This document shows positions 1 through 64,000 of a stretch of 64,000 nt of DNA, piece after piece. The translations under genes were made by a program, and so were the position numbers. Under the pieces are notes generated by a model. The model did not search any database. It was not told where the DNA came from and saw only the letters and a list, made by a program, of their open reading frames with translations. The stretch is from Escallonia rubra (Eukaryota; Streptophyta; Magnoliopsida; Escalloniales; Escalloniaceae), in the NCBI GenBank assembly GCA_033065855.1, contig JAVXUO010001779.1, positions 1 to 64,000 on the forward strand, in the 5' to 3' direction. The stretch's first letter is position 1, and every line of letters begins with the position of its first letter.

Positions 1-1026
1 TTCTATGTGTCTGAAAGTTCAGTTCAAAATACCAACTTGTTCAATTTCCTATTTTCAACATTGTTAAGAATGCAGATCTAGTTAAATTAATCTTCTTCTG
101 ACAACAGAAGAAATGAATCAGAAAGACTTATATACAACATGCTGCTTAAATCCTTGGGTGAAAGAATGTTGAGCAATGACATGTCGGCTAGTTATATGTC
201 TATCATTTTTTTCAGTTCATGCTTCGAATCTTGACCCTATAAATAAGTGAAGAGTCACTAGTTAGCAGATTATACACCAGGCTGGAAAATTCTTGGTACG
301 CCATAGAGTTAAAGCTTCTCTCCTACTATCATAATCATTTTCCTTTGCCTCTTTCATGTGGTTGGACCTTTATAGGAAAAGCTTGATAAAAAAAAGAGCT
401 CTAACCCCTTTCGATCTTTCTAAGAGAAACAACCTCGAGTCAACTAATAGATAAAAGAGTTGCTCGTGGCTATGCCCCTCCGACAGACCAAGTATTCTAA
501 AAAAAAAAAATTGAGTGTAATCTATATCAAAGAAGAAAGGCAGAAGAGAATAGGATGTAGTTGATCAAACTTTTAATGAATGACAGCCTTCTCAGCATAG
601 GTTGAGCATGCTCTCTCTTTGCCACATCAGGCAGTTGGCAGAAGAGCTAGCACTTCTATGATTTCGCTGGACTGAGATTTAAAGAAGCTTCTCAAGTGAC
701 TTTTTGAACTACATTGATGGAACTTTTTGTTACTTTGAGAATGTGTTGAAATTCAAAATGTAGCCCATATTTTACTCCTGAACAGACTTGACACAGCACA
801 AAGTTCGTACTCGTGTGGGAATCTCATCAATGGATGCAGTTGGGCCCAAATTTTGGTAAATTGCAGCTTTATGCATCAAAGAACCACGGGTAGACGAAGG
901 AATTCCACTTCTTCAAAGTCAATTTGAGCGAAATGGGCTCCAGTATATGTTCCAACATAACTTGCTTAATTCAGATTTTTTTATAGATCATATAAAACAT
1001 CAGATTAAGAATGAAAAATCGCTTGC

Positions 1027-1206
1027 CTCTCCATTTGTTAACCAACTTTTGAAGAGCTCCTCACTATCAGTACGGAATTTATGAGAAAGATTCTGGAAAC
1101 CCAACATCTCCATGGTCGGCACTCCAATCGATCCCTCCATCAAGGATTTTAAGAACAACTCTTCGCTTGTGTTTCTATAGAAGTCCGAGTAGCCTCTTCC
1201 TTCCAT
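1027..1206 (-). CDS. CYCLOPS: CYCLOPS/IPD3 exon 1, copy A (rest of gene outside window)
   Basis: CYCLOPS (IPD3) is the nuclear transcription factor phosphorylated by CCaMK in the common symbiosis pathway for arbuscular mycorrhiza and nodulation. This 60-codon exon starts at the ATG at 1206 (protein MEGRGYSDFYRNTSEELF...) and ends LTNGE, the usual exon-1 boundary. It holds the conserved block RTDSEELFKSW, whose serine matches a known CCaMK target in the Lotus protein. No stop or frameshift is seen. The donor is GC (gag|gcaagc), as in the two other copies. Positions 1-1026 match intron 1 of copy B, so exons 2-11 would lie left of the window. This may be the working copy, but that cannot be judged here. 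Confidence 0.8.
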
Positions 1207-2835
1207 CTCCAATATACCCTTTCCTGTTTCACCCTTCTGAACTCCTTGAGACCGAAACAAACTCAAATTCTGCTGGAGTTTATACCCTTGTTTCCATCTT
1301 TGACCATAATAAGCAAAGAAAGAAGGAGGGACAATCAACAACCTCTCCTACTATCAGCCAAACACAAGAAGGAAGCCACCAACTAAAGGAAGAACTTAGG
1401 ACCTCAGGTTTACAACTATAAACCAAACAGGAATTGCGGGTCAGAAAGTTCTCACACTCTACACCTTGTCCAATCAACAGAAAATAGAACCTCTATAGCA
1501 CAAAAAACACCTGAGCAGTAAAGCTCAAACCTTCAGCCTTCAAACCCCAAGAAATGTGATAAGGAAAGAAAGCCTCTGCTGTGTTGAAAATGCGTAAAGA
1601 TACGCATATTCTTTTCGGTGTGGACAATTTTCAAACAATTGGTGGCCACCATGAAAAAATATAAATCGAAGGAATCTGTGACCAAGAAATTGGTTAAGAT
1701 TCCTTTCATCCACATTTGTCTTTTCCGGGAAAATTTTACGCGGCAATACTTAAATGTCTACGTTGAAGGTCTACAGTTAATCCGATTTCGAAGAAAAACT
1801 AGTAGAGCGTGTGTATGTGTGTTTGTGTGTGTGTGTGTGTGTACTTAAATGTCTACGTTGAAGGTCGTAAACAAACAAACAATTTTTAAGTAAAAAATGG
1901 AGGTGAAAAAGACTTGCGCCATATTTCTTATTTAAAAATAGTAGCCGTTGGGCAGGCGTTTTCAGTACACATACAAACAATTATTAAATAGTAAAAGGAA
2001 AAACTATTGGCAATTTTGGTAAATTGATATGCATGGTTACCCTTGTGCTTACGTTATTACAAGTATTGTACGGCCGATACCTTTAATCTTCTTGTTTATT
2101 ACTAAAAATAGTGTTTTGGCAGAAAAAATTGATTCGGGGGGCCGTTGATTCCGCTACATGCATGCAGTTGGGAATGGTGAAGAGAGGGAGACACTCATCT
2201 GAGTTTTTCCTTACCAGGCTCATGCCTCGACTCTTTTTAGGGTTCAGATCATCTCGACTCATAGATCAACAAACTCAAATTGGTCTTGATGTTATCACCC
2301 GTTTATCATCTTCTGAATTTGGCTTAAACGTTAAGGCATCGTTCATAAGCGAACTTTCTACTATATACATATTTAAAAATATCTTTGAAGCCTCTGTACA
2401 GACAAAAACACCTTTCTCATTTTCCTCCGTTATCATTAAGCTAGGATCCAATAATTTAATGCATCTCCATCAACTTAAGCATGAATCATATGAGGCTCAA
2501 GCTATTATATCCACCTTTAAACTAGAATAATTGGGCCTAAGCTGCATAAATATCCAGCATAGGCAACAAATAGTGAGTCATCTTCATAATTAATTTAATC
2601 ATTAAGTTGGAGCAGCTGGGGAATTATTGATCCTTATAGTCATAGGTGTGCAACTTGCTAAATAAGTATTTTATGAAGAGTGAAAAGTAGTGAATGAGAC
2701 ATTCCAAACAAAAACCTAATCTTTTTTTAATTTGTCTGTGGAGAATAATGCTACTATAAATTTCCATCTTTGACTGACAATTTGTCAAATAAGGAAGGGT
2801 TAACTTCATAAACACAAATCTAAACTTGTGACCCA
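1207..2835 (-). other. Upstream region of CYCLOPS copy A
   Basis: This is the 5' flank of copy A, conserved with copy B. It holds a GT-rich microsatellite at about 1809-1842, flanked by a 24-bp direct repeat (1748-1771 and 1843-1866) that copy B has only once. I see no convincing coding region. Promoter and 5' UTR functions are inferred only from position. Confidence 0.5.
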
Positions 2836-3870
2836 CAATTATGTTTTGGCAAACCTTTTCTTGTACCCTTTCTCCCTAATGTAACCAACCATCCACGTAA
2901 AAAGATACGTATCGAGTTTCAGTATAGGGTTTTGACTGTGTAAGGTCGAGGTCGATGGTATCTTTTTTTTTTTCTTTTTTTTTCTTCTGGGTTTTGATGA
3001 TAGAAATATTATTAGTGAATAAAAATGCATTACATGGCTATCCCAGCCTTATGGTACATTCATATGCATATATCATTACAACACTATATTCGACATATGT
3101 ATTAAGCACACATAATACTTTTTGATTTGCGTACTAGTCTCGAATACAACTATACTAATCAGCCTCAAATTGCCCGTACAAATCAACTTCCCCTTCACGA
3201 GATCCATGTGCTATCGTGGTTGTTTGGAAACAATCCATGGAGATGTTGGTCCTCGCACAACACTCAAATTTCGCTAGAGATTTCGCTTCAGCCAATTGAT
3301 TTTTTGGTGCTAATGTGATGCTGCAATCATTGACATTGTTCTCTTACACAACTTAGATCATAAAAGGATGCTGCTGCTACTCTGCAGACTTCATCAAGTC
3401 CTGCATGATGTTTTATTGAACGTAATGAGTCAGTGCAAATCATTATCCGTCAAAGCTCATGCTGGTATGACCATATGCATGCTTGTAGAAGCATATTCGT
3501 TTATGCCATGAAAGGGTCTAATACAATAAAAGAGTAGACAAATGAACCCCATTCTTTGTCCTTGATGATTGCGGGTACAAAGACTTGCTCTGTTTCCTGT
3601 GCATTAAATTTGCAGCATATGAAAATGGAATGCCCACTTGCATTTGGGGTAGCATTGGGTTATTGATTAAAGAACGAAATGATTCTTAATGTTCCAGACT
3701 TCGGCACATCAGATTTTGTGAATTCTTTTCAAGGCATTCATCTGCGTGTTACTGCATTGTGATTAAGTTCTTTCAAGATGTAATGCATTATTGTATTAAT
3801 TTAGAGTATGTAAGAGAAATTTTGGCACACTCTATTTGTATCAATTAATGAGTTTAAGCCCATGTCATCT
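2836..3870. other. Intergenic, no gene seen
   Basis: AT-rich sequence with short chance open frames only. It includes an A/T homopolymer patch near 2960-2985. I recognise no conserved protein, RNA gene or element ends. Confidence 0.5.
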
Positions 3871-4069
3871 GGGGTTGTACTAAGAGCACATCAACAAGTT
3901 TTATACTAAACCACCGCGAAGGATTGGCATGGTAATCAAAGATGCTTACTCCCTTCTTTGAGTCCCTGCTTTCAAACGTTGAGAGTCAGGAGATATATCG
4001 TTCAAATAGAGAATTTATTCTCGATTCACGCTAAAGCAAGCGAATAAACTCAAGTTGCATGCCCTCCAC
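3871..4069. repeat. 199-bp direct repeat, left copy
   Basis: Nearly identical to 4535-4733: the same length, with about four or five substitutions over 199 bp. The repeat starts ggggttgtactaag and ends ccctccac. The pair flanks a segment that is similar to a CYCLOPS intron. Confidence 0.85.
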
Positions 4070-4534
4070 CATCAACATGAACAAATTGGTTTTTATACCC
4101 TTCAGCTAAGTCTTTGCCCCAAACTAGGTGGGGCTGGCTACAAAATCGTTTCCTTCTTTTCTAGCCTATCCCAAGTAATTTTCCCTCATAAATGATATCC
4201 TCTGACTAAAGTACACTAAATTTCTCTCTATCCCTTCGTATATTGCACTTGCAAAAGAATGACTAGAAGGCAGAGATACAATCCCAAACACAAAGCAAAG
4301 TATTGCAAAGCATAATTAAGGCATGATTACCAAGAAGGCAAGAATAGTTTTTTGGCTCTCAAGTTTGAGCAAGTGCTGCCACAGTGTTGTATGATTACCA
4401 AGTACATGCTAGCTGTCTTTCGTTCTGATATATTTGTTGCATGTATATGTTAATAATGACTGACCTAGAATCATTTATCCTCCTGATGGAATAGGAATGA
4501 TACACGTGTAAGACGTCAGCATGCTAGGTCTTTT
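4066..4534. repeat. Segment shared with CYCLOPS copy B intron (20912-21440)
   Basis: About 460 bp align in the same orientation to 20912-21440, between exons 10 and 8 of CYCLOPS copy B. Shared landmarks are the short palindromic text around ccccaaactaggtgggg, the string agcctatcccaagtaatttt, and the end with tacacgtgtaagacgtcagc. It is either a stray piece of a CYCLOPS copy or two insertions of one dispersed repeat. The palindromic box is common in plant interspersed repeats, but I cannot assign a family. Confidence 0.7.
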
Positions 4535-4733
4535 GGGGTTGTACTAAGAGCAAATCAACAAGTTTTATACTGAACCACCGCGAAGGATTGGCATGGTAAT
4601 CAAAGATGCTTACTCCCTTCTTTGAGTCCCTGCTTTCAAACGTTGAGAGTCAGGAGATATATCGTTCAAATAGAGAATTTATTCTCGATTCACGCTAAAG
4701 CAAGCGACTAAACTCAAGTTGAATGCCCTCCAC
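4535..4733. repeat. 199-bp direct repeat, right copy
   Basis: Right partner of 3871-4069, with the same length and end points. After it the sequence runs into unrelated AT-rich DNA (ttttgtacc...), while the left copy runs into the CYCLOPS-intron segment. Confidence 0.85.
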
Positions 4734-7700
4734 TTTTGTACCAATTTACATTGATTTTGCCTTTGGTCTTTGGGAATAAGTATAACTTTGCCTTTCATTG
4801 TACTCGCATTTGGGGTGCTTTCTTTTCTTGATAGGTCACAAGTTGTAGAAAATGCCATTGAAAATAAATACTATACCCGTGTTTCAACCATAACCTTGTT
4901 TAACTTGCTATTTATTTAAAATTGTAATATTATGAAGAAATATTTGGAAGTTCAAAAAAAGCTTCCTCCCTTAATGACAATGTCGTACAGATTCACACTT
5001 TGTTTACTTTTTTGTATTCTCCATGGAAGCCGGCAGTGTTTACTTTGAAAAATGGCCCATTATTTAGTGATTAAGTCATCTAATTGTGACATCTCTAATT
5101 CTATATCTTGATTAACTTATCAAAACCAAACTTGTGTCGGTTCTTCTTCCAACTCTCATCAGATTCCACAACCTCATTACCTAATACTGTTCTTGAAACG
5201 GCAAGTTGCAACTCCAATTAGCAGGAGTTCCACTCCCAATTAAGTAAGTTTGGTTCACAGATTAGAACTGCAGCTGAAAAATTAAGAGGGTGGAGAATTC
5301 GGATTAATTTTTTCAATGGCGCGTTCAAGATTGATGAGCAGACTCGTTTTAAAAAGCGGGTCTAAATAAATCAATCGTATCAATTACTTGCGTGCTATAC
5401 ATTTCGATACACAATTTTTCATCATCGTTACAAAATAAATATTCTAGCATATGCTATTTCAAAATGAGCATGACAAACTCCACATTGCAAATTTAACCCC
5501 TCAAACTCGTAAAAAGGTTGAGTTCCTCTTCTCCAAATCTGCCTGCTCATGGGAGTTCAACTATTTGGAATTTCGTGCAACTTAAGGGCCATTCATCTAC
5601 GTTTTTCTATTTTCAATTTGAGAAAAAAATCCAAACAGTCTATAAGAAATGAAAACACCTAATCACATCTTTTCGACCGTCATCGGCCACACACAACCAC
5701 CAGCACCACACCTACACCTACACCGTGGCTTCATCACCAAACTCTCATCCTCACAAACACCACCATCGGAACCATCACAGGACCACCCATTTGTGGGTGC
5801 AGATGAGTATTGATGGTGGTGGTGAGTTTGGGCGGTATAGATTATCTCGTAAGTTTAGCTTGGTCAGATGATAGATTGGGCACCTTAGGTGCCATGATTT
5901 CAAACTTGCACTAAAGCCTAGACTAGCATTTGTCACTTGCCGTTGAAACAGGGATGCAAGTACAAACGAGGAAATTAGTAAACCATCCCCCTCATGTACT
6001 GAAGTCTTAGCATAAAACAACAGCCCAAATTCTTAATCTTCAAGTGCGTCCATCAGGATTCAGGAGTCCCACATTGCAGCAGTACATAACGAACTGCTAC
6101 GTCAAGACTGGTATGCTCAGGCGGCTACAAAATGCTGCACAAAGATGTTACGACAACCGAGCATACCAGTGGGGTTCCAGTATTTTCATGATCTTCCCAT
6201 CCTTACAGTGTGCATGTCTTTTTCATCCTTACGTCGACCTAGAAGGAGTGAGAGCTACTTCCACCTCGAGCGCACTTAAACTGAATACGGCTCAAGAAAC
6301 TGTTGAGTGAGTAAACCAACAATAAAATGCATATATTAGTCGACTCGAAACAAAAGAGAGGTCATTCATTCAATGTGTCGCTGTTTAGGGGACCGTTTGA
6401 TAATACCTCGAATATGCTAGATTGTACCACCAAAGCCTTATATATTCGAGGCATGTAAGTTTCTAATGACCACTGCAATATGAATACTCTTAACTAACTG
6501 GTTAAAGTACAAGAAAACTGGACAAGATTCGGCGTGGCGGGTGACTTTTTTAGTTGCATTCTCAGGTAGCTATATTCTTGCCTTGCCAAGATAGCGTAGA
6601 TAAACTAATCATGCAGACCATAGCACACTAAGGGAGTCCAAACAAGAGAGAGGTCTTCCATCCTATACCAGTCATGAGGGGTCCATTAGAAAATGCTTGA
6701 AAAGTACCAAAATGTTTCTTATAGCTACTGCAGAAACAAACTTGCAAACGCTGGTGGTTAATTACAACCTAACTGGACAACAACCATCTGAATTAAAAAA
6801 AAAAGTATAATTGGTAGCCAATGAACAAAGGTATCTGAATACTGGGGAGCAATCATTTGGATCCGTTTCTCCTAAATAAGCATAAACGCCAATCAATACT
6901 ATACATATTTGCAGGCAACTCTTTAACCCTCCCCAGTAAAGGTTCTTGATGATTAGCAGGCTCATATCTAAGGAAGTCACTACTGGCAAGAGCTGGCATA
7001 CCTGTGAGGCTGTGATGTGTGTAAAAAAAATTCTTGTTGGGGCTGGGATCCACTTGAAACAAGCAAAATCCTAGCTTCTCATATTCCAAAAAACAACTTA
7101 GCTGTGGTAGTGTACATCAAATGAAAGTCCGACAGGAACTGCGAGTCTCATCAGTTACAAAGTACCGTTCGTCGCCAACGAAAGAATAATAACTGATCAC
7201 AACTTAAAATTAGAGCCTTGATTACCTGAAAACCCTTTCTGCTGAAGAAGCGTTCCAAACAGTTGCCAGCCGTTTTTTTTCACCTTTTCAATCATCTTGA
7301 GCAAATATGTTTAGCAACCCTTGGTTACTGATAACCATGCGGGGCAAAAGGAAAAAAATGCATTACTTGACAGTCCTAGCTGCATTGAGGTCAAGTAGGA
7401 AACACAATAGTGCCGACAGCAAGAGAAACAAGTTGTTTTCCAAATTTTGATTGCAGGTAGAAAGAAGTTGCATAAAGCTATTCCAGTTAAGAAATTGTTG
7501 TCCACCAAACATTCACATCTATCAAAAGCCATATAATAAAATGCAACTGGTCTATACGGGAGTTGTGACACAATTGAATAGCGGGGCACCTTGTGCTAGA
7601 ATGTATTAAGGAATTAACAGGAATTTCCATTCAGTTTTGTTTCTGTGACAAATGTGGGGAACCTATGGCAACTGAAGGGACAAAATTTTTATGAACTGAA

Positions 7701-8093
7701 AAACCATCTGTCACCCCTCCAACACAACGTGCCATATCTTACAAGCAAAGACGGGATAAAATTAAAAAATATGCCAGACTCATCAGATCAGCTCAAACTG
7801 CAAAGCAACAGTCTGCCATAAATCAACTGGAAATGGATATTTTCGATTGTTTACATGCATCCAAGTAGTTTTATAAACTTTTGCTATATATTACAAGTAC
7901 TCTCTTACAAAATGAACGTGCATACTCTATGCATTGTATGTACATAGTAAATGTATCATAATTAGCATATCAACCATGTCGCAAGTACATACAGGTATTT
8001 AGCAGGAAATGCAGAGACGAAAGTCACCAACAACTGCTTCCCCACCCAGACTAGTCATTGCCAACTATAATTGATAAGACCTCTCCACATCAA
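4734..8093. other. Intergenic, no gene recognised
   Basis: About 3.3 kb of AT-rich DNA with only short, unconvincing open frames. One 10-bp inverted pair (ctggtatgct at 6108 and its complement at 6163) is visible. I recognise no transposon termini or RNA gene. The last 400 bases are the 3' flank of the PPR pseudogene. Confidence 0.45.
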
Positions 8094-9760
8094 TCAGTTA
8101 AATGCAGAATCTGTAGCTACACAATTAAGAAGCTTATACATGGAAAGTGTTTCCTGTATACAATTATCTGGCATTATGCCGTCTTCTAACCAACAGTTAT
8201 AGAACACCAAGGCTTCTGATAACCTTCCAACTTTGCAGTAGCCATGAATCAGAATTCCGTAGGTCATTTGAATAGGCAACAAGTGTATGTCTAAAGCACA
8301 ATGGAAGGCAAGCAGAGCTTCATCCATTAGCTCTCTTTTGCAAAGACCGTCAATCAGGAGGCTATAGCTCACAATATTTGGAGAGATATTGTTCCCAAGC
8401 ATCTCTTCGTGAAGCTCAAGGGCATTTTTACATTTCCAAAGAGCAGTACCACAAATCATTGTGTTCTAGGAATCATGGTCACAGTATCAGGTTTTGGTCC
8501 AACCTCAGAAACCTGCCTAAACAGTTCCAATGCATTTTTCACTCGTCCTTCCTTGAAAAACATGCTAATTAGAACAATGTATTCAGCAATATCAGGGTAT
8601 ACTCCATTCTTGAGCACCAGCTTAAAAATCGACAACCCAGCAGTTAGATTCCTCTTTTCGCAAAATCCATCAATCAGATTGCAATATGTTGCAACATAAG
8701 GAGCAAACCCTCTATTCAGCATTTGGAAGGGAAAAAATAAAGCCTCAGAAAGTCTTCCATTTACAATCATCCCTTGATAAGCACCGTGTAAGTAACTACA
8801 TCTGGAAGAACATCAAGCTTACCCATTTGGGTATACAGCTTGATCGCATACTCTAATTGCTCCAATCTACACCAACCATCAATCAAAGTGTTATAAGTAA
8901 AAATACCATGTCTTATACCCCTCTCTAAAGCGTGGTAGATGATCCTAAGAGCATCAGGCACCCGCCCTTGTTTGCTAAGACCATTTATAAGCACATTATG
9001 TACAAATGTTTCAGGAGTAACTCCTTTCTTAATCATATCCAAGTAAAAACCAAACCCATCTCTCAAGTTTCCAGATTTGCAGATGCCATCAATAAGTCAA
9101 CTGTAAGTTACAACAGATGGCTCAATGCCATGTTTTATCATCAGACCAAAGACACCAAAAGCCTTAAGAGCCTACCATATTGACATAAACCATCAGCAAG
9201 TATGGTATGCATAACTATGCTTGGCCTGATTCCTCCTTTTCAACATTCTCTTGTATACATCAATCCCCTCCAAAAAATCTCCACCTCTGATAGATGCATC
9301 CAGTATGGAACTTAAGATCACCACATACAATTTGATGCCTCTATCCAGTGCCACCAAGATAAGACGACGTCCCTCCTCCAACTTCCTTGCGTTAGAAAGA
9401 CTGTCAACAAGAATGCTATAAATTACTAGGTCAGGATCTATACCCCTCGCTATCATAAGATCATAAAGTTCGAATGTCTATGCCAATATTAGCTCCTTTA
9501 AGTAGTGTGTTAAATGTCATTACACTCGCGTTTGGACCTACTTCTAGAATCAAAGAAAGGAAATCGTGAGCAATTCCTATAGAATTATCATTGCAGAGAC
9601 TTCTTAAAATCTTATTACAAACAACAATTTCCGGCACAAACCCTCTCTCAATCATTGCCCGGTGGAACTCCAAACTCATTTCAACCTCATCCTTCTCGAA
9701 AATCCCAACAATCACAAAATTATACAGATTAAGATACGGAGACCGTCAGTAGTTTCAGTT
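8094..9760 (-). pseudogene. P-class pentatricopeptide repeat (PPR) protein, pseudogene
   Basis: Read on the minus strand, the region gives a run of 35-residue PPR motifs with typical phrases such as TYNTLIDGWCRLEQLEYAIK, VTYTVLIKG, NIVSYSLLIDGLCKRELMDE and MTYGILIHGYCKVGRLSEA. P-class PPR proteins bind organelle RNA and act in mitochondria or chloroplasts. The motifs fall in at least five separate frames: breaks are near 9460, 9190, 9066, 8767 and 8456, so the gene is not functional. I found no organelle targeting peptide, and the 5' end fades out near 9760. About 15 repeats remain. The family normally has 500-900 residues, so most of the array is present but decayed. Confidence 0.8.
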
Positions 9761-10791
9761 TTTCTTTTCATATTTGTTTTTTATAGGAAAGACAGTTGAA
9801 AATTTAGTAATAGGGTGGTGTAATAGTCAATAATGGAGGATTTTTTCTATGAAGATTTACTAAAGCGTGTAGGCTCTCAAGCACCAAACTTATACATGCT
9901 TGTTAAGTGTGTTACGTAATACTTGCAATATAACAAGAGCCAAAACAGAATTGAGACTTGTGCATCATAAAGACTTCATACCACATAATTGCATAATTTA
10001 TATCACTCGTCATGCATTCTGAAGTAGCTCAACTTAATGAACACTTAGTCTAGATAAATCAGCACCCTCCAGGAATGTAGGTTACAGTATGTATGGCACT
10101 GCTCACCTGTTTCTATGTAACCAAAAATAATCTCTTTGCAGTTAACACTGCCATGGGCCTACAGGCAGAGATCTTCATCCATCGCTCTCCGATCATCCAC
10201 ACAATGATTAGAGAACTGGTTTACCAAATTCATATCCTGCACAAGCTAAATGATATGTTCAGGTTGTTAAAGCTTTTAAACCATATTTTATTTGATCTAA
10301 AAATCCGTACCATAGTACAAGGTCTCTGACTATACAGGGAAATCTAGTCAATGAGATTAGTGCAGCCAATTTCTGGTATACAAAACTTAGAGTTTTTACA
10401 GTGTGTAGCATTTCCACTGTAAAGTATTTGAATAAAAAGGGTGAGAAGGGCATAAATATGTTACCTGATAATTTTGCTGAATGTGCATGTGACCACTGGA
10501 TTATTGGCCCAATCTAACAGCTTTTTAAGCAGCTGTTAGTAAGATTGTTAAATGATCCCCGAGTTTCCTTTCCTGATCCTCTTGATTCTGCTTGCCATAC
10601 CATAATGGAACAGCAGCAAGAATGCAACAAAAGGTAACCAAGCGCAATCATCAAGATAAGCCAGATTCATCTATTAGTTTAGTAGGAAGCCCCCCATAAA
10701 CTAAAGAATCTACAGGACACTCTTGATAATCTACTACGCAGGAAATGATCTTGGCAAGCATAGAAAAGTTTCAGCTTGCAAATGGTGCCAG
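9761..10791. other. Intergenic, no gene seen
   Basis: AT-rich spacer between two unrelated PPR remnants. An open frame of 78 codons at 10093-10329 matches nothing I know. I see no repeat ends. Confidence 0.45.
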
Positions 10792-11081
10792 TCACCAGTA
10801 ATCCACACAAGAACAAGATCCATCTCTAAAGTGGTGAAAGGAACAATAATTTCTCTGTTGGAAACAACTGAAATGTACTTTATAGCTGTGTGACAGTCCT
10901 CACACATACGAAGGTTCTTCACAATCCTTATAGCCAATCCATGACTTCTTTTTAAGAGCCCAAATGCTATTGCAAGGTTTTCACTATGGTATCTTAGGGC
11001 ATACTCCCTCTCCTCGTCCTCCAACTCATGCATCACTGACTCGGATGTTGGTACATAACCGATAGCCCTACACCTTTGCAT
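10792..11081 (-). pseudogene. C-terminal tail of a DYW-class PPR protein, pseudogene
   Basis: The minus strand encodes a DYW deaminase tail: RAIGYVPTSESVMHELEDEE, then YHSENLAIAFGLL, then LRMCEDCHTAIKYIS and REIIV. The expected end, FHHFRDGSCSCVDYW followed by TGA at 10792, is present but in another frame. A few codons are deleted just after REIIV. DYW domains carry out C-to-U RNA editing in organelles. The zinc-binding pieces CxxCH and CSC are still readable. Nothing upstream of about 11081 continues the E/DYW protein, so only the last 100 residues or so survive. It is unrelated in subclass to the neighbouring P-class pseudogene. Confidence 0.8.
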
Positions 11082-11170
11082 CCTTGTATTTGTAAAAGCA
11101 GTTTGTGAGCAAGTAGCCTTTGTGTATGTTGGTCATAGAGAGAGATGGCAACTTAAGCTATGCCAAATGT

Positions 11171-13525
11171 ATAGTTATATTATTACATCAAAATGCTAAA
11201 TACTATGCCAAAAGGAATGCTATTTGCCATTGACTTTTTACACCTTGGTAATGCATATAAAGAGGAGAATTACGGTGAAGATCTTTATCAGAACAGAGCG
11301 TGATTAAAGTTCCAGGCCTCGTTCAACAAAGGTGCTTAAATTTAGTTCAATTCAGGAAGAAAGATGAAAGTCCAGGAGCTGGAATTATTGGTAAGAAGAT
11401 GCTGTAAGGCTTTCCCGGCATAACAACAGCCTATTCAAATTCGCAAAAGGATATTAACCTCTATGCATAGAACAGGAATTTGAGTATTAGAACTGTGATC
11501 TGTACCTCTTTCCTAGTATTTGCTTTGCAATATTGAAAATTAAAGGAGCAGTTGCATAATATTTGATCCCGATAGTTCTTTTCAAGCATCCTGCAATTAG
11601 CGCGAGCTCCTATCATGGCTAAAGTAGCTGGTGGATTATGGTGCTTTCTTCTTTCTGTAGTTGCACTTAGTGGAAAGAAATGCACTGAAATATCATTGAA
11701 GAAGAATTATCTATCTCAGCCTCTCTTTCTCTAGGCTGAAAGAAGTACCAAAACGAAGCCTCATATGTGCATATACTCACATAAACAAATGAGCTGAAAG
11801 TCGTGTCTTCCAACCAGTTAGGCTGAATAATCAAGTCAAGCTCTTGCTTATCCAAGAAACTTCCAAATTGATCAGAATCCCAAATTTAAGAAATTCCAAA
11901 TTGATCAAAATCCCAATCAGCCTTACTATTGATGGGCAATGTACTATGTGTCCTAAATCTGGCCATCCTAGGAATATTTATTCAAAAAGTTCAGCAAACT
12001 CACCAAGAAATTGAAAGCAAGATTAATCAAGATCATGAACCAGCTACATGATAAATCCACTAGAGAAGACACTATAAGCCAATTGCACATCAAGAACAAT
12101 CCTATCTCTAGGTATCATGAAGACAATCACGAAAGTTGCTGCAGTTCCTTGGCTTGGTGGTTACACATTATAGCAACTGCTAGTACCCATAGATTGCGCA
12201 ACTGCAAGCTCCATTCCCTTTTGCATTGCCAATGAGAGAAGAACCCTTACAGAGGTTCAACATGATCCAACAGTTTTATCCAGTCACCATAGCATAATGA
12301 TTGCTCTAGTGGGCAGGAGCTGTCTGCCATAGCATCAATGGCCATGTCCTCGAGCTCCACTTAAATGTGTCTGTTGGTGATTCGTCTGTGCATCGGCTGG
12401 TACCTCAATTTGACATATTTGAGTTACTTGCTGCAGTTCTTTGGCTTGGTGGTTACACGGTATAGCAACTGCTAATACCCATAGCTTGCGCAACGCAAAC
12501 TCCACTCCCTTTTGCATTGCCAACGAGAGAAGAGCCCTTCAGAGGTTCAACATGATCCAACATTTTATCCAGTCGCCATAGCATAATGATTGCTCTAGTG
12601 GGCAGGAGCTGTCTGCCATAGCATCAGTGGCCATGTCCTCGAGCTCCACTTAAATATTTATCCGTTTTCGTGCATCGGTTAGTCCCTCAATTTGACTTGG
12701 TTGAGTTACTTGTGCTGCAACAAAAATCTGGAGATTTACCAATTCCTAACTTCATGGCTCCCTGAGGAGTTCACGACATCTTAGCCTGTCCGATGCAGTC
12801 ATGCAGGGTTGGGTGGATTGGTTCCTCCACACCTTGTAAATTTCTCAAGCTTGTGCACTCCCGATCTCTGTTTTATCCACCTTAAATCTGAGAACTTCAG
12901 ATGGCTTTCGGAACTTCGTGTGCTGCAGTATCTTACTTCCAATCAAGCAGAACATATCAAGCTTTCAATTGGTTGCAGACTTGCAGGTGACAAATATGCT
13001 TTCTTCTCTAGTAGATATACGCTTGTCCTCTTGCAATATTAATCTTGATGTTTCTCGTCCTAGTGTCATAAAGTTTACGCTGCTAACCACCCTTAATCTT
13101 TCCTACAACATCTTCAAGTAAGGTGCTTAATCTCATCGGCCTTCATTCTCTTAGACTACTTAACACTCGTATTTCTGGCCCAATCCCGAGTAATCTTCAG
13201 AACATGACTGCTCTTAAAGATTTTGCTGTCTTATAATTCTCTAAATCGCAACATACCCAGCTGGTTCTATGATTATTAATGGTCCTAAATCACTCGACCT
13301 TAGGAACAATACAGTTTACATGGCTTATAATTTTTAGACGAGATTGAAAGCATGACTTCTATCAAGAACACCAAAATGAGGATACTATGATCAACGGGGA
13401 ATGTCTGCGACTCTCAAGTCCTTTCACTTGTCAGCTAACAAGCTTGGGGAACATATCAGATGTTCTCAAAAGCTTTGTTTTGGATGCCTTTTGGAATTTG
13501 GATACTTTGAAGTCGTTTTATTAGC
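11171..13525. repeat. Segmental duplicate of 61949-64000 (receptor-like-protein upstream block)
   Basis: The two regions align in the same orientation from tattacatcaaaatgcta onward, through a non-coding 5' part and into a decayed receptor-like-protein gene. The right copy is cut by the window end. This copy has an extra 292-bp tandem duplication (see 12136-12711). The shared non-coding part (11171-12110) holds no recognisable gene. Confidence 0.85.
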
Positions 13526-13900
13526 TGGGAGAGCCAACTATCTGGTTATTTGGATGGTCATCAGATTGGAAAGTTCCCCAACTTGCGTGAGCTTAATCTA
13601 GGAAGTAATTAAATTATTGGTCAACTTCTGGAGTCATTAGCGAGATCTGCTTTAGGTACACTCTTAAGAAGTACAAATAAGACTATTTTTCCAATTGGTA
13701 CAGATAAGGCTTCAATAGTTGATTTTTCAGAGTTGCTATTTCTGAATAATCTCAGAGTATGGCAACACTTACTCCAGTCTTAAGAACATTCAGATGTAAG
13801 GCAATATTAGACTCATGTATCTGAACTCCAATCTCAAAAATACTTGGTAGAGAATAGAAGTTTGGAAGTCAAGGTCCTGCTCAATAATTAGTAAGAGGAA
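12117..13900 (+). pseudogene. LRR receptor-like protein, decayed copy upstream of the intact gene
   Basis: This starts at an ATG at 12117 with a degraded signal peptide (MKTITKVAAVPWLGG), then a damaged LRR N-cap (CIANER...ALQRF, with NDCSSGQ for the usual NDCC-W). Later pieces read GGLVPPHLVNFSSLCTPDL, ENFRWLSELRVLQYL and similar, which match GGLIPPGLGNLSDLRTLDL and ENFRWLSDLSFLQHL in the intact gene at 14099-17245. Frames change many times and stops are frequent. It is an older relative of the intact gene, in the same orientation, ending about 200 bp before it. No transmembrane part was found. Confidence 0.8.
12136..12711 (+). repeat. 292-bp tandem duplication inside the receptor-like-protein pseudogene
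   Basis: Units begin at 12136 and 12428, both at ttgctgcagttc, and repeat the signal-peptide, LRR N-cap and following part. The equivalent region at 62889-63200 has one unit only, so the duplication happened after the two blocks separated. Confidence 0.85.
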
Positions 13901-14098
13901 TCTTGGAAAATCACTCGGGGACCATCTCAAGGACTTTTCAGCCATCACGACTTTCAGTCAATGACAGGGTCTTCTTTTCTCTACTTGATTCTGGATCATA
14001 GTGTCTTTCCCTGTACTTGTATGGCCTTCTATTTGAGGCAGTCTGATGCATTTGAGAACAATACGGTAACTCTCGAATATATTCCTCAAGGCTGCAGC

Positions 14099-17000
14099 AT
14101 GAATATGTTCACGAGAGCTGCTGTGGTTCTTTTCCTTGTCTGCCTCATTACAGCAACTACTAGCAATCGAAATTCCTCTATGTTGTGCTTAGAAAACGAG
14201 AGGCAAGCTCTTCTGAGGTTCAAGAATGATCTAACAGATTCTTCAGGCCGCCTCTCCTCTTGGAATATGGTGCACAATGACTGTTGTTACTGGTCAGGAG
14301 TTGTCTGCCATAGCTTCAATGGCCATGTCGTCGAACTCAACCTTCAAAACCCGAACGGAGATTGCAACTCTTTTGACGATTTATATGCTGAGAGGGCGTG
14401 TGAGAAGAACAAGTTGGGTGGTAAAATAAATCCTTCATTGCTCAACTTGGAACAGTTGAGTTACTTGGACTTGAGCCACAATGATTTTGGAGTGATTCAA
14501 ATTCCCAGCTTCATTAGTTCTTTGAAGACTTTGCGGTATCTGAACCTCTCTCATGCAGGATTCGGTGGATTAATTCCTCCGGGACTTGGAAATCTCTCAG
14601 ATTTGCGCACTCTTGATCTTGGATATTCTTCATATGGCTCTCTCAGAGCTGAGAATTTCAGATGGCTTTCTGATCTTTCTTTCCTGCAACATCTTGATCT
14701 AAACTTTGCAAACCTCAGCCAAGCTTCCGATTGGTTGCAGGTAACAAATATGCTTCCTTCTTTGGTAGATTTGCGCTTGTCGTTCTGCAATCTAGATCTC
14801 TCTGTTTCTCTTCCCAACATGGTCAATTTTACTAGGCTAGCCGCCCTCGATATTTCCTACAACCCGACATTTCGTTCTTCCCAACGAAGCAATTGGTTGT
14901 CTAGTCTCACTGGCCTTCGTTTTCTTAATTTAGGAGGCTGTGGCATTTCGGGTCCAATTCCAAGTGGTCTTGAGAACACGACCAGTCTTACACATCTTGA
15001 TCTATCTGGCAATTCTTTAAATTCTAGTATACCCCACTGGTTGTACCGTTTTAGAGGTCTTAATTCACTCGACCTTAGTATGAACAATTTACGAGGTTCC
15101 ATCTCAGATGACATTGGAAACATGACTTCCATCATCAACATTGATATGTCATATAACGAATTTGAAGGAAGAATTCCAAGATCCATTCAAAAACTCTGCA
15201 GCCTGGAGGCAATTAACTTGAAATATAACAGATTAAGTGACACGTCAGATGTTCTTCAAATGTTTTTCGGGTGCGGTATACATAGCTTGCGTGAACTTAA
15301 TCTTGAAAATTGTTCAATTAGTGGTCCACTCCCAAAGTCCTTGGGAGGATTGTCATCATTAGAATCATTGAACTTGGCTGATAATCAGTTCAATGGAACT
15401 CTTCCAGAGAGTATTGGACAACTGTCGAAATTAACGTCATTGTACTTGTATTCTAATCAGTTCAATGGAACTCTTCCAGAGAGTATTGGACAACTGTCGA
15501 AATTAACGTCATTGTACTTGTATTCTAATCAGTTCAATGGAACTCTTCCAGAGAGTATTGGACAACTGTCGAAATTAGAAGAACTTCATATTTATGATAA
15601 CAAGTTGGAAGGAGTTGTCTCTGAAGTTCATTTTGCCAATCTGTCAAACCTAAGAGTTTTTTATGGGGATAACAACCCTTTGATTTTGCAAGTCAGTCCC
15701 AAGTGGAGTCCCCCTTTCCACCTTCAAGTGTTGCTACTACGATCTTGGCGTCGCGTATCAAAATTTCCCAATTGGCTTCAAGCACAGCAAAGGCTGACCC
15801 TTTTAGATCTATCATCTACTAGAATATCTGATATTGTTCCCACTTGGTTTTGGAACTTCTCTTCTCAGTTAATTTATCTAAATCTCACTCACAACCAACT
15901 TCATGGAGTGATTCCATCCATTCCGAAAGTCAAGCTTACCTACGCCACGATGTACTTGAGCCACAACAGATTCAGCGGTTCGTTACCACGTCTCTCTGTT
16001 AATGTAACTGAGCTAGATCTTTCCAATAATTGGTTTACGGGAGGCCTTTCTCACTTCTTATGTGGCAGCACAGACAAACCAAACCAATTACAAATCCTTA
16101 ATTTGGGAGATAATCATTTATCAGGAGATATTCCCGATTGTTGGATGAACTGGCCGTCGCTAATATATGTAGCATTGGGAAACAACAATTTGAAGGGGAA
16201 CATACCAAGCTCCATGGGTTATCTTAGTCACCTGCGATCGTTGCACTTGCGCAACAACAGCCTCAACGGAGAAGTACCTATGGCTCTACAGAATTGCACG
16301 GAGTTGATGATAATTGACCTAAGTGAGAATGAGTTTTGCGGAAGCGTAACATCTTGGATGGGGAAAGGGCTTCTGAATCTGAATCTAATTTCGCTGGACC
16401 TTCGTTCGAATAATATTAGCGGTCAAATTCCTTCTGACATTTGCCACCTCCACTATCTTCAAATCTTAGATCTCGCAAACAACAATTTGTCAGGTGAGAT
16501 ACCAAGGTGTTTGGGAAATTTTACCGCCATGGCCACAAAAAGGAGTCTTATGGACGGCTCAGACGGGATTGAATACTTGTTTGAAGATGGAGCCAGGACT
16601 TTCTATGGACCAGATCGTTTTGAGGATGCTTATGTGGTGACAAAAGGAAACGAATTGCAATATGTTGCCACTCTGTCCCTTGTAACAAGCATGGACCTTT
16701 CAAGCAACAATTTATCCGGAGAAATACCGAAAGAACTAACCAGTTTGGTGGAGCTGCTATCACTCAATCTGTCAGGAAATCGTCTTACAGGAATGATACC
16801 GAAGAAGACTGGTGACATGAAGAAATTGGAATCTCTTGATTTCTCAAGAAATCAGCTCTCGGGTGAAATTCCTTCAAGCATTTCGAGTCTAACTTTTTTG
16901 AGCTATCTAAATCTGTCATTCAACAATTTGTCAGGACGGATTCCATCAAGCACCCAGCTCCAAAGCTTTGATGCTTCTTGCTTTATAGGCAACAAACTTT

Positions 17001-17245
17001 GTGGACCCCCAGTAAGCAAGGACTGCACTGTCAATGGTGTAACGCCTGATAATCGAAATGAAGAAGGTAAAGGTGATAGACCAGAAGTGGACTGGTTTTA
17101 CTTGTGCATGGCATTGGGATTTGCAGTAGGTTTTTGGGCCGTCTGTGGTCCTATATGGTTCATCCGGTCCTGGAGGCATGCCTACTTTCATTTCTTAGAG
17201 ATCATCTGGTGTAGACTATGTATTGCTTTTGGAATCCGTCGTTAA
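14099..17245 (+). CDS. LRR receptor-like protein, EIX2/Ve1/Cf class, intact
   Basis: Cell-surface receptor-like protein without a kinase. Members of this class sense microbial or fungal molecules and signal through SOBIR1/BAK1. The frame is open from 13961, but the ATG at 14099 puts a normal signal peptide first (MNMFTRAAVVLFLVCLITAT), giving 1048 residues; the ATG at 14105 is also possible. Order: LRR N-cap with CLENERQALLRF and NDCCYW (about 30-65), LRRs of the LxxLxLSxNxxxGxIP type, three identical-type LRRs at 430-500, a non-LRR island at about 803-863, last LRRs, C-cap with CGPPVSKDC, an acidic stretch, one membrane helix (about 999-1022) and a 26-residue tail. It looks intronless. The decayed relative just upstream suggests a tandem cluster. 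The target ligand cannot be read from sequence. Confidence 0.93.
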   Translation: MNMFTRAAVVLFLVCLITATTSNRNSSMLCLENERQALLRFKNDLTDSSGRLSSWNMVHNDCCYWSGVVCHSFNGHVVELNLQNPNGDCNSFDDLYAERACEKNKLGGKINPSLLNLEQLSYLDLSHNDFGVIQIPSFISSLKTLRYLNLSHAGFGGLIPPGLGNLSDLRTLDLGYSSYGSLRAENFRWLSDLSFLQHLDLNFANLSQASDWLQVTNMLPSLVDLRLSFCNLDLSVSLPNMVNFTRLAALDISYNPTFRSSQRSNWLSSLTGLRFLNLGGCGISGPIPSGLENTTSLTHLDLSGNSLNSSIPHWLYRFRGLNSLDLSMNNLRGSISDDIGNMTSIINIDMSYNEFEGRIPRSIQKLCSLEAINLKYNRLSDTSDVLQMFFGCGIHSLRELNLENCSISGPLPKSLGGLSSLESLNLADNQFNGTLPESIGQLSKLTSLYLYSNQFNGTLPESIGQLSKLTSLYLYSNQFNGTLPESIGQLSKLEELHIYDNKLEGVVSEVHFANLSNLRVFYGDNNPLILQVSPKWSPPFHLQVLLLRSWRRVSKFPNWLQAQQRLTLLDLSSTRISDIVPTWFWNFSSQLIYLNLTHNQLHGVIPSIPKVKLTYATMYLSHNRFSGSLPRLSVNVTELDLSNNWFTGGLSHFLCGSTDKPNQLQILNLGDNHLSGDIPDCWMNWPSLIYVALGNNNLKGNIPSSMGYLSHLRSLHLRNNSLNGEVPMALQNCTELMIIDLSENEFCGSVTSWMGKGLLNLNLISLDLRSNNISGQIPSDICHLHYLQILDLANNNLSGEIPRCLGNFTAMATKRSLMDGSDGIEYLFEDGARTFYGPDRFEDAYVVTKGNELQYVATLSLVTSMDLSSNNLSGEIPKELTSLVELLSLNLSGNRLTGMIPKKTGDMKKLESLDFSRNQLSGEIPSSISSLTFLSYLNLSFNNLSGRIPSSTQLQSFDASCFIGNKLCGPPVSKDCTVNGVTPDNRNEEGKGDRPEVDWFYLCMALGFAVGFWAVCGPIWFIRSWRHAYFHFLEIIWCRLCIAFGIRR
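15386..15580 (+). repeat. 72-bp in-frame LRR tandem repeat, 2.7 copies
   Basis: Units start at 15386, 15458 and 15530. Each codes for one 24-residue LRR (QFNGTLPESIGQLSKL then TSLYLYSN). The first two units are identical in DNA, and the third is identical until its last third, where it changes to EELHIYDN. Lack of silent differences points to a recent expansion of the LRR array. Confidence 0.95.
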
Positions 17246-20052
17246 ATCTATGAGGTACAAGTGGTATTGCACGTGCGTTGCACGTGAATATTAATGCTTA
17301 ATTATTGTTAAAATAAAATCATGTTGAAGTTGTAATCGTCTATGCGCAGCTTCTTCGGACTTTGTTGTTCTTATGATTATAATTTAGTGCAATGAGCAAG
17401 AATGATATGGTAAGCAATTACAACACTAATTTTCTAATTTGTCACTAATTAATACCCTCAATAGGAAATGTTTATTAGCTTTCAACTTGGTATAGTATGT
17501 TTTTGTCATTAAAAAGGCCTTTAAAACATTACATTCTGGTCTTCAGCTATTGTTTCCAAACTTATTTTAACACCTAATAAGTTTGAACAACATAGAACAA
17601 AGATACAAGAAAGATTTCAAAAGCCTATACATTTTCCAACATCTATGCTGTACAAGAAAATTTCAAAACCCTCATAATTTAAAAGTCTGAACAACATAGA
17701 ACAAAGATACATACTTACTCAGGCACAAGCTAAGCACAATGCTATGAAGCATGAATCTAAAAATTAAGATGAGCTTTATATAAACTAAAATTGATGCGAA
17801 ATCAGCAATATAGACAACATATTATCTGTATTACCAGTTTCATCCATACCACCATTGCCACCTTTTTAAGAACTGTCACCTAAGTAAGCTCTAGGTATCA
17901 TATGTTGTCGAATGAGCAAAATTCATAGTTCTTAGTAACGTCACCTTGTGCATTTGATCGTCATCTTCTTCTTGTTTTTATATTTACTTTATTTTATGAA
18001 TTTTAATACAGTTACTTATATACATGATTTTGCCTTTCATAGTAGGCTAGAAGTATGACATAGATTAATATTATTAGGACATAACCGGGTTATGACGTAA
18101 CAAAGTTTCATCCATATAAGGACTGCCACCATTATGCCATTGATGTCTTGTTGATATTTTTGTATGCATGCATGCATATGGTATACTTATAGATACTGTA
18201 GACTTATAGATACTGTAGACTAATATGGCAAGGAATTAGTGGAGAAAGGAAGTTAAAAGACTACTTAAACATAAACATTTGTCTTTTAATAGTGAAATCA
18301 AAAGTATTGATGTTATTGTTGAATGAGGGATATAAGAAGGGTTACAAGAAGTAATCGTAAATTGAACAAAGAAATAAGACCATTCATTGACCACATTATC
18401 AATATATGTATCATGAGTACTATTATTACGCTTTATTATAAGAAAATAAAGAATAATAGGACTTGAGGGACATTATGTAGACACTTAGGGCTGTTTAAGT
18501 TATGTGAATGTTTTAGACCAACTCTCAGTATTATAAGTAACATTGACATAGATTTATATTCAAATACAGAGATAAATAACTAAGAAATAGACATGCTTCG
18601 GAAAAAAGAACCATCTAGCATTTGATAATAAACTTGGGAGAGAAACTATGAATCTAGCATTAGGAGATGGAAAGTCTTCCAAGGGCCAGATCATTAATTC
18701 ATTGAAGTAAAAAGGAAGGATAATGATGACATTATAAAAAGTTTGAGGGACAATTTTGTCTAAAAAATAATTTACACTAATTCACACTTTTATATGGAGT
18801 ATAGAGATAAATTATATTGGATTACTTGTTCGAATCTAGTGTTCTATTCATTGTGATATGTTGTTTCAATGCACATACTTAATTCTGCTTATTAGGTATA
18901 ACTTTGTTTAAAGGCGACATAGCTAGAGGAAGGCACAAAGTGTTACACAATAAAATAAATCTACTAATTCTAGGCTGGATTTTGTCATCGTCTATTTTGC
19001 CAGAATACGGATGATGAGTACGAATGCTTGGGTTTAAGATCATACGCTTGCATTTTTATCTTATATGCAATTCACCTTTGTCATCAGGTAGCCTACTGTG
19101 GTTATCCTACAGATTAACATGTAAAATAGAGTTGCTGCGATATGCCAGAAATGAGTTAAAGGTTACTTTAGATTTGCAATATACACGTTTCGTAGGAGGA
19201 ATATTGTAACACAATATTAAAAATTGTTAATGCATTATCTTGAAGCTAAAAGCTTGTCAATTTCGTTTATGATTCGACTTGTCGAAATCGAATTTGGATT
19301 ATCTGTTAATCCATATTGAAGCCCATGAACAATGGTGGAGTGAAGCTCAGACGATCTACATCTTCTTTTTCAAGTTGTTAAACATGCCCTGCAAATTCAT
19401 TATTTTAGTACTACTAATTAGGAAAGAACTCCCTTTTTATGGAACTTTTCATTTTCGGTTGCTCGAGGTCTGCTGTGGCTTCTCTTCAGTCTCCATCTTC
19501 ACTTTTAAGTTCTGTCAGTTTTGTGATACTCCTTTATACCGATATACCTTCCGAATTCTCAGGAACCTGTGACTTGGGCCAAAACTTTAATTCTCAAGAG
19601 CCTGGAAGCATGGTATTATCGCAACGTTTGAAGAAGTTGAACAGCTAAAAGGCTCAAAACGTTTCTCTCAAAATATCAACAATATTAAGAATTGTGTCTT
19701 CCCCAACAAGTCATTTGTTCAATTATGTTCTCCTAAGCTTGCAAGTGACCATCTGACTGTACTAAGTTGGAGCTTGTTCTTCCCCACACCACTTAGGGGC
19801 AGTTACAAGAATGGCAATTCTTACTTCAAAGGTCATGGCAGGCATATAGAATTTCATTCACAAACTTACGTATGACAATCAGCAAACCCACATGAGATGG
19901 TAGACGAAGCGGTGGCTCTATGCTTGGGCTTTAATTCCATTAAGAATCTGAACATGGTTCCAAGACCGTTTCATGGATGCAAATAAATGTATGTGGGGAA
20001 TGATCCTTGCTTCTTTCTGAGGTGCACAGGACTTGCAATTTGGCAATAAGGC
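17246..20052. other. Intergenic between receptor-like protein and CYCLOPS-B
   Basis: About 2.8 kb of AT-rich DNA. Just after the stop codon are two CACGTG boxes 5 bp apart (17270-17275 and 17281-17286). A 17-bp tandem repeat (acttatagatactgtag, twice) lies at about 18185-18218. Short open frames at 19024-19648 are not recognised. The last few hundred bases are probably the 3' flank of CYCLOPS-B. Confidence 0.45.
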
Positions 20053-23000
20053 TCACATTTTGCCCGTTTCTGAGATAATCCTCTCGATCTCTTCTAAAAG
20101 GCGCTCTTTTTGCTCTCCCAACTCCTCATTCTGCTTCTGAAGCTCTTCTATCTGCTTAGTTTGTTCAGAATCCTTCCTGAAAATTTCCATTCAACAATTC
20201 GTTAACACCTGAACATTCGCATCTTGCTTTCTCTAAATCTTTTAGATATAAAATGATATTGACTTAATTAAAATAGCAAACATAAATGACAGCAACCAGA
20301 ATGGAGAAAAAAGTGTGGGCTCGAAAAAAGTTTTGAGATTTCGTGTGCTTTGCTATGTTACTATTGTGCTCAATCAACATCAGCATGCACCAGTTATATC
20401 AAAATTCGAAAATTTGTAAACAAGCATGCGGATTCATCTTGCACACTTATAGTCCCTAAAACATTACCACAAAGCACGCTCTATTTACTCGATAAATGAA
20501 CTTTTAGCTCGTGATAATGTGATTCACAGTACATGATAAAGTAGCCCTATCGAAATATAGCTTCTTGTTACCTATTCATTAAAGCCAAATTAAGTTTTAG
20601 TGATCGCACTTCTTTCTCAAGATTCTCACACCGCTTTAGAATAGCTTGTATATCCGAAGAAATTGCAGGTGTTAGAGTTCTTTCCTTCGCTTCTGCCATC
20701 CTGCATCACCAAGAAATGTACATGTAAACCAATCTGTTTGCTGATGCACACATAGCAAGTTTACAATAGGCCGGCGAATGTATACGTACAATCTATATAT
20801 AACAAACATACAAACTCAACAATTTGATTTGTATGTTCAGCTTAAGAAAATATTAAATGTTAAAGTAAGAACTACTAGCTAGAAGTTTATAGAAGTGTTA
20901 TGCATGCACATCCACCATCAACATGAACAGATTGGTTTATGTACCCAACTCAGCTAAGTCTTAGCCCCAAACTAGGTGGGGCTGGCTACAAAATCGTTTC
21001 CTTCTTTTCTAGCCTATCCCAAGTAATTTTCCCTCATATATATCTAGCAATCGAGACCTTCTTCATCACTTGTATATATGATATCCTCTGGCTAATGTAT
21101 AATGCACTTGTAAAAGAACGACTAGAAGGCAGAAACACAATCCCAAACACAAAGTAAAGTATTGCAGTGCACAGTGAAGGCATGATTACCAAGAGTAGTT
21201 TTTGGCTATCAAGTTTATGCAAGTGCTGCCACAGTGTTGTATCATCATATGCATTATTTTGCCATGCTATGCAGCTGAAGCCTTTAGACTAATCTAACTT
21301 TACATACTAGCCGTCTTTTGTTCTGATATATTTGTTGCTCGTATATGTTAATAATGACTGACATAGAATCATTTATCCTCCTGATACACGTGTAAGACGT
21401 CATAATAGGAATGATACACGTGTTAGACGTCAGCATACTAGGTGAAGGATTACATGGGTGTAAGAATGAGGAAAGTACTGATTGTATCAGAGCTTTAATT
21501 TTGCAAGTGCTGGGTTCAAGTTGTCCCACTTGCATCAGGTCCTAATTTATGGTTGTGTCCTCTAGTTTGTCTCTTCAAGTGCGATCATGAATTCGCACAC
21601 GGGGGAAATTGCTGAAGCACCAAAAATCGTTTGGCCCATTCACCAACAGCTAAAGCTTTTAGAGATACCTTAACATCAATTGAAGAGCATGGAGTTTGAG
21701 GGCCACTTTCTCGGATCTTTTACAAGAGCCAAGCCTCCCAAGTATCGCAAACAATTTGACTTCTTCAATAAAATAGACTAAATCTTACATAAACCCTATT
21801 CATAAATTTCTTCTTGACACTTTCATAACTTCCACATGGTATGTCAATTCTTACTTTTGGCTGTTGTAACACATACGATGAATTCAGCATCCTCGGTCCA
21901 ATACTAACGTTGAGACTATGTCGCTCATTAAAACGGATTCTTCAAGACCTTGGTACTTATCATTACAGTTGTTCCTATCTACTTCCATTTATTTCATCAA
22001 TAAAATGAGGTCGCTTTTTTTCGACTTCTATAGAAAATATTCCCGCTTCTCTCATTTTAAAATTCAATTCCTAGTTCTTCGTTGCATAATTTCCATTTTC
22101 AAGTACCTTTTACTCCGACATATCCTGACAAAAAGAAACGAAGATATCACAAGTGCATACCAAGGGAAGCAGATAAGATTATAGGCAATCCGCAGATAAC
22201 TCGATGTTTGATTATCCTAGAATATGATACATGTGGATGTATCCTTATAAGCAGTAATATAATGATTCTACATTTCCTCTTCCAATGTTCAGATTTGACG
22301 ACATCTAGTTATATTATCCTTGCATTATCACGAGGATAACGTTGTGCTTCATGACGCACAGCAGATAACGATGGGATGTGCCATCAAATGTAAAAGCAAA
22401 TGAGCCTCACATCTTAAAGCTAAGCTAAATGGACAAACATTGCTGTTCCTTCTAATCTATTTCACTAAATGGTTGTGAAATAAAGCTTGAAAAGGCAAGT
22501 GTATGTTGCTGAGATTTTAAGAAATTTAATTACCTGAACCGGTTGATTTCGCAGATCCATATTGAACTGCACTTTCTTTTTGCTAAAGATGCACAAAAGG
22601 CCACAACGCAAATGAGGCCAAAACATTTCAAGCTTCCAGTAGCTATTCTAAACAATACTGCCTTTGATACTAACGAACTTGATTTGATGATCATACCTTA
22701 CGATCTTCTTTTAGGTTATCGAATATTCGTTCTCTGATATCTGTAGTTCAAGAAGAAGAAAACTTATATAGGTTAATATTCTACTCCTGCATAAAATGCA
22801 TACCAGATGTGTAAGATGTCCACCAAATTGTAAGATGTCCATTTTTGGTGCTAGGATTGTATGAGATACAGTCCCTGCCATAAAGGGCTCATCTTCTTTG
22901 TGAGATAGCTTCGAGTGCAATGAAAAGCGAAATGTACTGATTCAACTGTTTTCCAGACATACTCTAATTTAATGGTTCGTTTTGTGAATATGATAGTGAC

Positions 23001-26000
23001 AACTGAGTAAAAGAAGCCTACAGATACCCTGTTAGGTTAGGGTGCTTGCAGGATATATTAGAATCGAAGTGCGTGTTGTACAATAGACACAGTCCCATTC
23101 TGTTTGAGAGAAGTGCGATTCTTGACCAAATATTCCAAGTCGAAAATATATAAGCAAGTAAGCCTTTCAGCCTTTCTTATGCCTGATTTTTCCTCTCTTT
23201 CTTCAGATGAATGGAAAACAATGATTTAACAGGAAGTTTTCAGTTATAAGGAGTAAAAGCAGATCTTCTAGTTAATAGTTCACAGTTTGCAGAAACATTT
23301 TTTCTGAAAAGCCAAATAGCCATGACTGAACCACGTAGGCCACAAAAAACATGGTCGAAAACTGCTTAATAACTTTGCAACTAAATTGATCACCAAAGCC
23401 AGCTTGCACATACCTTTAGCCACGGAGCCATTTTCTGAACTCCTTTTATTTCCAACTTTTTTCCTAGAGCTCTAGCACATGCTTAGAGTTTGACCAGAGT
23501 TGCTAGGACCATCGCATGCATCAATACCAGTTGAGACTACAGGTGCAGCTGCAGAAGATTCACTTTGCGAAGGTTCTCGCGACCAATTGCACATTTGGCT
23601 CGGGTTCAAAGGAGCCACAAAACGTTCTAAGTCAATACCTATGGATTCTTCAATGTTTTGGACAAAATTAGGATCATTAAGTTGGACAGCAGATATATCC
23701 TGAAAAGTTCCTTGTACCTCAGGAAAATGACTTCCTTGCCCTCGATTCAAACTAGAGTTACCCTGGGCTTCTTGAGCACTATAATATCCCAAAGGACTAT
23801 CTTCAACAGATTCTTTATCAATTTGGTTACTGAGCTTCTTGCGCTCTAATGTACCCTTTAGCTGCTCACAACAGAAGAAACTTTATCCACCACTTGTGGG
23901 GTGGTGAAAGTTGATGAAGACGAATTGGACGGAGACATAAATGTGCTGAATGGGTTAGGAGTCTCACACATTGAAGTGCCGTTGAATCCAATTGGATTCG
24001 GGAAATCTTGTTTCAAATTGTTGACAACATGTCCAGAGGCATTATGCATGGCTTCCATACCCATCAAAGTCTGAGAGTTCTGCATGACAGCGTATCTCCT
24101 CCTGTCAGAGATGTACATAAAACTTTTAAATTGAGCACAATTTAGTAGATGAATTCCACATCTTTACTTTTCTTTTTAGTTAAAAGTTAACCCTAGTTTC
24201 TCATTCAACTTGGTGTACAAAGCAGGATAGAAACTCTGATCCCTGCGCTCTCGAGATCTTGTAAGGTGCACTAAAAATGAGAACTGACTGAAAAGTTAAA
24301 ATGTGAAAACAAAAGTACCTTAATTCCGAGGAACGACTTCTCGTCATGGGTTGAGAACTATGAAGCCAAGCCTGCACTTGAAGTGAGATATGAGATTAAA
24401 CATGAAGCTCTTTATTGAATCTACATTATCTCAAGATTAAACAGAGCGATATGAGATTAAAAATGAAGCTCTTTATTGAATCTACATATCTCAAGTTTAA
24501 AGAGACCTTAGCCAAGTATAAATTACTAGCCTGAACTCCTCTTTCAGCCATATTCCTGAAATAAACAAGAACAAAGTCGGTCACTATCCATGGCACTAAG
24601 TAGAGGAGTAAACGAGCGTTCAATTTTTATAAGTATTTTGCATGTTGTACAGTTTGTCTCACAAATGGTGGAGGGAATCACCATATGTGAGGCCTTTACA
24701 AGTAGTAGTCCGCGCCCCTTTTTGTTAGGACAAAACATGTCCTTCAAACTTCATACCCTACATAACTTTTTTGTCATTTAAACTGACAACTGGAAGGAGG
24801 ATATACAGTTACATAGATGTACAAAAACTTGAGATTACATCGGCTAAGATAATAGAAGAGAAAATGGGCCTTTTTTTTTTTTGCCTGTTGCAACAGAGAT
24901 TTCTTAAAATGCAGCACTTTCACCTCAAAATAGATGAGGTCAGAAAAGCAGAATTTTAGAAAACATGGGCATCCATAAAGAGCGTAATGATGGTTATACT
25001 GAGTTGAAGTTACTTGTTTAGGGAGTTCATAAAGAAACATGAGGAAATAAATAGTTCCTGCACTGAAAAAGAAACACTATAACCATGTCATCCCAGTTGC
25101 CATCACAACGGAAAGATACTGCTGCTTGCCAAATAGGAAAAACAGGAAGTTGAATATCAAAAGAGGTACAGAAGCTACCTTATTGAATGCTGGTTGAGGT
25201 CACTTAAGGACTCATCGATAGAAGTATTTTGTGGGGGCAAAGTTCTCGTTGCTTCCTTTGCTCTGGACTAAACCCCCAAGTTGATGACCAGATACACTGG
25301 TTAGTTCTGTGGACATTCTGCATTCAGCATAGAAGTCAAACGTGACACTTGAACCAACTCATCATTACGCTGAAGGGCAAAATGTGGGTGTGCCAATGAA
25401 CCAATGAAGGCACATCTATGAAATTAAAATGGTATAGAGTGCGTACGAACTTCAGCAACATGAAATAGACTAACCTTTTAGACGCTTGTCTTGTACGATG
25501 ATGAGCTATGCTTCCTGGGTTGTACCCGGGATTCTGGAATAGAATTACATCATTAAGACAAACAACAACTACGAAGGGGAAAAGGTAAAAAAAACAATCA
25601 GATAAGTAAGTGAAGAGTAAAATTACCAACTTGTTCTAGGTGTCTGAAATTTTCAAATATAAGCATTTTGATAATTTCTAGGTGTCTGAAAGTTTAGTTC
25701 AAAATACCAACTTGTTCAATTTCCTGTTTTCAACATTGTTAAGAATGCAGAACTAGTTAAATTAATCTTCTTCTGACAACAGAAGAAATGAATCAGAGTG
25801 ATTTATCTACAACATGCTGCTTAAATCCTTGGATGGAAAGAATGTTGAGCAATGACATGTCGGTAGTTATATGTCTATCACTTTTTTCAATTCATGCTTC
25901 GAATCTTGACCCTATAAATAAGTTAAGAGTCACTAGTTAGCAGATTATACACAAGGCTGGAAAATTCTTGGTATGCTCTAGAGTTAAAGCTTCTCTCCTA

Positions 26001-26875
26001 CTATCATAATCATTTTCCTTTGCCTCTTTCATATGGTTGGACCTTTATAGGAAAAGCTTGATAAAAAAAGAGCTCTACCCCCTTTCGATCTTTCGAAGAG
26101 AAACAACCTCGAGTCAACTACTAGATAAAGGAGCTGCTCGTGGCTATGCCCTGCCTACAAACCAAGTATTTTTAAAAAAAAATTGAGTGTAATCTATATC
26201 AAAGAAGAAAGGCAGAATAGGATGTAGTTGATCAAACTTTTAATGAATGACAGCCTTCTCAGCATAGCTTGAGCATGCTCTTTCTCTTTGCCACATCGGG
26301 CAGTTGGCAGAAGAGCTAGCACTTCTATAATTTTTCTGGACTGAAATTTAAAGAACCTTCTCAAGTGACTTTTTGAACCACATTGATGGAACTTTTCGTA
26401 ACTTTGAGAATGTGTTGAAATTCAAAATGTAGCCCATATTTTGCTCTTGAACAGACTTGACAGAGCACAAAATTAGTACTCGTGTGGGAATCCCATCAGT
26501 AGATGCAGTTGGGCCCAAATTTTGGTAAATTGCAGGTTTATGCATCAAAGAACTAAAGGTAGACGAAGGAATTCCACTACTTCAAAGTCAATTTGAGCGA
26601 AATGGGCTCCAGTATATGTTCCAACATAACTTGCTTAATTTAGATTTTATTATTGATCAAATAAAACATCAGATTAAGAATGAATAATTGCTTGCCTCTC
26701 CATTTGTTAGCCAACTTTTGAAGAGCTCCTCACTATCAGTACGGAAGTTATGAGAAAGATTCTTGAAACCCAACATCTCCATGGTCGGCACTCCAATCGA
26801 TCCCTCCATCAAGGATTTTAAGAACAACTCTTCGCTTGTGTTTCTATAGAAGTCCAAGTAGCCTCTTCCTTCCAT
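20053..26875 (-). pseudogene. CYCLOPS: CYCLOPS/IPD3 copy B, near-complete exon set, broken
   Basis: Symbiosis transcription factor. Exons found: 1, 26696-26875; 2, 25475-25533; 3, 25179-25317; 4, 24507-24555; 5, 24319-24371; 6, 23414-24101; 7, 22697-22740; 8, 22534-22582; 10, 20572-20700; 11, 20053-20176. Diagnostic pieces are SIAHHRTRQASKR, GVQASNLYLAK, MTRSRSSELR, REPSQSESSAAAPVVSTG, MAEAKERTLTPAIS and the final coiled coil ERLLEEIERIISETGK. Splice sites are normal except a GC donor after exon 1. Defects: an extra C in a C-run of exon 3, a one-base loss in exon 6 before LKGTLERKKL, and TAG for the usual GAG after TLSMC. The basic KKRRVERSRK exon (exon 9) was not found in 20701-22533. Both CCaMK-site regions (exons 1 and 5) remain. 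Identity is firm, and loss of function is very likely. Confidence 0.9.
20912..21440. repeat. Intron segment shared with 4066-4534
   Basis: It lies in the CYCLOPS-B intron where the missing basic exon is expected. It includes the palindromic ccccaaactaggtgggg box and a short doubled motif around acacgtgt-agacgtca near 21392-21432. It may be a dispersed repeat whose insertion disturbed the exon. Confidence 0.6.
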
Positions 26876-29118
26876 CTCCAATATACCCTTTCCTGTTTCA
26901 CCCCTCTGAACTCCTTGAGCCCGAAACAAACTCAAATTCTGCTGGAGTTTATACCCTTGTTTCCATCTTTGACCATAATAAGCAAAGAAAAGGAGGGGGG
27001 ACAATCAACAACCTCTCCTACTATCAGCCAAAAACAAGAAGGAAGCCACCAACTAAAGGAAGAACTTAGGACCTCAGGTTTACAACTATAAACCAAACAG
27101 GGATTGCGGGTCAGAAAGTTCTCACACTCTACACCTTGTCCAATCAACAGAAAATAGAACCTTTATAGCACAAAAAACACCCGAGCAGTAAAGCTCAAAC
27201 CTTCAGCCTTCAAACCCCAAGAAATGTGACAAGGAAAGAAATCCTCTGCTGTGTTGAAAATGCGTTAAGATACGCATATTCTTTTTGGTGTGGACAATAT
27301 TCAAACAATTGGTGGGCACCATGATTGAACAAGTATAAATCGAAGGAATCTGTGACCAAGAAATTGGTTAAGATTCCTTTCATCCACATTTATCTTTTCC
27401 GGGAAAATTTTACGTGGCAATAAACTGAATTTTCTACAGTTAATCTCTTTTCGAAGAAAAACTAGTAGAGTTTGTGTCTCTGTGTGTGTGTGTGTGTGTG
27501 GGTGTGTGTATACATAAATGTCTACGTTGAAGGTCGTGAACAAACAAACAATTGCTTAAATGCTCCGGTTTCCATGAATCCATCCTGCAGGACGCGATGT
27601 ACGCCTGCCTTGTATGCAGATACTTTGTTCACGATTTCTGAGTTGGGTTTCCACAGGATGATTTTGGGCATCCTTTGCACCCGGAGATCACCCTCTCAGC
27701 CTCTCTCTTAGAGTGGACCTGGAGCGCCTGCAATTGCAGGATAGGGGTTGGTGAATCTCCACCCTACTATTACATGGAGGTAGAGCAACAACAAAATCGA
27801 ACATTTTATCGACGAGAAGCACCCGTTGGTCCCGCTCAAGAAATCAAATCCTTGACCATTCCTCACAAATTTGGTTAATTGCCAAAGAAGAAAATTGAAA
27901 GAGTTAATTTGGGGAAGAGCTTGGTGAATTGTTAGCAGGGAGGTGGTTGAAGGGAGATTTGATAAGCTGTTTCTGATTTATAGAGTGAGGTTGTCTGGGT
28001 GGCGAAGTGTGGTGGCTCACATTGCCGCGAGAGTTGGGCAGGTTTGTCCACGTGTAAAATCCTAGTTGGTTAAATACTTGTTATGTGGGTGCCATGGTAT
28101 GTAGGTGTCATGGTGGATTAAGGAGGGAAGATAAATTTTTACACAATAGGTAAACGTCGCACCAAGTTAATGCATTAAGGTTATTTTTCTTATTTAAAAA
28201 TACTAGCCGTTTTCAGCAAGTACACTAATTATATTCTACAAACAATTATTAAATAATAAAAGGAAAAATAGTAGCTGTTTTCAGCAAGTACCTTGTGCTT
28301 ACGATTTTGTGTACGGGTGATATTCAAAAAGTGTCGATAAAGATGTCATTACATATATTGAACCAGCCAATACCTTCTTTTCCCCTTAAGACTTGTTTAT
28401 TACTAAAAATAGTGTTTTGGCAGAAAAATTTGATTCGGGGCCGCTGATTCCGCTACATGCATGTGGTTGGGAATAGTGAAGAGAGGGAGCGACTCATCTG
28501 AGTTTTCCTTATCAGGCTCGTACTTCAACTCTTTTTAGGGTTCGAATTGTCTCGACTCGTAGATCAACAAACTCTAGTTGGCCTTGATGTTATCACCCGT
28601 TTATATTCTCTGAGTTTGGCTTAAACATTACAGTATCATTCATGAGTGAGCTATTTATTATATACATATTGAAAAATATCTTTAGAGCCCCTACACAGAC
28701 ACAAGCACCTTTCTCATTTTCCTCCGCTATTGTTAAGCTAGGATCCAATAATCTAATGCATCTCAATCAACTTGAACATGACTCATATGAGGCTCAAGCA
28801 ATTATAACCACCTTTAAACTAGAATAATTGGGCCTAATCTGCATAAATCTCCAGCATAGGCAACAAATAGTGAGTCATGAAAGTAAGACATGTTCATAAT
28901 TAATTTAATCAGTAAGTTGGAGCAGCTGGGGAATTATTGACCCTTATAGTCATAGGTGTGCAACTTGCTAAATAAGTATTTTATGAAGAGTGAAAAAGTA
29001 GTGAATGAGACATTCCAAACAAAAACCTAATCTTTTTTTAATTTGTCCGTGGAGAATAATGTTACTATAAATTTCCAACTTTGACCGACAATTTGTCAAT
29101 AAGGAAGGGTTAACTTCA
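25671..29118. repeat. Segmental duplicate of 1-2835 (CYCLOPS copy B 5' region)
   Basis: Matches 1-2835 in the same orientation, with exon 1 and the GT microsatellite (27481-27509) in step. It contains about 620 extra bases at 27555-28175. Homology stops at about 29118, where the epimerase fragment begins. Confidence 0.85.
27555..28175. other. Extra 620-bp block upstream of CYCLOPS-B, unclassified
   Basis: Missing from the paralogous place near 1870-1900. It is less AT-rich at its left end (gcaggacgcgatgtacgcctg). I found no clear terminal repeats, target-site duplication or known protein. Either an insertion here or a deletion in copy A would explain it. Confidence 0.5.
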
Positions 29119-29144
29119 CAACAGACTTTGTAAATTCTTTTCAA

Positions 29145-29372
29145 GGTTAGTGAAAGCCCGTAAATATGGTTATTATAAAGACTAGCAGGCTGGTCTGTCC
29201 TATCCTTTTCTGAAAAGGGTACTTTAGTATCTAATCCGTAAACAGAGCTAGACGATGCCCACACAATCGCAGGCTGTGGATTAACAGACTTGCACACTTC
29301 CAAAACACTAACTAAACCAGCAATGTTGCTATGAACATAAGAGCTAGGGTTCTCCATTGCGTACCTCACGCC
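29145..29372 (-). pseudogene. GAE: UDP-glucuronate 4-epimerase (GAE) fragment
   Basis: GAE enzymes are Golgi short-chain dehydrogenase/reductase proteins that make UDP-galacturonate for pectin. The minus strand reads GVRYAMENPSSYVHSNIAGL, then EVCKSVNPQPAIVWASSSSV, YGLDTKVPFSEKDRTDQPAS and NHIYGLSLT. The SSSVYG active-site string is present. Thirteen or so residues that should follow PASLY (the region with the catalytic YxxxK) are deleted in frame. The match ends abruptly on both sides, so this is a piece of about 76 residues from a protein of over 400. It abuts the left arm of the inverted duplication and lies on the same strand as the EPSPS piece in that arm, which hints at joint capture. 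Confidence 0.85.
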
Positions 29373-30690
29373 ATCTATGCCCTTCTTCACCGATCCTTCC
29401 TAAGACTACTAATGACACCCAACCAACCCCAAACTCACCTCCACCACTGCACACTCTCAAAAGGGATAAGAAGTGGATGCCCAAAAATAAAAAATTTGAA
29501 GAACCTTTCGGGAAATATAGCGTTTGATCGTAACAAAGATGTACATGTATTACGGGAGAATGCGCCTAATTACAAAAGATGGTGAGACTGTTGTTCCTGG
29601 AATTCCTTTGAAGGGGGCCTACTTCAGCTCAAATTAATAATTGGATGGATCCTACATAAGACATTTCAGAGCATTTCCAGGCATATTCCCTCACTCTTTC
29701 TAGATCCAAGCATAAGCATATTTCCTTAAGCATATTCAAATCCGAAGCCAACCAGTGAAACTGAAATAAACTTCACACTCTAGAGATCTCCTAAATCCAC
29801 TACAAGGAAAAAGCGCTACGCCGGCGGCCAGTATAGCGCCGCGAAAAGGGAAAAAAGCGCTGTCATAGGCTTACACGGCGCTATGGGACCGCCGCCTTTA
29901 CTCGCGTTTCGGTAGACCTACGCCGGCGCTTATAAGGGTCTATACCAGCGGTCGACCGCCCCTAAAAGTCCTCCCTCATCCGTCTTCTAATGTCACCAAT
30001 AGCAGCGGTCTGAACCTATGCCGACGGTATAGGGTGCCGGCATAGGTAAATTTTTAAATTCTTATATATTTGGGTTAAATAGAAAAGCCAGCGCTAGAAA
30101 CCGTCGCGGTAGGTATTATTTTACTAAATTGCTGAATAATTGAATCTATGCCAACGCTCCCTCGCGCCGTTATAGGTTTCATTTTTCATTTGTTTTCTTT
30201 GAATGTATGGACTTATGCCAGCACATTCGACCGCTGGCATAGGCTTATTTTAGAACTTTTTTAAAAATAATGCACTTTTGCCAGAGATACTAACCGCCTC
30301 CATAAGTTATCACCCAAAAGAAAATAAAAGCAAACTGCCAGACAATGCCGGCATTGCCAACCTCCTATACATAGATCTGTTTTGTTTCTTATATTGCTTT
30401 TCTAATATCATATAGCTAGTAAAAGTCAAATGCAAGTTAATTCTAAATTAAGGCTTGATTAGTCACAAAAGAACCACAATCTATTCAAATCTAGAATAGT
30501 AAAACATGTTTGTCTAGAAATAACAAGCAAAGTTAGAGACTTTTTATGAGTTTGTACAAGACCTAATTAATCCTCATGCATATTTTCAAATCCACCTGGT
30601 AGCCGCCCATGCACATGATCAACATTAACCACCAAGACCGAGATTAATCCATTTGCATTCACTTCGGCAACAACCTGATATAGAGGTAAC

Positions 30691-31919
30691 CAGTGTTATT
30701 AAAAGCGCGCCTAGGCGCAAGGCGCGCCCAGGCTCAACCTCAGCGCCTCGCCTAGGCCTAGGCTCAGCGAGTTCAAGAAGGCGCGCGCCTAGCGAGCCTA
30801 GGCGCCTGGGCGCAAGGCGCGCAGCGGTGGTGGAGGCGCAAATCCAGGCGCAAACCCCAAATCAGCTGAGCAAACTCACTCTCAAGTCTCTCTCACTCTC
30901 ACAGTTTCACACTCTCACCTCGCCGTCGCATAACCCGTCACCGCCGGTAGCCGAATCGCCGCCGTCGCATCTCCCAAGTCCCATCTGCGCCGATCATCTG
31001 CTGCTCGCCTGCTGCAGTGCTGCTCGCCTGCTGCAGTGCTGCTCGCCTGCTCCTCTTCGCCAGTTCAGCCGCGATTGCTGCTGCTGCTTCAGCCGCGAGG
31101 GGCGCGAGGCCCGCGATTGCTGCTCCTCTTCTCCAGTTCGCCGATCGTCCGCTGCTGTCCGCTGCTTCAGCCGCGAGGCCCGCGATTGCTGCTCCTCTTC
31201 TCGGGTGAGCTTGTTGTTTTAGAACCATTAAATTAATCGAGGGGCCAAAGCTTGTATAGTAGTTTCTTTGGACACTGTGGAAAAAGAACTAGCACGATGC
31301 CCAGGAGCCAAAGCTTGAACAAGGACCTCTAATTTCATGGGTTTTGTGGAGTACGGTTGTTCAAATTTGGTTGGTGTGAAGGATGGGCATGGATACCAAT
31401 TGGGTTCCTCTGATAGTTGTGGTGATCAGTTTAAAGATTGTGATGGTAGTTTTGGTTTGTGTTGGTGAAATCGATGGGAATTTGAGAATACAAGAAGAAA
31501 ACGAGAAAATCAATAAGTAGCAAAAATTGTCGTATATTAGCTGATTGTCTTACATTTTGTTTTAGCCTATTCTAGCTTGAATCTCCTGGGTAATTGATGA
31601 GAAATTAGCTGATTGAATGCTGTTTACATGCATTATGTTTAGATGAGAAATTAGTTGATTGTCTTACATTTTGTTTTAGCAAATAAGACTTTGATTGTTT
31701 TAGCCGATTGTTGTTTACATGCATTATGTTTAGACTTTGATTGTTTTAGCAAATTATTTGTTTTAGCAAATAATTTTATTGTTTTAATGCACTATTATTT
31801 ATTTATTTTTATTTATTTTAATATTGCACCTTGCTTCAAAAAGGCGCGCGCCTGCGCCTTGCGCCTAGGCTCCAGGGACCTTTTGCGCCTTAGGTGCGCC
31901 TGCGCCTTTAATAACACTG
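30691..31919. mobile_element. hAT-type non-autonomous transposon nested in the CACTA element
   Basis: Terminal inverted repeats begin CAGTGTTATTAAAAGCGCG on the left and, read inverted, CAGTGTTATTAAAGGCGCAG on the right. An exact 8-bp target duplication, gaggtaac, lies at 30683-30690 and 31920-31927, diagnostic for hAT. The subterminal zones are full of ggcgc, aaggcgc and cctaggcgc repeats. The GC-rich interior (30860-31210) has small internal repeats (ctgctgcagtgctgctcgc) and long but low-complexity open frames that I do not accept as protein genes. No hAT transposase is present. Confidence 0.93.
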
Positions 31920-32219
31920 GAGGTAACACATGTTAAACATATAGAATAAGAAAGGAATATTACATCTGCTAGTCTCTTCGCACTTTAGATATGTTTAACA
32001 AAGAATATGTTCACATATTAAACAAAAATAGGCATCTTTGAATCTCATTTTGTGCTTGTTATTTTTGAGCTGTTAAGCAAAAGCTTTTAGTGTATGTTGT
32101 TACACTTGCATAACCATCACTTTCCATAATGAAATCCCGAGAAAGCTACCAATTGATCAGCAAGTAAAAAAGAGGTTAAAAGTTAGATTTTGGGAAAAAA
32201 TTACCAGAAAGGTAGAGAA

Positions 32220-32519
32220 CTAGGGCTGTCCTTGATTCTGACGCATGAGTTGATCAACTTCTTCCAGTTTTGCCATTTTTGCCTCGACTTCATCCATCTC
32301 TTGCACTTGTGATTTGAGAGAAGTGATTTCCTCTGCCATTTGTTGCACTTGTTCAATGTTTGCCTGTTGACGAGAGGCCAATTTGTTCGCACGAGTTGCC
32401 ATCCACCCCATCGCCCTTACTCTACCATGTCGCTCTTTGCCCAAAACTTCATAAAGGATATCAATTTCACAGGTGCCATCTTCAGGTGGAGAGGCTTGTT
32501 GGAGTCTTTGGATTTCAGC
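32220..32519 (-). pseudogene. Plant CACTA (Ptta/En/Spm-type) transposase-associated C-terminal exon
   Basis: An open 100-codon stretch preceded by a splice acceptor (ttgtag|GCTGAAATCC) and ending with TAG at 32220. It reads LYEVLGKERHGRVRAMG, the typical plant Ptta/En/Spm phrase, followed by a coiled coil (QQMAEEITSLKSQVQEMDEV). This domain occurs near the C-terminus of the element's second protein. Its orientation implies transcription from the right-hand end of the element. The upstream exons were not found. Confidence 0.8.
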
Positions 32520-32871
32520 CTACAAGCTCAATTAAATCAGTTGTGTTAAACATTTATAAACACAAAGCAAGACCTAAGCCTAGAAATCAGCCACTGATTT
32601 AGCACAAGGTTCAATTGATATGTAATGCCCAACCTCAATTGACAGTATTTAAGATACTGAGACAACAAAATTTCAAATATGTCACAAGTAGCATCACAAT
32701 AGAATAGGCAACCAATTGCTTCAGTGGAAAAGAAGTACGTTCAAATGAAGGACCCTTACCATGTCTAAGCTCAAACAGCCTATGAAAGTTGCAGTCTAGC
32801 CCTAAAACATAATTTCTTCAGCTTAAGCTGAACATTTCAGCTTAAAATAGAACATTACAGCCTATGAACGT

Positions 32872-33216
32872 TCAGCTTATATCAATGTGAAGACACCTTA
32901 AATCTGCTCTATTTGTTTCCACCAATTTGCTGAGTCTAGCCATGAAGCCTTTGTTTTTAAATTCCTGTATTGACCCTGAGAAAGGAGGACCATCCATTAA
33001 CTGAGTTCTAGTGTTGAGTCTGGTTAGAACTGTGGTCCAAATTTCTCTGGAAATTTGACAAGCAATGAAGACATGCTCGATCGTCTCTTGGTGAATTGTG
33101 CAGAAAGTGCAGGTACCCGTGTCAGCACAAAACTTAAGACTTTTTAATCGCCTTTGAGTGTACATACTCAAAAGCAACCTCTGCATAGCACAAACAAATG
33201 CATGCCTATTAAACAC
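32872..33216 (-). pseudogene. LINE (non-LTR retrotransposon) zinc-binding C-terminal fragment
   Basis: The minus strand encodes the reverse-transcriptase zinc-binding domain found after the RT of plant L1-type LINEs: TQRRLKSLKFCADTGTCTFC, then ETIEHVFIACQISREIW. The C-x2-C (CTFC) and H/C pattern is clear. It is open over 115 codons but has no RT upstream. It is a truncated piece inside the CACTA element. Confidence 0.78.
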
Positions 33217-35150
33217 GATTCACAGTTTTGGTCCCAAACTTAAATTTTACAACTGTAAATCATGGATTTGCATACAATGAACAAACAAAAAATATGGCTT
33301 AGAGACCCATATTCTTTCATGTGTCCAGAAAGAGTCGAAACCTTCTATGTTAGATATTACAAAAATGTTTAAATAACAGAATGCACAACCAAAGAGCTTA
33401 GAAAGCAACCGGTACATAGAGATACACACACAAATTATACATACACAACCAGATGTGTATCTTAGGCGTATCTCTAGTGGAATGTAGGAAATCAGAAATT
33501 GTAATTGAAGGCTGTCAAGTGCTCTATTTCAGTACTCTCTCTATCACTCAAGTTTGTTACATGTCTGCGAGAGGACAACCTATAAATTTTCGGTTCCGGG
33601 AACAATTCTGACTCGCTAGAGCAGGTACCCTTCTCATTTTTCAGTAACAATGACACAACTATGCCCATCTTATGACAAGAACACTGAACTCACTCGCATA
33701 TTTGTATTGCTATATATACCCCATGTCAAGCAAAGCGGAAAATCTCTTCAAATAACATAAACAGACACAAGTAGAGGTGGCATAAAATAATGGAAAAACA
33801 CATCAAATAACACTTAATTTGTTGCCTTTCAAAAGCTGGCAGCAGGTTACAATTTCTTTTCTTCCACATACTTTTCATTCTCTAAGAGAGCTCTTTTCTT
33901 TTACTAGTTTATGTAAAAAGTTCATATCCTTCCAAGCCGAATATCTCACTCAGGCAAGCCCAGTATTGTTTTCTTGCAAATTTCTACATAATTGGTCATT
34001 TCATTAATAGTTCTAGCAATCTTTTCTCTTAAAACTTAGTAGGGGAGTATCATGACATTATAGGCCAATTTAAGGTGAACCATTATATCAGCCCTTGCTA
34101 CTGTAATTTTAATCACATCAAAATGAAAAAAGAACTTCACAATTGATATATAGCTGAGACTTGTGAAGAGTGCTTGACAAAGATACAGACAAAATTCATA
34201 TCTCATTCCTCGCTACTCTGGCAACATATTGATCTAACAGAACTCAAGGAAAAACAAACTGTGGACCTGGAAATGGCATGAAAAATGGGAGCAGAAATAA
34301 TTTCACATATCTAGGTCTCCCCCATAAGTAAAAACTTTTAATGTCCACTATCTTCTCTCACTGTCAAGGACATTCAATTTAGTTGAACCTGTGATGATTC
34401 TTCCAGGCAGGTACGAGAGATACATATCAACTATGAAAACTTCGACATTTTTTTAAGTTTCATGCCAATTAAACAAGGTGTATATGCCACGCCACATATG
34501 GGATGAGCAACTCTAAGATTTCATAGCAGCTTTGTCGCTAACATTTGGATCTAGTCTAATTCTTTTCAGAGATGGAAAAACATCAAAATTGTTCAATAAG
34601 TAGAGCTACGTTTCTGCTTTTTGTTCTTTATGTATTTGTTTCTATTTTTGCTAACCCACTAACACTTCACCTCAGAGTTCAATGCAATGTCTTTCTCACG
34701 CCACTCGTTGCCAGAGTTGCGGCGCTGCCGGCGACGACTCCACAAGACCCAAATGTTTGCACTTTGGAATAAGAATTTACAAAGCTTTCTAAACATCATA
34801 GAAACAATCAATTTTACATTAAGCGTAGCTTGGGTGAAAGAAATAGTTACCTGATTAGATCAATCCCAAAGTACGTTACCTGATGAAATCAATCCCAAAG
34901 TATGTTTAACCTTAAAGCAAATTAAAGAATCGTTTGAAAGGAGCATTGAGACTTCAGATCTGGAAAAGAGGAGAAGAGAGAAGAGAAGTTCAGCAGAAAG
35001 GACGGATTGGTGGAGAATGGACAGGAGAGACGAGGGAGAAGAGAGAGGAACCTGACAATATGCGTCGTGTGAGAGACGAACCAGAGTCGTTGACTCGTGG
35101 GTCTACTGTTTAGATCAGAAGAAGAGAACATAAAAATAAAAGAAGAAAAA
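33217..35150. other. CACTA interior, no gene recognised
   Basis: AT-rich interior sequence. A purine-rich patch near 34960-35070 could be the element's 5' untranslated region, given the minus orientation of the transposase exon. Nothing else is recognised. Confidence 0.4.
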
Positions 35151-35651
35151 TGGAATATAAACCGGCATTGCCTATGCCAGCGGTCAGTGAGTCGGCCAAA
35201 ATAGTTAGATCGCCGGCGTAGAACGTGTTTTGGCGCTAAATTTTAGCGCTTATATTTTGGGGTGAAAATATGATCTATAACAGCACTGAATGTTTGACCG
35301 CCGGCTTAAAACGTCGCTATAGATCCTACAGCAGCGGTCATCTTGGAAGCGCCGTTGTAGCCCATGTATAGCAACGCCTTCGTGTGGCCGCCGGCATAGA
35401 GTGTCGCCTCAGATCACTTTTTTTTTGTAGTGATCCGTACAGAAAGGGACACTATGGTTGTACTTACAATTACAATATAAATCCCTTAATGAACTTGAAA
35501 ACAAATCCAATACCCGTTCTATAGGAAAAATTACAAGGTTACGAATAATAATTTCTTGCACTGCCATTGCCAGCATAAAAATTGAACAACTCGTTGACAA
35601 AGCCTACCCTGCTAGAAGTTGGCTATGATATCACAGTGAAAAAGGATTGGT

Positions 35652-35862
35652 CCAAGGCTTTGCAAGCATCTGGAGGACTTGAAACTAGTCGGGGAAGGAG
35701 ATCCGAGTGCAACCGTAGCAATGAAAAATAGTCGGGGATCGTTACTTAAACATCTGCACATGCAGCAAGAGAGAATTCCATGGCCATCACATGATCATCA
35801 GATGTCACACTTGGTTTCTCTAGTGCTGTAATTACAGTAATATGGCCCCTGTCAACAGTTGC
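35652..35862 (-). pseudogene. EPSPS: EPSP synthase C-terminal fragment, left arm
   Basis: EPSP synthase makes 5-enolpyruvylshikimate-3-phosphate in the plastid shikimate pathway. Reading the minus strand gives the same C-terminal pieces as the right arm (50024-50253): [18 protein letters not shown], and then, after a frame change, GCTRISFPD followed by FQVLQMLAKP. Here a stop replaces the residue after ADV and again after SFPD. Three codons (I-D-T) present in the right arm before SDDH are missing. About 65 of some 440 residues remain. Confidence 0.85.
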
Positions 35863-36205
35863 TGGTAAGTGAAATACAACCTAGATGCCAATGGTAGAAG
35901 ACAATGTCAACAAAGAGACAATGGGAAGGAGTTACAACTTGCAACATGGTTAGTATTAAATTGAACTACTAAGAATGGGAAATGGAAATCAGGTTAATGT
36001 CTGATATATACGAAAGAAATTTTGATCATCAGCAAGTTCCAAACTACCATCTGTCTACCAAGGATCTATGAAGGCCGACTGGTGAGATTTAATTATATAG
36101 GTACAAACACATGTTAACATCTATGCAAGACAATTTTCAGTTCATTTTTTACAAATGGCCTAAAGAAAATTCCAAGCTACTTGCAGAAAAAATAAACAGG
36201 GAACG

Positions 36206-37880
36206 GCAAGAATTAATTCATACAAGAAGATCTTGTCATTCCTGAAAGATTATGATCTATAAGAACAACAATTACCATAAAACATTTCAAAAGCATAATG
36301 TGACTAAACTTGAATTACACCAGCGGCATTAGCTGTAGGAGTCAATGGCTACATTAAAAGCTCCAGCATTTCCCAGGAAGAGTTGAATTTCGTCCCTAGA
36401 TTATTTACCGACTGGAAATACACAACCACAGCTCACCACAGTCGCTCGTTTATTTGCAACATCTTGTGCAGCTAGCACAAGAAACAAGCATGTAATGGAC
36501 GTCATCATGTTCAATAAATTGTCTACACCAGTTGTTCCCAGAAATATCATTGCAAGTGTCACGCAAGTTGCACACCAAATGTTTTTGCGCATAGCTGGAT
36601 TAAAAGAACATTAGGAAACTAGTGTTAATTATAGAAAGCAGAAAAATACCTAGGGCACCTATGAAAATGAACTATGATAAGAACGCTTGTGATCTTGAAA
36701 AGATTATGCCGCATTTCAAATGGGACTTCCAAAGAGCATATAGATGCAAATCCAACCATAACTGTGAGAACGAAACGTAGGAGCTGAAAGTGTTAACAAG
36801 ACTTGAAACATCCTAAAAGACGGCAGAGATTGTATTGTAGTTCCTCCAATTCTACACCCACATGCTGCTTCAGTCCCAGTGGTTTATTAAGACTTACTAA
36901 TTGTTAACAAGCATCTTGGTTGGTTACTTCACAGTCTTTGGTTCCCTGTCTGTTGATATCTTTTTACCAGAGCTCATTTCCTCCAAATAGGTGAAAACCA
37001 ATTTTCACAAAAAAAGTCCCTTTTGTCCCTGCCTGTTCTTTTAAAAGCTGCCACCTTCAAGCAGGGCACTTTTACATGAAAAATAAAAGAGAACTTGTCA
37101 ATCAAAGGACAAATATTCCCCGAGAAGAACGACAGCCTAACATACAAAGGCAAGAGCGAAACCAAGCAGCTACAAGCCTAGATCAAGTAGCCTCCATGTA
37201 TCTGTCACATCCCCGAGTAGTAGAAAATAACTGCCAAAGCGTTGAGACACTTTTAGCCGCTCATGTCCGAGAAACCAAAAGCAAATGCACGCTTCCGAAG
37301 CACTAGTAAACATCCAATAGATACAAGCAAACAAAAGAACTGAGTCACTCGTACTATAGTACAAGAAATGGAAAGATCCCAGCAAACTGAACACGATGGC
37401 ACCAACTAACTTAATGGCCAACAGGTACAAGAGCAATGGCAGCAGATTGTGGACCTCTGAACGGCTACCCAGTCAAGCAAAGGCACAAATTAAAAACATA
37501 TTTAAAAGGAACTCTTATGCATACCCTCTTTAGGGTACTTGCATTTTACAAACATATAGCTTTTAGACTCCAACAAATAGCGGATAATTACTCTTTATAG
37601 GATAAAAATGGCGTGCAAACATTAAGATATCTATAGGCACAAGATGAAAATTACAAAATTTAGCCTCGGACCTCGGGATATCATGCAGTATGCTAATTCT
37701 TTTGAGCATGAGCTTGCGATTATAACAGTCAAAGCTACGGTTATATGGCATGCACGCTATGGAGGAGGCCTAATGCTCCAGCATGTGGATCTCATGAGAT
37801 TTTATTTCCTAATCCTGGGTGTTAGCATCGACTCATTCCACGATCTACACGAATAACCCAATTGATTTTCAAGTTTTTAT
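36206..37880. other. Spacer between inverted arm and second CACTA, no gene recognised
   Basis: It holds several chance-length open frames. One on the minus strand (36401-36592) is hydrophobic and starts after an acceptor-like tccag, but I recognise no family. No element ends are seen. Confidence 0.4.
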
Positions 37881-38239
37881 CACCACAAGAAAATATGTAT
37901 TTGGCGACGGAGTTTTAGCGACGGAAGGTATTCCGTCGCTAAACATGTCTTTAAACGACGGAATATCCTGTCGTTAAAAATCCGTTGCAAAATACTATTA
38001 CTGACGGAAGACACCGTCGGTAAAAGTATTTTGCAATGGAGTTTTAACGGCGGACTTTTAGCGACGGACCTACCGTCGCTAAATATTTTTATAAAATTAG
38101 TAATTTTGAGTTTTTTTTTAAAATTATTTAAACGACGGAATAAAACCGTCGCTAAAAAGTCTGTCGCAAAAAGTCTTTATAATAAGACATTCACCGACGG
38201 AGTTTTAGCGACGGTGTTATTCCGTCGCTAAAGATCCTC

Positions 38240-39481
38240 CATTTAAAAACAGATCTGGTTTCTTTCTCTCTCCCCGTTCTCTCTCTGAATACCTGCTCTC
38301 ACCCACCCACCGCCGTTCTCACCTCCGGCGACCCTTCTCTACGGCGACCCAGCTCCGGCGACACTCCCGTCCCCCACCCGACGCCGCGCCACCAAGCCTT
38401 GCACTCCGGTCGTGCCACAAAGCCCTCCACTGTCGCCGCGCAACGAAACCCACCACTGCTGCCGCACCACCAACGCCGCCGCCGTCGTACCCACCTCGAG
38501 ATTTGTATGTCAATTGCCCTAAATTATCTGAATTTTTTGTTATTTTGTCTTCAATTTAGGTTACATGCCCTAAATTATGCCTGGTTTATTTAGATTTGTA
38601 TGTCAATTTAGGTTCAAATTTTTGTTAATTTGTCAATTGCCCTAAATTAGAGTACTCATCACTAATATACTAGTTATAGTTAGCTCTTTCGCAGATCAGC
38701 TTAAACTTCACCAACCTAGATTTAAGTGTAAATCCACCATTGATACCAATTTTGCCTGGTACAAGTGATGCAGTTAAACGAAATTTGGAGCTGTATTCTT
38801 GGTCAATGGATCATATCTTGATCTATACGTTGTCTTGGAGTTCACCATTGCGCCAGGATAAACAAAGACAATATTAAGTCGCCATCCAAGAAAAAGAAAT
38901 GAGAAAGCAACATTTAAATGTCAAGTCATGTGAATCTAATTTTGGGTTCCTCGAACTGCCAACTGGCAGGGGGATTGTGGACACTTGGCAAAGGGCAGTT
39001 GGGACTTGGGAGTTGACCCTTTGACTAGTATTGGACAAACAAGACAACAGAAGCTCCGTCACTCCAGAGATTTCAGCCTCATGGAGGTGACATTCATAGC
39101 CCAATACAAGATCATTTTTAGCATGCCCAGCCTGCATATACAACCCTTGGCTCAATTTAGAAACAAAAATAACAAGAACAAGAAGCTTGGTGTGCATAAA
39201 AGAAACATCAAACAAGAGAAGAGAAAACCTAAGACTATTTCTCAAGGTCTAGTCCAAAAATGGCAGATCCCCATAACGCACTTGAATGATGAAGATAGGC
39301 AATCTCAAGTCTCAGAAAGCAGGCAGAAAAGAATACAAGCACATACTCATTACTAGATCTAAGTCAAGCCTCCCACTACTTAAATGTAACAGTTCCAATG
39401 TAGAGCAACAAATAGCTGGGGTTTTGACTGCCAACATAAACTTATTACTAAGGTGTTCAAATTCCCCGATACACTCAATTC
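38240..39481. other. CACTA interior left part, unrecognised
   Basis: A GC-rich stretch (38280-38500, rich in ccgccg and ccggcgac) resembles a 5' UTR or first exon but has no recognisable protein. A short repeated text around tgccctaaattat (38515-38640) follows. The rest is anonymous. Confidence 0.4.
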
Positions 39482-40014
39482 TTAGGCTGATTTGGTATAG
39501 AAACGGATGCCAACAGCAACACCTAAGATTGCCAGGGGAACTAAGAACTGTAGAAGCTTGATGATGAACTCTGATGTCTTGTCCTGGTTGTAGTGAGGCT
39601 GCTTGGGATGAGTGTAAGTGGTCTTGGAGGGGATGGTTGCTGTGTCAATTTCGCCCACAAAGAATTCGTCCATCATTGCTCTTGCACTGCTACTATGGCC
39701 GACATCCTCAAAATCATCAGTTGCGTCCTTTCCTGCACGACACACCATTAGGAGCATTGGACCGAAATCTAGATACACATATAAGTTGGCTTCAATTCGT
39801 TCCCAGGACATCAGCTTCTTCAACAGTCAAGAGTCCAAAGTTAAGACTTGAAAACTTAAAGCAAACTTCCATGTGCGAGAAGATAAACATATCGTTACAC
39901 TTGAAACAGAAACATCAGCGTCTAATTAATCCTACAACATAATGTACCTGTGGCTGACAACAAAACCTCATCACCACCAGGATGATCATCCAAGAACTTT
40001 GTCACGTCATATAC
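39482..40014 (-). pseudogene. Cytochrome b5, last two exons captured in CACTA
   Basis: Cytochrome b5 is a tail-anchored ER haem protein that passes electrons to desaturases and hydroxylases. Exon 39948-40014 reads VYDVTKFLDDHPGGDEVLLS and ends at a GT donor. After a 215-bp intron, exon 39482-39732 reads KDATDDFEDVGHSSSARAMM, a linker, and the membrane anchor LLQFLVPLAILGVAVGIRF before the TAA at 39482. Both haem ligands (H of HPGG and H of VGHSS) are kept. The two exons splice in frame with no stop. The first exon (N-terminal third) is absent from the element. The piece is therefore incomplete but remarkably undamaged, pointing to a recent capture. It runs opposite to the B3 gene fragment. 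Confidence 0.9.
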
Positions 40015-40924
40015 CTGTTCCAACACAATAGAATTTAAACGGGTATAGAACTTTAGGAAATTAGCGAGAAATCATAAGCCATTCTCCCATAAGGCTAGCA
40101 GCTGCTCTATTAAACAGTAAACACTAAACAAAAGACATGGAGCTAAAACAAAAACATTAGGAGCCTCCAAATACTGCATTCTGGGTCAGCCTCCATCACA
40201 AAATTTTAGACATTCCAAAAAGGCCATCCAAACAAAGGGTACGCACGGTTGCTTTGATCACAGCTTTAATTTAAAATTCACAGTTTTAACTTCATAACTG
40301 CATTCTAGTAGTGATATTGTTTTTGACTTCTTTGTAGAAAATGTACGATCTTTTTTCAGTTTCACTATTCAATTCAGGCAATCAGAACCTTCCAAACAAG
40401 ATATTTGAATCCTATATTTGCATAGTTTGAAATGAAAAGTGCTCTGTCATTATTACATTGTTCTTTTTTGACTGGCTCTATGATTCAACTTTACAAGTCG
40501 CATAAACAGAATCGATAACCTATTGCATAACATAATTAAGAAAGCTTGAGGATCAGGCATAATTAAATATTGATAGAAATCACAACTATTTTCCAGCTAT
40601 ATAGACCTCCCACCAGGACCTCTATGTATAGACTACCTAAATCTTAACTAACGCTATGTATAGACTACCTAAATCGGCAACTTCCTCTCTAAATTCCACA
40701 TCGCAGCCACGTTAATACCTTCCGTGACATAGGTGGCTATTTGGGTGGTGAAATGATGATGTGCGTAGTTGAGATTTTTGTGGTAGTCATTTTAGCTACA
40801 ACTCACTGTGGATCTGTTTTTTTAGCATCACTTTAACATAATTTGATAGATTTAATTCAGCTATGAAATTGATGCTCGTCGATTGAATAATCATCGATTG
40901 GTTTTTCATGTTAAAGTAGGTTAA
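40015..40924. other. CACTA interior between captured genes
   Basis: AT-rich, with no coding region recognised. I searched it for a cytochrome b5 first exon on the minus strand and found none. Confidence 0.45.
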
Positions 40925-41361
40925 ATGGCTTCTGCTTCGGTGAACAGGGACGTTTCAGTCAACAGGCACTTCTTCAAGGTCATGATGCCTGGTTTTCATA
41001 CATAACTTGTATGTCATCCCGCTTTCTCTATGTTTTCGTGTGTGTTAAAAGTTTTATCTTTGGTTAAAAACTTACATGTCTTACTGTATTATGAATATGT
41101 TAGGCCATACCGGTAGCATTTTGGCGATTGCTTACCACATTGAGATTTGAAGCAACTTTAACCAGCCGCAAGGGGTCATGGCTTGTTAAATTGAAGAAGA
41201 AGGTTGGCCAAGAGGTTCTTTGCTTCGAAGAGGGTTGGAACGAATTCGTGCAACAACATGACCTCCATCTAGGAGACTTTGTAGTCTTTCAACACATGGG
41301 GCAAATGCGTTTTCAAGTCAGCGTGTTTGATCAAAGCACTTGTGAAAAGCCTTTCCCCTAA
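40925..41361 (+). pseudogene. B3-domain (REM-type) transcription factor, captured, with one stop
   Basis: B3 domains are plant-specific DNA-binding domains. Exon 1 (40925-41008) begins MASASVNRDVSV and reads HFFKVMMPGFHT, then an in-frame TAA where this family has lysine (HTKL). The donor gtatgt follows. Exon 2 (41104-41361) begins after ttag and reads AIPVAFWRLLTTL, then SRKGSWLVKL, CFEEGWNEFVQQHDLHLGDF and VVFQHMG, and ends with TAA. Together they make a single B3 domain of about 110 residues; REM proteins often have several. The single stop and the location inside the transposon make it a pseudogene. A shortened product starting in exon 2 cannot be excluded. Confidence 0.85.
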
Positions 41362-41885
41362 TGTTGAACTCTGAGGCGTAATTAGACAATATTTTAAATT
41401 AATCGCATCGGATATGTACATTTTGAACAATGTTGTGAACATTGACTATTTGTTTGATAATTTTAGGTTGTTAATTGTGATTATTGATCGATGATTTGTT
41501 AATCGATGATTTTAGATTGTTAATCGTGCATTTGATATATTGGGATTGTTGACGGAGGATGGAACCCAATTGGTTTGAATTTTTTATTATAGGTTTGGGC
41601 ATTAAAAAATTAAAAAATGACTTTAACTTTTAGCGACGGATTAATTCCGTCGCTAAACATTTTATCCCGTCGCTAATTTTGTAAAAAAGAAAATAAATTA
41701 AAGTACGTAAAACATAATTAGCGACGGATATTCCGTCACTAATTCAGAAATAAATCCGTCGCCAAAAGTTCTATATTAGACGACGGATTTTATAATTCCG
41801 TCGCAAAACTTTTAGCAACGGCCTTTTATACGAGGGACTTTTAGCGACGGTAATTCCGTCGCTAAAGACCTTATTCCTTGTAGTG

Positions 41886-43914
41886 TATTCACTATTAAAA
41901 GCCTGGCAAAATGGCATGCTTCAAGTTTACTATCTAACATCAATCCGAACGATATCAACTGCCAAGTGAAATGAACTCTAGTGCACATAACATGATGCAG
42001 TTTGAATAACTTTTTGTGTTTTGATGAGTAAGCCAAGCGAGATTACAAATCAGAACACATTATCGATAATCCCAGCCCAAATTGTGTAATCTATAACTTC
42101 CAACGACATGTTAATTTATAATTGAGCTATTGAACATCCACATAACACCCATAGGCGCCCTAAGGTAACAAACCATAAGCAATATTCGAAAACCATAGTG
42201 TAAGTTGCAGAAAAAAGCGTCTCAGAGAATAAAAACTCTATCTCAATCTTATGGATGGATTTCCAATGTCTAATCCAAGTTTACCTTTACAAAAAAGGAT
42301 TACTCTAGGATCTGAAACAGTACATGAAAGTTTGACGTAATCCCAACTTGTTAATCATCACTCTATGTGAATGATGTACAATCCACGAAAAAAGAAGGCA
42401 CATTTCTAAACTACAACGTTTGAACTTGTTACACTAAAGCACAAACCTTATACATAGATGTTAACTACACCACCGCATTTATGTTACTAAAAAGTGTCGC
42501 TAATTCATGTTTAAGCTACAAAAGGGCACGAAATTATCCAAGAACGGACACGCATGCACGTGTGTGCGTACCTGGAGAGGGCAACGAGAAGGAGAATGCG
42601 TTTGGAAGGAGACTTGGAACCAGTCAATCAGATAATGAATCAACCGAATTATGAGTTCTTGCCAAACAAGGCCGATAACTTTGAATAGCATGCTCCATTG
42701 ATCCATCAGACCATCACTATGCATAATCGATCAACTCGGAGTTGATAACAAAAAGTTGGTTGAATGACAAATTCTGGTGTCAATCTTTGGTAAAATTGAG
42801 CCACATCTGTTTGTCAAAGAGTTTTGAGGAAAGTGAGCTTCTTTTGACCACTCAGAATGCAATGGAAATGCCATTCATGGCTGCAAATGAAGATCAACAT
42901 TTTCCAGTTGACGGGTTGGTGAGTAGTGAAGATTGCATGCAAGGGGGGCATATTTGCAAGCCAACAATGGCTGAAAACAAAAAATAATTAGCCCCTTCCG
43001 CCGATAAAATAATAGACACAGAGTAATAATGTCAGTTCTGAATATTTTAAGAAGCCATCGATGGCTTTTGATTTCAAGCAACCAACCCACTTTAAATGAA
43101 TTTTATCATCTTGACATCACAAATATTGGCAAGAAAAGCGAGTTATCAAAGCCTCTTTTGACAAAAGCAATTTAATATCCACACTGGCTTTGTGGATCTC
43201 ACCAATACAATTAAAAGAATGTCCTTTCAAGGAAAGGCCTATCTAAAATGTTTTCTCTAAGAACTGGCATTTAGGCCTAAAGTAGAGACAAAGTGAAGAG
43301 CAGAGACAAGAAATCCGGACTCCATCCCATGAAAGAGATATACTAATACGATAAGGGAGAAGTAGGAATTATTCTTAGATCTACCATTGAAGCTGTAAGA
43401 TTTCTGGTCTCTGCGTATTCCCTTCTTTTATATGTGAAAATATTAAACAGGCAAAAAGCGCACAAATTTCCGTAATAATCTAACATTTGCTTTGATTCAC
43501 GGCTTTCAATACAATTATTGAACACTTAATGATTAATGTCAAAAACAGCCTAATTTCCATGGATCTTCTTCCAACTTATTGTTCCTTTATAACTTCACAT
43601 ATTTGGATACACCACAGAAGATTCAAACCTGAGAAACTGCAGAGCTGTGGCAGTGCTAATATTCATAATTGGGAACTCTTTAGAGATATCTCACTGGATG
43701 TTGCAGGTTCACAAGACCACCGTGAAGTTTGTTCATATGCATGACGCGTTAGTAAGAAGATCTTAACACTTATCCGCCTTTAGAATGCAACTTAGTTCTC
43801 ATGACAGACAACATATGTCTGAAACGGCAGGAAAGGGGTAGTGAAACAAAGAAATGAGTAAGTACGAAAGAAATCTTGAAATCTTGGTTTATCGTTGCAT
43901 ACAGTGGTTGCACC
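41886..43914. other. Intergenic, possible stray retroelement piece at 42742-42990
   Basis: Mostly anonymous AT-rich DNA. At 42742-42990 (+) an open stretch ends with a phrase (ICKPTMAENKK) that resembles VCKPILAESKK in the interior of the LTR element at 44155-46960, with matching DNA around tttgcaagcc. It may be a diverged fragment of the same family. The rest, including the 3' flank of the LIP2 pseudogene, shows nothing. Confidence 0.4.
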
Positions 43915-44154
43915 TCATTCAGTCTTGCTGGTACTTGACAATTTTGATGCAGCATCTTTCCAAATAATACTTGTATAACCAAATAATCTAGCAAAACAAG
44001 AAATCAACTGCTCATCAATAACTTCTTCAGCAGGAAGCGTCTCATTTGTCTCTCTTTTGAATCTCTTTTGAAGGATGTAACTTCTTTATCTGCAATCCCA
44101 CGTGGCACAACGTGCTTAAAGTAACTTAAATCGGGATCAATGTTGAATGCCAAC

Positions 44155-44746
44155 TGTTTGCACCACAAAATATATTTTTTACTAATAAGTTCACTTTGAT
44201 TAAATGCTACTAAATGACATTTACTTTTTGTTATTTCTGAAGAAATAATGGAAGATTCAAGAAGTGAAAGAAACCAACTTCTGAAATGTGTCCCTGTTGA
44301 TAAAGGTTAAGTGTGGTTGGTTACTTATTAGTGGGTAGTTATTTTCTAAGTGGGTAGAGTGGGTAGTTTCTTGTAATGGTAGTTATTTTCTACAAAGCTT
44401 CTAGTATATATAGTGGGTCAAAGAAGAATGAAGAACACACACAATCAATCATCAACTAGATAAATTAGTCTTTTTCTTTCTTTAGTTTAGAGGCTTTTGC
44501 TGCCATCGATAGGAAGTTCATTTTCCAGACTTGGAAACATTGTTGTGTAACTATTCACAATCAATCGAAGCTCTCTTTGTCATTTATGGGCGTGCAGTCT
44601 TTTACATGCAATTTCCATCTCTTTGTCAAAGTTTCTCGCTTTCAGGGAAGTCCCCAGGCCCGAGGGGCAAAAAAGATCCCGCACTTTTAGTCGGTCGTGC
44701 CGCCGGCGCACCGATCGATAGTGAGTTTGTCCAGCAGCGCAAACAT
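44155..44746 (+). repeat. Left LTR of the 44-47 kb element
   Basis: 592 bp, from TGTTTGCACCAC to GCGCAAACA. It contains a TATA-like tatatatag near 44405, placed as an LTR promoter would be. It matches 46368-46960 with scattered differences. Confidence 0.92.
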
Positions 44747-46137
44747 TGGCACGCCCGGTGGGACCTTGTACCTAAAAGTGGGAAATGCCAACAATATGTT
44801 TCCAAGCAGTTTCTTGGAATTTCAGGCTCGATTTGATGAATTAAGGGCCGATTTTTGGATAAATTTGATGAAATGCCGTACTTCGGCATCATTAGTACCT
44901 AGAAATTTTAAACCATTGTCTCTTTCATTTTATATGAAGTCGACAGTGGATGATTTAATAGAATTTTGGTATGATCTAATGGATTGCATTGATGCAAACC
45001 ATGGTCAGTCTGTTCTACCATTGATTTTGGTAGATACCTCAAATGAATTACATCGGTTTGAAAACTATATTAAAAACTTGATGGGAATAGATCATCCATC
45101 CTTTTTAGAGGATGTAGATGATGAATTAAAAAAATGCTGGGCTTTGATTCACAGAGTTGGATGGATGAGGAAAGAAGATGAATTGCTCCTTTCCATGTTT
45201 GTGGGGGGTGAAAATTTAGAAGCCGATAGTTATTCTTTGAATAATGAAAATAAAATAATGCCAAACATGGCTGAAACAAAACAGCAGTTGAAAGATGAAA
45301 GCAACCAATTCATGGTTACTAAAAATTGCATGACTAACTATCAAGAAGAGTCGTTGCACAATTGTCAACTTCAAGTGTTGTCTCCAGACAATTCAAGTGA
45401 GTTATTCGATGAATTGCGTGAAAAGTGCTTATCGTGGGGAAATCATTTGAATGCATTTATACAACTAGCTAAAACTTACACCAAAAGTGGTGTAAGTAAT
45501 TTTTGTGAAATCGATATTGTGCCAAAAATGGCTGAAAAAGTTTAACAACCATGTTCATTCTCATATGCGATTGATATGTCAAAAGGAGATTCAATCGATA
45601 TGGCTGGGGAGCAAGTTTGCAAGCCTATTTTGGCTGAAAGCAAAAAAGAGTCCTTTTCATGCGGCGAGTATAGCAAGCCAACCATGATTGTCGATTTAAA
45701 ATTCTCCACTGTTGGTGAAGTTGAAGTTTTTAACACCGCAAAAAATGATGAAAAACATGCATTTTGGGAGCCAATCGATGTTATATTTTTTGGAGAAAGA
45801 TACCCTATTTGGGTTTGTGGAGCACGCCAAGGTAGAGTATTAATTCAATGGTTATTAAGAATAACAAATATAACCAAATATTATTTATTTTATTTTTATC
45901 CATACACTTTGAATTAAAAATGCTCAATCGATTGGCTTATCAGTAGTCATTTTATATACTGATTGGGTTAATGGCTTGACCAAAAATGGTCTTCATTTAG
46001 TTAGTAGCTTAACCAAAAATGGTCATGATTTGTGTAATGGCTTGACCAACTATGGTCATTGACACCGGTACATAGAGAGCAAAAGTCAATCGATGGCTAA
46101 TAGATAGCAAAATGCTCTCACTTTGAAGAATACAAGT

Positions 46138-46308
46138 CTATCGATCGTGAAAGACTATCGATCGTGAAATACTATCGATCATGAAAGGCTATCGATCGTA
46201 AAAGGCTATATATCGATCGTGAAAGGCTATCGATCGTAAAATACTATCGATCATGAAAGGCTATATATCGATCGTGAAAGTCTATCGATATTGTGAAAAT
46301 ACTACCGA
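46138..46308 (+). repeat. Short tandem repeats based on ctatcgatcgtgaaa
   Basis: About ten imperfect units of 14-20 bp, each centred on atcgatcgt or atcgatcat and followed by gaaa or aaaa. They lie in the interior of the LTR element, shortly before the polypurine tract. Function unknown. Confidence 0.85.
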
Positions 46309-46367
46309 TTTAAAGACATGGCTCTTCGCAATTTCCAAGCATTCAATTGCTTGAGCCAGGGGGGCAA

Positions 46368-46960
46368 TGTTTGCACCGCAAAATATATTTTTTACTAATA
46401 AGTTCACTTTGATTAAATGCCACTAAATGACATTTACTTTTTATTACTTATGAAGAAATAATGGAAGATTCAAGAAGTGAAAGAAACCAACTTTTGAAAT
46501 GTGTCCCTATTGATAAGGGATAAGTGTGGTTGGTTACTTATTAGTGTGTAGTTATTTTCTAAGTGGGTAGAGTGGGTAATTTCTTGTAATGGTAATTATT
46601 TTCTACAAAGCTTCTAATATATATAGTGAGTCAAAGAAGAAGGAAGAACACACACAATCAATCATCAACTAGACAAATTAGTTTTTTTCTTTCTTTAGTT
46701 TAGAGGCTTTTGCTGCCATCGATAGGAAGTTCAGTTTCCAGACTTGGAAACATTGTTGTGTAACTATTCACAATCAATCGAAGCTCTCTTTGTCATTTAT
46801 GGGCTCGCGCAGTCTTTTACATGCAATTTTCATCTCCTCGTCGAAGTTTCTCGCTTTCAGGGAAGTCCCCAGGCCCGAGGGGCAAAAAAGATCCTGCACT
46901 TTTGGTCGGTTGTGCCGCCGACGCACCGATCGATAGTGAGTTTGCCCAGCAGCGCAAACA
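46368..46960 (+). repeat. Right LTR of the 44-47 kb element
   Basis: 593 bp, partner of 44155-44746. The host LIP2 sequence resumes right after the CCAAC target copy at 46961-46965. Confidence 0.92.
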
Positions 46961-47398
46961 CCAACCCATGAGAGGTGATCCCAGAAGAAATTTGAACCCC
47001 GATTGCACCAATCTTTCTTTCCCCAACCCAAACCCTTGTCTCACCCGCTTGTCCAGCACGAGCTTTCACCCCATAAAGAGAAGCCAGTTCGATCATACTT
47101 GACTTAAGTTTCTCCACGTAGTTCCTAGCACCATGCCCAATGTCCCTCAACGAAATAATGGGATACAAGATTGCTTGGTGTGGACCATGAAACGCAACTT
47201 TTCAGACTCGGTAACTAACAGATTGTGATCAGTTCACCTTTTACCAAGGGTGTATGTAGGTGGATGTTGAAGTGACAGAAGAGTATCAGAAATCTTACGA
47301 GCTTTCCTATCGGTCACCAACTTTTCTTGCAGCTTCAGTGCGTCTAAGTAGTTTACAGTGCCCATTCTAAAAACCTCAAGAACTCTACGAACTCTCAT

Positions 47399-49375
47399 TG
47401 CCTGCATAACATAAAATAACCACAAATCATGCTGAGGTTCAGATATTGTAAAACCCGGTGGTGGCTAGAAAATGTATATATGCCTTTGACTTTGTATTTA
47501 GCAATAAGTAGTTGGGGACGGTCATTTCTTAAAACAATGGGCTACTGGTCGAGTACAAACCAATTTTTGCATACATGAAAAACACTTAAAAGTGTGATTT
47601 AGGAAAAAGCTGGATAGCTAAAAAAGGGTGAGCAAAGACGTGCCAAAAGAAAGGCAGAATGAAAAGTCAATAAATATGTAAAGCAAACTCAAGCTAATGA
47701 GCACAAGTACATGCACAGCCCCAGCTAAGTAGTAAAATAGGTTTTTCGAGAGCATTCCAAAATCAGTAACAAGTTGAGGCCTAGCAACAATCTCTTTGCT
47801 TTATCAGCCTACCACTGCAAAAGAAATTTGAGTTTTTGTAGCCAAATTCTCCAGGCAGTCAAGGTAATCAAAATGCAAGTCTTACAGACCGATGAATCAT
47901 ACTCCCTCTGTTCTATATTTTTTGTCACCTTTGACTATTTGCAGGTTTCTAGGATAGTAATTGAACATCCAAACATTAAGTTGAACCCAAAGAGTAACTA
48001 GAGATCAAATAAGTGTCATTTTAAGGGTCAAACTAGGGCAATAAGTAATGGGTTAAGTCAATGCGTACATGATCCCAAATTACTCTCTGCAATGCACAAA
48101 GAATCAAAAGGGGGCAAGAATTACGAAACATGGGGAGTAATGGATTAAAAGAAACAATACTACTCATGAATTCGGAATTCCTAAATCCAATTTCGTTTCA
48201 CGAATTGTATGTCAGACGCTAAAAAGAAATAGTAGGAAACACAAATTGCTTCGTGTTCGATTTTCTACAGTTAACAACCGAGTGGTGGGTGAGTGCGCGC
48301 TCGGTCGTGTGTTCAAGCACAACATCAACAATCTGTCCAATGCAAAAACAAGAAAAAGAAGTACCCTATTGATTGAGGATCGAAGAAAGAATTTTGGGGA
48401 GCTTGAAACAGTGGAATGCAGCACCAAAATCTTCTCTTCGTTGAAAGTAGATAGAAGGTATCGTATCTATCTAAGAGCGAGGATAGATATTTCCCGCAGG
48501 TTTCTAGGATAGATATTATGTTCTTCCTACGACGACAATCAACCGTATCTAAATATTTTTAGTAACTTTTATTTAGTGACATTAAAAAATGCTACTAATA
48601 ATTATCGCTGATAGTATTAGAAAAAAAAGTCACTTGAAACATTTAGCAACTGTTAATTGTCGCTAAACACAGAGCTGGAGGAAGATTCCTACAACCCGGT
48701 AGGAGCCAAAGTTTGTTCTAATAGTAATATATACGTCTTTAATTTTAGCGACAAAAGTGAATCGACATATTTCAACCTTGAGTGAAAATATCGATTTCTA
48801 TCTCTTGTTATTGCGAGGTTTCTTGCAACATACTAGAAGTTGAAGTTGTAAATTGCTATCGGGTATAGCATATATTGCTTTCGAAGAGTAGTAGACGGGT
48901 TAATTGATGTTCTCTTGATGCTTAGGTGTGCAATTAGGCACGTGAAATGAATAGTAGGTTCTTTAAAAACTCATCCTAATTCTCAAATGAGGTAACATGT
49001 TCAACTCAAGCATTAAAAAACAGCACATTCCTGTGTTTTAGAATACTTAGCACATGGTTTGACACATCAGTTGGAAATCAAAATTTGAAATATATAGTTT
49101 TAAAAAGCATAGCATTACTAAAAGGGATTGGTATTTCACGTGAATTTCAGATGTAAATTACTGGATCCCGTTCAATTTTCTATGGTTCACCCACTGTATG
49201 TTGCGCAAGCGCACGTGCGCGAAAGCAATGCGAAAAACAAGAGGAAATATTAACCTTCTACATTGCAAGACATGAAATACTGGACTTAGATGATGGATCA
49301 ATGTGTAAACAACGATAATAATGGCACCAAAATAGCACAGAGGATTAATACTTGACACAGTCCAGTCCCTCTCCT
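47399..49375. other. 5' flank of LIP2 pseudogene and spacer, no gene recognised
   Basis: It holds an 88-codon open frame at 48246-48512 (+) with basic composition that I do not recognise. At 48555-48770 there are loose strings such as ttgtcgctaaac and ttttagcgacaaaag, like the subterminal motif of the 37.9-kb CACTA family, possibly a worn relic. Confidence 0.4.
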
Positions 49376-49620
49376 GTTCTCTGTTTATTTTTTCTACAAG
49401 TAGCTGGGAATTTTCTTTGGGCCATTTGTAAAAATTGAACTGAAAATTGTCTTGCATAGATGTTAACATGTGCTTGTACCTATATAAATCTCACCAGTTG
49501 GCCTTCATAGATCCTTGGTAGACAGATAGTAGTTTGTAACTTGCCGATGAACGAAATTTCTTTCGTATATATCCTGATTTCCATTCCCCATTGTTAGTAG
49601 TTCAATTTAATACTAACCAT

Positions 49621-49942
49621 GCTACTTTTTATTTATGTAATTCAGGGATCTTCCACAGACACCTACACTTCAAAACTGTGTTTTGCATCCTTTTGGGACC
49701 ATAGACAATGATGTGGGCACAAAAGCATCTCTATCACGCTCTTGCTAAGCGAAGAAGCATCTCTGTGGGCAATGCCCTTCTTCTGCAAGTACAATTCAAA
49801 GATTTATTAAATTTAAGCTACTTTATCTGCTTTCAGTTGCTAACTAGAGAGCCATTTGCACAGAACTTGCAGCATATTAGTTTGTGAGTTGTACCCCCTT
49901 CCCCTTGTTTTTTTCAGTTGTCATTTTCCCTACCGATGATGT
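49621..49942 (+). other. Arm-specific 320-bp block
   Basis: Inserted, relative to the left arm, between ctaaccat and gttgcaagttgtaac. It includes intron-like features (taattcagg on the left, tttttttcag on the right) and open text of about 25 codons that I do not recognise. It may be EPSPS intron or exon material lost from the other arm, or an insertion. Confidence 0.45.
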
Positions 49943-50023
49943 TGCAAGTTGTAACTCCTTCCCATTGTCTCTTTGTTGAAATTGTCTTCTACCATTGGCA
50001 TCTGGGTTGTATTTCACTTACGA

Positions 50024-50253
50024 GCAACTGTTGACAGGGCCCATATTACTGTAATTACAGCACCAGAGAAACCGAGTGTGACATCAATAGATACATCTGA
50101 TGATCATGTGATGGCCATGGGATTCTCTCTTGCTGCCTGTGCAGATGTTTAAGTCGCCATTTACGATCCCCGGCTATTTTTCATTGCTACGGTTGCACTC
50201 GGATCACCTTACCCGACTAATTTCAAGTCCTCCAGATGCTTGCAAAGCCTTGA
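50024..50253 (+). pseudogene. EPSPS: EPSP synthase C-terminal fragment, right arm
   Basis: Reads [20 protein letters not shown], then [20 protein letters not shown] and DV, matching the plant EPSPS C-terminal region (usual: [20 protein letters not shown]). A TAA follows at 50150. After about 40 bp the frame changes and GCTRITLPD, a stop, and FQVLQMLAKP follow, equal to the usual GCTRKTFPDYFEVLQ..AKH end, with TGA at 50251. The arginine of DDHRMAM is valine here. It carries only the last 65 residues or so of the enzyme, and no upstream exon is recognised. Confidence 0.85.
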
Positions 50254-50469
50254 ACCAATCCTTTTTCACTGTGATATCATAGCCAACTTCTAGCAGGGTA
50301 GGCATTGTCAACGTGTTGTTCAATTTTTATGCTGGCAATGGCAGCGCAAGCAATTATTATTCGTAACCTTGTAATTTTTCCTATAGAACGTGAATTGGAT
50401 TTGTTTTCGAGTTCATTAAGGGATTTATATTGTAATTGTAAGTACAGCCATAGTGTCCCTTTCTGTACG

Positions 50470-50472
50470 GAT
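50470..50472. other. Empty CACTA target site (single GAT)
   Basis: The text ctgtacggatttaggag here is continuous. In the left arm the same text (inverted) is interrupted by the 29798-35432 element, with GAT/ATC on both sides. This confirms the element's ends and shows it inserted after the arms were duplicated. Confidence 0.92.
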
Positions 50473-50938
50473 TTAGGAGATCTCTAGAGTGTGAAGTTTA
50501 TTTCAGTTTCAATGGTTGGCTTCGGATTTGAATATGCTTATGGAAATAAGCTTATGCTTGGATCTAGAAAGAGTGAGGGAATATGCCTGGAAATGCACTG
50601 AAATGTCTTCTGTAGGACCCATCCAATTATTAATTTGAGCTTAAGTAGGCCCCTTCAAAGGAATTCCAGGAACAACAATCTCACCATCTTTTGTAGTTAG
50701 CGCATTCTCCCGTAATACATGTACATCTTTGTTACGATCAAACGCTTTATTTCCCGAAAGGTTCTTCAATTTTTTTATTTTTGGGCATCCACTTCTTATC
50801 CGTTTTTAGAGTGTGCAGCGGTGGAGGTGAGTTTGGGGTTGGTTGGGTGTCATTAGTAGTCTTAGAAAGGATTGGTGAAGAAGGGCATAGCCCTGGTTAT
50901 GGTTATGGGTTTGATTTGTGGAATCCGTGGGGGCTTTG

Positions 50939-50940
<2 letters not shown>

Positions 50941-50987
<47 letters not shown>

Positions 50988-50989
50988 GG
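50941..50989. repeat. (GT)15 followed by a run of 19 G
   Basis: Simple repeat at the outer edge of the right inverted arm. Such a tract is prone to slippage, and its length should be treated with care. Confidence 0.9.
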
Positions 50990-51359
50990 ATTTCACCCCA
51001 GGGGATGCTAAAAAATATCGAAGTCGGTACTATAGCTCAATCCAATTGGATCCCATTCTCCATTAACAATCTCAATTCTCAAGTGATCAATGCACAATTA
51101 ACAACCTTAAAGCATCAAGTAATAATTTCAATTCTCAAATGCACAACTACCAACTTAATATTATCAATCAAACAATTAATTCTTGAATGGGGAAAAAAAT
51201 TGTTAAAAATGCACAATGACCTCAGTCTTCAGAAGTCAGAACGGCATCGTTGTCGCCGGCGGTGGAGTGAAGGCTGAAGAAGATCGTTCGTCGCAGGTTG
51301 AGGTCATTTCGTCAGTTCGTCCGGCTCGTAGGCGGAACCTTCATGTTCTGAAAGTTGCA

Positions 51360-52300
51360 GTTACAAACATTAGAGCTTACATACCATTTAGACATTTAGT
51401 AACTTCGGTTGATTTTCGACGAGAAGAAACAGAAGCCTTAGACAGTGTCCCCATATCAAAATGCCTCAGTTTAATTCCAGTCTACCTTTTGCCTGCTTAT
51501 AAGATACCCCTAGAACTAACATATAAAATTGACAAGATTATGAGAGCACTCTGGTGATCGAAGACTTTATTTTGTTAAATGGGCACAAATAACCAAATGT
51601 GGAAGAGAAGGTCGACTGGGAGTCAGAAATACCAAAGATTTTAATCAAGCACTACTTGCAAAACAATCCAAGAGAATGCTTACAAGACAATCGTCCTTAC
51701 TAGCAACAATCTCCTTCCAAGTATTATGGTAAAGAGAATTGTCTTTACTAGCAACAATCTCCTTCCAAGTATTATGGTAAAGAGAACTTTCTACGAGTCA
51801 AACCTATTGTAACATCAACATTCGATTTTTCCTGCAAGTCAAACCTATTTACCATGATACTCCAATTTTCAAACTTGATTTTAAAGATACATATACAGTT
51901 GGTGCTCTGAAAATAATGGGCATTACAATGTGAAATCTGGATATAATGTAGCATTAGAAAAATAGGATGAAGAGGGAAAGAGGTAAGCAGAAAAGGAACA
52001 AGAACTACAAGTGGAGTACATAATCTTATCATCAATAACTAAGCACCAACAACGACAGCATGAGAGCTCAGAAAAAACCACCAACAGTCCTTGAGCCTCA
52101 AAGAAGCAGGCCAGCACCCGTGCTTAAAAAGGTAAAAATGGAAATTAATTGAATATGGTCTGCAGGTCTGGCTACCAAAGCAAACACACATCAGAATTAT
52201 AGGGGTGAATGCTACATCTCTGCTTTGTCTTGAAGGCATAGAAATAGCCAACCACCTATTTCTTAAACCTGAGTATGCTAAAAATATATAGTATGCTAGG
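51360..52300 (+). pseudogene. LINE (L1-type) 3' part: end of RT and zinc-binding domain
   Basis: Plus-strand text typical of plant L1 elements: SLIPVYLLPAYKIPLELTYK with IDKIMRALW (end of reverse transcriptase), then FVKWAQITKCGREGRLGVRN and FNQALLAKQSKRML, and later LLCLEGIEIANHLFL from the zinc-binding domain. These sit in different frames with stops between, so the copy is dead. The 5' part of the RT and the endonuclease are missing. A 42-bp string is tandemly doubled at 51697-51786. It is in the opposite orientation to the LINE tail at 32872-33216 and clearly a different copy. Confidence 0.8.
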
Positions 52301-52559
52301 CCAACTCACAATTAAACTAAGTGGTAATAACCAAGACCAGTCTGGGCTATGGTACAATGGGCTACAAAGAAGAGCATGCAATAGAAAGATAGGGAACACA
52401 GTATGGTCTAATTGTCTAAAGCAGTAGCTTGGGCAATCTGGAAGGAAATAAATGCAGTGCTATTCAAACAACAACCACAGTTAGATTAAGACTTTCAATT
52501 TGAAGTTTGAACCTTACCTTTATTGCAAAGATAAAAGCTGAGTTACAAAAAGATAGAGG

Positions 52560-53025
52560 AGTCGTAGTTATAGGCAGACTAGGCTAGATCTGACCGGAGT
52601 TGGTGAGGCCGTAAGGGCGCCGACTGCCGTCCGTGACCGGTGCCTGAGGCGCCGTGACCGGTGAGGTTCGTCAGTTCGTCCGTCGGGTCGTAGATCTAGG
52701 CTAGATCTGGCCAGAGTTGGTGAAAATCTTCGGGCTTCGACCATCGTCCGTGAGACCATAACCTGGGACTGAGGCGCCGTGACCTGTGACTGTGAGGTGA
52801 GGCGCCAACTGCCGTGGCCGTGAGTCGTGAGACACTGAGACAGTGAGAGGTCGACGGTCGTGGCTCGTGAACTGAGAGAATGAGAGAAGAAGAGAGAGAG
52901 AGAAAGTGTTGCGAGTGAAAAAAAAACTATATATATATATATATATATAATTTTTTTTTTCAAAATCTGAGGGGTACATTAGACCCCCCTGGTACAAGCG
53001 TGGCTCCGCCACTGACTTCTGCAAT
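52560..53025. repeat. GC-rich repetitive block ending in a transposon-like terminus
   Basis: The block has internal repeats (aggctagatctg-ccgagttggtga at about 52580 and 52690; tgaggcgccgtgacc several times), an (AT)n run near 52928-52950, and ends with ggctccgccactg. Read inverted, this end is CAGTGGCGGAGCC, a string often seen at the ends of plant DNA transposons. The matching other end was not found, so the family and left limit are open. It abuts CYCLOPS copy C. Confidence 0.5.
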
Positions 53026-53499
53026 ATGAACCAGACTAACTTTCTAGACGCGTGTCTTATACGATGATGAGCTACGCTTACTGTTTGTACCCTAGATTCT
53101 AGAATACAAAGTGCATCATTACGATAAACAACAACTACGAAGGGGAAAAGGTAAAAAAAACAAAAAAAATCAGATAAACAAGTGAAGAGTAATATTACAA
53201 AAAAATGCTTCTTAAGTAACTTAAAATTTTAAAATTTATGCATTTTGGTAAATGCCACGTGGCTGAAAGTTTAGTTCAAAATACCAACTTGCTCAATTTA
53301 CGATTTTCAACATTGTTCAGAATTCAGGTCTAGTTAATTAATCTTCTTCTGACAACAAACGAAATGAATCAGACTGACTTATGTACAACATGATTGCTTA
53401 AATCCTTGGATGAAAGAATGTTGAGCAATGCGATGTTGGCTAGTTATATGTCTATCACTTTTTCAATTCATGCTTCCAATCTTGATCCTGTAAATAAGT

Positions 53500-53677
53500 T
53501 AAAGAAATGAAGAATTGTATTCATTTGTTTGTCTTTACAGAATGGCAAAGCATGCCTTTATATACTGCACAACAATCAATTTAGATCCTAAAATCAAGCT
53601 AATTTAGATCCAAGAATCATGCTAATTTAGATCCTAAAATCAAGCTAATCAAGCTAATATGAGATTATTCTCATTTA
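53500..53677 (-). repeat. 3' LTR of the copia element
   Basis: 178 bp with ends TAAA...TTTA rather than the usual TG...CA. It is made largely of short repeats of aatttagatcc and atcaagcta. Confidence 0.9.
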
Positions 53678-56600
53678 CTTCCCCTCAAGTTGGAGCATGG
53701 ATATTTGAAATGCCAAACTTGCCCAGTAAAATGTGGAAGCGTTCCTGACCAAGTGCCTTGGTGAAAATGTCTACAAGCTGATACTGAGACAAAATTGGTC
53801 GAGGTAATAAAGCTTTGGACTGAGTATGGTGCCGAACAAAATGACAGTTTATTTCAATGTGCTTTGTGCGCTCGTGGAACACTGGGTTCGCCACAATGTG
53901 TAATGCGGCCTGATTGTCACAAAATAAAGAAACTGGATTTTGATGAGAGACCCCTAAATCAGAGAAGATTCGAAGAAGCCAAATAATCTCACTTGCGGTG
54001 GTGGCCATTGCCCTGTATTCTGCCTCAGTGGTGGAACGCGAGACTATGGATTGTTTCTTGGAACGCCAGGAAATGGGTGAAGATCCCAAAAACACGATAT
54101 ACCCAGTGGTAGATCTGCGAGTTGTTGGGCAGCCAGCCCAATCGGCATCGCAATAAGCACGTAGTGATAGAGAACTGTTGGAGGAGAGCAAAATACCTTG
54201 ACTGGGCGAGTTTTTGAGGTAGCGAAGAACGCGTATGGCAGCATCATAATGTGGTCGTCTTGGCTTGTGCATGAATTGACTTAGGATGTGCACTGCATAA
54301 CTTATGTCTGGACGAGTGATCGTGAGGTAGAGTAATCTGCCAATGAGACGTCTATACTGTCCTGGATCATCACATAGTTCTCCTGAATTAAGATCAAGTT
54401 TATGTTGTTCAGCCATGGGTGAGGAAGATGGCTTGCAACCTGTTAGACCATATTTTGTTAAAATGTCAAGAACATATTTGCGTTGGCTTAACACGATGCC
54501 ATCAGAAGAACGTGCCACCTCAATGCCGAGAAAGTACTTGAGTTTACCGAGATCCTTAATATGGAACTTAGTATCCAAGTAGTGTTTTAGCGAAGAAATT
54601 TTAGCTGAATCAGTCCTCGTGACAATCACGTCGTCAACATAAATAAGGACAACAAGAAAAGATCCTTGACGAGTGAAGGTGAATAAAGAATGATCAGATT
54701 AAGACTGAATAAAACCTAATGCAAGTAAGCACTGAGTAAACTTGTGATACCAATTGCATGAAGCCTGACGAAGCCCATAAAGAGACTTTTGAAGGCGACA
54801 CACACGATTCTCCCCCTGTTTAGAAAAACCTTGAGGAGTCTTCATGTATACTTCCTCTTCTAGATCTCCATGCAAAAAGGCGTTGTTGACATCCAACTGA
54901 TGGAGTTCCCATTTCTTTATTGGAGCAATGGCAAGAAGATACTGCACTGTAATTAGTTTGGCAATTGGCGCAATTGTTTTATGAAAATCTAGACCTTCAA
55001 TCTGGGTGTATCCCTTAGCCACAAGTCGTACTTTGTATCTCTCCACAATGCCATCTGGGTGGAATTTGACTTTGTACACCCACTTAGAATCAATGGCACG
55101 TTTCCCAGATGGTAATGGCATAAGTGTCCAAGTGTTATTAGCTTCCAAAGCAGAGATCTCCTTGGCCATGGCATCCCTCCAATGAGCATGTTTCACTTCC
55201 TGAGAAAAATATTTGGGCTCATCGACCGAAGAGATGGCCGCTAAAAATGCAGTGTGAGTTCTAGAAAATTTGGAATAAGAAATATTATGGGACAAAGGAT
55301 ATATCGTCGAGTTAGCAGATGTAGAGGAAGAGTGCGAAATAGATGAAGGCGGGGCAAGGGATGGTGACAATGTATAATTGTACCCATAAAGATTCTTGGA
55401 CACCTGTCTCGTGCGCTTAGAAGGTACAACCGGAGGTTCATTCACAGGTAAGGCAGACTGCTCAGTTCTGATGGGTGACTGTATGGTAGATGGATACAAC
55501 TCAGCAAATCTTGGGGCTTGATCTAAGGGTATCTAGTCTTGGGATGAGGATGCTCCCAGAGATAGGGGTTCAGGGTCGATGTTGTGGGGTGAGATTGATC
55601 TAGTTGGCACATCACTGGTCTGAGTTGATTCATTAGGTTCACCTGTGGGTGCATGGCTAGTTTCTTGACACTCCCAATCAACTGAAAGATGATCTGTTAA
55701 CCCAAAAGGAGTGTGGCAAGCTTGTAGGTCAGCAATATTATCTTTTCTGTCAGCAAAAGGGAATATGCTTTCAAAAAATTGAACATCTCGTGAAGAATAA
55801 ATCACTTTGCTCTCCAAATCATAAATCCTATATCCTTTCTGCCTATTGGGATAACCAACAAAAATGCCAGGCTTACTTCGAGGGGCGAACTTATCATGTG
55901 GCTTTCCATTCATGTGCCCATAACAGAGACATCCAAAAGTCAGCAAATGATTATAGTCAGGTACCTTACCGAACCATACTTCATAAGGTGTTCGGTTTTG
56001 GAGCACAGAAAGTGGCATGCGGTTGATTAAGCAAGCAGCGGTAAGTACGCACTCCCCCCAAAATCTGACTGGAAGTTTGGCCTGGAATCGTAAAGCTCTA
56101 GGTACCTCTAAGAGATGTTTGTGCTTTCGCTCCGCCACTCCATTTTGTTGTGGTGTATCCGTGCAGCTTGTTTGTCTGTCCATTCCATTCTCAAAATAAT
56201 GATGTAATAATTCGGATGTCCAAATTCAAGACCGCTATCAGTTCTAAAAACCTTGATTCTGGTGTTAAATTGTGTCTTAACCCAGTTGAAAAACATCAAG
56301 AGGTAGTGTCTAGTTTCGGACTTGAATTTCATGAGAAAGACCCATGTAGCTCGACTATGATCATAAAAAATCGTGAGAAAATAATGTGACCCAGAATAAG
56401 ATTTAGTACGATATGGACCCCATATATCACAATGTACTAAATCAAAGTTGTGCATCGATTTATTTTATTTTGCTATGTGGAAAAGGCAATTTAGTTTGCC
56501 TGGCCTTGCAACAGGCATCACAAAATAAAAGTTTTGGCGAATTGAAAGTAACAGCTAAGTTGGAAACCAACAATATACGGTTCATTGGTAGATGCCCTAA

Positions 56601-58338
56601 ACGATGGTGCCATAAATCTGTAGTGTTATGTCCTTTTGACGAAAGCGCCTTCCCCGCCCTCGTTGGTTCCAAATGATATAAGCCATTTCGCACTCTACCC
56701 ACTCCAATCGGCTTCCTCGAGAGTAAGTCATGTATCACACAAAATTCAGATCCAAAAATTAGAACACAGTTGAGATCTCAAGTCAATTTACTGACTGATA
56801 ATAGGTTAAAACAAAAATTAGGCACTCCCAAAACTTGTTTGAGATACAAATTGCGGCCAAGATTTACTCGTCCAAAAGCATGAACCAGGACGGTATCACC
56901 GTTGGGAATTTGAACCGGGGGTACATCTGGATTTGTATAAGCATCGGACATAGTATCAAGTTTACATGATATATGATCTGTGGCCCCGGTATCAATAATC
57001 CACGAGTCTAGCTTACCAGATATATTTTTTGAGGTCATATTTGCAGAAGGCCCATTAGTGGGTCCTGATTGGCGGCCCAAAAGATCAGCAAATCTTTGCA
57101 TTTCACTGGGTGTGAAGCTTGGAAACGATTCACTTGGAAATGATGCAGACGCGTCAGATGTGGCAACGAATTGCTGTGCAACCGTTGTCGCTGGTGCTGT
57201 GTCTTCGGCAGTGCACAACCATGGTTGATATGTAGGGCTGTGATTTGGAAATGGTGCGGATGCGTCGACGGTAGCGGCAAACGACTGGGCAATCGCCGCC
57301 GATGATGCTGTGCCTCCGGATGCGTGGAGCCATGGCTGATTTCTTCCTCGTGGTTTGGGCCTTCTCCGTCCAGGTGGATATCCGATGATCTCATAACAGT
57401 TCTCTCTAGAGTGATTGAATCGATTATACTAGGTACAGTGTAATCCACCATGCCATCTTTCTCCCAAATTTTCACCACGCCGGTTAATTTTCTGGTGACC
57501 TCCATGTCACATATGTGGAGCTTTAGCCAATAGAGTTGTGGCCTCGATAGTAGGGACACGCGCAGCAGCGACCACTTGCTATTTTTCTTCTTGGGCAGCC
57601 ACGACATATTCTCTCCCAAGTCCTGGCAATGGATCGATGCTCAGGATTTGGGATAGCACCGTCTTGTAAGTATCATCCAATCCCATCAAAAAATTGAAGA
57701 CTTTCTCTTCTTCCCACATTTCCTGCATTTTCTTTCCGGCACCATAAGTACATACAAGTACAGGTCTAAGATTCTGTAGTTCATTCCACACACCTTTTAA
57801 CTTACCATAGTATGTAGAAATGGGAGATTTCTCTTGTTGTAGTAGAGCAATAGATCGCTTCAGGTCATACACTATAAGTGCAATGCCCTGAGTAAATTGT
57901 TCATCAAAATCGCCCCAAATTTCACTCGCAGTGTCTGCATGTGCGGCACCAGTTTGTTATTCTCTAGAAAGAGAATTGACGATCCATGATTTGACCACTG
58001 CATTACACTGGATCCATGATTGAAAATCCCCGGAATGAACATCGGGTTTTGCTATCGACCCGTCCACAAACCCTGCCTTATTCTTGGATTGGAACGCCGT
58101 CAACATGTTACGTCTCCAAGTGAAATAGTTCTCTCCATTTTCACTTAGAGGTTGTGTAACGAAGACCAAGCCTGGATGATCAGACGGATGCAAGTAGAAC
58201 GTAGATTTGGTGTCAATTGCGATGTTTTGAACATTCGCAACGGGTGCCAAACCCCCATGAACATAACTTGCAGATTCGTCTTTCATGACTGAGAAATTGA
58301 AAAGAAATGCCTATGCTAGAAAGATGGCTCTGATACCA

Positions 58339-58543
58339 TAAAGAAATGAAGAATTGTATTCATTCGTTTGTCTTTAGAGAATGGCAAAGCATGCCTTTAT
58401 ATACTGCACAACAATCAATTTATATCCTAAAATCAAGCTAATTTAGATCCAAGAATCAAGTTAATTTAGATCTAAGAATCATGCTAATTTAGATCCTAAA
58501 ATCACGCTAATCAAGCTAATATATATGAGATTATTCTCCTTTA
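58339..58543 (-). repeat. 5' LTR of the copia element
   Basis: 205 bp. The extra length comes mainly from one more internal short repeat (atttagatctaagaatca type). It joins the primer site directly. Confidence 0.9.
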
Positions 58544-59469
58544 TAAGTAAAGAGTCACTAGTTATCAGATTATACACAAGGCTGGAACATTCTTGGTATG
58601 CCGTACAGTTAAAGCTCCTCTCCTACTATCATAATCATTTTCCCGTGCCTCCTCTTTCATATGGTTGGACCTTCACAGGAAAAACTTGATTACACCAAGT
58701 ATTTGAAAAAGAAATGGAATGTAACCCACATCAAAGAAGAAAGGCAGAAGAGAATAGGATGGAGTTGATCAAACTTTTAATGAATGACAGCCTTCTGATC
58801 AGCATAGGATGAGCATGCTCTTTCTCTTTGCCACATCAGGCAGTTGGCAGAAGAGCAAGCACATCTATGATTTGATTTCGCTGGACTGAAATTTAAAGAA
58901 GCTTCTCAAGTTACTTTTTGAACTACATTGGTGGAACATTTTGTAATTTTGAGAATGTGCTGAAATTCAGAATGTAGCCCATATTTTGCTCTTGAACAGA
59001 CTTGAGAGAGCACAGAATTCGTACTCGTGCGGAAATGCCACCAGTGTATGCGGTTGGGCCCAAATTTTGGTAAATTGCAGCTTTATGCATCAAAGGACTA
59101 AAGGTAGACCAAGGAGTTCCACCACTTCAAAGTCGATTTTGAGCGAAATAGGCTCCAGTATATGTTCCAACATAACTTTCTTAATTCAGACTTTAGCATA
59201 GGTCAAATAAATCATCAGATTAAGAACGTAGTAATTGCTTGCCTCTCCATTTGTTAGCCAACTTTTGAAGAGCTCCTCGCTATCGGTACGGAAGTTATGA
59301 GAAAGATTCTTGAAACCCAACATCTCTATGGTCGTCAGCAAGGATTTTAAGAACAACTCTTCGCTTTTATTCCTGTAGAAGTCCGAGTAGCCTCTTCCTT
59401 CCATCTCCATTATACCCTTTCCTGTTTCACCCCTCTGAACTCCCTGAGCCCGAGACAAACTCGAATTCT

Positions 59470-61948
59470 GCTCACTAGTCCCGGACTTTATACCCTCGTT
59501 TCTTAGCGGTTCGACACATTCTTAATTTCCATGTTCTCGACAGGTTTTTTCTGTATAGTTGTTTGCTTTGTCTCTTGCTTATTAGGCAAGTTTGGCTTGT
59601 CCTTTCTTTAATCAAATACAGGTCTCCTTCAAATACAAGTCCTCTGTTTGTTACTCCCTCCTTCCTTTGCGTATTGTTTTAGAAAATCATATGGATTGAT
59701 GAACCTACACTTCCAATTGTAAGAAATCATCTATGCCAGTAACTGTGAGTGGTTAATGAGAAAACTAGTAATATGTATTGTATTTAAAGGAACAATAGGT
59801 AGTTTAGTGTGAATAGCCAGTTGGGTATTGAAATGAGAGTATTATAGGGCATGGGAGAACGAAAATGTGGCTATCTGAGGGAAGGAGAAAGTACTAAAAT
59901 AAGTTTTATCCCCCCTGATGAGATGAAACTATCCTACATTTTTCCTTTCTTTCCGGACTTCAGCTTCCTTTGGCTGGTGTATGCTACGTGTGTGTTATTA
60001 TAGCAAATAGAACCAAAATTGGAGTTCATGTATATGGAGTTGCTCATCTTTATAGGTTGGCTTGTACTAATTTCAGAAAACTCTGTAATTCCTGAATTTA
60101 GAAAAAGTGTAATTTATTGTACTACTTTGACACTAGTAGACCAAAAGACAAAATGGTTCCACAAAGTTGCATGAACTGTTGTGAACTCAAAATCCAATCA
60201 CAGAGTCAACACTAGGATATGGTCCATTTGTATTACTGCTGTTGGCATCCATTATTTGTTTGGTCATTTTAGATCATGTATTTCAGCTGGATAGATATTC
60301 ACGCATATGTCGTGATCTATCCAGCTGATTTAGGATCATGAATTTCAGCTAATTTTACTTTCTTTGCAGGTGTTGATCTCAGGTCATCTAAGGTCTGATT
60401 ATAAAGCCAAGCATGTTCTTTATCCATCCGAGAAAAAGAAGTTCCGTTGTTGGTTTGATTATTATTGGGCCTCGGTATTTAAGGTGCTTCTTGCTAGTTC
60501 TTCTTTTTCTTTTCTTTGTGGGAAATTTGAGTTCCATTTATTTGTCGTAATCAAGTGCTTTGTCGTCAGAGAATTTTGGAGTTCCAGAAAGTCAAATTTA
60601 TGAGTAGAATGGTCTACAAGAATGTTTGGATGAGTTGTGTTGCCACAGAAATGAATGGGAGTGGGAATAAGTATCAGCTGATTTCAAGGCACTTATTAAA
60701 AGGCTTGGCTGTTAAGATTACCTGCATTGAGATGATCATGAGATCACCACCAAGCTCCGCTTCAAATATAGAAGGACTAATGTTCTAGTATGGATGAAGA
60801 AATTTAGAATATCATATATGTATAGTGATAAAATACCTGAAACTGATAGAGTAAGACGTTGGAAGATTCCATACATCAATGCCATGAGAGTTCAGTTTAT
60901 GTTTCCGGTGTCTCTTTTCTGATGTTTATTACTCGCATTTATATCATTCTTTGCTTCAGTATTCTGTAGGAAAATAAATCTTATAGTTTTCTTTGGAAAT
61001 TATCAGCATGAGTCAAGAGTCCCCACGAAACAGGGGCGTGCATGTGCTGAAGGTCCTTGCCGCCATGCAATGCATTAACATAATAACATATAGAGTCCTC
61101 CACATGTTTGCAAATGACACAATGTCGTTAATATAGAGCTCTCATGGTTACTTCTCAAAGTTGGACTACCATTATCTTAGGTATTCTTTCTAGAATAGAT
61201 GGTCAAGGGCTTCTAACATTCTTATTTATTTGAATTACCACTATTAGTTCTTCACCGTTGTGATATTGTGAGATTCTTATGCTTGCCTGATTTAATGTCC
61301 TGATGTATTTAACACCATAAGTTCATAAGAAGCTTTCTCTAAGAAAAGATAGACCAACATCAGCATATTCTATGTCAACATGTCAAGGGAGAGTAGGTCT
61401 GAGTTATTTCGAAAATGGGAACTCAAGTCGTGTAGGTGGTATATGAGAATCGGATAACATTATGGTCACATCAAAGACCTAAAATCTTCAGTGGTTCTCT
61501 TCTCGTAATTGATAAATGTCAACATCTATAATCTTTGTAGGTTGAGGAGCATAAATATTTGTGTTTTCTGTTCTACATCTTGCCTTGCCATTCCTGGACG
61601 TTTACCAGTGACTTTTATGTGGAGAGGTCGACATTGATGTTGACATCCTGGTTTACAAGTGGCGTAAGAGCCAGGTTGGGGAGATTGGTTGTAGTAGATG
61701 GATCACAGTCAGCTTGGCTAGAGTCTTAAAGCAAGTTAAGTCTAGTATACATCAAACATGTGCAGCAAGGAGGCTCCCTCTCGCTATATATGCAGGCCGC
61801 TTTAAGCTAACTTGTTTCCTTGTAGCATACTTCGGTTTTATGGGTTGGTTGGCTACTCAATTTGGCAAAAGTCTCGGCCTCCCAGTGCTAGCTTCTGGGA
61901 GTTCTGCAATGTTTGAGATTGCAGTGTGAAATAATTGTGACAGCCTTG
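59470..61948. other. Spacer between CYCLOPS-C and the second receptor-like-protein block
   Basis: It includes an unrecognised open stretch at 60731-60922 (listed separately). Another open frame at 61714-61929 has a hydrophobic patch and matches nothing I know. A near-perfect local inverted string (gatctatccagctga against agctggatagat) lies near 60288-60328. No element ends were identified. Confidence 0.4.
60731..60922 (+). other. Open stretch with protein-like composition, not recognised
   Basis: Sixty-three codons without a start, ending in TGA at 60920. It reads TTKLRFKYRRTNVLVWMKKF and later RVRRWKIPYINAMRVQFMF. The charged and aromatic composition looks like real protein rather than noise. 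It may be a last exon or a remnant of a host gene. I cannot name the family. Confidence 0.35.
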
Positions 61949-64000
61949 TATAGTTGGATTATTACATCAAAATGCTAATAACATGCAAAAAGAAATGTTA
62001 TTTGCAATACATTATTAACACTTTGGTAATGCATATAAAGAAGAGAATTATGGTGAAGATCTTCATCAGAGCAGAGTATAAATAAAATGTTCCAGGCCTG
62101 TTCGACAAAGGTGCTTAAATTCAGTCCAATTCACGAAGAAAGATGAAAGTCCAGGAATGGAATTATTGATGAGAAGATGCTGCAAGGCTTTCCCTAGAGC
62201 ATATCAACAGCCAACTCAAATTCGCAAAAGGATATTAACCATACTGGTACTTCATAGCACATGTATTTGAGTATTAGAACTATGATCTGTACCTCTTTCC
62301 TAGTATTTGCTTTGCAATATTGAAAATTAAAGGAGCATTTGCACAATATTTGACCCTATCGAGATCTTCAGCATCCTGCAATTAGCTGGAGCTCCTATCA
62401 TGGCTAAAGTAGCTATTATGGCGCTTTCTTCTTTCTGTAGTTGCACTTTGTGGAAAGAAATGCACTGAAATATCATTGAAGAAGAATTGTCTATCTCAGC
62501 CTCTCTTTCTCTAGACTGAAAGAAGTACAAAAACTAAGCCTCATATGTGCATAAAGTCACTCAAGAGAAAAAAAAGAGTATAGTGTTCACATAAACAAAT
62601 GAGTAGAAAGTGGCATCTTCCAACCAATTAGGCTGAATAATCAAGTCAAGCTCTTGCTTATCCAAGAAGACTGATACCAAGTTCAAGAAATTCCAAATTG
62701 ATCAACCCCAATCAGCCTTACTATTGATGGGCAATGTACTGTGTGTCCTAAAGCTGGCTCTCTTAGGAATATTTATTCAAAAAGTTCAGCAAGATTAATC
62801 AAGATCATGAACCAGCTACGTGATAAGTCCACTGGAGTAGACACTATAAGCCAATTGCTCATCAAGAACAATCCTATGTCTAGGTATCATGAAGACAACC
62901 ACGAAAGTTGCTGCAGTTCCTTGGCTCGGTGGTTACACATTATAGCAACTGCTAGTACCCGAAGCTTGCGCAACAGAAGCTCCATTCCCTTTTGCATTGC
63001 CAACGAGAGATAAGCCTTCAGAGTTTCAAGCATGATCCAACAGTTTTATCCAGTCGCCTTTGCATAATGATTGCTCTAGTGGGCAGGAGCTGTCTGCCAT
63101 AGCATCATTGGCCATGTCGTCGAGCTCCACTTAAATAGTTCTGTTGGTGATTCGTCTGTGCATCGGTTGGTACCTCAATTTGACATAGTTGAGTTACTTG
63201 TGCTGCAACAAAAATCTGGAGATTTACCACTTCCTAACTTCGTGCTCGTGGCTCCCTGAGGAGTACACGACATCTTAGCTTGTCCGATGCAGGGTTGGGT
63301 GGATTGGTTTCTCCAAGCCTTGTAAATTTCTCAAGCTTGTGCACTCTCGATCTCGGTTTTAGCCACCTTAAAGCTGAGAACTTCAGATGGCTCTCGGATC
63401 TTCGTGTGCTGCAGTATCTTACTTTGAATCAAGCAGAACATAGTCAAGCTTTCAATTGGTTGCACACTCGCTGGTAACAAATATGCTTTCTTCTCTAGTA
63501 GATATACTCGTCCTCTTGCAATATTAATCTTGATGTTCCAATGTTTACGCAGCTAGCCTCCCTTAATCTTTCCTACAACATCTTTCCTTCTTTGATACCA
63601 CGTAAGGTGCTTAATCTCATCGGCCTTCATTCTCTTAGACTACGAAACACTCGTTTTTCTGGCCCAATCCCGAGTAATTTTCAGAACATGACTGCTCTTA
63701 AAGATTTTGTTGTCTTATAATTCTCTATACCCAGCTGGTTCTACGATTTTTAATGCTCCCAAATCACTTGACCTCAGGAACAATATAGTTTACATGGCTT
63801 ATAATTCTTAGACGAGATTGAAAGCACGACTTCTATCAAGAATGCTAAAATGAGGATACCACGATCAACGGGGAATGTCTGCGACCTCAAGTCAGTTCAC
63901 TTGTCAGCTAACAAGTTTTGGGAACATATCAGATGCTCTCAAAAGCTTTTTTTTTTTTTTGGATGCCTGTTGGAATTTGGATACTTTGAAGTCGTTTATT
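61949..64000. repeat. Segmental duplicate of 11171-13525, cut by window end
   Basis: Aligns in the same orientation from tattacatcaaaatgcta to the end of the window. It has one unit where the left copy has the 292-bp tandem duplication, and the order is the same otherwise. By analogy an intact or decayed receptor-like protein may follow beyond 64000. Confidence 0.85.
62889..64000 (+). pseudogene. LRR receptor-like protein, second decayed copy (continues past window)
   Basis: Begins at the ATG at 62889 with the same degraded signal peptide as 12117. Readable pieces are FCIANER (N-cap) and, at about 63290-63470, GLGGLVSPSLVNFSSLCTLD with FSHLKAENFRWLSDLRVLQY. These match the N-terminal LRRs of the intact gene at 14099. 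Stops and frame changes are frequent. A run of 15 T occurs near 63946-63960. Confidence 0.8.

Follow-up and report, generated by a model that had tools for sequence, protein, structure and literature searches.

CACTA (En/Spm) transposons are recognized by terminal inverted repeats that start with CACTA/G, a 3-bp target duplication, subterminal repeats running in both directions and an enzyme of the Transposase_21 type. A gene-carrying member from Glycine max was reportedly described by Zabala and Vodkin in 2007. The element that we report here is likewise a CACTA element with host gene fragments, and differs from the soybean transposon in that the donor and forms lacking the captured gene can be compared and in that the middle was rearranged repeatedly within one family. 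The closest described systems are the Pack-CACTA or Pack-TYPE elements, for which PMC8903248 proposes that genes are captured by fusion of neighbouring elements. A 2026 review (PMC13317346) also puts forward neighbour fusion for Pack-CACTA, allows that another capture mechanism may exist, possibly still undiscovered, and treats the acquisition of distant genes by DNA transposons as an open question. It further describes Kaonashi (KIU), in which an Ulp1 domain has spread through a MULE group.

We analysed a 64,000-nucleotide stretch of Escallonia rubra DNA (the window), which is part of contig C398, and searched the 566-Mb assembly of 3,222 contigs to which it belongs. The window contains what is very probably a young, non-autonomous Pack-CACTA element, in which 446 bp were swapped for a 1.8-kb piece of the cytochrome b5 (b5) gene on contig C2602, and which then multiplied and inserted one of its copies here (Table 1). 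Like the elements covered in PMC8903248, it has CACTA-type ends, a 3-bp target duplication, no transposase, host gene pieces and several copies and, like some of them, draws on more than one source locus. Unlike those elements as described there, it can be compared with its donor, b5-less sisters, an empty site and the product in one genome, has a filler duplication at a junction and carries a B3 gene that belongs to the right-end module of its family. The spread of one host-type domain through a transposon group recalls Kaonashi, although the elements here are CACTA and not MULE, the domain is B3 and not Ulp1, and the pattern of change is near neutral. In the open-access literature searched, we found no paper on a CACTA element with a B3 domain; queries for gap repair, template switch and gene capture returned only papers on targeted recombination, and queries for CACTA with captured cytochrome b5 only rapeseed root mapping. 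Pack-CACTA is a known kind of element; the capture seen here is unusually well resolved.

Table 1. Features of the element and its insertion site (window coordinates).
Feature	Position	Strand	Basis
Target duplication (TAT), left copy	37878..37880		sequence; lone TAT at empty site C374:31953-32154
CACTA-type element, non-autonomous, with b5 and B3 gene pieces	37881..41885 (4,005 bp)	+	ends, target duplication, repeats, copies at other loci
Left terminus, CACCA instead of CACTA at its start	37881..37910	+	30-mer found 43 times in genome; reversed-pattern control 0
Left subterminal repeats, GCGACGG / CCGTCGC in both directions	37897..38240		repeat families D1-D6
Captured host segment: part of intron 1, exon 2, intron 2, exon 3 and 3' flank of cytochrome b5	38824..40624	-	equals C2602:155161-156976, 98.3%
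Cytochrome b5 exon 3, stop codon at its end	39482..39732	-	Pfam, splicing, copy comparison
Cytochrome b5 exon 2	39948..40014	-	Pfam, splicing, copy comparison
22-bp filler at right capture junction, copy of 40654-40675	40622..40643		repeat family D13; junction comparison
Filler template; in b5-less C2924 without adjoining filler	40654..40675		repeat family; junction comparison
Probable deletion site in window copy, 758 bp missing relative to copies on C2427, C2433, C2489 and C2924	40716..40723		copy comparison
B3 exon 1; stop TAA at 41003-41005 (minority), GAA in most copies seen	40925..41008	+	copy alignment
B3 intron	41009..41103		
B3 exon 2, most of B3 domain	41104..41361	+	Pfam B3, 2e-12
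Stretch 76-79% like DNA that precedes a 761-aa CACTA transposase frame on C78 by about 2.2 kb	41395..41588	+	sequence comparison
Right subterminal repeats	41625..41866		repeat families; GCGACGG/CCGTCGC crowd both element ends
Right terminus CCTTATTCCTTGTAGTG	41869..41885	+	17 bases, 417 exact genome copies; reversed-pattern control 0
Target duplication (TAT), right copy	41886..41888		sequence; empty site

The element begins with CACCACAAGAAAA at 37881 and closes with CTTGTAGTG at 41885, and it shows the terminal inverted repeats, the 3-bp duplication and the two-way short repeats at both ends that mark the CACTA class. Read inward, its right end is CACTACAAG; its left end, CACCACAAG, lies one base off the CACTA/G expectation, and the deviating base is a C in 43/43 exact left ends found. 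The termini are beyond chance, with 417 and 43 copies in the genome against none for either reversed pattern. When the two flanks are joined, all 362 bases align with C374:31873-32234 at 97% identity and with a single TAT, which is the site in its empty state; the second full-query match, on C1837, reaches only 77%. The C374 sequence might come from a paralogue of this locus instead of its allele. Perfect 3-bp target duplications also flank other copies: five of the six that hold both b5 exons have one (TAT on C398, ATA on C1684, GGA on C1211, GAT on C235 and ATC on C2688), while the 3-bp sequences flanking the sixth, on C2427, do not match. Thus, the ends, the repeats, the copies and the empty site all bear out the original prediction of a CACTA element with clear ends and a TAT duplication at 37881-41885, and it was also right that two unrelated host-type gene pieces lie inside in opposite directions, b5 on the minus strand and B3 on the plus strand.

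The b5 piece is well formed as far as it goes. Its exons 2 and 3 are spliced at GT-AG borders into one open frame of 105 codons and keep the histidines of HPGG and VGH, both of which we take to be haem ligands of cytochrome b5; on splicing and ligands, too, the first reading of the sequence holds. The frame matches the Pfam Cyt-b5 profile (1.2e-19) over positions 22-73 of 74, so that the domain lacks its beginning. In the whole window, exon 1 gave 0 motif matches and was not found by tblastn with donor exon 1, a search that recovers the exon in C2602 as a control; by blastn, donor exon 1 finds only a 12-base chance match (E 0.57), and the motif is also absent from the undeleted arrangement with the 758 bp. 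The original prediction had staked its element ends on the absence of a b5 exon 1 past 41885; by motif or tblastn there is none anywhere in the window, and the ends stand. Since the captured segment has no exon 1, the element cannot encode a whole b5: it does not have the complete haem-binding domain and start codon that a functional b5 gene requires, and most likely makes no b5 at all.

The missing exon lies on C2602. There we find an intact b5 gene of three exons (153625-153711, 155771-155837 and 156053-156303), with GT-AG introns, a 134-aa product and a Cyt-b5 match of 3.9e-30. Its exon 1 (MGADGKVYTLAEVSEHSDSKDCWLVISGK) was left behind; 1.45 kb separate it from the captured part downstream. 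C2602 matches the element only over element positions 944-2744 (window 38824-40624), and the 5.9 kb of C2602 that we examined contain no other element match, no terminus and no GCGACGG repeat. On these sequence comparisons C2602 holds the donor gene itself, one of its alleles or a close copy, because the match is limited to the captured stretch, exon 1 lies upstream and element ends and repeats are missing from the 5.9 kb; the match boundaries and the presence of exon 1 also led us to reject C2602 as a seventh copy of the element. Donor and elements sit on different contigs and could still be linked. After C2602, the most similar resident b5 frame is that on C2369, at about 63% identity across 88 residues and with synonymous differences saturated.

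A genome search with the b5 region returned 14 places: 12 in elements, the donor, and a resident paralogue on C1513 (85% over 74 bases). The original prediction had proposed a search for other copies with the same cargo, and in all 13 element copies carry b5 sequence. Both exons are present in six (C398, C1684, C2688, C1211, C2427 and C235) and pieces in seven: exon 2 only in those on C2206, C1395, C493, C316 and C2284, part of exon 3 in that on C2429, and upstream intron sequence only in that on C2489, which is cut by a contig end and lay outside the query of the 14-place search. Within the captured segment, divergence of the six full copies is 0.61-0.83% from the donor and 0.66-1.00% among themselves. 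Relative to a consensus equal to the donor, their exons have acquired 4 nonsynonymous, 2 stop and 3 synonymous changes, small numbers that look neutral and would fit young, unconstrained sequence. In fact, b5 is so well preserved because the copies are young, only 0.6-0.8% from the donor. A stretch of 339 bp could be compared in 11 copies, and in 11/11 the same single site differs from the donor, which favours one capture event for all b5 copies, as far as one site can tell; the same thin evidence disfavours a second capture as the origin of the exon-2-only copies. The window copy most likely lost the 758 bp, because other copies share parts of this DNA with different left sides; an insertion is correspondingly unlikely. 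An LRR frame that adjoins the element in another locus (L031) is most likely not cargo, since a resident 1130-aa receptor-like frame stands beside an element on C558.

What b5 probably replaced can be seen in an element on C2924 (L035), which has the same left and right neighbours as b5 with 446 other bases between them. All 31 candidates from a search with this acceptor stretch were scored: it is whole at C2924, C2596, C1712, C1650 and C126 (99-100%) and at C1698 (87%), while the b5 copies match only its two edges. A B3 module or the left end of the same family accompanies all five of the 99-100% places. The more diverged match on C1698 suggests that the unbroken form is the older one, and hence that b5 would have replaced the 446 bp. 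Both capture junctions are present in 6/6 full b5 copies; where an exact left-junction pattern missed two of them, C398 and C1684, single changes next to the junction were the sole cause. At the left junction 2 bp (TA) are shared, and at the right one 3 bp (CTA), followed by a 22-bp repeat of sequence found 10 bp further on.

The B3 gene occurs more widely. The original prediction rightly saw a plus-strand B3 gene with a single stop (TAA, 41003-41005), and treated it as cargo beside b5; it is not one-off cargo but part of a right-end module (about window 40716-41866) that recurs far beyond the b5 copies, the B3 module being present at no fewer than 156 places in the genome. Wherever the DNA of an element locus extends far enough (28/28), the right terminus comes after the B3 region. 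Elements that share this right part differ in groups to its left, and several share the left end. A frame with DVVDDAFDMPRHG occurs in 7 of 23 left flanks and in 3 of 4 further stretches left of the B3 module; neither this frame nor four frames from other element copies match Pfam. The consensus of the B3 family encodes 113 aa (Pfam B3, 2.6e-13), and its closest solved chain is At1g16640 (E 0.002). The stop seemed private to the window (1/32 copies) until wider comparisons found it in 2/52 copies and then in 8 of 156 exact 28-mers, the other 148 having GAA at 41003. Among 52 aligned copies, which are among those closest to the window and not a random sample, 34 run open and indel-free as far as the consensus stop; internal stops occur in 4, an indel in 1, an altered splice site in 1 and an altered terminal stop in 14. 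Their distinct variants comprise 36 nonsynonymous (the terminal stop change included), 18 synonymous and 3 stop changes, where neutrality would give 2.6-3.7 nonsynonymous per synonymous and 2.8-3.6 stops; for the nonsynonymous class the departure has p 0.04 to 0.36, varying with the assumed transition bias. This pattern appears close to neutral, with no clear sign of upkeep for function, and the frame most likely stays open in most copies seen because these are young. Of the two donors to be sought, then, that of b5 is on C2602 and that of B3 did not appear: 40 of 1,266 first-look candidates were scored, 40/40 were 99-100% identical, and a more diverged B3 donor therefore could not show.

The element has the marks of Pack-CACTA: it holds no transposase, contains host coding DNA whose donor lies elsewhere (b5) and multiplied with its cargo. 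Its longest stop-to-stop frame is 138 aa, in the element as in the arrangement with the 758 bp. Transposase frames of the PF02992 type are very common in this genome (2,228 first-look candidates, of which 150 were scored). The 9 kb around an 875-aa frame (L089) contain none of the family's ends or repeats; the 9 kb around a 761-aa frame (L090) contain only the 76-79% match listed in Table 1 and two GCGACGG. Neither stretch shows ends of its own, and both may fall short of them. On C442, about 900 bp of the C78 transposase neighbourhood (98%) lie left of a B3 module, perhaps inside the same element. The C78 and C442 matches thus hint at kinship with the 761-aa transposase type and tie no enzyme to the element ends. 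We infer that a CACTA transposase, supplied in trans, mobilised the element.

From these data we envision the following course. The family would have spread through the genome with a right-end module, including the short B3 gene, common to the members seen and with a middle that varies by subgroup. In one member, a 446-bp internal stretch would have been exchanged for the 1.8-kb b5 piece, taken over at the DNA level, intron included and exon 1 left out; the b5-bearing element would then have multiplied, some copies being rearranged again, and one copy would have inserted at the window site, duplicating TAT. Abortive gap repair occurs in plant transposons, and we consider it about an even bet that b5 was captured by repair of a double-strand gap with template switching: the polymerase would have strayed from the element onto b5, copied 1.8 kb there, returned to the element for 22 bp, slipped back and then completed the repair. 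What inclines us to this route is the modest size of the loss, the 2-3 bp shared at either junction and the templated repeat at one of them. A serious contender, which we place somewhat below even, is the mechanism that PMC8903248 and PMC13317346 put forward for Pack-CACTA: two family elements would have flanked b5 exons 2-3, facing deletions would have removed their inner ends, and the outer ends would have moved together. Such a fusion gives the same order of left part, gene and right part, and since repair of deletions can also leave microhomology and filler, the footprint fits it almost as well. However, only 446 bp of acceptor were lost, which two independent deletions in elements of about 4 kb would seldom give (1 in 8 by a rough estimate, and thus weak evidence), and the 5.9 kb of C2602 examined hold no element sequence outside the captured segment. 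With a probability just under one half, this element records such an interrupted repair from a distant gene, and would then be a concrete case of the alternative route that PMC13317346 describes as possibly undiscovered.

Other readings fare much worse. That b5 is resident in the window, the element ends being wrong or stemming from two separate insertions, would agree with two exons that splice well and keep both haem ligands; it is refuted by the empty site with its single TAT and by the complete gene on C2602, and the same ends recur in different flanks at other copies while motif and donor-exon searches find no exon 1 in the window, so we give it practically no weight. Arrival of b5 by reverse transcription of its mRNA, for which we found no supporting point, has an equally negligible probability, refuted as it is by the retention in the segment, 98.3% identical to the gene, of intron 2, some of intron 1 and 3' flank. 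The B3 protein, in turn, could be a working part of the transposon, such as a helper that recognises the element ends by binding DNA and is kept by selection, an idea in line with the right terminus that follows B3 at 28/28 loci reaching it, with the open codon in 148/156 exact 28-mers and with nonsynonymous changes slightly below neutral (36 to 18; p 0.04 to 0.36). We hold it to be very unlikely, as the three distinct stop variants match the neutral prediction (2.8-3.6), the TAA allele is found at 8 places, and the 9 kb around either transposase frame (L089, L090) lack a B3 match.

Captured genes so well preserved had seemed uncommon. The two b5 exons do splice well, yet b5 is truncated, its exon 1 remaining on C2602, and preservation does not carry over into a sign of function, the changes in b5 (4 nonsynonymous, 2 stop, 3 synonymous) as in B3 (36 nonsynonymous, 18 synonymous, 3 stop) being close to neutral. 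The worth of this locus is therefore not a working b5 gene; it is the completeness with which a capture can be read. The element, its empty site, the donor, the b5-less sister elements, the junctions, the copies and the capture of b5 as DNA are all open to direct view. In addition, a transposon has spread a B3 frame, of a DNA-binding type, to at least 156 places, where it could lead gene annotation and transcription-factor counts astray. Because b5-less elements, donor, product, empty site and junctions survive and the captured copies lie within 1% of the donor, the two routes of capture predict checkably different things. Thus, gap repair and fusion could be told apart by these differing predictions in other haplotypes or in relatives.

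The elements that carry exon 2 of the captured cytochrome b5 segment without exon 3 are the product of a second reshuffling. In four of them, on contigs C2206, C493, C316 and C1395 of the same assembly, a different sequence occupies the stretch to the left of exon 2. This replacement sequence is 456 bp long in C316 and interrupted in the other three, and in a fifth locus, on C2284, its last 46 bp alone are seen. Parts of it are common to further members of the element family. In C316, the junction between the cytochrome b5 segment and the right-end module bearing the B3 gene shares 3 bp (CAT).

The element copies on C1971 and C1970 are identical over their left 1.5 kb and have their right flank in common, and thus both haplotypes, or duplicated contigs, may be present in the assembly. 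Copy counts of the element may include alleles.

Sequence features in the window and on contig C78
Feature	Location	Strand	Observation
1,094-aa frame	window 13961-17245	+	leucine-rich repeats; resembles receptor-like proteins
short segment	window 51033-51125		85% alike to sequence upstream of the C78 transposase frame
two frames	window 53685-55499	-	appearance of polymerase pieces
761-aa CACTA transposase frame	within C78:9500-18500

The leucine-rich-repeat frame has near relatives at C398:64746 and C398:95789, on the contig that contains the window, as well as on C558, C445, C374 and further contigs, which places the window within a cluster of receptor-like genes. The two minus-strand frames resemble pieces of a copia-type retrotransposon polymerase.

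The segment at 51033-51125 is possibly another CACTA remnant. As for the transposase frame of C78, of 2,228 candidates in the genome 150 were scored, and among these it is found with equal score at many places. An autonomous CACTA family may therefore have gone through a recent burst.
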